From contig NBIV01000125.1 of NCBI GenBank assembly GCA_003194525.1, positions 124,001 to 188,000 of the forward strand: a stretch of 64,000 nt of DNA, in the 5' to 3' direction. Under the pieces are notes generated by a model, which saw only the letters and a list, made by a program, of their open reading frames with translations, did no database searches and was not told the DNA's origin. This stretch comes from Gracilariopsis chorda. Lineage: Eukaryota; Rhodophyta; Florideophyceae; Gracilariales; Gracilariaceae. Shown in pieces: positions 1 to 64,000 of this stretch (positions are counted from its first letter, which is position 1; every line of letters begins with the position of its first letter). The translations under genes and the position numbers were made by a program.

Positions 1-313
1 TGCAGGAAAACAAGTACGTGTACCGACCACAAGCGAAAGCTAGAGCAATCCTGGCTAGTAGCCCATATCTTATCCAAGTCTTGACCCACGTGAATCATCT
101 CATTCAATTTCAATTATACAACATCCATTCCTATTGCTCATGTAAATCAAAAAAAAAAAAAAACCAAAAAGATATGCAGAAACGAGACCACCAAGCGAAA
201 CGGCATACAACGACATACAGCCACCACCGTACCGTTTACCGTAGCAAGCCTTACGACGGTAACCCTTAGCGCTATCCCTATAACCCGCGTAACCCGCGTA
301 ACCCGCGCAACCC
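1..313. other. Left-edge non-coding stretch
   Basis: No supported gene. An A-rich run lies near 150-165. Three tandem copies of the 9-mer taacccgcg sit at 281-307, just before the first gene. They look telomere-like only in their TAACCC part and are too few to call a telomeric tract. Confidence 0.5.
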
Positions 314-1282
314 TTGTTTCTTCAATCTAGCACGCCCTTCTTCTTCTTAACACTTACCGTACCAACCATACCAACCGCAACGTTGTTCTATCACTTCTCC
401 CTCATACCTCTCTCGCCTGTGCAACCAGCTCTTTCGATACGGAGCATGGTATCCGACAAGTCTCACTCTTCAGCATTTAACTTTCTTCACGTCACCTACT
501 CAAAAGAAGGCATATGTCATTGTCAACTCTCTCGACCACCAGTGAACGCCTTCAACACCTCCCTATGGACCGAATTGTTAACTTTACTCACCTTCCTCGA
601 AAAGCACCGCTACCCGCACTTGACGAGGACTTTAATTCTCTCTTCTGCAGCTCGCGGCAACATTTTTTCAGCCGGCAACGACTTGACAGAGCTGCATGCA
701 CCATCCACGTCCAGGTCACGCTTCATAACATTTTGGACTACTTGTACACTGTTTCTAGCTCGTCTTTACAAGACACCCCTGTGTACCATTGCCGCTCTTC
801 GTGGTGCTACCCCAGCAGGCGGCTGCTGCATGGCACTGTGCTGCGACTATCGCGTCGCACTGGCAAATACCACAATCGGTTTGAACGAAGTGGCCATTGG
901 TCTTTCGGTTCCAAAGTTTTGGGCGCTTCTTCTTCAGCGTACTGCAACAGTCACATCAGAGGCCGAAGACATGCTTCTTAGAGGAACCATGATTTCCGCA
1001 CAAAGTGCAAAGCGCCTCGGTCTCATTGATCAACTTCTTCAAGGAAATTCAATTAAACTGATCGGTGCAGCGTTCCGCCTGGCAGAAACGTCTTCGCACC
1101 TTACAGAAGCGCCGGGGCGCGCTGCTACCAAACTTGCCATCAGGGGGGCTTTTGCCGACGAGTGGGAGAGCTATGCGAATGAAGAAGCACGGAGCGCGTG
1201 GGAGTCGCTTTCAGAGCCAACAGTTGTGCACACTTTGGGTTCTCTCATCTCTCGCCTGAGCACACGCAAGGCAAAAATGTAG
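314..1282 (+). CDS. ECI1: Enoyl-CoA delta-isomerase (ECI1-like, crotonase fold)
   Basis: Crotonase-superfamily enzyme that moves the double bond of 3-enoyl-CoA to the 2-trans position, so that unsaturated fatty acids can enter beta-oxidation. The oxyanion-hole motifs are visible as FSAGNDLTEL and GATPAGGCCMALCCDYRV. The catalytic Glu lies in IGLNEVAIGL, in the ECI1 arrangement rather than the two-Glu arrangement of hydratases. Two starts are possible: 314 (322 aa, with a hydrophobic acid-free extension that could be a presequence) and 446 (278 aa, the usual core length). The protein ends in AKM, which resembles a weak type-1 peroxisomal signal and would favour the internal start. The next gene, on the other strand, ends 10 bp away. 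Family call strong; compartment uncertain. Confidence 0.9.
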   Translation: MFLQSSTPFFFLTLTVPTIPTATLFYHFSLIPLSPVQPALSIRSMVSDKSHSSAFNFLHVTYSKEGICHCQLSRPPVNAFNTSLWTELLTLLTFLEKHRYPHLTRTLILSSAARGNIFSAGNDLTELHAPSTSRSRFITFWTTCTLFLARLYKTPLCTIAALRGATPAGGCCMALCCDYRVALANTTIGLNEVAIGLSVPKFWALLLQRTATVTSEAEDMLLRGTMISAQSAKRLGLIDQLLQGNSIKLIGAAFRLAETSSHLTEAPGRAATKLAIRGAFADEWESYANEEARSAWESLSEPTVVHTLGSLISRLSTRKAKM

Positions 1283-1291
1283 CGTCGATGC

Positions 1292-2173
1292 TTATAAGTT
1301 AAGACTGGCTTTCTTATACATATCCGAGGAAAGCCCTTTAAACGGACCTTCCCCCTGCTCAAGCGAACAATGAATTGGCTTTTGTAGACGATCCATCCTC
1401 TTTCGATACAGCGAATGATGACATATAGCGTAGTTGTAGAACTCAATTTCATACACACAGGATTCCACTTCTCGAACAGAGCCCAGAAAACTGTACTTGT
1501 AATTGTCAGTGCGCTTGGCGTGACCAGTGTGCAGCAGTGTCTCATCTATGCAAATATACTTGACAAGAGCACGACGGGGCTTGTTGGTCGTATCGCACAG
1601 TGTTCCATTGGTGTACAGCTGAGTGAACGCGGCATCAGGCAGTTCAACTTCGGATCTGCTTTTCCTCCTCAAGCGATCTTGTTCCTTGTCGAAATGGCCG
1701 AGCATGAATTCATCCTTGATCCGTTTTTCCGAGCCTTTTTCAGTTTCGATGTGCCTCTGTGCGACGTACTTTCCGTAACAGAACTCATAGCTCCACCACC
1801 CATCCGGGCGATGCAAGCATTTACCCTCATATACCTGCATGAGATCGTCAATGTCATCGAAGATATTTTCATCTGATTTCTCAGTGCCAGGGGACGGTTT
1901 GTTGGAAGGCAAGGGATCTGGTAAAAGACAGCTCATGCGCTGCCCCTTTGCAGTGACAACGCTCTTCGCAGTAAAGCCATGAGGCGCCTCTTCTTGTGGA
2001 TGATTTGTTGAGCGAAACTCTCCAATTCTTGGAAGGTGAATTTCATAAACCGGCTTGTTGATATCACGCCGGGAAACGTCGCCAATGACAAATGTGTGGC
2101 GGACTGCGAAACATTTTGAAAACAAGCAAAGCGTAGCAAGCACTACAAGTCTCAGTGTAAGAGGTCGAACCAT
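1292..2173 (-). CDS. OS9: OS-9/Yos9-type ERAD lectin with MRH domain
   Basis: OS-9 reads trimmed N-glycans on misfolded glycoproteins in the ER lumen and passes them to the HRD1 ubiquitin ligase. I place the start at 2173: Met is followed by a hydrophobic signal peptide (VRPLTLRLVVLATLCLF) and the protein is 293 aa. The frame stays open upstream to 2509, but that part has no family similarity. The MRH domain runs from CLHRPDGWWSYEFCYGKY, with the double Trp and the sugar-binding Gln (YVAQRH), through the Arg in KPRRALVKYIC, to Glu and Tyr in CVYEIEFYNYAIC; its Cys residues are present. There is no KDEL-like tail. Short for an OS-9, but the core is complete. Confidence 0.9.
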   Translation of the reverse strand: MVRPLTLRLVVLATLCLFSKCFAVRHTFVIGDVSRRDINKPVYEIHLPRIGEFRSTNHPQEEAPHGFTAKSVVTAKGQRMSCLLPDPLPSNKPSPGTEKSDENIFDDIDDLMQVYEGKCLHRPDGWWSYEFCYGKYVAQRHIETEKGSEKRIKDEFMLGHFDKEQDRLRRKSRSEVELPDAAFTQLYTNGTLCDTTNKPRRALVKYICIDETLLHTGHAKRTDNYKYSFLGSVREVESCVYEIEFYNYAICHHSLYRKRMDRLQKPIHCSLEQGEGPFKGLSSDMYKKASLNL

Positions 2174-2871
2174 CGAAGGCGCGGCGTGCCGCATCGGGTT
2201 GACGAAGTTGAAACAGGAAAGTGTGATGATCAAAGCTATGATGCAGGTCGCATTGAGGTGAATAAGACGGTAACGGTGCTTCCCTGGCAGCGGAAATTTG
2301 GACCGACGCGCTATATGAATTAGACACACTCTTGGCAAAGCAATTTCTGAGCTTGGAGTATTGTAGGTCTCAAAGAACTCAGCAAGTAAACAAAAGACTG
2401 GTGCGTCGGGGAGGAGACAAACAGGTTGCACTGCGAGTGAAGACAAATGTACCGGGGTGTTCGGCAAGCCGCGTGGAATGAATGCTTGATCCACGCTGCT
2501 ACTCATCAATCATTTCACGCACCCATCGCAGGCAACTGCCCCATCATGGGCCGGCCCTTGTGCACGATGTTCCGAGAAGGTGCGCCTTTACAGGTGGTAC
2601 ACCTGTGAAGTTGGACATGTGTGCATTGTCTAATGAACAAGCGCGGTACACCGCCTGCCGGATGGCTGGCATCGCCAGCGAGATCAAGAGTTCGACTTCG
2701 AATGGTGTTTAGTCTCTAAATAAGTATACCAGGTGGAATCACTGGGCTGACGCAAAGGTTCCCTTCTCAAAGACACCAACTCGCCATAGCGTTTATCACC
2801 GCCAAATTGGGATAGCATTCTCCCCCTCTTGTTCCCGTCGGACCGGAAACTCCAGAGTTCATCGTGATAAC
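2174..2871. other. Divergent intergenic region (OS-9 / ClpR4)
   Basis: Shared upstream region of two divergently transcribed genes. The open frame upstream of the OS-9 signal peptide overlaps it and is taken as non-coding. I see no clear TATA box or repeat. Confidence 0.5.
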
Positions 2872-3666
2872 ATGACCGCATTCGTTTCTTCTTTCGCAGG
2901 CGCCTCCGTGCGGCCTCAGTTTCAGGCCCAAGGTCTTCAGCAAACCGCTCCGAAGAGCTCAAAACGTTCTGTGGCTGCTCGACGAGTTCGAGTGACTCCG
3001 CGCGCAATGCAATCGGCGGGAGGCGGTACAATGTATGATGGCGCAAGGGCAGGTCCCCCTCCGGATCTTCCTTCACTGCTTCTCCACAATCGAATCGTTT
3101 ATTTGGGCATGAGCTTGGTCCCAGCCGTAACGGAGCTCATTATTGCCGAGTTCCTCTATCTTCAATATGAGGACGCATCCAAACCGGTTTACATGTACAT
3201 CAACAGCACTGGAACATCCTCAGCGGATGGTCAGAACGTCGGATTTGAAACCGAGGCGTTTGCCGTCGCCGACACAATGAATTACGTCAAAATGCCAGTC
3301 CACACCATCTGTGTGGGTCAGGCCTTCGGAATGGCGGCCATGTTACTCGCAAGTGGCGAGAAGACGCACCGCGCTGCCCTTCCAAACGCTACAATCATGC
3401 TTCATCAACCGCGCGGAAGCGCTCAAGGACAAGCCAGCGATATCGCTATCAAGGCGAAAGAGGTACTTTATAACCGGAGGCAAGCTTTTGATATCATTGC
3501 CGAGCGATCTGGGCAACCGGTTGAGCAAATTGAAAAGGACGCTATGCGAACAAAGTATTTCACCCCACAAGAGGCTGTTGATTATGGTCTTATTGACAAG
3601 GTACTCCTTTCCGAAAAGGAACTGCCGCAAAAAGCACCCACATTCTTATCTGCGCTTGACAAATAA
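2872..3666 (+). CDS. CLPR4: Plastid Clp protease non-catalytic subunit ClpR4
   Basis: Inactive subunit of the plastid ClpPR protease core. Residues 1-48 are rich in Ser, Arg, Gln and Ala and almost free of acids, as in a plastid transit peptide. From about residue 62 the sequence follows plant ClpR4 closely: PPPDLPSLLLHNRIVYLGMS, EFLYLQYEDASKPVYMYINS and GFETEAFAVADTMNYVKMP. The catalytic Ser position of GQAASMG reads GQAFGMA, so Gly153 replaces Ser. The His is kept (H178 in MLHQPRG). The Asp region reads RTKYFTPQEAVDYG without the Asp. It is therefore ClpR, not ClpP. 264 aa, intronless. The best single sign in the window that the organism has a plastid. Confidence 0.93.
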   Translation: MTAFVSSFAGASVRPQFQAQGLQQTAPKSSKRSVAARRVRVTPRAMQSAGGGTMYDGARAGPPPDLPSLLLHNRIVYLGMSLVPAVTELIIAEFLYLQYEDASKPVYMYINSTGTSSADGQNVGFETEAFAVADTMNYVKMPVHTICVGQAFGMAAMLLASGEKTHRAALPNATIMLHQPRGSAQGQASDIAIKAKEVLYNRRQAFDIIAERSGQPVEQIEKDAMRTKYFTPQEAVDYGLIDKVLLSEKELPQKAPTFLSALDK

Positions 3667-4089
3667 TCACCAAGGGAAGATGTTCGAGCGTTGGCAATGA
3701 GCTTAGGTTGCCTGATTTCATTGTCGAGACCACCTAACACCTACATGAGGCGAGGAAAATACTTCTGGTGCGGTTTGTGAGGTAAATTCTTGTGCGTCGT
3801 GCCTAACACATTGTACCCTCAAAGTGATACACGGTCTCCGTATCGTCTCAGTCTCAGCATCACATGACTTCGAGTCTGCATTAAATACAAATAGGGTGTC
3901 CTGTTCTTCCGCTGCGTACTATAATAAAGTCAAACCTACAAATCTCCCCTGCTCTAGCATTCTCATTCATGATTGCGCGAGGACAACTTGCCGCAAGAAA
4001 GGTGCCACAGGTCATAATTAACATCAAGCTCTCGCAAATATTCCCAAGCTCTGGTGGGATTGTTTACTCTCGTAGCAAGTACGTAGGCA
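3667..4089. other. Convergent 3' region
   Basis: Lies between the 3' ends of CLPR4 (+) and the F-box gene (-). No gene or repeat seen; it presumably holds both 3' UTRs. Confidence 0.5.
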
Positions 4090-6165
4090 TCATGCCGTTC
4101 TTGATGTAGTCATATTCAGATTGCTTGCAATTCCATGGCTTGTGAAGCGCGCTAGCTGGTCTCCATCATCACCAGGATTCTCAGAATGAGCAGGTGTGTA
4201 AACACACCTTCTTTCAGATTTCCATCCACACCCTAGATATCCTCGAGTTGTCTCCCACAATGTGTCCAGCCATCCTCTGGACATTATGGCGAGTTTTTGA
4301 TTCGGAAACGTAAAGACGAAATGACCAGCAAAGCAAGTTGGAACCATCAAGTCGCCCGTCAAAGGCTCGGTTTTCAACACAAGCCCAGAGAGCACATCAA
4401 TGGCATCCATAACGATCCTATTCCTAGAAACGCGGGTGCCGTAAACCGTCAGAGCATCAGGAGCAGTCTGCACTTGGTCGTAAGCAATGGTAGATCCGAT
4501 TGCACAAAAGTCTTGAACAAGGCGACCGGTTTCTACTTCGTACACGTACGGAAGCCTTTTAGATGTGCTGACAACCACACTCGAGAAGTATGTATCCCAT
4601 ATCAACACCAGACGCGAATCGTTAGAAAAAGTAATTGTCCTTCTAGCAACGTAATCGGATTTCTCGAAAGGGGTTGAGTCGTGCTTCGGAATACGTAACG
4701 TCCTTCGTGGCCGTGGGATATGGTGGCGATAAAGTAGCCGACCGGTAAGAGTTGATCGCATTTCGATCAGTCGATGCGGAGAGCGCCTACCGCTCTTGAA
4801 GATTCGAGCATTGGGATTGCAAATGACAGAGCACAGGAGCATCCCATCAGGTGACATTCTACTGGTTCGAGCCACGTCATGATCTGGACTACCCATATCG
4901 TCTCCTCGAGCTCTTGCTCTTCCGCTGGTACGATTTGTTAGGGAATTTCCTGCATGAAGTTGTTTCGATAAGCACCCTTCCCGATATGTGCGTTGGACAG
5001 TCCGAACCCGATGTAACCCACGACTAGAATCACCTTGCTCCGAGTATTGTGGCTCCATGCCCATAGCGCAGCTGGAGCGCGGATTGATAAACGGATTGTT
5101 CGGTAAATCTGCTCTTGTCACTCTTGAAGAAGCAGCATCGTCAACCTGATCAAATCTAAGGACGCCAAACTTGGAGGTGGTATCAAAGAAAATGATTTGT
5201 GCATCTTCACCGATTTCGATGCGCGACGTGCATCGGGTTGACTTGTAGCTGAGCATTGCATGTCTCTTATCGTGGATTAAATCAATACTGGCTCCATCAA
5301 TTACCGCCATGAAAACGAAGTTCGATTCATTTGGAGAGGCGAATGTTTTCCATCTGACAAGGTATGTGGCAGCACCTGCAGATGAATGAAGCATAGCTGC
5401 AAAGGCGAGTTCCGGTTTGTCGCTGGTACCGCGCCAAACCATGTCAAAGCCATACTCAGGCACAAAGACATGCGTAAAAGTGTGCAGAACGAGATCGTGT
5501 GGGAAACCAAGATCATCTGCTTCCAGATCTGCAATCTGCACTGTGCAGTCTTCACATGGATGGCAGGTTATGTCAAAGGTTTCGCCAAAGATTTCGGTTT
5601 GTGATTCCCAGCCGCGAAGGCGGTGCAGCGGGTCCAGCCCCTCCGCGATAAGTGCGCCATGAGCAAGGGTTATGAGAAAAGCTATTCGCGTACCGTCGGG
5701 AGAGAAGCGAATGTTAGTGACTGTGCTGGCAGGAACAGCGTCCAGTCCGAGGGAGATGCGACGGAGACGTGAGCCGCGAAGCCATGCGAGATCGACGCCA
5801 TTTGACGAAGAAGGATCGTCGACAAAAAGGATTAGACTCTCGCCGTGAGGAGGTACGACGTGCACCATTCGTACCTTGTCGAGGAGGTCGGTAGGTATAT
5901 AGAAGGTGCATAGTCGAAAGTTGTGGCGTACGGACTGGTGACGGGGGGCCTGAGTGAGACATACAGCTTTTTGGGCAGCGCGGCATACGTGAAGGAAGGA
6001 GGTAAGGTCGGAAATGGAGGTAATGTACGAAGCAATTCGGGGCCAGATGTCAAATGGAATCCAGTGGGACGAAATGAACGCTCCACGGGGTTGGGAGGAA
6101 GCACGGTTGTGGCGGGGCGGGGAGGGTGGAGCGAAAGTAGGGCTCGTTAGTTCATAGGGGTTCAT
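4090..6165 (-). CDS. F-box protein with WD40/propeller-like repeats
   Basis: 691 aa, intronless. Residues about 34-72 (HWIPFDIWPRIASYI ... SFLHVCRAAQKAV) have the Leu/Ile/Trp and Cys pattern of an F-box, which would bind SKP1 in an SCF ubiquitin ligase. The rest contains blade-like pieces typical of WD40 propellers: FSPDGTRIAFLI, MSPDGMLLCSVICNP, FSNDSRLVLIWDTYF and YVYEVETGRLVQDF. A low-complexity basic linker sits near residues 380-420. The substrate cannot be guessed. Another propeller class is possible because the GH/WD dipeptides are poor. The start at 6165 is the first Met and puts the F-box close to the N-terminus, as usual. Confidence 0.6.
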   Translation of the reverse strand: MNPYELTSPTFAPPSPPRHNRASSQPRGAFISSHWIPFDIWPRIASYITSISDLTSFLHVCRAAQKAVCLTQAPRHQSVRHNFRLCTFYIPTDLLDKVRMVHVVPPHGESLILFVDDPSSSNGVDLAWLRGSRLRRISLGLDAVPASTVTNIRFSPDGTRIAFLITLAHGALIAEGLDPLHRLRGWESQTEIFGETFDITCHPCEDCTVQIADLEADDLGFPHDLVLHTFTHVFVPEYGFDMVWRGTSDKPELAFAAMLHSSAGAATYLVRWKTFASPNESNFVFMAVIDGASIDLIHDKRHAMLSYKSTRCTSRIEIGEDAQIIFFDTTSKFGVLRFDQVDDAASSRVTRADLPNNPFINPRSSCAMGMEPQYSEQGDSSRGLHRVRTVQRTYREGCLSKQLHAGNSLTNRTSGRARARGDDMGSPDHDVARTSRMSPDGMLLCSVICNPNARIFKSGRRSPHRLIEMRSTLTGRLLYRHHIPRPRRTLRIPKHDSTPFEKSDYVARRTITFSNDSRLVLIWDTYFSSVVVSTSKRLPYVYEVETGRLVQDFCAIGSTIAYDQVQTAPDALTVYGTRVSRNRIVMDAIDVLSGLVLKTEPLTGDLMVPTCFAGHFVFTFPNQKLAIMSRGWLDTLWETTRGYLGCGWKSERRCVYTPAHSENPGDDGDQLARFTSHGIASNLNMTTSRTA

Positions 6166-7064
6166 CGGATTGCAATGTTGGTGAGTAGTGAGGAATTGAG
6201 GATTGCGATGTATGGGCGGATGGGATGGATAGGAATCCTACTGGTGTGGTGGATTGAGGGGAAAGGAGGATGGGGGGAAGGGGGGACGGGTGGGGGAGGG
6301 CGGGAGAAGGAGGGGCAGAGGAACAGAGTGGAAGGACGGGTAGAGAGCTGGAAGTGACATTGGTGCAACATAGAATTGAACGGAAGGGTTCATGGTGAGG
6401 AGACGGCGAAGGCGGTGGGCGTTTCTCGATAACGGATATGATTCTGAAGGAGAGCCGGGGGGTGGGGGGGGGGGAGGCAAGGGGTTGATGCAACGGTCAC
6501 GGGGAACGCGACGAGGCTTTGGGCCATGGACGCGTAGAAGACGCGGATGCATTGCGGACGAAGCGACGGCGCATTGGGGGGCGGTCTCGGACAGCGGCTG
6601 GGGAGAGATGCGTCATATGTACGTGCAGATACCGTTGGTAGTGTAGTGTAGGTTACTTAGACAGGCTCATGCATGCAACGAAACGCAATGCACGCGGGGT
6701 AGGCGCGCCGTGATGCAGCGTACGGGGGGGCTGGCACTTGGCGGCGATGCATTGGACGCGGCGGGTTGCGGTGCCACGTGCGCCAGCTGCCGCGTACTGC
6801 TGCGCAGTGGCATGCGTGCTGTTCATGGTGGAATGAAATTCGCGTGTGCATAACTGCCACTCGCCCTGTGCCCGCCTGTGCCTTCGCGCCCCTCCTCCTA
6901 ACGCTCCGCCACGCCCTTCCCCACTCGCCGCTCCTTCCACGCTTTCGCCTCTTCCCTTCCCCACCCCTGCCTCCCTAACCCCGCCCTACCCGCTCCGCAA
7001 CCAACAACCCCCCCTCCCCCCACCCCCACACGAATCCTCCCTCTCCTCCGGCTGCGCTCCCATC
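6166..7064. other. Divergent, G/C-skewed promoter region
   Basis: Between the F-box gene (-) and UBE2H (+). On the + strand, 6245-6330 and 6455-6475 are runs of G, while 6870-7040 is C-rich, so purine asymmetry flips between the two promoters. Several G-tracts at 6265-6330 could form G-quadruplexes. Open frames here are low-complexity and unconvincing. Confidence 0.5.
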
Positions 7065-8122
7065 ATGGCGTCGCCCGGAAAGCGAAGAGAGACAGATCTT
7101 ATGAAGCTGTATGTGCATTTCTCCTCTTCATATCACCTCAACTACTTCTGCTGCCATCTCCCACGCCCCCTGCGAGTGCATTCGCTGACCCTACTCCGTC
7201 TTCCTTACCCTTGCTGCCACCCCCCTAACTGTTGCATGCATGCAACAGTATGATGGCTGATTACGAGATTCAGATGGCGGATGGCGACCGCGTTGGCGAG
7301 TTCTACGTCAAGTTTCATGGTCCCAAGTCCAGTATGTTCTTCTCTTTGCATTCCCAGTCCGCCGCTTTGGCATTTCTTCTTCCCGCGCATTGCTGACCAT
7401 TACTGCCGCTCCGCTCCTCTCCCCCTGTGCATTTCGAACCCGTCTGCAGCGCCGTACGAGGGCGGTGTTTGGAAAGTTCATGTCGAGCTACCCGACGCTT
7501 ACCCGTACAAGAGTCCGAGCATTGGCTTCATTAACAGACTCTACCACCCGAATGTCGATGAGATGTACGTGCTTGCTTGCACCGATTTTGTTTATTTTTC
7601 TTTTATTCAAGCGCGTTGTGCTCGTTGAGGTGCACCGTGCTGACTTTTGAGTGTTATATATCTTGTCGCGCCTTTCCGTCTTTTCCTGCGTGTGCTCGTT
7701 TGCGTTTTGCTTTGCGTTGTGCGCCGCTGCAAAGGTCTGGCAGTGTGTGCCTCGACGTGATTAACCAGTCATGGAGCCCCATGTACGACCTTACTAACAT
7801 TTTTGAAGTGTTTCTCCCCCAGCTGCTCACGTATCCCAATCCAACCGATCCACTCAACGGGGAGGCAGCTGCATTGCAAATGAGAGAACCCGAGCGCTAC
7901 AAACAAAAAGTTATCGAATATGTGCACAAATACGCCAAGCCCGAAGACTTTCCAACAGGCGACGGCGCAGACGGCGAAAACGACGATGATGCTTCCAACT
8001 TTTCTATGAGCGAATCTGAGGGTGAGGCGGCGGACGACATTCTGGCGGGTGATGAAGGCGCTCTTTCCGCGCTTGACGTTGACGATGAAAAGAACGACAT
8101 ACAAAATCACGTTCAAACATAG
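7065..8122 (+). CDS. UBE2H: Ubiquitin-conjugating enzyme E2 H, four exons
   Basis: E2 of the UBE2H/Ubc8 class (E2 of the GID/CTLH ligase in yeast and animals). I reconstruct exons 7065-7108, 7249-7331, 7450-7564 and 7735-8122, with introns of 140, 118 and 170 nt. Donors are GTATGT, GTATGT and GTACGT, and all acceptors are AG. The joined frame is 209 aa with every boundary in phase. It runs [15 protein letters not shown], then the UBC fold ([19 protein letters not shown], then [18 protein letters not shown]), then the active-site Cys in [13 protein letters not shown] and [15 protein letters not shown]. The C-terminal tail is acidic and Ser-rich, as in UBE2H. Start chosen because MASPGKRR matches the family N-terminus. 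One of only two clearly spliced genes in the window. Confidence 0.95.
7228..7249. repeat. Perfect 22-bp palindrome across a 3' splice site
   Basis: The half-site ACTGTTGCATG is followed directly by its exact reverse complement. The palindrome ends on the first base of UBE2H exon 2, so it covers the AG acceptor at 7247-7248 and the place where a pyrimidine tract would normally sit. Confidence 0.85.
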
Positions 8123-9302
8123 CTTGCGCACCCCGACGCTGTTATCATTTTCATGGTGCCGCTGTGTGATACGCTGATACCGGTGTGACGAGCTGCGTGG
8201 CGTATTATTTCGACGTACAGGCCATCAGTGTAAATGACGCCCTCTTCGTGGCCGTTGTACACCAAGCGTAGTTTTAGAAGGACGGAATGTACAATACGCG
8301 CATGCGTCAGCTGTGAACGCATAGCGCTCGCGCTGTGCGCTTAGAGAGGTGCGAGTAGAGTTGGCTCGAATGCGGAGTGAGTGCATGTATAGACGCGTTT
8401 TGTTGTGTTTTTCTTTTAATGGAAGGTTGTTCTACACACACCTTTTTGTACTGTTCGTAAAGCTGATGCTTCTCAAATTGTGCCGATATGCAAGGTCTGT
8501 TGGGGGGGGGGGGGTGAGCTCGCAACCGGTTTGTGCTTGTCGATACTGAAGATACCTGTGGGTTAAGGTATATGTACCTTGGGGCTTGGGGTACGTTGAC
8601 GTAGGTGTCAGTGCTATAAATACCAAACGGGTGGAACACATGCTTGGTGGTGATAGGGAGGGAGGGAGATTGGTTGTACGCCGAAGCACAGCCACACGAA
8701 CAGCGAAGACGAGATTACTTGGAATTGGGCAATCGCTTCTGTTCTGGCAACGGAGCAGGACATTGCGCAGACCGCACCGTAAAGGAGGCGGTGGTGAAGC
8801 GATGTTTGACTTGAAAGTGAACAAATGCTAAGTACTTGGCAAGTCAAGTTGGACTCATGTTGGCTGAGCTTTCAGTTGTGGTGGTATGTATTGGGTTCAC
8901 AGGGAACGGCGGCTGCGTTTAGCGCAATGCTGCGCTGTTCGTTCGGTGTTGGTTGCTGAGGTACAAATCACAACGGTGTGCCTTCGCGGTTGAGATTGCA
9001 TTGCTTGCAGCCAGTTATAGCTCTACAAGTGGCTCGCGCGCACACGGAGCACACGTTTCGTGATCCCATGGTGACAGGTTTTGGCGCCAAAAATGACACG
9101 GCGCGCGTAACGTCGTCACGTCGTCACCGCGGCTGATCCGGAGTCCGCTGCTCTTCGCCCACGGCAGTTGGCGACTTTGTTCGACTGCACAGACAGTCGA
9201 CGCGCAAGCCGTGTGCACTGCCATCTGCGTTGAGCCACTTCCCGCCCCCGGCTGCCCGCCTTCGATGTATACCGCAGTCCCGCTCGCGTAGCCCCCCGTA
9301 CT
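8123..9302. other. UBE2H-ATR intergenic region
   Basis: Holds the UBE2H 3' end and the ATR upstream region. A poly-G run lies at about 8501-8513. A TATAAATA string at 8615-8622 is about 690 bp before the ATR start, too far to assign with confidence. No gene seen. Confidence 0.5.
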
Positions 9303-12300
9303 ATGGCCCCGCCCGTACAGGAAGAAGCCCATCCGCAAACGCTCATATCCACCTTACTCACACACCTTCCTTCCTTTCGCAACAAGCCTGAAATCGCACT
9401 TGCCGCCTTTCAAACCATTCGCAGAGCAAGTCAAACATCCAGTGTCGCGCAGCTCTCAGTCGCTTTGTTAGCGCCGTTGACCGCTTTATCCCTCAACTCT
9501 GCGTCTCATACCGTTCGTTTTCACGCCGCCCAAGTCTGCGTCTCCCTGCTCAAATCGCTTGTGTTGAGACGCTTCACAAAGCTTACCTCTGCTTACGTTC
9601 TCGATCTAGTGGCGCTTGCCAACCGTGTCGTCGCGCATGACTCCACGCATCCTTTGCTGTGTACGCTTCCTAACTTTTCTCAACACGCCGTCACCGTGGG
9701 TCACAGCCACTGCGACGTGGGTGTTCCGCCGAAAGAAATTCTACACCTTCCTGCCAACTCCTCCACCCTAGCCGCTTTGCTGTACCTACTCGCTCTCTTC
9801 ATTCCGTCTAACTTGCCCTTCGACCACCAGTCAAACCTCACAAGCCAAGTTCTGCGCGACCACCATGCCGCCCAACCCTACGTCTCAGCAGATGCCATAA
9901 AGCTTTGGAATTGCATTGGTCAAAAAGTTCACAATGCTCTCCTTCATCTAGCAGCCAGTCAGCTTTTCCTCAGCGGTCGATGTGGAACTCAAGTTGCAAC
10001 ATCCGCCATCTACATTTGGCAGCGCGCCTTCGATCCAGCATCTGGCTATTTGGTGCCGCCGATCATTCGTGAAAACCTTTGCATCATCGTTAACTCCATA
10101 CTCAAACAATCATACTCAACCCATCATCAGCTCTTGACACAACACCTTCGCGCTGCGCTTTACGCACTTTCACAACTTTCAGACCCGGTATCGAAAATAG
10201 ATGCCTCCCTCTGGGCGGAATGTGGCATACGCGAGGCCGCGGAGCCAACAGGTACCCTCAGCTTACAACTGCGGTCGTTTTCACGGTCCGGTTTGGTGCA
10301 GTCTTGTGTAGTGCGTGAGGGCAACGACGATCACAGCCGTGAACATGCCACAGAACCACCTCGTAAAAAGCGCAGAACGGACGCTTACTCAGCTGTATCA
10401 ACAGCTCATCACAATGGCGGCTCAGGAAGTGCAGAGCCGTCACAATACGCCTCCGGAGACGAACACCGACCAACGGTTAGCGGATTGCTGAAGAGTTTGC
10501 AAGCACTTCCAAGCATTGACATCTGTGCGACAAAGCCGAAATGTATTCTGCTGCTTGCAAATGCTTCTTCTCTCACCGCTGACTCGATTGCCAATCTGTG
10601 TGGTTGCTCTTCAGAATGTTCCGAGTCTTTGGACGATTGGGTTTCTTTTGCGTCTTCGTTGAGTCAGATTAGCAAGGATGTTGTTAGGACCAAGCCAAGC
10701 ATTGTGAACAAAGACCATCTGGAGGCATTTCTTTGCCTCGCTCGCGCTTGTCATCGGCTTTCAACAGTTCTGGTGGAATCGCGAACTTTGAATTCGGAAA
10801 GGAGCACTACTACAGAACCGCTCAGCGCTAACGATTTTGGAGGTGTAAACATGAGCCTGTTAACATCTGTTATGAATGTCTGTGCTTACGCTTGCGAATT
10901 CCTTAAAGGTGCGGGCAATGATTTTCCAACTGCACAGTTGGAAGATTTGCTGATGGAAGTGTCAGAAGCAATTCGAGAAGAACACGTTCACGCCAGCACT
11001 TTGCCCGCGCTGAAATCCTGTTGCGCACGACTTATCAATCAAGTCTTAAGTCGAAAGCCTAGCGACCCCATCAGGCTTCCTCTCCTTCGTGCAAGTCTGG
11101 AAATGAGTCAGGCTCTTGGATCATTCAGCCCTGATACACCGGTTGAAGTCCTAATTCAAGAGATGTGTGATCTCATATGCACCTCTAAGTCAACTGTGGC
11201 GTCCGATACCTTTTACGTTTTGAAGCATGCAATATGCTTATACGTGAAGTGTAGCCGCTCCCATGGAGTAACCGAGAGTTGTGAGGAACCTATGTATGAA
11301 GAAGATAAATGCCTTGATGAGGATATATGTGTTACGGTACTAGAATCCTTGAAGGATGCGATGAATGCAATCTCTGGAGCGGATACTCTCGCTGCTCTCT
11401 TTGAAAGCGTTTGCGCGCTTGGTTTTCATTGCACCCGAGCGCATTCTAAAGATGTAGCGGATTTCGTGACAAGATTGTTGGAGAACGACAAAAATTCAAC
11501 GGTGATATCATCCAGCTCGGCATTCTTTAAGCTTTTGAGTTTAGGGGAACGAAAAGCTGATGAAGACGACGAATCAGTCGAAGAAACTCATGGGGATGAA
11601 TCCAAGCAGTTGAACAAAGTATCTACGAACAAGGAAGAAGATCTTATCGTGCCATTGCTTGTTCACCGAAGACTCCGTCAGTATGCCCATTCTTTTATGA
11701 AGACTCTTTGGGAGGATAAAAACGATCGATCAGTCAATCCGACTTTCGCTCTGTTCGGAAATCTTATCCATCATTCCCATCAGATATCTAGCCCAAGGAC
11801 TGTTGGTTTCGTTACTTCAGGTCTCCTAGCAAGAGCTATTCATGAACTAAATGAATTATTGCCTTTAGGGTCAGCGAGTTCCCGAACTTCTGAAGCGCAA
11901 TCCGACGTCACCTTCAGTGCCCCGCGACTCTGCGCATGGAATCACATCTTATTGAGCGTCGCTATGGGAAGCACTCAGTATTATCTCTCGCGCAGAAGGA
12001 CAAAAAGCGCAAGAGCAAGAGATGCTTCTCTTACACTATCTTCGTATGACGGAAGAAGGACATTAAGCTCCCAGGTGGGTGACTTCGTCAACGCCCGATC
12101 ATCAATCTTTCTTCCGTACTGTCTCGAAAACCTTCTTCATGAACCATATTGTGCTCAGAAAATGGCGGAGCTGATAACGGAAGGTAGCAAGAAATCCTTC
12201 TGGAGCCGCGTCATACGACATACAGTGGTTCACTTAATCCGAAGTGGAGATGCTAAAGCACTTGCCCACTTAGCAGAAATGTCTCAACGCTCGGCAGCTT

Positions 12301-15300
12301 CAATTGTGGAAAAAGGAAGTGCTGATGCACTAGCAATTGCGTTCATGAATCCCTCATCAGACATGGCTGTAGGAGATGATAGTTCACTGCGGCTCATTCG
12401 TGACTCACTCGGTGTTTCTGTGCAAGAAGCTGTCCGCAAAAGGTTCGGAAAGATTGTACAAAGACTAGTAATGGAGTTTGGTGGTCCAAAAGAAGCTCAA
12501 GCGAAGCACGGTCTTGTCGCTCTCTCGAACTTCGTGCGGCAACGCAAACCCGCTATCCAAAGTGCTGAGCAAGTTGCTGGAATACTTGTTTCAAGCAACT
12601 TCATGCTTGTTATGGATGCGGTAAACCGTGGGTTATTCAACTCTAAAGCCACAGAGAAAGACAGGAGATGCCACTTGCGAATGCTACACGGAGTTCTGAG
12701 CGTGTCCTCGAGCCAGCTTCACTTGTATGTTCCGAAAATCATGGCTACTTTGAAAATGGCACTTGACATCACCAAGGACGATAAACAAGCATATCTGCAG
12801 ACGTTAGCGCTGTGGAAGGACTTTCTCGTTCTGCTTGGAGCGAACAGAATCATTCCTCACCTTGGAACAGTATTTGCTATACTGATGCCCGTGCTGCACA
12901 CACGAAAGGAAATGCTATTAGGTGTTTTACAAGACGTGACCACGAACATTACGTCAGAAGACTTTCACAATAACCCTTCTCTTCACCTTTTGCTTCGAAT
13001 CATCAAAGAAGCTTTTTTTGCTGCTAGGGAGCCTCAAGTTCGAGACCATGGAAAGAATTCCAGTGATGAACCCTTGACTATAGAGAGTTTACATGAAGTT
13101 TGTAAGAGCATTGGAAACGTCATCGGACACTACGAGAACGATTGCATCGAAGTCCAAGCTTCAAAATACATGTTGCGCGCTTTACGTAGTCATCGGTTTC
13201 CACTCAGCCGGGTTACAATCTACCAATCTAGTCAGCCCTGCATTGCGGTGGATTCGGAGTTTGGGCAAGTGGCAAGCATTCTGGAAACATTGGTATCTCA
13301 TCTGGGAAAAACCAAAAGTGAAGAATGTCAAGATGTTCTCATCCAATGTATTGGTGAGATAGGAGCCGTTGATCCTGGGTTATTGTCAAACCGTCCTACG
13401 GATGGATCTCAAAAGGAAGGCCGGAGCAAAGCCAGCTGCCAAAGATTTCCAAGAAGCATCTACGGACTAGTGTCATTGCTCCTGGATGATTTCTTGGTAA
13501 ATTCTCTCAGAAAGGGGGAACGACAAGATTCCTCCAACAGTCGATTCAACAGAGTGGGTTTGGTCATTCAAGAATTGCTGCGTGTTTGTGGTTGTAAGAA
13601 GTACACTCCCACTCTTGCGCGGAGAACTGAGCTAGCAAAGTCTACTCAGTACTCCAACAATTGGGAAGCAGAAATGGCTGAGCTACAGCCAGATGACAAG
13701 GCAAGTCTTTTCTGGGAGAACCTTTCGAGCACGACGAGGGATGCCGTGCAGCCGTACCTTGCGGAGCCCTTTGATGTGAACCAATACCAACACGTGTTCG
13801 GCGAAGACTCAGAGGGAGATATTGAAAAAGTATGTCAACCAGTATGGTCCAAGTTAAAAGCACTAACTCCTGTTGGGAAACGCGTCACTGCCCAAGAATG
13901 GATACGTCAGATAACCGTACAACTTGTTGATTTCATTGGAAAGAAATGTATATTCGGAGAACCTTTGAAAGCATTGCGACCAATTCTACGTTACGAGGAT
14001 CAAGTGAACGGGTATGTATTTCCTCTAGTGGTTACCAGTGCTCTGGATGCACAACACGACATGAATCGCTCAGAAGTGAAACAATTCTTGGTGGGGGAGA
14101 TAGAGGAAGTTCTAAAGGAATCAGCATCTCCGCTGCCCATGTTTGACCTGTTGGATACCCTTCGGATCTGGAGGGACCAGAGAAGCCATCGTCGAGGAAC
14201 TGTCTCTCATCGTTCTACGTACGTCAGGAATAGTAACGACGGGTCATTCGTGTCGAGAAAGAGGATCCCTTTGGCTACTTTCATTGATTTGGCAAAGCGC
14301 AGCGATCCTTTAACAGATTTAGTCGATTTGGAAGGCCGTGAGATATCTGAACTCTCCTTGTTGACTCAAGCGAAAGCAGCCTTTTCGTCAAGATCTTTTC
14401 ACAGAGCTATCATGCTGGCAGAATGCCATGTACGAAACTTACGAACAAAGAAAGGGTTTCCAGGTTGGGCATCCTACATTGAACAGATTCCAGGGAGATC
14501 AAACGAAAATGGGGAGGCTGGATCGGAGGCTCATGGGCTTAAAGTTCTTCAACAAGCTTTTGCGGCAATAGAGGACGTACCGAATATGAAAGGGATCGCC
14601 TTCTTACGCTCAAAGACTTCTCTTACGGAAAGAGTCACTGATGCTGAGGCTGCTGGAGAGTATGACGAAGCGTTGATTACGTATGAGCATGCGCTTGCCG
14701 AAGAGCCTCGGAACCCGGCTTTTCACTCTGGTTTTCTTGGTTGTTTGATGACTCTTGGGCACTGGGAGACAATGCTTTCTCATGCGGAAGGACTGATATC
14801 CTCTTCAACACTGGCAGAGACTGAATTACGCCAGACAGCGACGGCGAACGGAATAGCAGCAGCTTGGCGTCTTGGGCGATGGAAGAAGCTTGAACAATTG
14901 CGAAACGCGGTTGTAGATACAACCGTGTCACAGTCTGCCGGGGAACGACTAGATGCCCCATGGATTTTGGGCTTCTCTTCGCACTTTGCGAACTTGTACC
15001 TCTCATTCCGCAAAAAGGACCTGACTCAAGTTGAGCACGACTCCTTTGAGGCTCGAAGGCACATTTTGCAGCCTCTTCTGAGAGCTGCGAAAGAAAGTTA
15101 TCATCGAGCGTACCCTCTAATTACCCTCGTGCATTCTCTGTGTGAAGTTGAAGATGCTGCACGTTGCCTACTTGCTTCAGCTCCCTCTGAAAGACACTCT
15201 GAGCCAAATGACGCCAGTGCTAACGAGGTGCAACGCAGAGGACTTCTGCACCATGCCAAACGACTTCAAAGGACATCAACGTCGTTGCGGGTACGGGAGC

Positions 15301-17648
15301 CTTTGCTCTCGTCAAGGAGGGTATGTTTCGATTTGCTTGATATGCCAAACGAAGCCGCCCAAGCGAATCTGGAGCTCGCACAACTGGCCAGAGAAAGCGA
15401 CAACCTGAAGGCTGCATCTGCATCTGCGTTCCGTGCACTCACGACACCTGGAATCAATAGCGCCATGGTAAACGCAGCTAGTATTGAGACCGCCCATATC
15501 CGACGTGCCCATGGGGACGTGGCCGGTGCTTTATTACTGGCAAAAAGAGAAGCGGACAGGCTGACTGTGAAATTGAAACTGAAAGATAGTTCGGTTAAGC
15601 AACTATCTGCCGACGAAGCAGCAACGGTGGCTGATCAGTTGTGCACGGCACTGGTGCTGGCAGGGACGTGGAGCGAGGAAATAAGAAGCGAGACGTCTGA
15701 GACAATACTGAGGTATCTGGAAAAGGCTGTGAGGTACGGCCCTACTCGTGAAGAACCGTTTTACGCGCTTGGGAAGCATTATGACTCGTTACTTCAGGCC
15801 GGAGCAAATGTGGACACCACCGTGGCTCTTACCTCGGACCTCGGGAACAAGGTACGTCGTCGGCATCCGATGGCCGAAGTCAGAGCTGGAAACCATAACC
15901 AGTACGTACCGAAAGTTATTCGCAGCTTTGCAAGAGCACTTTCGAATGGACATACACGCATCTTTGAGGCGCTGCCGCGCATGGTGACGGTGTGGTTCAA
16001 CTTTCACACGGAGATAAGTGAGTCCAGGACGGCGCCACCCCGGGGTGCTGCATATGAAGAGGAAGTGCAAAGAGAAATGAAACGAGCGATGAGCATTATA
16101 CCTCACTACATGTGGATGACTGCGATTCCACAGCTCATGAGCCGGATCCTACACGCTCGTAAGGAGGTGCGAGACAACCTAAAAGAGTTTCTAGCCACTA
16201 TCGTATGTGAGTTTCCCGATCAAAGCTTTTGGCTGATCCTTCCCTCCACTCAACTCAGGAGTGTGGAAAGAAAGAAGGCAACAGCGGACATTCTGTCGAG
16301 CGCTCTGACTGCAATCAAGAGAAGTAAGCAGAAGGACGCGCGAGAATGTTCGAAAGCTATGAAGATTCGAATTCAGAATGCACTCAACGTGATACGAAGC
16401 TTTGAAGATATTTGCGTGACATTGCTGCCAAAGGACCGACGTGGCAAAAAGGACAACTGTGCAAAGGAGTTTAGTGCGTTGCGTCGATTGCTGCGGAAGA
16501 CGAACGGAACTCCGAACGTAATCATTCCTACGCTGCAGTCGCTGACGGTGCAGCTCCCTGACAGCAATGGCGGGGAACATCGTTCATTTGGCAACGAAAG
16601 CGTTCGCATCGTGGATATCGACGACGAGGTATTGGTGATGAATTCGTTGATGAGGCCGAGACGGATCAGCCTGATTGGAAGCGATGGAGTTGAATATAGG
16701 TACTTGGCTAAGAAAGAAACGCAGGGGGATATACGCAGGGACAGTCGATTGGTAGAGTTTATCACAGTAGTGAATCGACTGCTATCACGTGACGTTTGTT
16801 CAAGGGGCAAGAAGCTGGCTCTTAAGACATACGCAGTGCTGCCTCTGTCTGAAGAAACGGGGATGATCGAATGGGTTAACGATCTGGAGGCGTTGCGAAA
16901 CGTGGTGCAATCGGAGCACTTTTGCTTGGGGACAATACCGGACACGAGGATGATTCAAAGGCACTACGAGCACGCGGGGTCGAAACGAGAGTTCTTGGAG
17001 AAATGGGCATTTGAGAAATTCCCACCCGTTCTTGACAAGTTTTTCGTGAAGAAGTTTGGAGGGGGGGCGGACGCACAGCGATGGCTCAAGGCACGGAATA
17101 GCTGGGCGGAATCAACGGCTGTGTGGAGTATGGCCGGGTACATTGTGGGACTTGGGGACCGACATGGCGAGAATGTACTGGTGGAAAGCACGAGCGGACG
17201 ATGTGTTCATGTGGACTTTGCGATGTTGTTTGACAAGGGGCTGACGCTGAAGGTACCTGAGATTGTACCTTTTCGACTGACGAGGAACGTGGTATGCGCG
17301 ATGGGGATAGCTGGGTATGAAGGACTTTACCGCAGCGTGGCGGAGATGGTACTAGGGAGTATGCGGCGGAACTCGGAGGCGGTGCTGGGCGTTTTGGAGA
17401 GTTTTCTACATGACCCGCTCGCGGACTGGAGTCGGGGGGAACGAGGGGGGTGCGGGGAAGGGACGACGGGGAAGGCGAATAAGGAGGCGCAGCTGACGAT
17501 TGCGGCGGTGAAGGCGAAGCTGACGGGGGTGGTGGATATTTCGGGGTTGGCGCTATCGATCTGCGGACAGGTTGAACGACTGATCCAGGAAGCAAGCTGC
17601 GTGGACAAGCTGTCGCAGATGTACCTGTGGTGGGGCGCGTGGATGTGA
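9303..17648 (+). CDS. ATR: ATR/Mec1-type checkpoint kinase (PIKK)
   Basis: Apical kinase that senses RPA-coated single-stranded DNA at stalled forks and activates the replication checkpoint. 2781 aa in one uninterrupted frame. The first ~1650 residues are helical (HEAT-like). A FAT region begins near 1685 (SLLTQAKAAFSSRSFHRAIM). The kinase spans about 2430-2700: RRISLIGSDGVEYRYLAKKE with the ATP-site Lys, KTYAVLPLSEETGMIEWVND, the catalytic loop LGDRHGENVL (2617-2626) and the metal-binding Asp in HVDFAMLFDKG. LKVPEIVPFRLTRNVV matches ATR rather than ATM or TOR. The C-terminus is a complete FATC ending QMYLWWGAWM. Length fits ATR. A gene this long without introns is unusual outside intron-poor genomes. 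Confidence 0.95.
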   Translation: MAPPVQEEAHPQTLISTLLTHLPSFRNKPEIALAAFQTIRRASQTSSVAQLSVALLAPLTALSLNSASHTVRFHAAQVCVSLLKSLVLRRFTKLTSAYVLDLVALANRVVAHDSTHPLLCTLPNFSQHAVTVGHSHCDVGVPPKEILHLPANSSTLAALLYLLALFIPSNLPFDHQSNLTSQVLRDHHAAQPYVSADAIKLWNCIGQKVHNALLHLAASQLFLSGRCGTQVATSAIYIWQRAFDPASGYLVPPIIRENLCIIVNSILKQSYSTHHQLLTQHLRAALYALSQLSDPVSKIDASLWAECGIREAAEPTGTLSLQLRSFSRSGLVQSCVVREGNDDHSREHATEPPRKKRRTDAYSAVSTAHHNGGSGSAEPSQYASGDEHRPTVSGLLKSLQALPSIDICATKPKCILLLANASSLTADSIANLCGCSSECSESLDDWVSFASSLSQISKDVVRTKPSIVNKDHLEAFLCLARACHRLSTVLVESRTLNSERSTTTEPLSANDFGGVNMSLLTSVMNVCAYACEFLKGAGNDFPTAQLEDLLMEVSEAIREEHVHASTLPALKSCCARLINQVLSRKPSDPIRLPLLRASLEMSQALGSFSPDTPVEVLIQEMCDLICTSKSTVASDTFYVLKHAICLYVKCSRSHGVTESCEEPMYEEDKCLDEDICVTVLESLKDAMNAISGADTLAALFESVCALGFHCTRAHSKDVADFVTRLLENDKNSTVISSSSAFFKLLSLGERKADEDDESVEETHGDESKQLNKVSTNKEEDLIVPLLVHRRLRQYAHSFMKTLWEDKNDRSVNPTFALFGNLIHHSHQISSPRTVGFVTSGLLARAIHELNELLPLGSASSRTSEAQSDVTFSAPRLCAWNHILLSVAMGSTQYYLSRRRTKSARARDASLTLSSYDGRRTLSSQVGDFVNARSSIFLPYCLENLLHEPYCAQKMAELITEGSKKSFWSRVIRHTVVHLIRSGDAKALAHLAEMSQRSAASIVEKGSADALAIAFMNPSSDMAVGDDSSLRLIRDSLGVSVQEAVRKRFGKIVQRLVMEFGGPKEAQAKHGLVALSNFVRQRKPAIQSAEQVAGILVSSNFMLVMDAVNRGLFNSKATEKDRRCHLRMLHGVLSVSSSQLHLYVPKIMATLKMALDITKDDKQAYLQTLALWKDFLVLLGANRIIPHLGTVFAILMPVLHTRKEMLLGVLQDVTTNITSEDFHNNPSLHLLLRIIKEAFFAAREPQVRDHGKNSSDEPLTIESLHEVCKSIGNVIGHYENDCIEVQASKYMLRALRSHRFPLSRVTIYQSSQPCIAVDSEFGQVASILETLVSHLGKTKSEECQDVLIQCIGEIGAVDPGLLSNRPTDGSQKEGRSKASCQRFPRSIYGLVSLLLDDFLVNSLRKGERQDSSNSRFNRVGLVIQELLRVCGCKKYTPTLARRTELAKSTQYSNNWEAEMAELQPDDKASLFWENLSSTTRDAVQPYLAEPFDVNQYQHVFGEDSEGDIEKVCQPVWSKLKALTPVGKRVTAQEWIRQITVQLVDFIGKKCIFGEPLKALRPILRYEDQVNGYVFPLVVTSALDAQHDMNRSEVKQFLVGEIEEVLKESASPLPMFDLLDTLRIWRDQRSHRRGTVSHRSTYVRNSNDGSFVSRKRIPLATFIDLAKRSDPLTDLVDLEGREISELSLLTQAKAAFSSRSFHRAIMLAECHVRNLRTKKGFPGWASYIEQIPGRSNENGEAGSEAHGLKVLQQAFAAIEDVPNMKGIAFLRSKTSLTERVTDAEAAGEYDEALITYEHALAEEPRNPAFHSGFLGCLMTLGHWETMLSHAEGLISSSTLAETELRQTATANGIAAAWRLGRWKKLEQLRNAVVDTTVSQSAGERLDAPWILGFSSHFANLYLSFRKKDLTQVEHDSFEARRHILQPLLRAAKESYHRAYPLITLVHSLCEVEDAARCLLASAPSERHSEPNDASANEVQRRGLLHHAKRLQRTSTSLRVREPLLSSRRVCFDLLDMPNEAAQANLELAQLARESDNLKAASASAFRALTTPGINSAMVNAASIETAHIRRAHGDVAGALLLAKREADRLTVKLKLKDSSVKQLSADEAATVADQLCTALVLAGTWSEEIRSETSETILRYLEKAVRYGPTREEPFYALGKHYDSLLQAGANVDTTVALTSDLGNKVRRRHPMAEVRAGNHNQYVPKVIRSFARALSNGHTRIFEALPRMVTVWFNFHTEISESRTAPPRGAAYEEEVQREMKRAMSIIPHYMWMTAIPQLMSRILHARKEVRDNLKEFLATIVCEFPDQSFWLILPSTQLRSVERKKATADILSSALTAIKRSKQKDARECSKAMKIRIQNALNVIRSFEDICVTLLPKDRRGKKDNCAKEFSALRRLLRKTNGTPNVIIPTLQSLTVQLPDSNGGEHRSFGNESVRIVDIDDEVLVMNSLMRPRRISLIGSDGVEYRYLAKKETQGDIRRDSRLVEFITVVNRLLSRDVCSRGKKLALKTYAVLPLSEETGMIEWVNDLEALRNVVQSEHFCLGTIPDTRMIQRHYEHAGSKREFLEKWAFEKFPPVLDKFFVKKFGGGADAQRWLKARNSWAESTAVWSMAGYIVGLGDRHGENVLVESTSGRCVHVDFAMLFDKGLTLKVPEIVPFRLTRNVVCAMGIAGYEGLYRSVAEMVLGSMRRNSEAVLGVLESFLHDPLADWSRGERGGCGEGTTGKANKEAQLTIAAVKAKLTGVVDISGLALSICGQVERLIQEASCVDKLSQMYLWWGAWM

Positions 17649-18107
17649 GCTGCGCACTGAGAGAGATGTGGGCGTGATTTTTTTTTTGTGTTGTGGTTGC
17701 TGGCTATCTGCGCTATCTATTGTTGTGTCACGCTGCAAATTTGCTGCGGCGACTGAGAAGCGACGTGGGCGGATGTGATGCTGACAGGGTTATGCTACGT
17801 GGTGGTGGTGTGTGTGTGTGGTGTGCGCCGTTTGGATTTTTTTTGGTTGCGTTTGTTTGTCAGGGGGTGGGGGGGGTTGTTGCCGTGACCGTTTTGAGTG
17901 TGGGTTGCACGTGGAGGATGAAGAAGGGGTGGCGTTTTTACTAAGTAGAGTACACGATTGCTAATGCTACGATTCACAGACAGAGACGAGGACAGAAGAC
18001 ACACACAAGTAGGAACAAGATGTACACACATGTGAGATGACAACAAAAGGAAACAAAACGGGAGAGACCAAAAAGAGAAAAAACCAAAACAAAACAAAAC
18101 AAGATGG
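17649..18107. other. Convergent 3' region, GT-rich then A-rich
   Basis: Between the ATR stop and the GATA gene stop. 17680-17880 is G/T-rich with short GT repeats. 18040-18105 is A-rich, so T-rich on the transcribed side of the GATA gene, as in a 3' UTR. No gene seen. Confidence 0.5.
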
Positions 18108-18923
18108 TTACGAGGTTGGGGCGGCCGTGTTGGACGCTTCATTGAGAACGGAGAGACACAGTTTGAAACCGGCGCCCTGCGCAAAACGAAGGACGCGCGG
18201 CATTGGGGGTGGACTGGGGCTCGGACTGGGGGCGTGCACCTCGGTAACGAAGACCGGTGCAAACGGTTCTGCATCGGTATCCAACGGCGGTGGACTGGCG
18301 CATGGAGCGGGTGCGGCAAGTTGTTGACGCAAGGCTGTAGGCGCAGCTGTTGCCGGCGGCGCCTGCGGCGGCGGCGGCGGCGGCGGCTGCGGCTGCGGCT
18401 GCGGCGGCAGAGCAGCGGCAGCGGCAGCGGCAGCGGCAGCGGCAGCGGCAGCGGCAGCGGCAGCGGCAGCGGATGCAAGCGGAGGTTCGGCGGGGACGGG
18501 GTGGTCCGGGGCGTGGCGCGAGTTGCGGGCGGTGGGGGGTGCGGATTTGGACGGTTCCTTGCGATGCACAACCATGAGTCCGGAGAAGACGGAGTCGTAT
18601 CGGGCGCGCGTTGCATCGGAGGTGCGGAAGATTGAGACTGGGCGGGGGGCAACGGTGTGTGGTGGATTGTGGGTTGTGGAGGAGGGGTGCGATTGATGGG
18701 CGGCTGAGGAGGCGGAGGTGGCGGTGTGCGAATTGGAGGAAGTGTTGGTGCGCGCTCGTTTGCGGGTGGCGGAGGCGTCTGAATTGGCGACGCGCTTAGC
18801 TCGAGCGATGAGACTTCCGGTCTTTTTCCAACGCACTCCACACGCGTTGCACAGCGTCTTTGGTCCGGCGGGGCCGGCTCTCCACAGGGGAGTTTCGGTG
18901 GTGTGGCAGTGAACGCAGCGCAT
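18108..18923 (-). CDS. GATA-type zinc-finger protein
   Basis: Probable DNA-binding transcription factor. The finger [16 protein letters not shown] ... [12 protein letters not shown] has C-x2-C-x18-C-x2-C spacing, the spacing usual in plant GATA factors. It is followed by a basic patch ([18 protein letters not shown]). I take the start at 18923 (271 aa), just before the finger, with A at -3. The frame is open to 19199, but that extension runs through a 22-base homopolymer read as poly-Pro and is doubtful. The C-terminal half is low-complexity: a tract of about 21 Ala coded by a GCC/GCT repeat, then Pro/Gln runs. Divergent from the phosphatase gene. Targets unknown. Confidence 0.85.
18358..18472. 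repeat. GC-rich simple repeat coding poly-Ala/Pro-Gln
   Basis: A GGC/GCT-type triplet tract, then about ten copies of the hexamer ggcagc, inside the GATA gene. Period 3 or 6 keeps the frame open on both strands. Likely to vary in length. Confidence 0.85.
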
Positions 18924-18940
18924 CTTTCGGGGGTGTGGGA

Positions 18941-18962
18941 GGGGGGGGGGGGGGGGGGGGGG
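18941..18962. repeat. 22-base poly-G homopolymer
   Basis: An uninterrupted G run on the + strand, just upstream of the preferred GATA-protein start. Prone to replication slippage and assembly error. Confidence 0.9.
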
Positions 18963-19385
18963 AGGGGAGGGGGACGATGATGAGTGGCGAAGGGGTGCAG
19001 CAGAGGGGGACGGCAGGGGGGGGGGCGACGTGTGCCGCAAGTAGGTGTGCGCAACGCGCCTTTTACGGCTTGCGTGTGCAGCCGCCATGCCGCAACGTGC
19101 ATTGTTGGCGACCAGAAGCGTGATGCGTGGCCACGTGGTGCGCGTGGCCACGTGGTGCAGCCGCTCATCGAGGACGTGCGAATATTCTGTAAGAGCCAAA
19201 GCGGACGGTGCTGCTGCGACGCGCCGTGGCGGAACGTTGCTCGCTCGCTGTGGTGCTCGTGCGGTGCTCGTGCGCGCCCGCCGCGCCGCCAGCTCTTCGC
19301 CAGCTCTTCATAAGCGCGCGCGCGCCCCTTCCGCCCCTTCCGCCCCGCCCGCCACGGCTGGTAAGCAAAACCTCACGCGTTCAAC

Positions 19386-20483
19386 ATGGCCACCGTTGTT
19401 TCTGAGAACGCCCCGCTGCTGCGCGCCGCACCCACTGTCGCCGCTCGCCGCAATCGCGCCGTCGCCGTCGCCGTCCTGGCGTGGCTTGCAGCCGTGCCGC
19501 TGCTCATTCTGCTGCCGCTGCTGTTCTCCTCGCCCGCGCCGCCGCCGCCGCCGCAGCCGGTGTCGCTGGTGGCCATCGGCGACTGGGGAAGGGACGCGCA
19601 GCACGGGCAGAAGCAGGTGGCGTCCGCTCTGGCATCCGTCATTTCCACGCACCTCAATCACTCCGCAGTCAGCATCATCTCCACGGGCGATAACTTCTAC
19701 AAGAGCGGCGTGAGCAGCACGCGCGATGGCAAGTTCAACAGCTCGTTCGAGGCGGTGTACCACCACCCGCTGTTGCAGACCGTTCCGTGGTACGTGGCGC
19801 TGGGAAACCACGACCATCTGGGCGACATTCACGCGCAGGTGGCCTACAGCAAGCAGTCTAAACGCTGGAACATGCCGCTGCCGTACTTTTCGAAGCGGCT
19901 GTCGCCGCACCTGATGGCGCTCTTTCTGGACACCACCCCGTTCGTGGACGGCGCGTACGGCAAGCAAGCGCGCATCGTCAACCGACAATCGCCGCACGCG
20001 CAGCTGGCGTGGCTGCGCAAGCTGTTGCGCTCTCTGGACGCGCGCACGTACATCCTCGTGGTCGGGCACCACAACATGTACTCCATGTCAATGGACGATC
20101 ATCTAGGCACGCCCTCTGTTCGCGACGCGCTGGAACCGATTCTCAAACCGTACTCCGACCGGCTGCTAGCGTACGTATCCGGACACGAGCACTCGCTCAT
20201 GCACATGCAGCCGACCGTGTCTCCGCACGTGGTGGACCACTTCCTGAGCGGCGCCGGCAGCAAGCTGCACCGCATCGTGGAGCCGCGCGCGGAGGAGCGC
20301 GAAAAGTGGTACAAGTGCTGCGACGTGCTGCCGGTGCTGGCGCAGCCAAGCGCGCCGCGAACCGTGTGGGGCCGCTCCACAAACGGCTTCTTCGTGTTCG
20401 ATTTCGACGGCCGCCGCTTCACGGCGAAGGCGGTGGACGCCGACGCAAACGTCATTTACTCGTACTCGAAGACAATGCGCTGA
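19386..20483 (+). CDS. Membrane-anchored purple acid phosphatase (ACP5-type)
   Basis: Binuclear-metal acid phosphatase of the small ACP5/tartrate-resistant class. All five metal-binding blocks are present: GDWG (65-68), GDNFY (101-105), GNHDH (140-144), VVGHHN (225-230) and GHEH (266-269). Residues 26-48 form one strongly hydrophobic segment after an Arg-rich stretch (AARRNR), suggesting a type II anchor with the enzyme in the lumen or outside. The N-terminal tail carries ENAPLL, which fits an acidic dileucine sorting signal (ExxxLL) and would suit delivery to an acidic vacuole. 365 aa, intronless. Substrate unknown; phosphate scavenging is the usual role. Confidence 0.9.
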   Translation: MATVVSENAPLLRAAPTVAARRNRAVAVAVLAWLAAVPLLILLPLLFSSPAPPPPPQPVSLVAIGDWGRDAQHGQKQVASALASVISTHLNHSAVSIISTGDNFYKSGVSSTRDGKFNSSFEAVYHHPLLQTVPWYVALGNHDHLGDIHAQVAYSKQSKRWNMPLPYFSKRLSPHLMALFLDTTPFVDGAYGKQARIVNRQSPHAQLAWLRKLLRSLDARTYILVVGHHNMYSMSMDDHLGTPSVRDALEPILKPYSDRLLAYVSGHEHSLMHMQPTVSPHVVDHFLSGAGSKLHRIVEPRAEEREKWYKCCDVLPVLAQPSAPRTVWGRSTNGFFVFDFDGRRFTAKAVDADANVIYSYSKTMR

Positions 20484-20897
20484 GGTGCCGCGCAGCAAGC
20501 GGCGTCTGAATCTTTTGAACATTCGCGCGCAGCCACACGCCGCGCGCACGCGCGCTGTCAACCATCCGTCGCCGCCAGCGCCGCGCGCGCCGCTTCACTG
20601 CGCGCCCGCGCCGTCAACGGCCGCGCACCGCCCGTTATCTCCGCAAACCTCTTCGCCGCCGGCCGCACGTTATCTCCGTGCCCTGCTGCCCGCCGCCTTC
20701 TGTACCACCAAAATATACTCCCATCCGCTGCCCTTCACCAACACAGGCGCGCGCACCACCCCGCTGCTACACTATCACACGCATGACAAACAAAACAAAA
20801 ACAAAAAAAAAAAGCTTCATTCCACACGCATTTGCCCACACAACCCTCCCGCATAGCCCACCACCCCCACCCCCCCACACGCAACACTCCCCTCCCC
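20484..20897. other. Convergent 3' region
   Basis: Between the phosphatase and helicase-like gene stops. GC-rich at first, with CG-dense clusters, then an A-rich stretch at 20788-20814. No gene seen. Confidence 0.5.
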
Positions 20898-23800
20898 TCA
20901 CGCCTCTACAACCTCCGCCTCAACCGTCGCCACCTTCCCGTCCGTCCGTTCCACTTGCACTTCAGCTTTCGCACTCATGTCCGCAATCCGGTCGCGCGCC
21001 CCTTTCCACCACTTGTCGTACGTGTTCCCCACCCATGTTCTCTCCACAACCCCACTGTCCACCATTTGCACAGCCCACTCCCCACTCTTCACAGGCCACC
21101 GCTCCATTCCCCGCAACGCCTTCTTCGCCAATTCCCTCACCTCCTCATTCATGTCCGTGTAAACCTCGCTCCGTGAAATAATGTCAAGCGCAGCTCCAAC
21201 TCTTCGCATCTCATACGCCACACAACTCGCCTCGTCGTCCAGTCCACTTACCACTTCACGCCATGACGCCCCATCCACAAACGATCCAACCGCCTCTGCA
21301 AACCTATCACCAAGTGTGCTCGGCACAATTCCAGAAACGCTCCACGTGCGTTCCTCACCGTCCTCCACGTGCCGCCGGTGCAGCTGATACAGTGCCTTCC
21401 AGATTTCCTTCACCGTGCTCCGAATCTTTCCTGGTAGCCCATGTACACCAGCTTCGTCGCTGCCTATCCCATTGCCCTCGCCTGCCAAATCCTCTGCGTC
21501 ACCATTCTCCCGACCCCCGCGCTCCCTGAGTGCCGAGTAATTCAAAGCACCGTCTTCGATATTGTCGCTTTCTCGTTCATCCCCATTCTCCCCGTTTCTG
21601 TCAAGCCCCGTCCACTGCTCCCCAGAACACACAATCCATCCCACCAGTGCTGCAAACTGCGACACGCTCAGCTTGTCCATGTCGTCAATCAGGCACAAGC
21701 ATGCCGCGGCAAACAACGGATATTCGCAAGGAAGAACCGACCCCAGAGCACCAATCGGCGTCATTTCCATCGAACAATCTCCGTTTATCGTCAGAGCATG
21801 ACAGTCTTCCATAACCGCCATCACCGCTTGCTGGTTCAAACGATGATCATTGTGCTTGTTGAACAGCTCTTCTTCGAGTTGATTCTCCCTGCTCTGCAAC
21901 CACTTTATTTCGTCACCCAGCTCGGCTTCCCTTCTTCGAAGCTTTCTCAGCTCCAGGATTTCGTCATCTCTTCCGTACCATTGACACTTCTTGTGCAGCT
22001 CTTGTGCCCTCTCCAAGCGCCTTTTCTGTGCTTCAAACTCTGGAATGCTGAAGGGCACCAGTTCTGGTCTGTCATGCGACGCCACCCGAGCAATTAACTC
22101 GTCAGAGATGCGATGTACGGCTTCTTGCTCCGTCTTATCGATTGGCCGGCAAGTGGCCCACTGCAATTGAGGGTCAATGTCAAATGTGGCCGGGTGCGGC
22201 ATCATGAGCAAGTCAACGTTGGCAACAATCTCGCTCTCTTCCTCTGCCAAAGCCACTACGTCAGCCAATGGTAGCATTGTCCACAATCCGTCAGCAAGAA
22301 TACACACAACCAGGTACCTGCTCTCCATACCAGGGATTCGCTTTCCATCCGCGTCTTGGTCAAGCAGAGTAACAAACACTGCAGAAACCACCCTTTCCTT
22401 CCTTGACGAATCTTGCTCGGTTGCAGTAATTTCGCCAGTTGGCGACTCAGACGCTTTCGACGCTTCTGTCGACCCAGCATCGTTGTCACTGTTTTCCCGC
22501 TCTTCCTCTTTTATTCCTCCCTTCAGCAACCGCTGTTGCCAAGGAACGTCGTCATCGGATTCGGACGCCTTTGCCACTCCAATGATTCCACCCGGCGCAG
22601 TTCCTCGCATCTGAGCAAGCATTCTGTTTTGCAAGACGGCAACGTATCGGCTTTCCATCGCTCTTAACACACGATGCACTTCGTTCATTTTGGCTTCCAG
22701 ACGTTCGTAATCAGCAATGCTGCTCCAGTTCTCCTGCTGTAGCCTTGAAGAAATAGCCGTCTTCTCTACACCCAGTCGTTCAAGCGTAGCCCGAATCGCG
22801 GCTCTTTCCAACCACCCCCTATACGAGTTCAGCGTGTATTCGAAGATAGATTCATAACCATCTGTCCCAAATCGCCTCACAGACCGCAGCACACCGCCAT
22901 ACGACGATGACAGTACACAGTGAGGCTTGTTGACCGGGTAGTCATCAGTAGATGATATGGGCGGTCGACCGACTCGTGGTGCGGTGACATGTTCCTCAGC
23001 GTAGTTGTCTTCACTCGAAAAGATACGATGCAGAACAGTGGAGGTGATTTCATAACCAGCAGCCTCATCATCTACAGATTCATCATACCAAAGCACAATA
23101 AGGTTGCCAACATCATCCTTCTGAACCCGACCTGCTAAAGCAGCAACCGTAGCCGTGTCAATCAAACCTTTTGTGCTGTCATCACATACGCCCAACACGG
23201 ACGCATCGACCAAGACGCTCTTCGCACAAGGCAGCGGAGATATCTCAGCGGTGCCAAGAAACGTGTCAACCGTTAGCAGTGGTATGAAACCAGCTCTGAA
23301 CAGCTCTTCAACCATGAGTCGAACTGTGGGAGCAATTCCGGCATGGACGACACCAATGCCATGACACAGCACATCCAACACATTGATATCCGTATCCGTA
23401 AGCTGGCGTTCATTTGCAGCGCGAAAGGCGGCCACAATGTCTGCAACATGATCTTTGCTATCGTCGTCCCAAAGTAGATTACCTTCCGCACCAAGGGCAC
23501 TCTGTACTGCCGCAGCAGCATCCTCCACCTCCTGTCGCCCCGCCACAAACGCAAGTGCCGGAAACAGTAGCGATGATTCAAACGCAGCTTCTCGGCGTCG
23601 TTTGGCAGCCGCTCGGGACGAGGCGGTTCTTTCCTTTTTTTTGCCCCCTCTCGTTCGCTTTTTACGCGCGTTCTTTCTCACGCTCTTCGCATGGGCAACG
23701 ATCAAAGCAGCAATATCAGCGTACTGAGCTTCCTGAGCAGTGCGAAACATCAAGTTTGAAGTGCTTTCTGCCGAGATGATCTTGATTCCGTGCAAGAAGC

Positions 23801-25049
23801 ACTGGCTATATTTGGGAACAAAGGAGGGTTGTGAAGAGTTGTGAAACATCTCTTTGAGCAATGTAAGCGAGACCTGGACGGGGGAATTGTGCGTGGCGGC
23901 GTTGAATGCAAAAGTTCGGAGCAAAGGGGCGTGCTGTGGGTTTTCAATGCGGTGTAGAAAGGAGGCTTCTCTGGAGGGTGTGATGGACACGATGGAGTTC
24001 TGCACGGTTTCCAACCATAGCGGGAGCAACTGATGGTCGGCATGAGGCAGATCGGCGGTGAATACGCACAGCAAGATCTGACTGGGCAGGGCAAGTAGAA
24101 TGTCCTCCCATTGGGATGCATTTGAGCGGGTAAGCGTATCGACAAAGAGAACAGCTGTATGCTGGATCCAGGGGGCGTGCGCGCAGTCTGTGAGGGCGGT
24201 TTTGATGAGGGCGGGGGAGGTGATGATGACCCTGCTCCGTTCGTCAGGAAGATTAGTGGGCGCTGTGTCAAGATAGAGTTGAAGCTCATGGCGACGATCC
24301 GGGCCCAATTGAGCGCATAAAAGTGTATAGGCGGCCTCTGCGGCACGATGAGACTCGGCGCAGTACACGACAAGCTGTTTCCACAGTCTGTTTCTCATGA
24401 CGACGTCCAGGAAGACAGGGAACTTGTCATGACAGGTAGGGGCGACATAGAGGGCGGAGCGGCGAGACAGAAGAGTTTGCACGACGTCTTTCTGCGGTTC
24501 TGATAGGTTGATGGTGTCGGCAGTGAAGAGCAGTTCACGAATTGTAGCATGTTGAGTGGCGTCGTGCAAAGGAATGTGGGTGTCAAAAAGACCGAAGGAG
24601 GTGTTTGGATGAGGGGAGTGACAGAGATGGGCGTTTTGGGCGCGGATCACCTGCATTGTGTGCAGGTCGATGTAACGGTCTGCAGAGGTGTCCTGGTTGA
24701 GCGCGGAGGAGGTACGGGGCTGGTGCCAGTTTGGGGCGGCGGCAGCTGCGTGCGGCGGCTGCGGCGGCGGGGGGCGGCGGCGACAGGGGGAGCGGGCGAC
24801 GCGGAGGGGACGGAGCGACGGCGGTATGGCCGGGGCGGCGATGAAGAGCGACCATGCCGGAAGGCACATTTCGCTTGGTGGGGCGCTTTCGGACGCGCCG
24901 CTTGCGCTTCGCGTCGGGGCGCTCGGGGGAAGGCGCTGGCGCTCGTGTGTGCTCCAACTGGGAGCGGAGAGCGCGAGATCTGCGCGCGACGGAAAACGGG
25001 ACGTGGACACGTGTCGCGTGGCGACTGGGTAGCTGCAATGACGCGCCAT
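20898..25049 (-). CDS. Ski2-like helicase homolog with lost ATPase motifs
   Basis: 1383 aa, intronless. The layout follows Ski2/Mtr4/ISE2 RNA helicases: two RecA-like regions (about 180-345 and 480-720), an insertion with helical pieces, and a C-terminal DSHCT-like part near 1140-1250 (LGSVLPCEYPLFAAACLCL ... FAALVGWIV). The recognisable stretches include VVHAGIAPTVRLMVEELFRAG followed by FIPLLTVDTFLGTAEISPLP. The active-site motifs are not kept. Walker A reads APTCHDKF instead of APTxxGKT, the DExH box reads FVDTL, the SAT motif reads TAD, and the GRAGR motif reads LAGRVQKDD. It is probably an RNA-binding or scaffold protein rather than an active helicase. The first ~70 residues are Ser/Arg/Ala-rich with few acids and could be a plastid transit peptide, as in ISE2. 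Confidence 0.7.
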   Translation of the reverse strand: MARHCSYPVATRHVSTSRFPSRADLALSAPSWSTHERQRLPPSAPTRSASGASESAPPSEMCLPAWSLFIAAPAIPPSLRPLRVARSPCRRRPPPPQPPHAAAAAPNWHQPRTSSALNQDTSADRYIDLHTMQVIRAQNAHLCHSPHPNTSFGLFDTHIPLHDATQHATIRELLFTADTINLSEPQKDVVQTLLSRRSALYVAPTCHDKFPVFLDVVMRNRLWKQLVVYCAESHRAAEAAYTLLCAQLGPDRRHELQLYLDTAPTNLPDERSRVIITSPALIKTALTDCAHAPWIQHTAVLFVDTLTRSNASQWEDILLALPSQILLCVFTADLPHADHQLLPLWLETVQNSIVSITPSREASFLHRIENPQHAPLLRTFAFNAATHNSPVQVSLTLLKEMFHNSSQPSFVPKYSQCFLHGIKIISAESTSNLMFRTAQEAQYADIAALIVAHAKSVRKNARKKRTRGGKKKERTASSRAAAKRRREAAFESSLLFPALAFVAGRQEVEDAAAAVQSALGAEGNLLWDDDSKDHVADIVAAFRAANERQLTDTDINVLDVLCHGIGVVHAGIAPTVRLMVEELFRAGFIPLLTVDTFLGTAEISPLPCAKSVLVDASVLGVCDDSTKGLIDTATVAALAGRVQKDDVGNLIVLWYDESVDDEAAGYEITSTVLHRIFSSEDNYAEEHVTAPRVGRPPISSTDDYPVNKPHCVLSSSYGGVLRSVRRFGTDGYESIFEYTLNSYRGWLERAAIRATLERLGVEKTAISSRLQQENWSSIADYERLEAKMNEVHRVLRAMESRYVAVLQNRMLAQMRGTAPGGIIGVAKASESDDDVPWQQRLLKGGIKEEERENSDNDAGSTEASKASESPTGEITATEQDSSRKERVVSAVFVTLLDQDADGKRIPGMESRYLVVCILADGLWTMLPLADVVALAEEESEIVANVDLLMMPHPATFDIDPQLQWATCRPIDKTEQEAVHRISDELIARVASHDRPELVPFSIPEFEAQKRRLERAQELHKKCQWYGRDDEILELRKLRRREAELGDEIKWLQSRENQLEEELFNKHNDHRLNQQAVMAVMEDCHALTINGDCSMEMTPIGALGSVLPCEYPLFAAACLCLIDDMDKLSVSQFAALVGWIVCSGEQWTGLDRNGENGDERESDNIEDGALNYSALRERGGRENGDAEDLAGEGNGIGSDEAGVHGLPGKIRSTVKEIWKALYQLHRRHVEDGEERTWSVSGIVPSTLGDRFAEAVGSFVDGASWREVVSGLDDEASCVAYEMRRVGAALDIISRSEVYTDMNEEVRELAKKALRGMERWPVKSGEWAVQMVDSGVVERTWVGNTYDKWWKGARDRIADMSAKAEVQVERTDGKVATVEAEVVEA

Positions 25050-27315
25050 GCTGATTGGATGACGCGCGCGTGTATATCTCAGGGGCCGTTCTATGAGTTG
25101 TTAAATGAAACGAAACTGGAAAAGCATTCTCGAGCAATGAGCCATTTTTCGGTTCAGCCGCGCTGAAGACTCTTCAACGACCGCCGCTCCTCTAGCGCTG
25201 AAACGCTGTGATAACCAAAACCCACTAGCCCACAAGTCCGCTGTGAACTTCGGTTGTAGCAAAAACGCAACACTTGCCGCGCTTGCGCTCTCCGTTACTG
25301 TGTTGTTCGCTAGCACAAGTGCTGCCACGATTGGCGACGAAGCACGTTCTGTTGCTCTCTCTCTCTCTCTCTCTCTTTATGGGTGCCTATGTCTAATTCC
25401 TACATAGCGCAGATCGTTTCTTTTCAAAGAAGCTCACAATCGTCGGCGCTGCATCGCAGTATTAACGCCGCAAAGCGCGACACAACCCGTACACGACACT
25501 GCCAAGTCCGCGCACTACAAAAGACGCGTGAAGGACAACGCTTTCCAATAACTACCAAAACAGCCACAACAAAGCCCGAATGCATACTTGAGAAACATAA
25601 ACTATGCGCTATACTTGTTGGTGTAAAACCACCTCATGGCTCTTGTTCATGAGCAAGCTGTATGAGTGCATGTTCCCTCGTTGTTCTTATGTTCTTCTAC
25701 CTTCTTGAACAAGTCGGAGTGGTAACTCCGCTTACGCTTGTTGAAAAAGTGCATACAATAAGAACAACTGTCTCTCTCTAACTGTCACAGATATCATGTA
25801 ATCCGTTCACCATTACACCCAAGCATGCACAGACAAGGGGACACACTTCTCTCGTGCTTGCGTTGGTGTACGCTCCACTAGAAGCGTCTGTGTATATACT
25901 ATATATGTTGATAAACTTGCCACATTTACTGACACTCGTGAATTTTCAACAACACAGTCCATCAGTGATATATGGTGCAACTTTGTCGTCTGTCTTCTGC
26001 ATTCGGTATTGACAGCGTGATGACGCGACGCTTGTACGTGAGCTTTGAACATTACGGCCTGCAATAAGTATATAATATGTGAACGTGGTAAGCTGTCGTG
26101 CGAGCGAATACACAAGTCGTGCAATGCGATGACGTGTAAAGCCCACCCTCTTTCGGTGCTGATGTACATTCTGCGAGTGAACTCGGGCCACACTCTTAGC
26201 ATAGTTTACGTTTCGTCACTTGCTACTTTGTACTCGATTATCCTGCGGCGACGCAAAGCGTCGAACACAACACACACTCCCCCTTCCGTTGTTGATCACG
26301 TGAAGTGCGCCAGGTGAAAGCAACTTCTATGAAACCAGGTGGATCAGTTTTTGGCTCAACGCCGGGAGAACGCTCATTGGACGGAGCTGCGGGGCGCACG
26401 TGAGGTCAAAGATCACGGAGCGTGCGCACGTGCAAAGTTGCTACAGTACGCGCGGCCCAATCTGCGCACGCGATGATTCATCACCACGCGCGCGGATGAA
26501 TGTGGACTTCACGCCAGTTCATGTTCATCACCGCTAGCTAAAAAGCGAAACGAATTTCAGCTCGCCATTAAACTCTTTCTTCATTTACATGTTCCATGCT
26601 CTAGATTTGAGCACTGCCAACCCACTGCAAGTCTTCTTCAAAGCAAACGCATAATAAAAAAAGGAAGAGAGAAAAAAATAAAACGGTCACCCGAAACAGG
26701 CCACGCAAAGAAAAGGAAAAGTAAACAACTAAACCCCCCTAAGTCGTGTTGCACAAAGACGCAGCTTCCAAACGGCACAAAGAGGAAACAAAACGATAGG
26801 AAAACGAAAGACAGGCTAAAAAGGAAATAAAGATAAGGGCCAGCGTAATCAACATGTACCGGCGATGTGATTGAATAAGCGCCTCTTAACCTGATTGAAA
26901 GCTTCTTCCCGTGCAGGATTACCTGCCTGTGTGACACGGCTTCACGACCCCAGTCAACTCCATGAACCGACAAAGGGCATACCCAACGGTACAAACCAAA
27001 CGTCCACGCTCACAGCACGCAAGCGACCGTCGTGAAGAAGAAAAGACTAAGCCCTCCAGTAGTGGCCCAACGAACATCCCCAAAAAGACAGGGCCACAAA
27101 TCGGAGAGATCCCCAGAAAGAAAAGAAAAAGATCAAGCAGTGACTCAACAGCGTCAAAAAAAAGAAAGACAGAAAGATCTGTCCTTTTCCCCTCCCGGTT
27201 GTCTCACCCCCCCAAATAAAAAAACGGAGACAACAAGCCAGTAGACCGAAATGCAACAACACTGATCGAACAAAACTGCACAAGGAACATGACAAAAGAG
27301 GAGGAGGACAAACAA
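25050..27315. other. Gene-poor spacer upstream of the helicase homolog
   Basis: 25050-25350 is the helicase-homolog upstream region. A (CT)n microsatellite lies at about 25356-25378. 26640-27290 is strongly A-rich on the + strand, so T-rich on the strand of the carbonic anhydrase, and is probably its long 3' UTR or terminator region. Frames in between look random. Confidence 0.5.
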
Positions 27316-28179
27316 TTAGGACACGTAGCAAGTGACCGGACGTTCGTTGAGTGGTTGAACCGGTCGATGATTTCCCTCAATGCTGGTGCCAACCGTTCGG
27401 ACGTAGTCATGCACCTGTCGTTCAGACACGGTCCAGATGTTCATAGACATGAACCAGGTGACACTTTCAGTGCAAGGCGGTGTGGTGAGCGACCCGGAGT
27501 AGGAGCAATATCCCTTGTTATGGTTGACCAGTTGACCCACCGGCACAGCCCATTCTCCACGATCGCTCTTGACGCCTCCCAAAATAGTGGAAAAGACGAC
27601 GTTGTCGCCATATTCCTCAACGACGTTCTGGTAAATTCTGGCGGGATAGGAGGTTTGTTCGGCGTACTCAAACATCATTCCGACCACAGCAAGCGATCCA
27701 TCCTCGGCAGCATGCACCATGTGACATTCAAGCGGATATTCTTTGCCGAACAACTTGTGCTCACTCGGGGAGTGGAAGTGAACATTGATAAGTTCATAGG
27801 TCTTTCCAGCGAAGGAGGTCTTTCCACACGATCCGGATTCGTCGCTGCAGGACATGGCCCAGTTGTAGGAGGAGGCGCCAAAGGTCATGTTTGCGAGCGA
27901 CATTTGAGACTTGGGTCCGGCCGATTTCGGGGCGTATTGAACGTTGGCGGGGAAGTTGATGGGCGATTGCTTTTCTCCTTCCTTGCATGTGGCGAAGTCC
28001 TCCTTGATGTCGCCCCAGCGGGTGGGGTTGTTTGGAAGAGTCATGTCATAACTGAAGTCTCCTTGGGCGCTCTTGACGGGGCAGCCGGCGGTGTCGACCT
28101 CGATTTCCTCGTTCGCCCGCACGGGGAGGGCGACGGACAAGAAGAGTAGAAAGACGGAGGCGGTAGCGAAGAAGTTCAT
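27316..28179 (-). CDS. Secreted alpha-type carbonic anhydrase
   Basis: Zinc enzyme that interconverts CO2 and bicarbonate. Residues 1-22 are a clear signal peptide (MNFFATASVFLLFLSVALPV), so it acts outside the cell or in a lumen, where algae use it for inorganic carbon supply. Zinc ligands are H134 and H136 (INVHFHSPSEH) and H153 (ECHMVHA). EKQSPINF and SYSGSLTTPPCTESV are alpha-class signatures. The frame ends NHRPVQPLNERPV, as the family does, so it is complete at 287 aa. A TATA box lies about 130 bp upstream. An open frame on the opposite strand is a shadow. Confidence 0.95.
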   Translation of the reverse strand: MNFFATASVFLLFLSVALPVRANEEIEVDTAGCPVKSAQGDFSYDMTLPNNPTRWGDIKEDFATCKEGEKQSPINFPANVQYAPKSAGPKSQMSLANMTFGASSYNWAMSCSDESGSCGKTSFAGKTYELINVHFHSPSEHKLFGKEYPLECHMVHAAEDGSLAVVGMMFEYAEQTSYPARIYQNVVEEYGDNVVFSTILGGVKSDRGEWAVPVGQLVNHNKGYCSYSGSLTTPPCTESVTWFMSMNIWTVSERQVHDYVRTVGTSIEGNHRPVQPLNERPVTCYVS

Positions 28180-28306
28180 GATGACGAGTTGGAAAGGACA
28201 GGATGCAAGCGAGAAAGCGGGTGCGAATGAGGAGGAGGGGATGGAGGCTGTGAGTTGCGATGGGATGGAAGGGTGTGGGGTGGGTGAGGGAGGAGGGGGT
28301 GAGGCG

Positions 28307-28314
28307 TATTTATA
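28307..28314 (-). promoter_or_regulatory. TATA box of the carbonic anhydrase gene
   Basis: TATAAATA on the minus strand in a GC-rich background, 128 bp upstream of the start codon. A good position for a core promoter with a ~100-nt leader. Confidence 0.6.
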
Positions 28315-31055
28315 AGCACGGGGTGGGCGCGGGGGGGGTTATCGGAGGGATCGGGGGAAGGAAGGGAATGGTGTTGGGGCTGGTGGCGGGCAGGCGCGCG
28401 ATGGTGGGGGGAGGGGATGATGTGTGGCGATGATGTGTGCGACGGATGGAGTAAGGGTGGAACGCTTGTCGGTCTCTGGACTCTCAGGTCGCAGTTGAGC
28501 GACTGGGGGTCCCATGGCGAAAACGCGTCTCGAGACGGGGTGGCGCGATGTGCGCGGCGAACGCGCTGATGTGTCAGCGGCAACGGTCACAAGTGGGCGC
28601 GTGGCGCACGAGCGGAGCGGAGCGACGCGAAGCGCGATGCGAAGCGCGACGCGGGCGGGGCGCGCGGCGTTGCGACTGGCGATGGCGTTGACGTCATCGC
28701 GCTGCCGCGCGCCGAGGACGCTAAGCTCGGCGCCGTCGTGGCGCACTTGTATAACTTGCTAGCAGGCAGCTAAGCGCCGCCCGCAGCAGAAGCGGCGCGC
28801 GCCGGGCCAACGCTCACCTTCGGCGTCGACGCGCCACAGCCGTGCCTGACATGTCACTTCTCCGCTGTGAGCGCGCCCCCATTCCGCGTAGATGCCTTTC
28901 TCCGGCTGCAACCTTTGAACGGCGCTGAACCGCGACGTCGTATGTTGCACGCGCCGCGAGATCAGCGGCCCAACAAGGCGAAAAGCTTGTTGCATCATCC
29001 GCTTATTCAGCCAACGTTCCCCAAAAAACGTCTCTAGTGCGCCATGCGCATTCATTCAAACAGCGCACAAATAAGCCGTTCACCAGCCACATGACCTCCG
29101 CCCGATCTCCATCTCAGCACCGCTAAATATTGAAGGGCACTTGCGGCAACTGTACGCGCCCCCGCCCCGAACTACTGTACAAACCCCCCCCGTTCCTCCT
29201 TTCCACCACCCACTGCCCACTACACAAACTCAGCACCATCCAGCTTGGTACGTAGTAATGCAGTTCCCCCCTGCTCACTGTTCACCACTTTCCTTCGTCC
29301 TGTTCACGTCCGCAATTCATACAAGTAACGCTTGACCCCCATTCACAGCCTTATTCACTCGCACGCAACCCAAACCCAACCTCAGCCTTTAGAACTACCA
29401 TCGCTGATCACCGACCACATCAGCGCAAACGTCCATCCAAAACAGTACACACGACTTGCTCAACATCACGCCTGTTGAACATCCCATCTCGTGCTCGGAA
29501 TCGTACGCATCGGATCTACACCCGTAAAACTGAGCCAAACGTTTTTGCAGAAGCCTCCCAACAAGCCTTGCAAAACTCCCCGTGGAGCATATCTGTATTC
29601 AAAAATGATTATAGCATACCACACCCAGTCGTCGCCTCTTCACTACTACCTTCGCAGTTGACGGCTTTAACTTTCTAGCATACAGTACTGTATCTCAGCG
29701 AGAATCACGTTATCCAGTGCTACAGTAGCAATCTACTCTCGTTTCTGAACGCGGAGCCGCATGGCGCTTGTGTGAGAGATAGTAGCTACTGGAAACGTCA
29801 CACGAGACTCCTCTTCCTTTTGGAAACGACGTTACCCTTGTAGTCCGTATCTGCGGTTCAGAGCACTCGTGGCGTAGCCCGTGTTTGCTGAACGCAGACA
29901 CAGGGCACACGTCAACTCGCGACCATTTCCTCATACATCTGTCTAATTCAAAAATCAACACCCCAACACTCACCAGTCGCTTATCGAAGCACCTGCTGAC
30001 CGACCCGTTCTGTCCCGTGTTGCATTGTATGTTTTCGTGTGTATCGGCCTGCGTACGGACACCTCGTTCCAATGCCTCACCCAAGGTAGAACCATCTCAG
30101 AAGAGGAAAACTTTCTTATCTCAGAAAGGGCACAAAGCTGAAAGCTTTCTTTGGCCGTTTGCTTTCATTGCAATGCTGGGCATGAATCGGACACACGATA
30201 CCTTTTTTTTGTTTCCTGGCTTCTATAGCTACACGCCTAGTTGTGTGGACAACGTCTTTCTTAGTGTCCGAAATGATCTACAGCGTCGTTTCTTTTAGAT
30301 TGTTACGCATCATGCAACAGTTCGTTTCCAAATGTGCAGGGTTAGAGGGATGGCGTTTCCACGCAACTCACATCTTCCCAAGTCCTTGGCATGTCAGCCA
30401 CAGGACAAACCTGAAATGCTGCGGTGGTGTGCCCACTCCAGTTGAACTCTCTGGAACGCAGAGATGTAGGGCGCAGAATGACAGGTACACACAACAATAT
30501 GTTGAAAACCCACGGCTGGTTGAGGGATGATCTTGAAATTGTATTCACTCCAGTGGGCTGCTCGAAACGTGGTTGGAGGATGACATGCCCTTGTAGCGAT
30601 GTCTCTGTCGAGCAGTGGAATGGCAATCTCGTAAACAAAAGGATCTAATTGCCACAGACGCTCTGCACAGAAAACCCATGTCTCTAATCGCCACAAGTGC
30701 CAGGAACGACAAAAGGTGGAGTGGTCATGCTTTGGTGATGTCATATGCTCCAGCGCACATGTGGCCCCACATTCTGTGCACGAAAACGGATACACTCATC
30801 CACCAAGCACGGGCCGTGTCATAACAAACAAAGGGACTTTATGCTACAGCAAACGACAGAACAGACGAGAGCTTTCAAACAACCACACAAAGTGAGCACA
30901 TAATTTCACAAGATTGACGTAATGATGCTTGATGCTTGATGCACAAGTAGTTCAAGAGCACACCTGCCAAACGTCGCGCTGGCACAGCTCGTTTACAAGC
31001 GCTCCGCGTCTAATACACAGCCACACAAGAAGAGACGAAACAAAAATATACAAGG
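28315..31055. other. GC-rich upstream region, then gene-poor spacer
   Basis: 28315-29060 is very GC- and CpG-rich and is probably the distal carbonic anhydrase promoter. 29060-31055 shows no convincing gene on either strand; its frames are short and cysteine/serine-rich without family similarity. The right end holds the 3' region of the inositol kinase gene. Confidence 0.5.
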
Positions 31056-32540
31056 TCATTGTTGAGCCCGTTGAGACGAATTTGGTTCAGCCTTAGCATT
31101 AGCATCCGCTTTCGCGTCCGCATCGGAACCAGGATCTTCATCCTCATCAGCAGATTGTGCGAAATCCACGGAGGAAGAACAAGGAGTAAATACCGAAGAA
31201 AACGACGAAACCGAAGCACTCGGTAAATCACGCCACAGAGACTCAAAATTAAATGCGTTTCCCTCAGTAGGGGCATGTTTCAAACTAGCAGCAGTCACCG
31301 AACTCTTCGCTTCATGATCCAGAACGTCCTCAACAGCTCTGCGCATAGAGAAGATAGGTTTGGCTCGATAAAAGCGAATACTTCGCAACGCGGATAAAAT
31401 GGTATGCAATCCGGTAATATAGCCCTCATCACGTGAACCATCCTCACTATGACTCCAGTGAGCAAAGTCAATCATTCGAACATCACATCGAGTACGACGT
31501 GTAAGTCCGACAATATGATCCTCTGAAAGGCGTACGTTAGAGTTTATACGGTGCAAGTTTCGAAGTGCTCTTGCCCAAAGCCGGTATGGGGCGCGGTTAT
31601 CATTGTCGTAGATGAGCAGCAAAGAAGAGCCTATAAACCTGAAACAGTTGTTTTGTTCAAAGTGGTTGAGAATGTTTTGAATCATGTGTTGAAAGCGTTG
31701 CGCAACATCGGTGCGAACTCCCGACTCATCGGTAAGAAAAAATGTAAGTACATCGCGAAGAGACACGGCTGCAGACATGGACACGGAGTGGCTTTGGGCC
31801 TTATTACCAGTGACGTGCTCCATGGAACGGTACATAGACAAGCCCTCAAGTCGACAGCCGTCGGATCTAGATCCCGTAACGCGGTCAAGAGCGCTCATTT
31901 TGAACTTCTTAAAGCGACTGGGTTCGTGTTGTTCAAAGGTATGGACGCCCATTTTGAGGTCTATGACGCAGGGGCGTTGATATCCGTAGGTGAGGTCCTC
32001 AATCTTGATGGACGCCGGGTGCACTCGACCGTAGTACGCCGGCAAGAAAGTGACAGGCCAGCAGCCCTTTTGGACCATTTCATAGAAGATAGCCTCTCGC
32101 TCAGGCGCCTTTTTGACGAGCGTGGCACCTTCATTTGAAAAGGAGCCGTCATGGCCCGCAGCCTGACTGAAGGAGCGACTGTCGGGATCATCGTCGACTC
32201 GGGTAGCGCTAAAAATGGCCGGCAGCACGATTTGGCTGGTGCTGGACATGGAAACCTCATCAGCATTGGCGGGAGAGGAGGAAGTTCGCGACGGCGGTTT
32301 TCTCAGCGTTACAAGCGTCTGGGTTTCACGTTTGGAAGGCGGTTTGTTGCGACGGCGCGACGGAAAGCGTCTGGCAATGGGTCTTGAGGAGAGTGAGGGA
32401 AAAGATGCAGTGGTGGCTGCACAAAGGGACGGCTGCGACTGGACACAGTCATCATCATCTGTGCGCGGTGGTTCTTCATCCTGCGGCAAGGACAGAGAGG
32501 AGCGCGCGATGGCGTTTCCTCGCGGGCGCAGCAGACGCAT
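31056..32540 (-). CDS. Inositol polyphosphate kinase (IPK family)
   Basis: Kinase of the IPMK/IP6K/IP3K family, phosphorylating soluble inositol phosphates. The diagnostic motif PxxxDxKxG is PCVIDLKMG (190-198). SSLLLIYD (305-312) and the metal-binding IDFAH (357-361) follow at the right spacing. The presence of all three with a 494-aa length suggests the IP6K branch, which makes pyrophosphorylated inositols, but IPMK is not excluded. The first ~100 residues are low-complexity, Ser/Arg-rich, and likely disordered. An acidic D/A repeat lies near the C-terminus (DEDEDPGSDADAKADANAKA). The gene is divergent from the PH-like kinase gene, with a TATATATATA string ~60 bp before the start. Confidence 0.88.
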   Translation of the reverse strand: MRLLRPRGNAIARSSLSLPQDEEPPRTDDDDCVQSQPSLCAATTASFPSLSSRPIARRFPSRRRNKPPSKRETQTLVTLRKPPSRTSSSPANADEVSMSSTSQIVLPAIFSATRVDDDPDSRSFSQAAGHDGSFSNEGATLVKKAPEREAIFYEMVQKGCWPVTFLPAYYGRVHPASIKIEDLTYGYQRPCVIDLKMGVHTFEQHEPSRFKKFKMSALDRVTGSRSDGCRLEGLSMYRSMEHVTGNKAQSHSVSMSAAVSLRDVLTFFLTDESGVRTDVAQRFQHMIQNILNHFEQNNCFRFIGSSLLLIYDNDNRAPYRLWARALRNLHRINSNVRLSEDHIVGLTRRTRCDVRMIDFAHWSHSEDGSRDEGYITGLHTILSALRSIRFYRAKPIFSMRRAVEDVLDHEAKSSVTAASLKHAPTEGNAFNFESLWRDLPSASVSSFSSVFTPCSSSVDFAQSADEDEDPGSDADAKADANAKAEPNSSQRAQQ

Positions 32541-32597
32541 GTTTTGTCGGCGCCACGGAACGCGCGCCCGCGCCGCATGGCGTCAAGGCGTAGAATC

Positions 32598-32607
32598 ATA
32601 TATATAT
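32598..32607 (-). promoter_or_regulatory. Possible TATA box of the inositol kinase gene
   Basis: An alternating TA run, the only AT-rich spot in a GC-rich divergent region, 58 bp upstream of the inositol kinase start. It reads the same on both strands, but the kinase on the + strand starts more than 400 bp away. Confidence 0.4.
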
Positions 32608-33030
32608 ACATAAACAAAAGTGCATTGTGTGCTGTTCCAGGAGCTGGAACAACGGCAACAATGCACTGGAACCCAGTCGACGCTCGAGTGCGAATCTGGT
32701 GCGTGGACAGCTGTGTGACGTGGACAGGTGTCGCAGCTGGAATACTGGCCACGAGTGACACGCGGCAGGTGTTATATTTTGGTGCGGGGCCGTGTCACGC
32801 TGTCAGCCGGGAGACGGGGCTACTGCAACGTGGGGCGCGTTCTTTGGCTGGTCGTGTGCGAGAAACGGGTCGCTTCATTCCCGCACTCGCGCACGCGCCG
32901 CGTTGCTCTTTTGCAACGGCCGCTTCACACTTCACAACGCACAGTCCGCGCGTCCTCATTGCGCGCTTCACCTCCGCCGCCTCCTCCTTTCGCCGGCACA
33001 AAGCGGATAAACCCCCCGACTTGGCCAGCT

Positions 33031-34143
33031 ATGGTGGAGCTCCGTTATGCCGCAGACTCCAAGGAGTCCGACTGGATTACCCGTGTTACGGCGCAGCGAC
33101 TTTCGCTCTTTGCTCGGCCGGACGAAACGGAACGTAGGTTGTTTTTCAAGCTCAGGGGCTCCACGCTCACTGCCCACGCCGAACCGTCGTACCCGGAGTT
33201 GTGGCGCTCGCCCGTCAAGGAGCTGCGTTCGTTTGACCAGCCGTCCTTGACTATTTGTGTTCGGCTTGACAAAGTGCTGCTCACGTTGAGATGCGACGAC
33301 GAAGCAATGTTTGCGCGCTGGGTGGACGCGCTGCACCGCTCCGCGGGCACCTCGTTTGAGCGCTTCTACAAGCGGGAAAGGAGAATAGGCAAGGGGCATT
33401 TCTCGCACGTGTACCAGGCGTGTGACCGCTCGACGGGCGACAAGTTTGCCGTCAAGGTCATCAACAAGGACAAGAACGACATTGAGAAGAGCAAGAAGTT
33501 TGTGCGAAGGGAGGTTAAGGTGCTGTCTGTAACGGATCACCCCAACTTGGTACGCGCAGTCGACTTCTTCTCGTCCAAGGGCAAGCCGCACATCGTCATG
33601 GAGTACGTTGAGGGCGGCTCGTTACGCGAGCTCATACGGAAGAAGAAGCGACTGAGCGAGGAGGAGGCCCGACCTATTGTACGCGGTTTGTTACAAGCTG
33701 TGGCGTATCTACATTCAGTCAACATAGTACACCGCGACATCAAGCCGGAAAATGTGCTCATGGAACGAGAAGACTTTCCAAAGCTAACTGACTTTGGGTT
33801 GGCCACGTTTGTGAACGAAGAGAAGAACATTCATTCCGTGGTTGGAACACCCAGTTATGTGGCACCCGAGGTGATCCGTAACGTGCCGTACGGCCCTGCT
33901 GCGGACGTTTGGTCTTGCGGCGTGCTGCTGTACTTTATGCTGGCGGGGGAACGACCGTTCACTGGCGATAGCCGGGAGGACATTAAACGGTCCATTTTGA
34001 GCGGCGACTTGAGGTTTCCGAGTCAGTTGTTTGGAAGTTGTTCGCCGGAAATCAGACACTTGATTAACTTGATGCTTAACTATGAGCAAAGACTACGCAT
34101 CAGTGCGGAGACGGCTCTTCAACACCCTTGGCTATTGCGCTGA
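33031..34143 (+). CDS. Ser/Thr protein kinase with N-terminal PH-like domain
   Basis: 370 aa from Met33031 (MVELRYAADSKESDW). The frame is open further upstream but is Arg/Cys-rich and not protein-like. Residues ~12-108 look like a PH domain: WITRVTAQRLSLF at the start and a closing helix ARWVDALHRSA, with strands between. The kinase domain is complete: RIGKGHFSHVYQA (Gly loop), FAVKVIN (Lys), VHRDIKPENVL (catalytic loop), LTDFGLA, GTPSYVAPE and the closing ALQHPWLLR. The sequence style is CAMK/AGC-like. A PH-like module on a kinase suggests recruitment to phosphoinositides, which is inference. Neighbour to an inositol polyphosphate kinase on the other strand. Confidence 0.88.
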   Translation: MVELRYAADSKESDWITRVTAQRLSLFARPDETERRLFFKLRGSTLTAHAEPSYPELWRSPVKELRSFDQPSLTICVRLDKVLLTLRCDDEAMFARWVDALHRSAGTSFERFYKRERRIGKGHFSHVYQACDRSTGDKFAVKVINKDKNDIEKSKKFVRREVKVLSVTDHPNLVRAVDFFSSKGKPHIVMEYVEGGSLRELIRKKKRLSEEEARPIVRGLLQAVAYLHSVNIVHRDIKPENVLMEREDFPKLTDFGLATFVNEEKNIHSVVGTPSYVAPEVIRNVPYGPAADVWSCGVLLYFMLAGERPFTGDSREDIKRSILSGDLRFPSQLFGSCSPEIRHLINLMLNYEQRLRISAETALQHPWLLR

Positions 34144-35493
34144 CGTCTGTTTGTTCCTTGGGTTTTATTTTTATCATGTACAGTTTGGATGGTTTTTGCA
34201 CATTACACTTTATAAAATGAAGCGCCACTTGTGTGTGCTCGGGTGCGGTTTGTGTTCGAAGAAAGCAACCAACCGTTTTGTTGCACAGCGTGCGCACAGA
34301 GTGCGTCACGGTACTACTGTATAAGCGATGCTTACCGTAAGCGTTGAACCCTTTTTTCCTTGGTGTAACTTAGACTAACCTTACCGCACATGCAACAAGC
34401 TGGACTTGGAATAGCAACGCAGCAGCAATATCAACTGTTGGCCGTTGCCTGAGTACAGCGATACAGCCGGCAGTGTTTGTGGACGACTGTGCGAAGGGCA
34501 ATGTCGAAATAAGCATGCCGCTGTTGACTGCCGGTCGGGGGGAGGGAATGGCATTCCATTCGCACACAAACACAGCGACGAAGGTGCTCGGAACGAGGAC
34601 GCGCTAGAGCGGACGCAGTATCTAGCGTATGTTTGCAGGGGGGGGGAACACAGCTTTCTCGGCCAATGGCGAACCAGCCATCTGTTCTCGTACGGAGGCA
34701 CTCACTACGTAAAGTGCACACGCATCGCCGCTGCGTGTGTATCGATACGCAGATATATCTTATTGGTACCGTTGTACAAGCAGATGCGAGGAATTCAATG
34801 TGTAAAAGGGCGTTATGATACTTTAGTAGTGAATCGACGATTAACAAAGGCGCGCACGCACGAAAAAGCGGCGAGATGAACGAAGCTCGCACATGTGCAG
34901 CGCCAAGTTGGGAGCGTTTATGAAAGCGGCGCTGCTTACCGTTGTAGCGCGACGGAGGAGAGAGAGAGAGCTTGCTGAAGTTAGGACACGTCTGTCAGCG
35001 CCTATGTCGTAGGCGCAGCTGAATTGGCGGAGGTGTGGAGGAGAGTGTCACGCTCAGCAGAGCGGCGGTTGACGGCTGCCACTTTTCGCCGACGTCAGGC
35101 GGTTACATATGTGTTTCAGTTTGGAGCCCTTTTTTGGGTGTGTGGCGCAGCCAAAAGCATGTCACGCCGCCGTTTGTCCCGCGCTGGCTGTAATGCACTG
35201 CGCCGTCGATACCACTTGTACCCGTCAACAGCGCCCTGAAACGTGTCCCCGTGTCCACGGAAACCACTGTAACACGCTGCACGCGTGGATACGTGCATCG
35301 TGTTTTCGATCAACCAGCCGAGCGGACACCACACCATCCATTGGTGCGACGACGGTGGCTGTGTTCGTCGGTGAGAGCGCCCGCCACCGCACTTGCTCCG
35401 TATCCCGCAAGCTCGCACATTCCTTTCCCGCGTTTCCACTCTTTCACTGTTTCGCTCTCAACAACATCAACACCAACACCAACAACAGCACAA
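34144..35493. other. Intergenic region before RPS29
   Basis: Kinase 3' end, then ~1 kb with no supported gene. 34960-34975 is a short GA repeat, and a run of ten Gs lies near 34638. The RPS29 leader (35400-35493) is pyrimidine-rich and then CAA/CACC-rich, as expected for a ribosomal-protein gene. Confidence 0.5.
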
Positions 35494-35664
35494 ATGGGTC
35501 ACGAAAACATCTGGGGATCTCACCCGAAGAGATACGGAAAAGGTTCACGCTGTTGCCGAGTATGCGCCTCCCGCATCGGCATCATCCGGAAATACGGTCT
35601 CGACATCTGCCGTCGTTGTTTCCGTGAAAATGCCAACAACATTGGCTTTTACAAGTACCGTTAA
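35494..35664 (+). CDS. RPS29: 40S ribosomal protein S29 (uS14)
   Basis: 56-aa small-subunit protein with one zinc finger. The sequence [18 protein letters not shown] matches eukaryotic S29, followed by [19 protein letters not shown] and CRRCF, with Cys pairs C-x2-C separated by 14 residues, and the family ending NIGFYKYR. Full length, no coding intron. The start has AAA immediately before ATG. Confidence 0.97.
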
Positions 35665-35828
35665 TTGCTTCACCGCCGCCCTCAACGCACGCTGGAATTG
35701 CTTCGGGCTGCCAAACGCGAAGCTGCTACAGCCCTGAATGGCCTTTCTTGCAACACCCATTTTCGGTGCTCCTAGTATGCGTTGAACTGCGTAAAAACAA
35801 GCAACTTACAAAACACAAACAAAGCGCT

Positions 35829-36734
35829 TTATGCCTTCTTTTCAGCTTCCTTAATCTTAATCGTTACCTTAACGTCATCCACCTTCACAGCGCGTCTCTC
35901 AATCCCATTCCCACTAGATGCCTCCCCCCGTGGCTTCACTCTCACCACGAACTTTGCGTTCTCAGTTTCCTCAGTAATATCGCCAAATTCATTCACACTC
36001 CTTGTAACCCCATTCTCCTCCTCCAACCCCTCCTCCTCCTCGTCCTCCTCCTCCACTTCAGTAGCCTCGTCCAGCACGTCAACCATCTCCTTCAACTTCT
36101 CGTGCGTAGGGTTCGCCCTGAAAAACTGTTTGGCGGGCGTCTTTTCAAACATATCTTCCGCAATCTCCACAGCCAGCTTACCGTCAAAGCTCGCAATGTT
36201 CGCATCGGCCCCACGTTCAACCAACAATTTGACAGTGTCCAACTTCACGTATCCAGTCGCCATGTGCAACGGAGTGAACCCCAACACGTCCTGTTTATCC
36301 ATTGTGGCGCCCCTGTCCATCAACTTTGTGCACAACGTCGGCAATCCATTGCCAGCACAGAAGTGAAGTGCGCTACGTCCGTTCACATCGGTCACACTTG
36401 CTACAAAATCTTCTTCCATCATGCTCTCAATGCTTTCCACGTCCGCGTTGTAACACGCTTCTATGAACTTGGCTTCGCGCTCGCCGAGTCCCACTGTGGA
36501 TACGCCCGCTTTAGTGGGCGCTTGTGACGGCCCTTGCATTATGCTTTCTTCCTGTTCTTGTTGCGGCGCGTTTGCATCGCACATACGCGGTGCGACACGG
36601 TGTGTGCGTTGTGCGTGCGTCGTGCATACTCTTCGAGATCGAATGCATCTGTTGCTGTTTCCTATATCCAGACGGCTTGTGAGAGAAGCTGTAGCAAGTG
36701 GCGCCGGCAGTAGGAATGTGGGTACAGGCGACAT
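35829..36734 (-). CDS. Plastid ankyrin protein resembling cpSRP43 ankyrin block
   Basis: 301 aa. Residues 1-60 look like a plastid transit peptide (Ser/Thr/Arg-rich, no acids until Asp23). The ankyrin repeats (about 125-225) follow chloroplast SRP43 closely: DVNGRSALHFCAGNG, FTPLHMATGYVKLDTVKLLV and ERGADANIA, then EDMFEKTPAKQFF ... EKLKEMVDVLDEATEVEEEDE. In cpSRP43 this block binds the DPLG motif of light-harvesting proteins. The two following chromodomains of cpSRP43 are absent. Instead there is a Glu-rich linker and a short basic tail (FVVRVKPRG). It may be an LHC-type chaperone or a relative with another client. Confidence 0.7.
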   Translation of the reverse strand: MSPVPTFLLPAPLATASLTSRLDIGNSNRCIRSRRVCTTHAQRTHRVAPRMCDANAPQQEQEESIMQGPSQAPTKAGVSTVGLGEREAKFIEACYNADVESIESMMEEDFVASVTDVNGRSALHFCAGNGLPTLCTKLMDRGATMDKQDVLGFTPLHMATGYVKLDTVKLLVERGADANIASFDGKLAVEIAEDMFEKTPAKQFFRANPTHEKLKEMVDVLDEATEVEEEDEEEEGLEEENGVTRSVNEFGDITEETENAKFVVRVKPRGEASSGNGIERRAVKVDDVKVTIKIKEAEKKA

Positions 36735-37214
36735 GGTGGGCGTCGGTTACAACACTTGTGGCAAAACGTATCGGCTCGGGTCGTAATTGCGCTTGTCTGC
36801 TTTTCTTCTAGACGCTGAGCAGGACGGGGTGATTGTGGTTGGATGCTGTGTAGAAGAGCGTGCGGATGAAAAGCAGGCAAGCTGGCGGTGCTATTCGCAG
36901 GAGGAGTATGCCCGGGTGATGTTGAGCCAGACGTGGACTGGCTAACGAAGCAAATCTCTCGTTGGCGGGCAACTCCCTGTAACACGTGTGTGGTGAATGC
37001 ACGCTGAGATGCGTCACATGCCATTCTGTAGCCAGAATTATCTTAAATTCAACACAGACACCGTTTGCCCAACACACGGGCTATGTTCTTCGAGGTTCGA
37101 GAGCATCCCCGGACAACTACTAGACGAAGGGGAGCACTCACACCGTGTTGTGAATATCGTGTTTCGCTTGTTAGTTTATTCTAGTGATTGCCGTCAACAT
37201 ACAAAACCAGTTAT
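36735..37214. other. Spacer between ankyrin gene and CDC6
   Basis: Both flanking genes are on the minus strand. This holds the ankyrin-gene promoter and the CDC6 3' end. No gene or repeat seen. Confidence 0.5.
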
Positions 37215-38708
37215 CTATGCCTTCTTAACCAACAGCGGCAAGAACCCCTTATCAGCGACACCGGCCCGAACGTCCTCAACAGGAACCTTCAAGCGAACCG
37301 CTCTACCCCGCAGCGTTTTAGCCGAAGCCGTAGAACCCCGTCCTCTGCGCTGTGGCACATCAACCAAGCCATGATGCGCAAGTGCATTGCAACAAACATC
37401 CGCAAATTCATTGAACGACAGCCCATTCACATGCACCTTTGCGCAGAGCGACACAAATGATTGATAGAGACCGCCCAGCGTGGCTTTGCTTCGCAGCGCC
37501 CCGCTCTTGGACGGCAGCAGAGTTGCGTTTGCAGCTACGCAAAGCGCGATTTGTTGTTGAACTGGAAGTTGTTTGATCACATCCACAGCGGCCGAAAGAG
37601 CACCTCGATTATTGAGAATTGTGGACACGACGGATATGGCCTTTTCATTCGAATTCTCCAAGAGTCGACTATGCGCCTCATTACATACATCGAGCATGAG
37701 TCGCGCATCGCCCGAACCAGCAGCCACCTTTTTTGCAGCAAGCGATATGGCAATGGGATCCAGAACGGTGTGGTGTGCGCGTTGCAAGCGTTGCGAAACA
37801 ATGCTCTGCAAATTGGACGACGTGTACGGTCTGAAGGAGAGTATTTCGGGCATGCAGCCCGCTGCTCGAAGCCACGGGAGTGCTCGAACGGGCAGATCTA
37901 TGCAATTGGCTATGCCGATAACTGTGAATTTTGACGACGGTAAATGAGGCCATTCAAAAGCTGTGTAAAGCAGCATTTGGTCTCGGGAGGTGAGGAAGTC
38001 CACTTCGTCTAATACGATGAGCACCGGCTTTGATGCAGAGCGTGCATGCTGTTGTAACACTTTCCGAGCGTTTGTGTTGGACGCGGGTAGGTTGAGGTTG
38101 AGAGCGTGTGCAAGTCGGTTGTAAACATGGGCAGGTTGAGTAAGATTTGCACAGTTAATCCAGACGTGATCAAAGCCGTGAGTTTCGTCGACAGTGGAGG
38201 GGGAAGCGGAGTGTGAAATGAGATCGATGAGCGGCGTGGCGGTGGATGACTTTAGATGATTGATTACCTTTGTTACGGTGAAGGTCTTGCCCGTTCCGGG
38301 GGTTCCGCACACGTAAATTGCCTTTGCGGAGCGACCTGGACCTGGAAGCAGAGCATCGGTGAGCAGAGAAAGAAGGTGGCGAGACTGTTCCTCACGCGCA
38401 ACGGGCATACCCGCCGGCTCATACGAGAGCGCGAGCGAGAGCGCGTTTGCACGCGGGCACGAAGAAGGGGATTTCGAACGTTGCCCAGGCGAGGAGCACG
38501 GCGAGCAAGGCGGCAAAGGCGGCGGTGGAGAGGGGCCAGAGGCATCTGCAGAAGGGTCACAACAGGGCGCGCGGAGGAGGCGGACGGGGTTTGTGGGGCG
38601 AGGGCGGGATGGGCGCGCCTTTCGCACGCGGCCGATGGAGAGCGGGGCGGCGATTGGGGCGGCGGGGTTGAGCCGGGCGGAGCGACGGGGAGCGCGGTGC
38701 GACTTCAT
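37215..38708 (-). CDS. CDC6: CDC6 replication licensing factor (ORC1/CDC6 AAA+)
   Basis: AAA+ ATPase that joins ORC at origins and loads the MCM helicase in G1. Walker A is GTPGTGKT (135-142) and Walker B LIVLDEVDFL (230-239). Sensor-1 follows in FTVIGIANCIDLP. The lid carries the sensor-2 Arg in AGSGDARLMLDVCNEA, which is a CDC6/ORC1 signature. The C-terminal winged helix begins near 390 (LPVQQQIALCVAANA). The 95-residue N-terminus is basic and rich in Ser-Pro and Pro, as expected for a region under CDK control. 497 aa fits CDC6 rather than the longer ORC1, and no BAH domain is present. Confidence 0.92.
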   Translation of the reverse strand: MKSHRAPRRSARLNPAAPIAAPLSIGRVRKARPSRPRPTNPVRLLRAPCCDPSADASGPSPPPPLPPCSPCSSPGQRSKSPSSCPRANALSLALSYEPAGMPVAREEQSRHLLSLLTDALLPGPGRSAKAIYVCGTPGTGKTFTVTKVINHLKSSTATPLIDLISHSASPSTVDETHGFDHVWINCANLTQPAHVYNRLAHALNLNLPASNTNARKVLQQHARSASKPVLIVLDEVDFLTSRDQMLLYTAFEWPHLPSSKFTVIGIANCIDLPVRALPWLRAAGCMPEILSFRPYTSSNLQSIVSQRLQRAHHTVLDPIAISLAAKKVAAGSGDARLMLDVCNEAHSRLLENSNEKAISVVSTILNNRGALSAAVDVIKQLPVQQQIALCVAANATLLPSKSGALRSKATLGGLYQSFVSLCAKVHVNGLSFNEFADVCCNALAHHGLVDVPQRRGRGSTASAKTLRGRAVRLKVPVEDVRAGVADKGFLPLLVKKA

Positions 38709-39039
38709 TGATGCGCGATGTGGGTCGGGGGGCGGGGCAGCGATGGCGCATTGCGACGCGGTTTAGTATCTGCGCGGCGGGAGGCGGCGCGTTTCGTTTC
38801 GGCGGAGCGGCTGCGATGGCGCGCTGCCATTTTTGGCGGGAGCGGGACAGCGCGCTTGCGTTTCAGTACCAAGTTGATCTAATGCGTGGAAGCGTGGACG
38901 CGTGGCAACGTGGCACTGCTGTCCAGAATGCTGCGATGCGCTTGGCCGCTTGCTATGTGGCGCCTTGCGGCGCCGCTGCGCGTCGTTCCGCTGCGAGGAG
39001 AGAGCAAGGCTGGCGGCGCACACTTGCCGTTCGTTCACC
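38709..39039. other. Divergent promoter region (CDC6 / GPN1)
   Basis: A short region between two divergent starts, with GC-rich stretches such as gcgcggcgggaggcggcgcg near 38770. No TATA box seen. Confidence 0.5.
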
Positions 39040-40344
39040 ATGTCCGCTTCGCTCGCGCAGTCGGGTGCTGCGTCCGCTCAACATGACGCGCGTATCACCA
39101 CGCCCGCCTGCCTCGTGCTCGGCATGGCGGGTTCGGGAAAGACCACCCTGGTGGACGCCCTCTCCGCCTGGCTAGACGTGGACTCCGTCAGCTCCGACGA
39201 CGAGCCCGTTGACGACGCCCAGCTTAATCAACAGATCGTGGATGCCATCCACTCCATGTCCCTGAACCAAGCTTCATCTGTCGCCCCCCCAGCACGCCCC
39301 TCAGCCCCCTCTGCTCAGCCACCGGCGCACGACGTGTTGCCCGGTCAGGGCGCGTACGTCATTAACTTGGATCCCGCTGTTTACGAGCTGCCTTATGATC
39401 CGAATATCGACATTCGCGACACCATCAAGTATAAACAGGTCATGAGTCAGTATTCGCTCGGTCCGAACGGAGCAATCATTACATCTTTGAATCTGTACGC
39501 CACCCGATTTGATCAAGTGCTGACCTTGATCGAAAAACGCGCTCCGCAATCACGCGCCGTCATCATTGACACCCCCGGCCAGATAGAGACCTTCACCTGG
39601 TCTGCTTCCGGTACAATAATCACAGATGCGCTCGGAATCACCCTGCCAACCGTTATTCTCTTCGTTGTAGACACCGTCAGATGCGAGAACACCATGACCT
39701 TTGTCAGCAACATGCTTTACGCTTGTTCCATCATGTACAAGACCCGACTCCCAATGATCATTGTGTTTAACAAGACCGACGTAAAAAGTTGCCACTTTGC
39801 GCAGCAATGGATGAGCGATTTCGACAAGCTTGAAAACGATTTGAAGGAGAATAACTTCTTGGGCACGCTTGCTCGAAGTATGGCGCAAGCTCTTGAACAG
39901 TTCTATCACACCCTACGAAGCGTCGCTGTCAGCGCGGAGACTGGAGACGGCATGGATCAGTTGGTCAAGTGCATTCAGGACGCTGCTGAACAATATGAAA
40001 ACGACTATCGCCCTGTTGTCGACGCTCGGAAGAAGGCTAGGGCCCAAGGAAAGAAGGAACACCAGGATGAGCAGATTGAGCGCATCAGAAAGGATATGTA
40101 CGATGAACCTGGGTTCGGAACTGGTCCTCGCTTTGACGAGGAAGATGAGTCTGACCATACTGGTTCCGACCAGCAGAATGATGGCATGAAGCCAAGCTCC
40201 AGCGTGTTTCCGGATAAGCATGCCGTACGAATGGCTAAGATGACGGGAACGTACTATGATAAGCAAGAAGAACAGCGCAAGTATGATCAGTTTATCCACA
40301 ACATGGACGCATCCAACCCTGATTCAAAAAGAGATAGGGAATGA
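39040..40344 (+). CDS. GPN1: GPN-loop GTPase 1 (XAB1/Npa3)
   Basis: GTPase needed to assemble RNA polymerase II and bring it into the nucleus. 434 aa from Met39040; the frame is open upstream but not family-like. The P-loop GMAGSGKTT lies at 28-36. [20 protein letters not shown] and the defining GPN tripeptide in SLGPNGAI follow, with DTPGQIE (G3) and VFNKTDV (G4). The acidic C-terminal tail ends near [15 protein letters not shown]. An oddity is a ~60-residue low-complexity insertion ([12 protein letters not shown] ... [12 protein letters not shown]) between the P-loop helix and the INLDPA strand, normally a short turn. Confidence 0.93.
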
Positions 40345-41846
40345 CAGCAGCACCATTACGTCATACATTTCGGTGTCGTGTCTATACGAATTTCTAGTTG
40401 CAGTACGATGCGTTTTCCACTAAGATATGCAAACTCTCGACTGCTCTTGCTTGCTCTTTCTGGGGAACATACGTGGTGCTTGCATGCGATTTTCAAAACT
40501 TGGCGGGACGCGCCATCGCAACTCGTAACATGATTCCATTCGTGTTTTGGAAACATGCGCTGGAGACATATGTCGAGCTGCTGTACGCAATCTACGTTAA
40601 CACCTCTTGCGCGGCGTTTTTGCTGGAGCAAGACCGAGGATGACGTTGCCGCGGATAGGAAGTGTTTGAGAAGAAAACGCGGGTGGGATCAAAGTGGGCG
40701 GGGAAGGGATCAGTCGTAGGAATATGTCTCGTGACGTTGCTAGATGAACGAAGCGGTTTTGTTCAGGTGTGTGACGGCCACGTAAAGAGATTATTGTGAA
40801 GGGTGGAACGACGAAGGTACTGTACCGTGTACACAATGAGAAGGGCAAAGAGGGGGAACGGCACGTAGATGATGTACATGCGTTGGTACTGAATTCATTT
40901 GAAACTAAATATGGATAGGGAGCTGCAACGAGAGACGGATCGTGAATGATACGACACGCTACGGTACGGTGGGTGTCTCAACATGGGGAAGTTCCCGCTT
41001 GTGTGAAATGCAATAGTTGTACCACGGTGTGTGTTTAAGAAACGGGAGAGAGTGCGTCAAGAGGCGCGTGACCTTACTATTATTTGTAGGGGTTTCGTAT
41101 GGAATACACACGCGTTCCATGCACATGTGATCGTGAAGGCAGTTGAACTGGGCGGGCAAGCCACAGTTTGAACTGCGTCTGCCAATGAGGCGTCTCACAC
41201 AACTGTCAGGGCCGGGGAAGGAAAACGTACGGAGTACTCGTCTACCAGGGTGGGCTAATAAGTCACTGGGCAAAAGTTACAAACGGAACATGTATCGCGA
41301 AAGGCAACAGCGGCGCTGTGAATGCGGAGCGCAGGCGGTTGAAACGCGCCTTGCCCGGGCACTTGCTCCAACGGCGAAAGATGAAAGCATTGGAATCGGA
41401 ATCAAACAAGCAATCAGCGGGCAACGCCTCTCAAGCGGAGCAGAAGCACACTGCGGCGCTTAACTGCAGTATCGACGGCGGTGAAGGCAACGCGGACAGC
41501 TTTTATGATACGCACCGAAGCAGTTGTGTATGTTGGCGGCGGCAGTGGAACACTTCGCCGAAAATGGCTCGATACGTTGGCGGCGCCAATGGCAGTGCAG
41601 CTCGCGCTGTTTCAAATGGCCGTTACGAGCTGTACAGCCGTCGCCGTTCAAATCTGAAATTTGAAACGGGCGGATAATTGAGCGCCGATGCGCACCGCGC
41701 CGTCTCCGTCAACTCTTCCCCCCCGCGCGCGATAAACCGCTCTCTCAACATGTCACTTCTCGCCCGCTCCCCCCGACTTAACGTCCCCTCGTCTGCGGAT
41801 CACTCCCCCCCGACCCTGCCCGCCGTACTCTCTCTTCTCCCCAACT
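40345..41846. other. Intergenic region
   Basis: GPN1 3' end and a ~1.5 kb spacer on the + strand side of two co-oriented genes. Several short frames overlap each other on both strands with no family pattern. No repeat seen. Confidence 0.5.
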
Positions 41847-41853
41847 TATAAAA
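41847..41853 (+). promoter_or_regulatory. TATA box of the CBM48-TPR gene
   Basis: TATAAAA in a C-rich background, 87 bp before the start codon. The downstream leader is C/T-rich. Confidence 0.6.
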
Positions 41854-41939
41854 CATCCCCCGCCCCCTCATCGGCGCCGGGCTACGCTTCCGCCGGCTTC
41901 TTCTTCACCCCATCTTCTCCGCGGATATCACCCCCACAA

Positions 41940-43523
41940 ATGTTAGGCCGCCGTGCGGCCGCGCGCCGTAACCGACTACTGCGCGATCGTGGCGAAGCAC
42001 AAATCTCTCTTTCGCCTCCAGCGCAGCCGGACAGGTTTCAAACAGCGTTGCAATATGCCGCCGCCGCCCAGACAGATGGAAACGTGCCCACTACGTTCAT
42101 CTGGCCGGACCCCCATCATCAGCGTAGCAATGTCGTTCTCGTCGCATCCTTTGACGCCCATCTGCACCATCGCATGCGCCCAACCCCTTCTCATCCTCGA
42201 AATTTCACCATCACGTTGCGAGTTGCCCCGGGTTCTCATACATACAAGTTCCTGGTCGATGGCGTATGGTCCACGTGCCTGGCTCTGCATGACCAACACC
42301 CCATTGAGGTTACAGATGATGGCGTTAAGCACCATCGCCTAGTCGTCTCTCCACCGGGCAGATTACAGCGAGCTGGTCAACCCAAAGTTGTACCAGCCCA
42401 TCTTCACGACAACGCCGTCAATCCCCACTCAACTGCCGTTTTCCGCTCAGCGTCAGCCTCTGCAGTCCCGCCCATACAGCAACGTGCCGAAGCTACCTTG
42501 CCCGCTAATGTATTCCAACCCCAAGCCTCGACCGTCTCGCATCAAGAAACTGGTCGGCACAAAGTCGAGGTAGCACCTCGGGGCTCGTCCTTTAACTCTC
42601 CACCTCCGGTCGGGGGCATCTCCCATATGAAGGCAATCAACAGAAAATCGTTGTTGCAAAGGGTTGGGTCAGGGTGGCTTAGACGTTTCTCGGGACGCGT
42701 TGTTGAGGGAGATTCCGAATACGGTTGCTCGTTTTCCATGACGCAAACGCAGTTCATGTCACGTGATCGTTCAGGTAGCGGCCTTTTCCGTGGTAGTCGC
42801 GACCGCGTATCACTCTTTCCCTCAGCAAGTGAACCTAGCGTTGGCAGATGCCCCACTGATGACAAGGAGAACTCTTTTGCAGGCAATAGGTTCAATGGGT
42901 TCGGGTTTTCACACGATAAAACACATTCGAAGCGTCAAACTTTCAGAGGAAGCAATAGGGGAGCTGCTGTGAAGATTTCCAGGCCTATGAAAGTGAATGA
43001 ACCCAAGGACATCGACGAAGTCAACCGACAAGCTGACAACTGGAGACAGATGGCTAGGCATTTGCAGGATGACTTGTGCGACCCCACAGGAGCGCGGGAG
43101 CTGTTCAACAAAGCTATTCAGCATCGGGAGAAGCACGGTCTGTGGTGTACCAGTCAAAACGCGCAAGTCCATGTGGATTTAGCGAGAAACTTAAGTAAGG
43201 CTGACAGAATGAAGGACGCAGAGCTTCATTTGCGACTTACTCTTAAAATCTACAACAAGATTGACGCTGGAAAGGAACATGTGGCAGATCTCATGTTGTA
43301 CGTGGGTGTGGTTGTCGATCGACAGAAGAGACGCGCAGAAGCTGAAGAACTGTACCGGAAGGCTTTGAACATATACAAGGAGAACGACATTCGCAGCAAC
43401 AACGTTGAAATTGCAGTGAAGAATCTGAGTCTTAACCTGCGGAAACAGAACCGAGAACATGAAATTGAAGCAGTTCGAATGGACTATGCAGACATACTTG
43501 CCGGATCTAGCGCAGCGGCGTAA
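41940..43523 (+). CDS. CBM48 (AMPK-beta-like) glucan-binding protein with TPR repeats
   Basis: 527 aa. Residues ~50-138 form a glycogen/starch-binding domain of the AMPK-beta type: TTFIWPDPHHQRSNVVLVAS, then VAPGSHTYKFLVDGVW and HPIEVTDDGVKHHRLVVS, matching the W, K and N/D pattern of CBM48. The middle (150-340) is Ser/Arg-rich and likely disordered. The C-terminus (~360-500) has tetratricopeptide repeats: ADNWRQMARHLQDDL, AELHLRLTLKIYNKI and AEELYRKALNIYKEN. No kinase-docking ASC domain is seen, so it is not an AMPK beta subunit. No transit peptide is obvious, which would suit cytosolic starch as stored by red algae. A scaffold role at the granule is inference. Confidence 0.75.
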   Translation: MLGRRAAARRNRLLRDRGEAQISLSPPAQPDRFQTALQYAAAAQTDGNVPTTFIWPDPHHQRSNVVLVASFDAHLHHRMRPTPSHPRNFTITLRVAPGSHTYKFLVDGVWSTCLALHDQHPIEVTDDGVKHHRLVVSPPGRLQRAGQPKVVPAHLHDNAVNPHSTAVFRSASASAVPPIQQRAEATLPANVFQPQASTVSHQETGRHKVEVAPRGSSFNSPPPVGGISHMKAINRKSLLQRVGSGWLRRFSGRVVEGDSEYGCSFSMTQTQFMSRDRSGSGLFRGSRDRVSLFPSASEPSVGRCPTDDKENSFAGNRFNGFGFSHDKTHSKRQTFRGSNRGAAVKISRPMKVNEPKDIDEVNRQADNWRQMARHLQDDLCDPTGARELFNKAIQHREKHGLWCTSQNAQVHVDLARNLSKADRMKDAELHLRLTLKIYNKIDAGKEHVADLMLYVGVVVDRQKRRAEAEELYRKALNIYKENDIRSNNVEIAVKNLSLNLRKQNREHEIEAVRMDYADILAGSSAAA

Positions 43524-44510
43524 CATACTACCAAGGGATAGTTGCTTGTACGAACTTACGACTGAAATAAAGAATAGATTAATATTGTACAACGCTGTGT
43601 TCCATCGGTTGCGAATCGCAATTGTACGACGGTAGAGTTAAAGATCTAGATACCGACGGTACCGAGCGGAGACAACTGTGCGAGTTATTGTAGCGCTCAT
43701 GTCGTTCAGGTATGGATATTGATAAAATCTTCCTCATCCAGCTGTAGTAGAGCCCTTTCTTACAATTGGTGCGCATTGGGGATGCTACACAGGCCCGTTG
43801 GGCCTGTGGCATTGATGCGGAAGACCACCAGGCAAAAAGCGTAGAAGCATTGTTCTCATCCAGGATTGACAGATGATTTCGAACGGAATGCATTTGAAAC
43901 AGGCCGTAAAGGATGTCGGCATGCACCCAAGAACTACTCCGCCCAGCTGTTTGTGTCGATCCTTCCTCAAGACTGTTTGATGCGAATCGGAGGGAAGACG
44001 AACAAATCAGCGATTGGGACTTGTGTAGAAACTACTCTTGTGTGGCCTAGCAATTAACTCTTCAAGTTCACGATGCGTTTTCGAAATGTGTGACGTGATC
44101 CTACACAAGTGAACCGCTTCCATGCATGTAAAGAGCAAGTAGATATGCAAACCAGAGACGTCAATTGGTCCAACGCATTCTCGTTTGATTTAGCCATATC
44201 GGCGCTCCCGTCCTGTAGAAGAAAGTGTATTGCATAATATCGATACGCTTTAATCCCCCCGCAGTAGACAGCAGAACAGTTTATGAATAACAATGAAAGA
44301 AAAGCTCGCTACGCAAGTACACCAAGTTTAGCACCCATAGATACAAACGATGACCACAAACGCACGCACGGACACAACATTAGGTTCATTGATGCACTCG
44401 CTATGGTCGAAATCATTGCATTTCCGAACGCAGATGAGCAAAAGACTGCAATCGACGTAAGCGACGGGATCAGACAAGATTTGTGGATACAACGATAACG
44501 GGAGACTTGT
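43524..44510. other. Convergent 3' spacer
   Basis: Lies between the stops of the CBM48-TPR gene (+) and COX5C (-). About 1 kb with no convincing gene. Confidence 0.5.
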
Positions 44511-44784
44511 CTACGAGGATGAAGCAGCAGCTTCTTCAGCGGCAAGCTTCTTGTAGTAATCATCGATAGCTCCCTTGTACGAGATATGCCAGGAACGCCA
44601 AACCATACCACCCTGCAAGTTTCGCACAAGTGGAAACGGGAAGAAGAGGCGAGTGAGTCGTGAGCGCGAACTAGGAGAGGTAGGAAGAGGTAGGACGTAC
44701 TGCTACGGCTAGGACCATTCCCATGACGATTTCTTTGGTGGCGCTGACTTTGTTCGACGCGGCGCGTACTACTCCTCCTGCCAT
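44511..44784 (-). CDS. COX5C: Cytochrome c oxidase subunit 5C-like, two exons
   Basis: Small inner-mitochondrial-membrane subunit of complex IV. Exon 1 is 44784-44701 and exon 2 is 44612-44511. The intron is 88 nt, with GTACGT donor and GCAG acceptor. The joined product is 61 aa. It starts MAGGVVRAASNKVSATKE, crosses the membrane with IVMGMVLAVAGGMVW, and ends with RSWHISYKGAIDDYYKKLAA and a short acidic/Ala/Ser tail. Plant COX5C has the same length and the same pattern: MAG start, KE before a Gly-rich helix, W and H after it, then a Tyr near the tail. Too short and split to show as one open frame. Confidence 0.82.
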
Positions 44785-45609
44785 GGTGTATTGTTGGGCT
44801 GCAAAGTGGGAACGGGATGCTTGATGGCGACGACGCGGGTTGTGCGGTTAGAGATGGCTGCGCGCACTTCTTCAGAGGGATGTGGTGTGGTTGGCGTAGA
44901 CTTCGCTCTGCCTCTAGACATAGGCAATGCCGTGGTCAAAAACGGTACAATCTGCCACGTGTCCAGGACCAATCGAATTCGGTGCAAAAACACTGCTGAA
45001 AAATCCTTGCGTTCTCTGAGAATAACCACGAAGAGTAGGTAATAGCTTTGAGCAGTATCGGCTTCGAAGATATGAAGCGGACTGGTGAAGTTTTCGAGCA
45101 CTCCCCCTGCAAAGGCAATGTGGCACATCTACCGTTGTGAATCACGTTCAAGTCTCAGCACCGGCAAGAGAGCACGGGGATATCTAAGTTGTACGAGTTT
45201 AAGCTGATAATATAGGACCCTCAGTAGCCGAATGGTCGTGTAGTATCCTTACTTAAACCGCCCCAAATCTCTCGGAGCGGACAAGAGCTCCCGGGAGACT
45301 CCTGCTGTGTTTTCTTATTGCATTGGGCCTCCTCCCACTTCGTCGACAATGATAAGCATCAAGTGTCAAACGTTCAATCCATAACAGTACATCGGATAGA
45401 CACTGCGTTTGTCACACATCGTTTATTAGCTTTTGCTTGGGCATTAAAGTAGATTCATATCATGAATGTTTGTTCTACTGAATGTTTTATACGGTGTATC
45501 AGACGAAAGGGAAAGAGCTACAGGAGAGCTACAGGGATGCGTTTGTGCCCAAAAACAGATAGTGCAATGCGAAAAGTTTTGTTAAGAAGCATCTCCTTCT
45601 TTCTACTTG
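44785..45609. other. COX5C upstream region
   Basis: Promoter side of COX5C and a spacer up to the foldback element. A tRNA-like string near 45222 was examined and rejected. No gene seen. Confidence 0.45.
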
Positions 45610-46079
45610 AGACCATTTCGTTCTTAGATGCCGCCGAAGAGCGGCGTCTCGGCGTCGAGAGCTCCCACCTCTCCGAGGGAGGCAAGGCTCTGACGGCGAA
45701 TCAATAGTAAGGACATGACCAGAAAAGCTGTTGGGATATCTAGAGAGAGAGGGGTTCTTCTCAATGTATCCCCTACCGTAGTCTTGGAATTAGAGACGCG
45801 AGCTCATATAAACACACACACACACATTCCAATGGGGCGTCAAAGTTGTCGCAGCCCATATGGAACCGCAATTTAAATCGCTTTGCGCTGGATGCCTGCT
45901 GTGGTGAGGGATCACTGCAAGGTAAAGGCGAGTTCCGCTATGGGCACATGCAGCGCCGCCTGTCAAGATGTGCCGACCTTCCGAAAAGGCTACAAAAAAA
46001 CATAAAGTTACGCCGGATGAGGAAGCCAAATGGATGTGCGATTGGGTCTACTAGGGCAATTTAGCCGTCGAACAGATGG

Positions 46080-46110
<31 letters not shown>

Positions 46111-46296
46111 TATATGAGCTCGTGTCTCTAATTCCAAGACATTGAGAAGAACCCTTCTCTCTCTAGATAAACCAACAGCTTTTCTGGCCATGTCCTTACT
46201 ATTGATTCGCCGTCAGAACCTTGCCTCTCTCGGAGAGGTGGGAGCTCTCGACGCCGAGACGCCGCTCTTCGGCGGCATCTAAAAACGAAATGGTCT
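45610..46296. mobile_element. Foldback element with ~215-bp inverted arms
   Basis: The left arm (45610 to about 45830) and right arm (about 46080 to 46296) are near-identical reverse complements, starting agaccatttcgtt at the left end. They include the shared block around gccgccgaagagcggcg and end inward in CA/TG dinucleotide runs (45811-45825 and 46079-46104). The ~250-bp core shows only short frames, with no transposase. I see no target-site duplication. Non-autonomous DNA transposon or MITE-like foldback is the best reading. Confidence 0.75.
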
Positions 46297-47165
46297 ACAC
46301 TATTAAGTTGAGCCCACATCCGAGCGGGCAGAAACATTTCCTGTGCAGAAACGTACAGACTGGATGTAGCGTCGAAACGTGGCCGGTAAATACCTGCGAC
46401 AGGGCCGTATGTGCCCTCCTTACATTTAACAGCGACTCCGTGATTAGCCTTCTACTTCTTTTAGAAAGATAATACCGCTGCCATGGAATTAGAGACACGT
46501 GCCCGTAAACACACCCACATTTGATTCCAGGTCCCTAGTTTAGTTGGACCTTTCCTTCCACTCGCCTTCTTGGGCGAGGCGTCAAGATGAGCATTCTACA
46601 TGCGCTGTGCTTTTGCAAGTTTCTTTTGTGTCGACAGCCTGGCAGAAGAAATGTTATAGTTGGCTCTGCTTACGCCTTGTCAGCTTTAGATGCGTCTGGG
46701 AAGGTTGGCCGTTCGCGACGAAAACCTCTTGATACCTTCGAGGCCTTGTTCCACTGCCTCATTACCTGCCGAGTGAACCATCGAAAACTGCAAATCACTC
46801 TACTTAGTTCAGAAGTGTAGACAGCAAAGCCGTGCAGTGGTGATGTCATGTCTATTGTGAACCGTGTCACGGTAGGTGTCACGAATCCAAAAAGTCAGAA
46901 ACGTAAGACGTCAGTCTCCTCATTAGCCTTAGAAACTATAATCCAGTATTCTCCACAGATTGACAAGTAGCCGGTATTCTGGTTTGCATTACGAAACATC
47001 GTCAAGCGTATGACTACCCACACACTCTTCAGCAACCTGCGTTTGTAATACAACCTTTGTGATACTCTGCAACGTTCTCCTCTCCTTTCTTGGCGAGTTA
47101 CCCTTTCTCCATATTTCACTCGCCGCTCATCACTCTTTCTTTTCTGTAATCTTGTTACTGATAAT
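46297..47165. other. Spacer with a degenerate copy of the foldback arm
   Basis: 46482-46535 (ggaattagagacacg, then gtaaacacaccc, then gattcca) matches the inner part of the foldback left arm at 45786-45835 in the same direction, and both are followed by gcgtcaa. This suggests an older, decayed relative next to the newer copy. No gene seen before the RING protein. Confidence 0.5.
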
Positions 47166-47792
47166 ATGCCTTTTCAACCTCTGCGAATCACCCACCCAAA
47201 AGACTGTATGATATGTCTTGAGAAGCTGGAAGAAGAAGTAACTGAGCTGCATTGCAAACATGTGTATCACACTAAATGCCTTCAGCCAGTTTACAACCCA
47301 CCACCTGTTCTTACTACTACGAGAGATCGCAATGGTGATCCGGTGGAAGTTTATGAGATTCCGCCGCCAGGAACATGTCCTTGCTGCAGAGAACAGATTG
47401 ATGAAACAAAGTGGAGAACGTGGTCTTCATATTCGAACACAAAAGCGGAAATCAATCTAGAATTGTTATCAGAGAAGGAACGAAAACTTGTGCTGAAGCG
47501 TCGCAAAAAAAAATGGGAAGCGCAGAGAGCGACGTATGCGGAAGATTGGTGTTCGGGAGATGGAGCATTGAGGAGAATGAGAAGTGTATTCGTTTCAACT
47601 AAAATGAAATTTGTGAAGTCTCAGCAGGTCCCTGCAACAACTGGGATATACCTTTACAAGGACTGTTCTTCTGTACGGTCGATAATCTCCCCTCCTTCTG
47701 CAGCTAACGCGTCACACTTGTTGATAAAGCAAAGAAATGGTCGCAAATCTGGTTCAGTCCCGGAGCTGGAGCTTTGTTCATATATTAGATAG
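47166..47792 (+). CDS. RING-H2 finger protein
   Basis: 208 aa, probable E3 ubiquitin ligase. Zinc ligands are C14-x2-C17, C30-x-H32, H35-x2-C38 and C71-x2-C74, in RING-H2 order. The spacer between the third and fourth pairs is 32 residues, longer than usual, and carries NPPPVLTTTRDRNGDPVEV. After the finger comes a Trp/basic region (KWRTWSSY, then LVLKRRKKKWEAQRATY), likely a helix. No membrane segment. Target unknown. It ends almost against the convergent TrmH remnant. Confidence 0.8.
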   Translation: MPFQPLRITHPKDCMICLEKLEEEVTELHCKHVYHTKCLQPVYNPPPVLTTTRDRNGDPVEVYEIPPPGTCPCCREQIDETKWRTWSSYSNTKAEINLELLSEKERKLVLKRRKKKWEAQRATYAEDWCSGDGALRRMRSVFVSTKMKFVKSQQVPATTGIYLYKDCSSVRSIISPPSAANASHLLIKQRNGRKSGSVPELELCSYIR

Positions 47793-47793
47793 A

Positions 47794-48355
47794 TCATAGT
47801 GATCTGACACGAAGATCTTCGCTAACGTTGAGCGGGTCCACGCCATTCGACGCGCGGTTCGCGCCGCCGCCGCCGATGTCCACCACATGGTCGCACTGCC
47901 GCCTCACCAGCGTTCGCAGCCCGCGCCCTTCGCTGCCCACCACAACAGCCGTGCGTTGCCGTCACGAAAGCCGCGTCAGGGCCTCGCCGCCGTCGCCGGC
48001 AAGTGCCACCACTCGCCACCCGTCCGTTCTCAACCGGGCCAGCGTCCTCGATAGACTGCTCGTGGCAAACGTCTCAACCATGTCCGCCACCCCGGCAGAC
48101 GTCTTGCACACCGTCGCGTTAAGCAGTGCGCAGTTTTTTTCCGACAACACCACTGCATCAGCGCCTAGAAACAGCGCAGACCAAAGTGCAGCACCCACGT
48201 TATGCGGATCACTCACTTCATCCAGCACCAAGATCACCCCTTCAAATCCAGCCTGTAGAAGTTCCACCTCCGTTCCATACTTGAGCGCAATCGTTTGAAC
48301 AACAACTCTTTGGTGTTTTTGATGACCAAACAATTCATTTAACAGCCCTTTATCC
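47794..48355 (-). pseudogene. SpoU/TrmH-family (MRM1-like) rRNA 2'-O-methyltransferase remnant
   Basis: The encoded fragment follows mitochondrial MRM1-type methyltransferases: ELFGHQKHQRVVV, then GVILVLDEVSDPHNVGAALW, the SAM-knot motif AVVVGSEGRGLRTLV, and LNVS of motif 3. An in-frame TGA at 47962-47964 separates the first and second halves. The usual VAAGILL helix after LNVS is missing. At the 5' side, homology stops at about 48355, where a LINE fragment begins in the opposite direction. So the gene is cut at both ends and broken inside. A working copy would be expected elsewhere. Confidence 0.8.
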
Positions 48356-49370
48356 ATGCTCGGGGTGGGTACCACGTGTGGAGCAGAGGCAATTCCCCAC
48401 ATTCTCAGAGCAGTCACAGACAAGCTGCGTCGAGAAGACTTGGTGCTGCTTACCATTGACGCCAAGAATGCATTCAATTCAATAGAACGCGGAAAGCTCC
48501 TACAGGCCGCAACAACCCATTGTCCCGGAATTTCTCGGTTCGTCCACTTCTGTTACCAGCACCCCATGCCACTGCACTTTGGAGACTTTGCGATTTACAG
48601 CAAGCAGGGAACACAACAGGGAGACCCGCTAAGCCCTCTCTTATTTGTACTCACACTTCACCCACTGGTTCTGCTTTTTTAGGAGCGTTTCAAACCAATA
48701 CTCAACCTTTTCTACGCAGATGACGGCAACGTTCTTATCAACCGGGATGATGCAGCTCCATTCCTGACAGCTCTGTTACAGGAGGGGATAAAGATCGGTT
48801 TCGTCCCAAACATGAAGAAAACCAAAGCCTGGTGGTGGCGAGTGCCACAAATCTCCGGCTTCCCCGCTCAAATCACTAATGAGCACGCCATTTCAATACT
48901 TGGGACAGCAATCGGCCACGGCAATGCGGTCCGCGACATCTTAGCGTCTAAAAGACAAAATCAGACAAAAATGTTGGAGTCGCTTGCTAGCCTCAATGAT
49001 ACCAACATGGCCCTTACTCTTCTCCGCTTTTGTGCAAGCGCATGCAAAGTTATATACACTCTTCGAACCACTCCGCCGCATATTACCATATGTCCAACGT
49101 TGCTGCGATCTCGTCGAAAAGAGCGCCGTTCCTCCTCGCGAAATGACCACGACGCACACCTCACATACCGCACCCCGCTTCTGCATCTGTGCGCTAATGC
49201 GCTGCGCTACGTACGTAACACTGCAGCTCCGACGCTCACAAATGCCGCCTGCATCTCGTCCACTGCCCCTGCTTGGAGTGCACACCGCGACAGCTCGCTC
49301 TCGTCTGGCGTCGTGCCCACCGTTCGCTTCTCATCTCCCTTCATCTCGCCGTCGTCCCGCGCATGTTAGC
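48356..49370 (+). mobile_element. Truncated LINE-type reverse transcriptase fragment
   Basis: Non-LTR reverse transcriptase domain without its 5' half. The motifs in order are GVGTTCGAEAIPHILRAVTD, LLTIDAKNAFNSIERGKLL, SKQGTQQGDPLSPLLFVLTL and the catalytic NLFYADDGNVL. The frame is the same throughout but holds one TAG stop at 48680-48682, between the third and fourth motifs. After about 49100 the frame becomes compositionally odd. No poly-A tail is clear. It truncates the TrmH-like gene on its left. Confidence 0.8.
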
Positions 49371-50448
49371 AAACAACGTGAGTGGGCAGACATGCATTGA
49401 GCTTGTTTAGCTTCATAGTCTGTTTTGGATTAGGGGTTTTGAGACAACCAGCAGAGAAATGTCAATCTTGTTCTGTAGCTGATCAGATATGGTTTGCTTA
49501 ACTGTATCGATGGCTTTTTGCAGATCTTGCTTCGACAGAAGTCCTAGAGACGTCGAAATGACGTTGGCAACGAGCCGACAATTGTCTCGACCGACCAATT
49601 CAACTCTTTTGCAATCCATTTTGTCAAAGTTCTTTGCACCAGCTTCTCCCATGTTTCTCTGAAGGTCTGGTACAAGAAGGTCTACTTGATGACTCTTGCG
49701 GTGTAGCAAGCTTACTACTTTGATCATATGGCCACGTGAAACAAGCCATCCAAGAGGAATTCCAGTTACGCGAGACATTTCCATGTAGTTCGTCAACGCC
49801 AACAATTTATCCATGAGCTTGACAGGCAGTAGGGCATCCTTCAAACAATATACCGCCAACCTCCGGCGCGTCTGCTCATCACCATTCTGTAGAGCTGAAA
49901 TGATGCTGTAATGGACATGTTCTTTCTGCTGGCCAAGAAACTCTGCTGAAACCGAGTTCAGTGAGTACGACCGCAGCTTATACTCCCTAGTAATCAACTG
50001 CAACATATCAAATACTGTTCGTCCATGCAACGAAAACGACCGTGACTCAAGTGTCCCGAATGCCGAAGAACTCATCCGAATCTTTCTCATTGCCGTTTTT
50101 GCCCTTCACAATCGCCCTAGGAAAGGAAAATCGTTGGGCGCTAACTCTTTCGCGCGGTCCAGTAGATAAGGAAGGTCGAAATTCACGATGTTGTATCCAG
50201 TAAGAATATATGGGTCTGTAACTCGTACAAACTCTCTCCAAGCGGAGGGCATCGAGCTTTCATCTTCAAACGAAAGCACATCAGCCCCTACAATACAAGC
50301 GCAGCTTTTGAGCGTGAACACGACTTATGCGACAGGTTTCGGTTGCCCATAGTCCCACACATAGTTGGCAATGTGGATGACCCCTATCGTGTTGCGGTTC
50401 TCTGAAAATTCCTCTCCGGCCATCGGAGTCAACAGTTTCTTCCAGCAG

Positions 50449-51024
50449 TCACAACATGAACTGAACAGCGTCCAGGCTTTTGGAAAGCCCCGGGGGATAG
50501 GATGTATCATTGCTTTTATCTTCAGTGATCCACTGCTGCCACTGATCATCTTCGATATCGTAGGATAAGGCGTCAAACACTTTTCCAGATATAATCTGAT
50601 CTTCATAGCTCATCTGCATGGAATCTAGAGCCTTCTTATGGTGATGACACAGAGCTCTGCTATACAGAAAAACGCTGAAGTGCTCAAATTGTTCACAGCC
50701 TGGGATAGTCGCAAGGCTTTTCCTGCGTTTCAATATACCAGCCTCATCCAGACCATCAGTAGACGACAAAGACATGGACTTGTGCGCAAAGGAAAGCAGG
50801 GATTGCAAAGGTGTAGGAGGTGGTTGTGCGGGTGACTCCTGCGGCGACTTGGTGTGCGTTGGAGGTTTCTCGGGGTCGCTGTGTCCACCGCTCCCGGGTT
50901 TACGTGAGTATTCGCGAGGGGATCGCGGTCTTGGTCGGGAATTGTCGGATTCGTGACCTTCGTCGTCGGAATCTGTGGTAATGATGTGGGCTTTCCGCCG
51001 TCTTCGCGCAGAGGATATCGGCAA
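50449..51024 (-). CDS. Hypothetical protein within the POLD1 remnant
   Basis: 191-aa open frame, not recognised. The first ~100 residues are charged and Ser/Pro-rich (RRRRKAHIITTDSDDEGHES). The rest is helix-like (CEQFEHFSVFLYSRALCHHH, YEDQIISGKVFDALSYDIED). It lies between two POLD1 pieces and reads into the remnant at its 3' end. It could be an inserted gene fragment or chance. Confidence 0.3.
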   Translation of the reverse strand: MPISSARRRRKAHIITTDSDDEGHESDNSRPRPRSPREYSRKPGSGGHSDPEKPPTHTKSPQESPAQPPPTPLQSLLSFAHKSMSLSSTDGLDEAGILKRRKSLATIPGCEQFEHFSVFLYSRALCHHHKKALDSMQMSYEDQIISGKVFDALSYDIEDDQWQQWITEDKSNDTSYPPGLSKSLDAVQFML

Positions 51025-51564
51025 GATGACAATGCCACAGCGCAGACGGCCGGCCAGACTACTAGTCCCGTGCCGTCCATAGGATTTACACCCCTCTTCA
51101 CACCAAAACAGTTCAGTGTTTCCAAGCGCAGACCGCTGCGTTATTCGGAAGGTGCAACACCAGTTCGGTCTGCGTCAAAAATGCTGCCTGTGCCGAGGAT
51201 CACCAGACAAGGCGAAATAAACCCAGATAGTGAAGATTTGAATGCTGGACAAGAACACCACATAATATCATGAAGAACGCCAAGAAACTCGCTGACTCCT
51301 CGGAACGCTAAGCGAATCACTGTCGGTTATATGGCTGATGCCGACGACACCCCAGAAGGAAGTGCTCCAAAGACCAAGGAATCTGATTCCTCTGTTAAAC
51401 TCACGAGTATACTCCGGAAGCCCAAACGAAATAGCCTCTCCAACTCAGACAGTAGCCCGATGAATGATGGGAAGAAATACATTGGGCGAATATCAGGTAG
51501 TGAAGAGTTTAGGTGGGCTCATTCACGCCCATCAACCTGGAGCAAGAAGCAAGGTCTTGATTAA
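50953..51564 (+). other. Two short + strand frames inside the POLD1 remnant
   Basis: Frames at 50953-51273 and 51331-51564. The first contains SIGFTPLFTPKQFSVSKRRP, the second MADADDTPEGSAPKTKESDS and KLTSILRKPKRNSL. Their composition is protein-like (basic, Ser/Pro-rich, disordered), but I recognise no family and the first overlaps the minus-strand frame. Perhaps exons of an inserted gene. Confidence 0.25.
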
Positions 51565-51972
51565 TCTGTGACCACGCAAGAGAACACTATTTCCTTGTTC
51601 AGTGACTCCAAACAACCGAAGAATTGCTGAACCATTCCGTTCTGTGGCGTAATCGTCGGACACGTCAACTTGCATGACTACCAAGGGGTCTGCTTGAGGA
51701 TTGAGATTCGGCAGCGGTGGACGTCTCCATACATCCCGAACCTTAACAGTTTGAAGGTCGGAAGCTCCCATCTCTCCCCAGTTACACTTGGTACACAAAG
51801 AATCACCCCCACAGGAATTGCTAGGCCGAGAAACACAATCCCGAGTTCTAGCAGCTCTTTGCCAAGAAGGCCTTTGTTAAGGACGATTTTCGCGCGAAAC
51901 CGGTGCATCCAAAAACATGTGGTGCCATAGTCATCGATAAACTCGAATCAGATACAAACGTACTGTACCTTC

Positions 51973-53367
51973 GTGAAAACAGTTAAAAATCATTCGAAAG
52001 CCACTAAGACCATCTCCAGCAGTGAAATAAACGCCAGACCACACACACACGCAACAGAAGTACGTCGCAAACTGAGATATAGTGCTAGCCATCGTCATCC
52101 CCAAAGCATGTCCGTTCCCAGCAGCGTTTCAACACGCGTTCGAAAAGGGAGAGGTTCAAAGAGGCCAAACCTTAGTCTCAGCGGCGATGAAAGACTCCGT
52201 GCTCCATACGAACTTGTGTCTTCTGCTTGCAGTGCTTCTACTAAGTCCAACATAAAGCTCGCTTTGAAAGTAATTACAGATTACGCCAAGATCAAACAAG
52301 CTCCTGATCCTATTAGAGTAACGCCGTCCAGTTCAACCTTTGTTTTGAATCTATTAGCGGACTACTGCCAATTTGGGAAGCCAAACAGCCTGAAGAACGA
52401 TGCAATGAATGCGTTAATACAAGGCTTGAGACACGTTTACTCTCAAAATGGTCACAGCAGGACATGGTTTGTTGATGAAGCAAATTCGAAAGCTCATGGA
52501 AACCCTTTAATAGGCAATCCCGAGCTCGATGCGTTACGAAGATCACACAGAGTGCATCTTGCGCATTATGGTGTTGTAACATTGCGCTCACAGCCTATAA
52601 CGGTTGAGCAGGTTTGTGATCACGCCGAGAAGTACTGGTATAGTGGTCATCAGCGATCTGTCAACATAATGGATGTTCTTCTTCATTCTATTATAGTCAT
52701 TGGTTTAAACTTGGGACTGCGTTATGATGAAGTTTCTAAGCTTAAAGTTGAAAATGTGTCTGTGGGATCCGGTGGATGCACTCTTATTATAAATGAGTCT
52801 GTAAAGAATTCTACCAAGCAGAGGATTTACAAACTTAGAGACTGGGCAGGGAACACGGCTTTACGATTTTCATTGCTCATGGATCCTTTTGTTGCAATTT
52901 ACTCCTGGTTGATGTTGCGTGGGAGCTCACGAGGACCTTTGTTTTGCGATGTACGAACTTCAGCAGGTGGAAATGTTCTTGACCATTCTCGGCACTGGAG
53001 CGCAAAAAAGTTCACGGAGTTCCTTCAACGGCGATTACTCTCAATAGGCGTTAGCGAAGGTGAGGTTAAAATGTACTCTGGACATTCCATCAAAAGGGGA
53101 GCAGTTCAGCTGTATCGATCGCTAGGTCTCAGAGATGAAGCGATCATGGAGATAATTCAGATGACTGGTCATCATGCATACGCAAACTATTGTGCGGCAT
53201 ATAACGACTGTGCCCCTCAATCTCTTCCTCGCTTTACATCTGTATCAGAGTACATCAGGCACGCCGAGAAGATATCCATAGAGTCAGATATTATTCACGA
53301 TAGTGTGGCTTTTCAAGCGTTCATGACAGACGTTTATGAACAGCAAACTGACGCACAGCATCATTAA
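51973..53367 (+). CDS. Tyrosine recombinase (Crypton-like)
   Basis: 464 aa, intact frame. Tyrosine-recombinase fold: an N-terminal SAM-like helical domain (~80-200, STKSNIKLALKVITDYAKIK) and a catalytic domain. Box I Arg is R250 in GLNLGLRYDEVSKLKVENV. A candidate beta-hairpin Lys lies in NESVKNSTKQRIYKL. Box II reads SGHSIKRGAVQL, like Cre SGHSARVGA, with His371 but Lys374 where Arg is usual. The late His is H401 (MTGHHAYANY) and the nucleophile is probably Y410 (CAAYNDCA). The first ~75 residues are basic and disordered. No reverse transcriptase or RNase H of the YR-retroelement kind adjoins it, so a Crypton-type DNA transposon is favoured. Confidence 0.85.
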   Translation: MKTVKNHSKATKTISSSEINARPHTHATEVRRKLRYSASHRHPQSMSVPSSVSTRVRKGRGSKRPNLSLSGDERLRAPYELVSSACSASTKSNIKLALKVITDYAKIKQAPDPIRVTPSSSTFVLNLLADYCQFGKPNSLKNDAMNALIQGLRHVYSQNGHSRTWFVDEANSKAHGNPLIGNPELDALRRSHRVHLAHYGVVTLRSQPITVEQVCDHAEKYWYSGHQRSVNIMDVLLHSIIVIGLNLGLRYDEVSKLKVENVSVGSGGCTLIINESVKNSTKQRIYKLRDWAGNTALRFSLLMDPFVAIYSWLMLRGSSRGPLFCDVRTSAGGNVLDHSRHWSAKKFTEFLQRRLLSIGVSEGEVKMYSGHSIKRGAVQLYRSLGLRDEAIMEIIQMTGHHAYANYCAAYNDCAPQSLPRFTSVSEYIRHAEKISIESDIIHDSVAFQAFMTDVYEQQTDAQHH

Positions 53368-53699
53368 ACACGTTTTCTAATACAAACAACTTCTTTAGGT
53401 CCTGTCAGGTGGAGTAGTCTACCACACCTCTATCTAACCAAGATAAGAATAAGTATATCTACGCCACATAATCAGTACTAACAATCGAACAGCTACTTAC
53501 ATAGACGTAAACAAAAGCGGTAAGATTTAAACGATGTGGCGTATATTTCCAAAGTTAGGGATAAGAAAGCACTAGAGAGGCCACACGAATCATGTAGAAT
53601 ACATAAAAGAGCCTCCGAAAAACAGAGGAGGTACGCAACGTAAAACAAACCACTTCAATACAAGATTTGCCACATATATCATTCTCCTGAAAAGCAATG
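53368..53699. other. AT-rich spacer before the hairpin array
   Basis: 3' side of the recombinase gene. A small inverted repeat (gcctccgaaaaacagaggagg) lies at about 53608-53630. No gene. Confidence 0.4.
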
Positions 53700-54800
53700 G
53701 AAGTGGCGTAACCGCCCTCTACATGGCGTCCAGCGGGCATAACCCACTGGACGCCATGTCCCGTAGAGGGAGGTGGCATATCCAGCCCTCCTCATGGCAT
53801 GGAATGGGCGTAGCCCACTCAGTGCCACACCAACAGACCCGAGGTGGCGTAACCGCCCTCTTCATGGCGTCCAGCGGGCATAACCCACTGGACGCCATGT
53901 ATCGTAGGAGGAGGTGGCATAACCAGCCCTCCTCGTGGCACCGAGTGGGCGTAGCCCACTCAGTGCCACACCAACAGACCCGAGGTGGCGTAACCGCCCT
54001 CTTCATGGCGTCCAGCGGGCATAACCCACTGGACGCCATGTATCGTAGGAGGAGGTGGCATAACCAGCCCTCCTCGTGGCACCGAGTGGGCGTAGACCAC
54101 TCGGTGCCACACCAACAGACCCGAGGTGGCGTAACCGCCCTCTTCATGGCGTCCAGCGGGCATAACCCACTGGACGCCATGTATCGTAGGAGGAGGTGGC
54201 ATAACCAGCCCTCCTCGTGGCACCGAGTGGGCGTAGCCCACTCGGTGCCACACCAACACACCCGAGGTGGCGTAACCGCCCTCTTCATGGCGTCCAGCGG
54301 GCATAACCCACTGGACGCCATGTATCGTAGGAGGAGGTGGCATAACCAGCCCTCCTCGTGGCACCGAGTGGGCGTAGACCACTCGGTGCCACACCAACAG
54401 ACCCGAGGTGGCGTAACCGCCCTCTTCATGGCGTCCAGCGGGCATAACCCACTGGACGCCATGTATCGTAGGAGGAGGTGGCATAACCAGCCCTCCTCGT
54501 GGCACCGAGTGGGCGTAGCCCACTCGGTGCCACACCAACACACCCGAGGTGGCGTAACCGCCCTCTTCATGGCGTCCAGCGGGCATAACCCACTGGACGC
54601 CATGTATCGTAGGAGGAGGTGGCATAACCAGCCCTCCTCGTGGCACCGAGTGGGCGTAGCCCACTCGGTGCCACACCAACACACCCGAGGTGGCGTAACC
54701 GCCCTCTTCATGGCGTCCAGCGGGCATAACCCACTGGACGCCATGTATCGTAGGAGGAGGTGGCATAACCAGCCCTCCTCGTGGTACGAAGTGGGCATAG
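53700..54800. repeat. Array of ~7.8 tandem 141-bp units built from stem-loops
   Basis: Units start at 53700, 53841, 53982, 54123, 54264, 54405, 54546 and 54687 (last one partial). Each unit is two diverged ~70-bp halves, and each half has a short and a long stem-loop. The long ones are arm ATGGCGTCCAGCGGG with loop CATAA, and arm GTGGCACCGAGTGGG with loop CGTAG; each is followed by its complement. The short ones have TGG-CATAA-CCA and GGCG-TAAC-CGCC cores. The first unit is the most diverged. Because 141 is a multiple of 3, long frames (up to 386 codons) run through on both strands; these are artefacts of the period. Confidence 0.95.
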
Positions 54801-54938
54801 CCGTCTTGGTGAGCTTTTTATATCTCATTCTATCTAGGTACAATAGTATAAGTTTTACATGTGAACTGATTACCGAAAGATAATGAGATTGTCTTTGTTG
54901 TGTTTAAACTATTTTATACTTCGCACAAAACGTAAACG

Positions 54939-55826
54939 CTATCTACTTTTCAGTATAGCAGATATGGAGTGAGGTCTTTCTCGCAGCCTAAAGTGCTGAT
55001 TGAATCCGTCAATAGCTGCTTTCCATTTTTCAGTAGTTTCTTCTTCGTTGATTCGTAAGGTAACTGGACCAAACTCGGATATTAGTTCAATAAGAGCCCT
55101 ATAGCGTAGAAACAGGTTCTTTTGACCCGTTTTGGACCACATCCAGTCTTCATAGCCAACAATATACTTTCTGCGATTTGCCGCATTCCCAAAAAGTCTG
55201 ACTGCTTTATACCCTCTGTCACTAGACCCTTTACGCCAAATTTCTATGGCTTCTTCGGCTGTTTTAGGCATCCATGGTATGAATCGAACAAATGCGTTGA
55301 GCTTCTGATCTGCCTTTAGTTTTCCAGAAGATGAAATAGAGGAAGTTCGAAACTGAAACTCATTTTCGGTGCTGGATCTGTTAGTACAAGCTAATGCATT
55401 CTGTTGAATCTTCGAAAGTGATGACATCTCGTTTGTCACTTGGTTATCAGCGACCGTAAAACCCTCTTCGGATTGCCGTTTTTGCTGCAAATTGCTACAA
55501 TCTGTACGATTGTTTTCAAGCCTTCGTTGATGTATCAAGAACAGTCGATGTTCTAGTTCTTTCTTCCATACTTCCATTCTTTCGTCATTTTTATTTGACG
55601 AAGCACAAGATTGATTGAGAATCTTACGACTTATTTCAACGCCTTTCGTGGATTCAAGCTCTATGACTTGTCTTGGTGTTTGAAACCCAATTCCATCCCC
55701 ACCTCCCTGTATAGGCTTAATGTACCCATAGCGTTCCATGGTTTGAAGATATTCGTTGATAAAGGAATTGTCTATGTCTGGTAAATGTTGGAGATTTAGA
55801 CGAGTAGAAGTACTATACCTATGCAA
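54939..55826 (-). CDS. Protein with possible GCR1_C-like DNA-binding region
   Basis: 295 aa, intact. Residues ~185-255 hold a Trp/basic helical region: TAEEAIEIWRKGSSDRGYKA, then LFGNAANRRKYIVGYEDWMW and LFLRYRALIELISEFG. Its pattern (W-x-x-G, then WR/RR, then a basic helix ending R-x-x-I-x-x-I) resembles the GCR1_C domain found in fungal regulators and fungal Crypton proteins, but this is a weak match by eye. The N-terminus (1-180) is polar with a coiled-coil-like stretch (WKKELEHRLFLIHQRRLENN). Convergent with the recombinase across the hairpin array. It might recognise the array; that is inference. Confidence 0.5.
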   Translation of the reverse strand: MHRYSTSTRLNLQHLPDIDNSFINEYLQTMERYGYIKPIQGGGDGIGFQTPRQVIELESTKGVEISRKILNQSCASSNKNDERMEVWKKELEHRLFLIHQRRLENNRTDCSNLQQKRQSEEGFTVADNQVTNEMSSLSKIQQNALACTNRSSTENEFQFRTSSISSSGKLKADQKLNAFVRFIPWMPKTAEEAIEIWRKGSSDRGYKAVRLFGNAANRRKYIVGYEDWMWSKTGQKNLFLRYRALIELISEFGPVTLRINEEETTEKWKAAIDGFNQHFRLRERPHSISAILKSR

Positions 55827-56883
55827 TACATTGTACGGTTCAAGCTGGCAAAATAACGATTCTGAGCCATTATTTTGACAGTTTGAACCTTTTGCGAACC
55901 ATTAGTGAACCATTCAGTGTTTTGCGATTAATTTATCTACATGATTCTCACTGAACGGATAGATTGCCTACTAGGGGTAAATCATAGTCAACGTAGTTCT
56001 TATTGAAGGTTTGCAAAGCATCTCTAGGCAATGTTGTCCTGGCTGGTTGGCAGAGTATAATCTATTCTTAAAATTTGCTTTGGAAGGCAGTAGTTATTTG
56101 TTAAGTAACTTTTGGGCACTTTATGGGGTAACCTAAGGCGACAGTGGTGTTTACAATGTGTCACGGGGTTTCGGACTCACTTACAATGTGACGTAAGGGT
56201 GACTTACACTTGCGAACCTAGGGAGGGGGTTCAATTTGGCTCGTAATCCATCATTATGACTAATGTTATTCCTTTCGGTGCATCAAAATGTGAGTTACGT
56301 GCAACTTTATTGTGCAGACGAGTTCTTGTCAGTCAGGTAAGCTTGTTCGCATAACAGCACAGCATCTTGTGGAACCTAACTTTCTTCTGAGAATCTGCAC
56401 ATCACCTGCAAATACCTATTTGCGGTTCCAGTCGTAAGAAGGTGAGAGAGTACAACATGAATTACTAATTTCAGTTTGTAATAATAATGCGTAACGCACA
56501 ACATTGAGGTGACAATACCTCACGGTATAATAGTGCTCATCCTCTGTGGGGTGTGTGCGAACACAAGGTTCCAAACAGAGCTGCACAAAAATTGCACGGA
56601 GGTGGCTAGATAATGGTTTAGAAAGTTCTGACATGAAGTTGGGATTGCTAAGGGTTAGACCGCGACCAAGTTGCATCATACTGGTTCTGTGGTAAAGGGT
56701 TTATTTTATACATTACTTTCCTTTCGCTGGAGCATCACGTAGTCCACGTACAGTTCTAGCTCCCGAGACCTGTTGCTTTTGGCATCGAACTGTATATATC
56801 AGAGAACTTCCTCCACAACCCGACTAGTGGTTGTGGATGTTGCTCACCTTTGACTTCGACCTCTTCACATTGCGTACCCCGCC
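55827..56883. other. AT-rich intergenic region
   Basis: Divergent upstream region of the GCR1_C-like gene and of uridine phosphorylase. No repeat or gene seen. Confidence 0.45.
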
Positions 56884-57894
56884 ATGACCAACCCACTGCT
56901 CGAACATCATTCCAAAAGAGAAGGGGCTGATGAGACTCAATCTCTTCTCCCAATACCCCGACTCCCAAACAGTTCACGATGTGCAATACATTGCAAACAA
57001 AGTGCTCGTTTCTCTCACGGTTCTTCTATCTCTAATACACATCAGCCAGAACAGCGTTCATCCGACAATGTAATTCTCTTTCATCTTGGTTTTCGACTCC
57101 CTCAAGACAAATCTACGCTCGTCCAGCACTTGAGCTCTGTCCGTTTTGTCGTACTATGTGGCTCCTTTCAACGCGCACATCACATTGCGAAACGTTTCAC
57201 ATCATTGAAGTACCTGAACCATTGTCACACTGATCGTTACTTGCTTCTACAGCCGTTACCATCCGTACTAGTTGCTGCTCATGGAATAGGTACTGGGTCC
57301 ATTGACGTGCTACTTCACGAAATATATAACGCTCTGGACGCTGCGGGCGCTTCGAACTGGTGCTTCATTCGCATCGGTACTTGTGGCGGGCTTGGAGTTC
57401 CGCCTGGCACCTTGGTCTTCACCCGACGTGCACTGAGTGGCGACCTGAAGCCGTCGCTTCGCATGTTCGTTCTCGGTGAACAAGTTCGTTTCCCGGCCAC
57501 TCTCGACTCTGATCTGACCAACTCGCTTGTCTCGCACGGGAAGGCTATGTATGGCAGTGTCTGCGTACACGGTGACACGCTTTGCGCAGAAACGTTTCAC
57601 ATCGCGCAGGGACGTACCGATGGTGCGTTCGTACCATACACAGAGGAACAGAAGCTGTCGTACTTCCGCAGGTGTCGGAGTGCCGGCGTTGTGAACTTGG
57701 AGATGGAAAGCTTGGCGCTAGCCGCATTTTCAAGCAGAGTGAACGTACCGGCTGCCGTGCTCTGCGTGGTGCTTGTGGATCGTCTAGAGCATGAAACTCC
57801 AGTCAAGCAAAAGCACGAATTGGGTATGTTTGAGGAACGTGCCATTAGACTTCTTGTGAGTTACGTGCTCTCTCATGTCACGCACGCGGAATGA
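56884..57894 (+). CDS. UPP1: Uridine phosphorylase (UPP1/UPP2-like)
   Basis: Pyrimidine-salvage enzyme that splits uridine with phosphate to uracil and ribose-1-phosphate. Nucleoside phosphorylase I fold: VVLCGSFQRAHHIAKRF (N-terminal phosphate-binding region), TDRYLLLQPLPSVLVAAHGI, CFIRIGTCGGLGVPPGTLVF (phosphate/ribose Arg and Gly loop), HGDTLCAETFHIAQGRTDGA and the ribose-binding GVVNLEMESLALAAF. The order and spacing match animal UPP1, including the GRTDGAFVPYTEEQK base pocket. 336 aa; the first ~60 residues (Ser/His/Gln-rich) are extra. Intronless and intact, with repeats close on both sides. Confidence 0.92.
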   Translation: MTNPLLEHHSKREGADETQSLLPIPRLPNSSRCAIHCKQSARFSHGSSISNTHQPEQRSSDNVILFHLGFRLPQDKSTLVQHLSSVRFVVLCGSFQRAHHIAKRFTSLKYLNHCHTDRYLLLQPLPSVLVAAHGIGTGSIDVLLHEIYNALDAAGASNWCFIRIGTCGGLGVPPGTLVFTRRALSGDLKPSLRMFVLGEQVRFPATLDSDLTNSLVSHGKAMYGSVCVHGDTLCAETFHIAQGRTDGAFVPYTEEQKLSYFRRCRSAGVVNLEMESLALAAFSSRVNVPAAVLCVVLVDRLEHETPVKQKHELGMFEERAIRLLVSYVLSHVTHAE

Positions 57895-59378
57895 ACTTTG
57901 CTTACCGTCATTATCTCAGACTAGGAGCCACTACTAACGAACGAGCGGACGAACGATAAGGATTGCGTTGAAAGTAGCAGCTCGGCTACGGGAATGTTGA
58001 GTGCGTGCCAAGCGGATTACCAGAATGAACATCTAAAACAGAAGCTTGTGCAGTTGCTTCAGCACAGTTGCAATTTGTAATGCAGCAGACTACTTTTGGG
58101 GCGTGTGAATTTATTCTTGGCTCTCCGATGAGCGTTTCCGCTTCCCATTCATTCTTCGTTCAACCATGAATTCGAGCTATTGATAAGGGGCCCTGATCCC
58201 GTGATTTTGAACGTGTATCTAGAGCTAATTCACTGCTTCAGAACGGCTCTCAGTTGACATCATACATCGAAGCTTTAGAGTCTTATTCTGGTAGGAAGAT
58301 AGAACGGAAAATGGTTTACATGTACTACCTGTTTCCTTGTTGTAGCAAAAGTTGAGTTTTGTCATGTGCAAGGAGCGCTGAAGCACAATTGAAGACTTCA
58401 TATCTTGAGAAACTTAATTGACCGCCTAGAAGAAACATGGGTATCTCTGCTATTGTTCAACTACGACATCAGAAATAGATGGTTTGCGAACAACACTTTC
58501 TTTTGGGTGCGGACATTCTGCATGAATGCAAGAGGATCCAACACGCGTAGTCGAGTCACTAAACACTTGAAGTGAACTGATTCGTCATAGTGTGGGACCA
58601 GGCTTCTTGCCGGACCAAGTGAATTGTGGGTAACAGAACAGAAACAATTCCGATGCTTGGGATGTATACGACACCCCCGAAGAATGTAAATACAGAGTAA
58701 AGACTCGATAATATGAACCAAAAGGTGGCGCATCTTGGCGACCTCGAAAGTTCACATTACCGAGGCGTTCACACTACCGAAGCTGACTTACAGTAAGAAT
58801 TTGACACGTGGCCATGGGTTGACCATGTACGTCTGTATCCTATGCAACTTTCGGAGTCGCAGCCGTCATATCTCCCAGCACGCACGTTCTCTTGCGGTGC
58901 TCAGAACACATTCAGAGAATCCATGGATAGCAAATAAGACATTGTTCACATTTCCACCCCTGCCGAGCTCCATATGGCCGATCCAGCCCATGACATCGCA
59001 CACCAGCCAGATAACCTCCGTACCTATCCCATCTCGCAAAAACGACGCGATGTATGTGTCAGCCAGCGTATCGAGGCAGTAACAATTCTTGGTTTCAAAC
59101 AAGATGAGTCTAAAACCATTGCAAAAATCAACCCATCAACACATAAGCCTTGAACACAATCCAAAGTTGCGTGAAGAATGGCGTAGTCAAAACCACGGTA
59201 TTTATTTGATTCAATAACACAAACAGTACGATGGCAACCAATCCTCTAAAGAGCGGAATTGACAGACGTCGAAGGCTCAAACCTGGCTGTTGTACGCAAA
59301 CTAAACACGTCTTTACGACGTAAATCAACAACTTCATTTTGAAACAAAGACATTAATCACCATTTCCGGAAAGCATTG
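57895..59378. other. Gene-poor AT-rich spacer
   Basis: About 1.5 kb after uridine phosphorylase. The short frames on both strands show no family pattern. No repeats noticed until the element starting at 59379. Confidence 0.5.
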
Positions 59379-61707
59379 TGAAGTGCAACGCCCTCAGGAA
59401 GGGATTCTTGGTACTTGAATGCTTTCCCGATATTATCGGTTGTGTAGTTTTTATATGAACTACACCCCAAAATGGTGGATATGGACACGTGGGACACGGT
59501 TTTGGGTCAATTGGCGGTTAGCTACAATAATGGACGTTGCCACGGAATTTGGAGCATTTTAGTTGATTTTATTTATTATTTTTACACCCATTTGTGGGAA
59601 GCTAGTACTTATTGCGACGAAGCACTGCCGTCGCACCAATAAACTTTCTCCAACAAGGGACCTCAACCTGGGGAATGGGCTCTAGTTGTTGTCGCTTCCG
59701 TGGCTTCTCAACTCCTCCTTGGAGGGAAACGCCGTGAACCACGGGACCTCTAACCCCGTTGCACACCTAAAGAGACAATCCTTGGGAGTATAATTGTTCC
59801 AATCACATTGGTGTTTCGCCCTGTATAGGTAGTCCTGTCCACCGGCATTGCCGTATTTGTTTGTCGCTCTTGCGACTCACCCTCGCCCGCTCTTTCTCCT
59901 TTCCCTTCACTCCTCCTCCTCCCCCCCTTGAGGGTAGTACATCCCGCTACCCGTGGCCCTCGTGTGCGCATCCGTCCACACATGTGGTGCAATGTCCGAA
60001 AGGGGAAAAACACCGAAAGACGTTCGGGATCTTCCTCTCACGAGGTGAACCGAGTTGGGTAGAGCCGTCCCAGAGGTGTCACGGCGAGGCCGGTTTGTAA
60101 GACCAGGGACACCTGTCGCGACTCGCGCAGGGAGGTGAAGGCGAAGAATCGGTATCCGCGTGAGCGGGGTGTGATCCTCAGTAGAGGTATGTTTCCCCGT
60201 AAATGGGGGTGTGTGAGCGGATGCGCACACGAGGGCCGCGGATAGCAGGAGGTGCTACCCTAAAAAGAGGAAAAAGAAAGGGCGAAGAGGAGGAATAGAG
60301 GGCGAAGTGAGTCGTGAGAGCGACGGGGACGAACGGCGATGCCGGTAACAATATCCCTACACAGGGCGAAACACCAATACAATTGGAACAATTATAATCC
60401 CAGTGATGGGTCCCTTTAGATGTGCAAGGGGGTTAGCTGTCCCGTGGTTTACGGCGTTTTCCTCCAAGAAGGAGTAGAATACGCACGCAAGCGGCAACAA
60501 CTAGAGCCCATTCCCCAGATTGGGGTCCCTTGTCGGGGAAGGGTTATTGGTGCGACGGCAGTGCGCCGTCGCACTAAGTACTAGCTTCCCAGAAATGGGT
60601 GTGAAAATAATAAATAAAATCAACTAAAATACTCCACATTTCGTGGCAACATCCACTACTGTGGCCAACCGCCAAATGGCCCAAAACCGTGTCCCACGTG
60701 TCCATACCCACCATTGTGGGGCGTAGTTCATACACACACTACACCACCGATAATATTCGGAAAACGATCAGGTACGTCTGTGTTCTCGGAACGCTAGTAC
60801 TTGGGGCTAGTTTGGTCTGATTGAAATATGTCGTCCAAAACTTCTGCAGAAAATGACGGATCTCGAATGCAGAGGTAGTTTTTGTGGTGCAACGCCTCAA
60901 AGGGGAGAAACACCGAAAGACGTTCGGGATCTTCCTCTCACGAGGTGAACCCAGTTGGGTAGAGCCCTCCCAGAGGTGTCACGGCGAAGCTGGTTTGTAG
61001 GACCAGGGACACCTGTCGCGACTTGCGCAGGGAGGTGAAGGCGAAGAATCGGTATCCGCGTGAGCGGGTGTGATCCTCAGTAGAGGTATGCTTCCACGTA
61101 AGTGGGGGTGTGTGAGCAGATGCGCACACGACAGCCGCGGATAGCGGGAGGTGCTACCCTAAAAAGGGGAAAAAGGAAGGGCGAAGACGAGGAAGAGAGG
61201 GCGAAGTGAGTCGCGAGAGCGACGAACAAATACGGCGATGCCGGTAACAATAACCCTATACAGGAAGAAACACCAAGACACTTGGAACAATTAGTACTCC
61301 CAATGATGGGTCTCCTTTAGATGTGCAAGGGGGGTGAACTTCCGTACACTACGGTGCTTCTCTCCAAGGAGGAGTTGAGAACACGCGGAGGCGGTAAAGC
61401 TCAGAGCCAATTCCCCAGGTTGGGGTCCCTTGTTGGGGAAGGTTTACTGGTGCGACGGCAGTGCGCCGTCGCACTAAGTACTAGCTTCCCAGAAATGGGT
61501 GTGAAAATAATAAATAAAATTAACTAAAATACTCCACATTCCGTGGCAACATCCACTACTGTGGCCAACCGCCAATTGACCCAAAACCGTGTCCCACGTG
61601 TCCATACCCACCATTGTGGGGCGTAGTTCATATACACACTACACAACCGATAATATCGGGAAAGCGTTCAAGTACCCAGAATCCCTCCCTGAGGGCGTTG
61701 CACTTCA
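59379..61707. mobile_element. 2.3-kb element with ~600-bp terminal inverted repeats
   Basis: The left end tgaagtgcaacgccctcagg is exactly repeated in reverse complement at the right end, except for one base within the first 20. The inverted similarity continues for ~600 bp (59379-59980 against 61107-61707). The middle plus right arm exists twice in direct orientation: about 59980-60765 and 60879-61665, offset ~900 bp. The inner copy lacks the last ~40 bp of the terminus and is followed by ~115 bp of unique spacer. No transposase frame is seen. A non-autonomous long-TIR (Mutator- or foldback-like) element that has partly duplicated is the best reading. No target-site duplication was found. Confidence 0.8.
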
Positions 61708-61904
61708 GTTTTCGTTAATTTTTTAGAGTGCCAGCTAGTTTTCGCATTCGATTCTAGCACAGAGTCTTCCATATTATGAATGCAAAACGAACGCAAAAGA
61801 CGTCGCTAGTTTACCGTGGAGTTTTGTATGTCATTCGCTAGATGTGAATAACGGGTCTGGAGCTTAAGAACCGCTCTTACCAACCCATATCACGACGACA
61901 CCCA

Positions 61905-62747
61905 TCAAAACCACTCTCCACCGAGAGGCGGGTGCGTCTCCGTCTCCGGGAACGTCATTTTGAAGAACTCGTCCGGTACGCTCTCCTCCTTCTCCTTCTT
62001 CACTCTCTTCCCCCAACGTCCACAACGCCTCTCCTCATCAACCTCACCATCCACCTCCCACCTCCTCTTGCGCTGATCACCCAAGATTCTCTCTGCCTCC
62101 CTCGCCACCTCTCCTACACTCCTAAGCCCACGAGTCCCCTTCCTAGCGCCCTTCTTCTCCTCCTTCCCTCCACCCACTCCACGCTTACCGCATCCCTTCA
62201 AGTCCGCTCTCACTATCGGCCTCTTCTCCCCAACCCTCCCCTTGCACACCTCCCCCTCGCTCTCCGCAGTGTTGGCCACAAACCGTACCCCATCCTTCTC
62301 GACTTCCCCGTCAAAGCCCCCGTCTCCAGGTCCAAAGCTTATCCCATCGCCACTCACATACCTAAAACCACCCGTCATCTTACCATTCGGCGTCACAGTC
62401 ACGGGTGAGCCCCGCCGTCCACCACGACTCTCCCCAACTCCGCCTCCCTCCTTCACCAACTTCTCCACCTCCCGTAGCCGCGCCTGAAACCTTTCCTGCT
62501 CCTCCCTCAACCCTCCCACCTCTCGAACCACAAACGCTGCAATCTTCTTCCCCATCCCACGCACACCCCTCTCCACCTCCTTCCCCACCTCCCTCACCAT
62601 CGCCCTAGAACACAACGCAAGCACTCCCTCCAACCGTTCCTCCTCCGCTTTCTCCTGTTCCCGCTTCTTCCGCATACCCACAGCCACGGCTTCCTCAATC
62701 TCCGCAAGGAACTGTCCCCAGCTGCGCGATCCGCGGCCACTCGTCAT
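61905..62747 (-). CDS. Hypothetical coiled-coil protein
   Basis: 280 aa from Met62747 (MTSGRGSRSWGQF); the frame opens at 62780. Residues ~10-100 have a heptad-like, Glu/Lys/Arg-rich pattern (VGMRKKREQEKAEEERLEGV, VVREVGGLREEQERFQARLR), suggesting a coiled coil. The middle is Gly-rich and the C-terminus basic (QRKRRWEVDGEVDEERRCGR). No family recognised. The codon pattern is G-rich in coding sense, unlike the AT-rich surroundings, which supports a real gene but is not proof. Confidence 0.45.
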   Translation of the reverse strand: MTSGRGSRSWGQFLAEIEEAVAVGMRKKREQEKAEEERLEGVLALCSRAMVREVGKEVERGVRGMGKKIAAFVVREVGGLREEQERFQARLREVEKLVKEGGGVGESRGGRRGSPVTVTPNGKMTGGFRYVSGDGISFGPGDGGFDGEVEKDGVRFVANTAESEGEVCKGRVGEKRPIVRADLKGCGKRGVGGGKEEKKGARKGTRGLRSVGEVAREAERILGDQRKRRWEVDGEVDEERRCGRWGKRVKKEKEESVPDEFFKMTFPETETHPPLGGEWF

Positions 62748-63411
62748 CTCAAACACAACACAGCTCAAAGAAAGCGGCAAGGATCAAAAGAAGCGGTTGA
62801 GATCGAAATAAGTGGAAAGCCCCCGGTGAGAACCTCACGCGCCAGCCGCTCCCGCGCATTCACTTCCCCGCCATTTTAACCCCTTCCAAAAACCCCCATA
62901 CACTGTATTTCAAAATATCTAGCACTTTCTGCTTTTACTTTCATTTCTACCCCACCCAATAACCTCTCTCATATCGTCACCCCCTCTCTACACCCCAGAT
63001 GTACCCCTTCAATGCCCAATAAACTCATATTCTTTACCTCTACCACCATCCCACAGCCCCCATTTACATAAACCTCATTATTTCTTCTTCATATCCCTTT
63101 CCCCCTTTTCCGCACACATTCTGGACCTCTTATACCACTTCTACCAGAAAGTGTTTCTCATCTCCTTCGTCCTCACTTCTAAATATTGTGCACTGAATAT
63201 GAACAGAAACGCGTTCAAAACGCATAGAACAACCGTTTGGTCCTGCCTTTAATCTTCCTTCATCTAGTCGCCATCATCTAGTTAAATAAAGCTATTCTTT
63301 TGCATATAAAATCAGACACACCTGCCCGTTCTCTCTCTCTCCCGTTCTTCACCAACAGTTCCGCCCTTGACCTAGCACCTCTAAACATGTTGTTAGAGAA
63401 CTTTCGCTCCC
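62748..63411. other. C/T-rich spacer
   Basis: Upstream of the coiled-coil gene. Pyrimidine-rich on the + strand, with many CCC and TTC runs. No gene or repeat seen. Confidence 0.45.
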
Positions 63412-64000
63412 AATAATACGTCTTCCTGCACAATGACGTTCGAGCAACTCTCACGTTCGACATTCTCCCCAACAAAACCTACCTTCGTTTCAACAATTGC
63501 TTGAAGCTAGAGTACTGCAGGGACAAAAACAAGTCATATCTTTCAGGCGCAGCATCCATTCTAAGTGATGAAGTGAAAGCCGAAATGACCAACATTGACC
63601 AACTCCTGCGCGACAACCCCTCTGACCCTCGGTTCTTGCAAAATCACCTTCTACTACAAGACCTCCCATACCTTCGACACATATCCAACTACATTCGTTC
63701 CTCTCAATACCTTTCGAACAATCCATTCCATATGGCAAGTCTTCTTTCTCTACTAATTTTCACCTCCCTCCTCTCCTTCGCCATTGGAACTCTCTAAGGT
63801 GTTTTGAAACCAGTGGTCACCAAATTCCTTCTATCCGGCCATTCCTCCTGTGAAGCGGAGACTGGATATACCATACTGTACAGTATCATCGAGACAGTAC
63901 TCCATATCTTGTTGTTCGACTTTGCATTCTCCCTTCACAAGGAGTTGTTCGGCTCCCTCTCTTTCTGCCCAATGAACCCCACTCAACATTATGGCAGACT
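63412..64000 (+). pseudogene. Unrecognised coding-like stretch, open to the right edge
   Basis: From 63412 one frame is open to a TAA at 63795-63797 and then continues in the same frame to the end of the window. It reads VFLHNDVRATLTFDILPNKT, LRDNPSDPRFLQNHLLLQDL and, after the stop, ETGYTILYSIIETVLHILLF and FDFAFSLHKELFGSLSFCPM. No ATG heads the frame, so it could be an exon, a decayed gene or part of a repeat. Hydrophobic stretches before the TAA and in the second half suggest membrane segments. Family unknown. Confidence 0.35.

Follow-up and report, generated by a model that had tools for sequence, protein, structure and literature searches.

Two hairpin types, alternating and related by complementary stem changes, form a tandem array between a tyrosine recombinase ORF and a convergent ORF

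The repetitive hairpin-forming elements (RHE) described from sponge mitochondrial DNA include two related types, one of 15 and one of 18 bp. Few complementary substitutions separate their arms, and the elements often occur next to each other in double or multiple hairpins; from other sponges, GC-rich forms with tandem multi-repeats are described (PMC2800124). REP/BIME sequences are palindromes of 20-40 bp that form like or unlike dimers, and their clusters are described as dimers reiterated in tandem, some of them between convergent ORFs (PMC3733652). Crypton DNA transposons are eukaryotic, use a tyrosine recombinase as the recombining enzyme and are described as having no long terminal repeats (PMC3212892).

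The locus considered here lies in a 64-kb stretch of DNA, which was analysed as a whole and is called the window below. As originally predicted, a tandem array is situated between the converging ends of a recombinase ORF and a second ORF. The features are as follows.

51973-53367, plus strand: tyrosine recombinase ORF, 464 aa, first listed start GTG.
53703-54815, no strand assigned: tandem array, 7.8 units of 141 bp.
53844-53913, no strand assigned: half-unit of type a (example), with short hairpin S1 (20 bp), long hairpin L1 (35 bp) and a tail (15 bp).
53864-53898, no strand assigned: L1 dyad, 15-nt arms flanking CATAA, identical in 8/8 units.
53914-53984, no strand assigned: half-unit of type b (example), with S2 (21 bp), L2 (35 bp) and a tail (15 bp).
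53935-53969, no strand assigned: L2 dyad, 15-nt arms flanking CGTAG, six variable columns in units 1-7.
54939-55826, minus strand: convergent ORF, 295 aa, no family found.

Tandem Repeats Finder delimits the array at 53703-54802, with a period of 141, 7.8 copies and 97% matches, and the decayed end of the last unit extends to about 54815-54826. The units are near-identical and arranged head to tail, and the array has the homogenised interior and decayed edges of a satellite-type repeat: units 2-7 depart from the consensus once apiece, unit 1 (53703-53843) at 11 sites and unit 8 at 23, every one of them within its last 50 positions. Each 141-bp unit consists of two diverged halves of 70 and 71 bp, and the alternation of types a and b is unbroken throughout. 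The 16 half-units align well, except in the tails and at the end of unit 8; when the two halves of unit 4 are compared, 18/20 positions are identical in the short hairpin, 24/35 in the long hairpin and 3/15 in the tail. Neighbouring hairpins are separated by at most 15 unpaired bases. Read directly, all four hairpins of a unit start with RTGGCR and carry the common apex GGCRTARCC. Read on the plus strand, L1 has a single mismatch, C.A; on the minus strand this becomes G-U, and L1 folds fully there. In unit 1 only (53715-53770), CCCTCTAC and GTAGAGGG could lengthen the L1 stem by eight pairs with a 5-nt bulge; as read from the unit letters, this possible extension is lost in units 2-8, and the next short hairpin gains GAGGAGG/CCTCCTC.

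Local folding predicts 32 hairpins on either strand, the last one decayed and weak, and the count of about 31 stem-loops given earlier is thereby borne out for the good ones. On the plus strand, 14 of the 16 long hairpins fold at -26.3 to -34.4 kcal/mol, L2 of unit 1 at -18.4 kcal/mol and the weak last L2 at -8.9 kcal/mol. The folding of one unit gives z = -8.4 as RNA and -8.6 as DNA, with 0/200 shuffles as stable in each case. Folded locally, the whole array reaches -647.7 kcal/mol on the plus strand and -702.1 kcal/mol on the minus strand, and the best of 30 simple shuffles each reaches -362.0 and -398.5 kcal/mol, respectively. Dyads of 15+5+15 with at least 12/15 Watson-Crick pairs occur 14 times within the array and twice elsewhere in the window.

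The arms of the two long hairpins differ exactly as had been noted. Pairs 1, 6, 7 and 9 are altered on both sides with pairing retained (4/15 compensated), the C.A mismatch at pair 12 of L1 is a T-A pair in L2, and the other 10/15 pairs are unchanged, with none broken. The arms share 10/15 positions, a likeness equalled by shuffled arms in 1,209 of 200,000 trials. L1 and L2 are likely of common descent, because this likeness, the position, the length and the flanking short hairpins all agree. Assuming common descent, independent change would yield the observed pattern with P = 4.5e-5, a value conditional on five left-arm and four right-arm changes, and the comparison of pairs thus supports the claim that pairing was preserved between the two hairpin types. 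A covariation alignment of 16 half-unit rows (7 distinct sequences) has 91.8% of its cells paired, nine cells with both sides changed and a covariation score of 0.233. For each of these three values 0/500 shuffles reach as much, a result that sequence relatedness alone may suffice to give; the four pairs with both-side changes are equalled in 88/500 shuffles and the seven further pair types in 352/500. The covariation data are in effect one old comparison, that of a with b. A recurrent palindromic hairpin is thus present in related types with complementary stem changes, as in known hairpin elements, and the L1/L2 pattern shows that pairing was retained in the past; the cause is not thereby shown. 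Covariation is not a proof of selection, because correction of one arm from the other, which is known in yeast, would leave the same pattern.

What, then, has kept the arms complementary? Among units 1-7, 13 columns are variable (6/60 in stems, 0/10 in loops and 7/71 elsewhere), and stems are not spared relative to the other columns (P = 1.0). By hand count, with changes taken as departures from the consensus that imply no direction, the altered L2 pairs of units 1-7 comprise five broken pairs, one T.G wobble and no compensated pair: unit 2 has C.A at pair 8, units 3 and 5 have G.A at pair 15, and unit 1 has three mismatches and one T.G. The L2 of unit 8 has nine altered pairs, of which six are broken, two are wobbles and one (pair 9, G-C to A-T) is compensated, again by hand count. 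Selection for folding, offered earlier as one source of the covariation, is not supported among the units of this one array, where the altered L2 pairs are mostly broken and stems vary like the rest. These recent changes tell against strong selection. Two states in the L2 of unit 1 are intermediate, namely A.C at pair 1, between the A-T and G-C types, and T.G at pair 7, between the T-A and C-G types. Every one of the six stem columns that vary in units 1-7 lies in L2 (L1 0/35, L2 6/35; P = 0.025, uncorrected), and the invariance of L1 beside the variation of L2 speaks against pure drift.

The gene content of the window, as read from the sequence, is eukaryotic and of nuclear type. Four of five ORFs scanned correspond to an ATR-like kinase, a carbonic anhydrase, a protein kinase and an enoyl-CoA hydratase, and the fifth gave no match in that scan. 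A RING protein and a phosphorylase are also encoded in the window, together with pieces of a reverse transcriptase and of a family B DNA polymerase. The protein at 2872-3666 is ClpR-like and has a plastid look, and the long ORFs of the window are without introns; at the level of a guess, these two features would fit a red alga. Beside the recombinase island, 47962-51024 is a patchwork of fragments, with a reverse transcriptase piece on the plus strand, a DNA polymerase B piece on the minus strand and, by eye only, a minus-strand piece resembling an RNA methyltransferase. At 60480-60600 and 61380-61500, a stretch of about 100 bp or more occurs twice, nearly identical and 900 bp apart; it contains a GC-rich hairpin, GTGCGACGG..CCGTCGCAC, and is probably another repeat family.

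The third-position GC is 0.40 in the recombinase ORF and 0.35 in the convergent ORF, compared with 0.48-0.68 in nine other ORFs (array frames left out; the lowest of the nine, 0.48, is a polymerase fragment). The low values suggest that an element was inserted. We infer that this island is a mobile element; no second copy of it and no element termini were found. In an alignment with three bacterial plasmid integrases, R250, H371, R375 and Y406 of the recombinase are invariant, and the ORF therefore has the catalytic R, H, R and Y of a tyrosine recombinase, as a Crypton would; its GHH motif is absent from the three plasmid integrases. The 20 records that the recombinase matched in a plasmid collection are all integrases, with identities of 22-30% and alignments covering 30-66% of the recombinase. 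PHROGs gave a weak integrase match (E 0.0018), NCBIfam one weak, unrelated match and Pfam no match even at E 10. No relatives were found in phages at E 0.01 or, with the single protein as query, in viral contigs, where the recombinase alignment gave one match, of 26%. For the convergent ORF, two short-chain dehydrogenases among solved structures (E 0.2) and matches in Pfam (E 0.035), PHROGs (E 0.1) and NCBIfam (E 0.047) were all taken as chance, and plasmids and viral contigs gave no match. We had suspected a resemblance of this ORF to GCR1_C; neither ORF matched that domain at E up to 10, in a search whose control was likewise blank. Alignment-free structure predictions of the two ORFs were of unusably low quality (mean pLDDT 42.6 and 37.2).

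A model built from the array's own half-units was used to scan the window up to E 10. It gave 32 matches. All 16 half-units were recovered, and their palindromes were matched 15 times more on the minus strand. The remaining match, at 8197-8280, was weak (13.3 bits, E 0.049); it was read and rejected as chance, and it gives the impression of lying in coding DNA. No further array of this unit was found elsewhere in the 64 kb, and nothing in the array flanks exceeded 3.2 bits. The exact pattern of the L1 core had 0 matches in viral contigs, and two units gave no blastn match in phages and plasmids at E 0.1. The S motif was matched once each in two genome contigs, both bacterial by title, and these matches were judged to be chance.

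Variants shared among units bear on the history of the array: 119A is found in units 1 and 2, 112A in units 3 and 5, and 134C in units 4, 6 and 7. The sharing suggests that the block of units 3-4 was copied to units 5-6 (282 bp) and unit 6 then to unit 7 (141 bp). Since the a/b alternation is never broken, the visible exchanges would have proceeded in whole 141-bp steps. Our tentative preference, held a little short of even confidence, is for a satellite-type tandem repeat that forms hairpins and lies in a mobile-element-like island, with pairing kept mainly by mutation bias. The sequence indicates that a hairpin unit of about 70 bp was duplicated, that the two copies drifted apart to become types a and b, and that the resulting dimer of 141 bp then multiplied, possibly by unequal exchange or hairpin-aided slippage. 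Stem pairing may have been kept mainly by the copying of one arm from the other at replication or repair, that is, quasi-palindrome correction, and selection on it would be at most weak. Unequal exchange within the array is favoured because units 2-7 are near-identical and both edge units are decayed, and stepwise change of one arm because of the in-between states at pairs 1 and 7 of the unit 1 L2. Mutation-driven pairing is favoured because the stem variation of units 1-7 is unspared and uncompensated, and the inserted island because both flanking ORFs are low in third-position GC. Against this preferred explanation stand the identity of L1 in all eight units beside a variable L2, the one compensated L2 pair of unit 8, and the single apex motif of all four hairpins with 0/10 loop columns variable in units 1-7. 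A post hoc observation, the clustering of TGGCGTAA words near the array, also counts against it. We rank this mutation-driven hairpin repeat first, dyads bound by a recombinase second and a minus-strand RNA role third.

The words near the array are of interest for the second of these explanations.

51644-51652, plus strand: GTGGCGTAA, upstream of the recombinase.
53460-53543, no strand assigned: inverted word pair TACGCCAC / GTGGCGTA, the word opening each S1.

Outside the array there are four TGGCGTAA words, three of them between 51645 and 55238 (the GTGGCGTAA site, 52281 and 55231). In the block 51600-55300, TGGCGTAA ranks 2 of 25,644 8-mers, and in wider blocks 6 and 21; the enrichment is post hoc, as the block was chosen after the hits and 126 7-mers and 132 8-mers of the unit were tried, and it gives a hint at most. 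The long dyads might serve the adjoining tyrosine recombinase, or else the protein encoded by the convergent ORF, as double-stranded binding or core sites, and the array would then be a cluster of sites within the element's own cis-acting DNA. The dyads are 35 bp long, with 15-bp inverted arms around 5 bp, a plan close to that of the 34-bp lox and FRT sites. The adjacent recombinase, whose adjacency makes a link with the array possible, retains R, H, R and Y, and both the invariance of L1 and the nearby words agree with a role as sites. However, 4/15 arm pairs differ on both sides, which disfavours sequence-specific binding by one protein, the strict a/b alternation bears no trace of L1 x L2 exchange, and neither a second copy nor termini were found. 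We consider this explanation unlikely, but the likeliest of those other than our own.

Somewhat less likely still, the array may act as RNA, most plausibly in a minus-strand transcript, in which it would supply 3' stem-loops that end or stabilise the message of the convergent ORF. The array sits at converging 3' ends, and, folded as RNA with no span limit, it is more stable on the minus strand (-752.2 versus -685.2 kcal/mol); L1 likewise reaches -31.0 kcal/mol on the minus strand versus -26.3 on the plus. The minus strand folds better because C.A and A.C of the plus strand read as U.G and G.U there. By hand count, 4/5 distinct stem transitions of units 1-7 read as G-U on the minus strand, and 5/6 transitions favour that strand when the loop edge of L1 is included, but these counts are non-significant (one-sided, 0.19 for the first and 0.11 for the second), and two further transitions, in unit 8, favour the plus strand. 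In units 3, 5 and 8, L2 is less stable on the minus strand than on the plus, no Rfam match was obtained at gathering thresholds, and the lack of any compensated stem change in units 1-7 also weighs against a role as RNA. The strand bias toward minus is a hint; any RNA that matters should be minus-strand, in sense with the convergent ORF.

A further idea, which we regard as doubtful, combines a recombinase with folding: a eukaryotic tyrosine-recombinase element would keep the two alternating 35-bp dyads as cis-acting sites that are read as folded hairpins through the GGCRTARCC apex rather than through arm sequence, and the arms would be free to drift while pairing. The narrower analogy of the original prediction, that the hairpins are folded single-stranded recombination sites used by the recombinase like integron attC, is very improbable. 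Its starting point stands, as the hairpins do adjoin a tyrosine recombinase. The analogy goes no further than this adjacency: there are no cassettes between the hairpins, the dyads are almost perfect and lack extrahelical bases, which in attC set the strand choice, and the integrases matched in the plasmid collection are only 22-30% identical. That the array codes for a repeat protein is hardly credible: 141 is divisible by 3, one plus frame is stop-free across the whole array, and open frames at 53719-54883 reach 386 aa on the plus strand and 374 aa on the minus strand, which has another of 268 aa, but the codon scores (-0.017 and -0.048 for the two longest, +0.014 for the third) fall below those of the flanking ORFs (+0.032 and +0.042), if by small differences, and it is the complementarity of the arms that is kept.

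Two consequences make the locus worth attention. First, were the hairpins to act as sites for the recombinase, the locus would represent a eukaryotic tyrosine-recombinase element whose recombination DNA is read by structure, a mode that to our knowledge is known only from bacterial integrons and some phages. Second, if pairing was kept by mutation alone, the array would be a compact natural case of stepwise compensation that misleads covariation tests for RNA structure, with the in-between states preserved in unit 1.

How does the array compare with the systems already described? The original prediction knew of no described array of this form. Paired complementary hairpin types are described in sponge mitochondrial DNA (PMC2800124), and the kind of array is already known; a nuclear example that alternates strictly and has a tyrosine recombinase next to it was not found described in the literature searched, which lay mostly outside subscription journals. 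Integron attC arrays share with this one the hairpins beside a tyrosine recombinase but hold gene cassettes between their sites, whereas the dyads here are near-perfect, symmetric and without cassettes. Cryptons resemble the island in being eukaryotic and carrying a tyrosine recombinase; the words hairpin and palindrom- are absent from the main text of the Crypton paper (PMC3212892), which gives terminal 4-6-bp repeats as a Crypton feature and the GCR1_C domain for CryptonF only, whereas the array is rich in hairpins. REP/BIME share palindrome dimers, tandem clusters and the convergent-ORF setting with the array, but they are prokaryotic, of high copy and marked by a GTAG/CGTC end tag, with a proposed RAYT-mediated spread (PMC3733652), whereas the array is eukaryotic. 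Sponge RHE, as described, are like the array in their related hairpin types, complementary stem substitutions and frequent tandem arrangement. They are mitochondrial and dispersed in the genome, with variable loops and conserved stems, whereas the array occupies one locus among nuclear-type genes, beside a recombinase and in strict a-b alternation, and in its units 1-7 the L2 stems vary and the loops are invariant.
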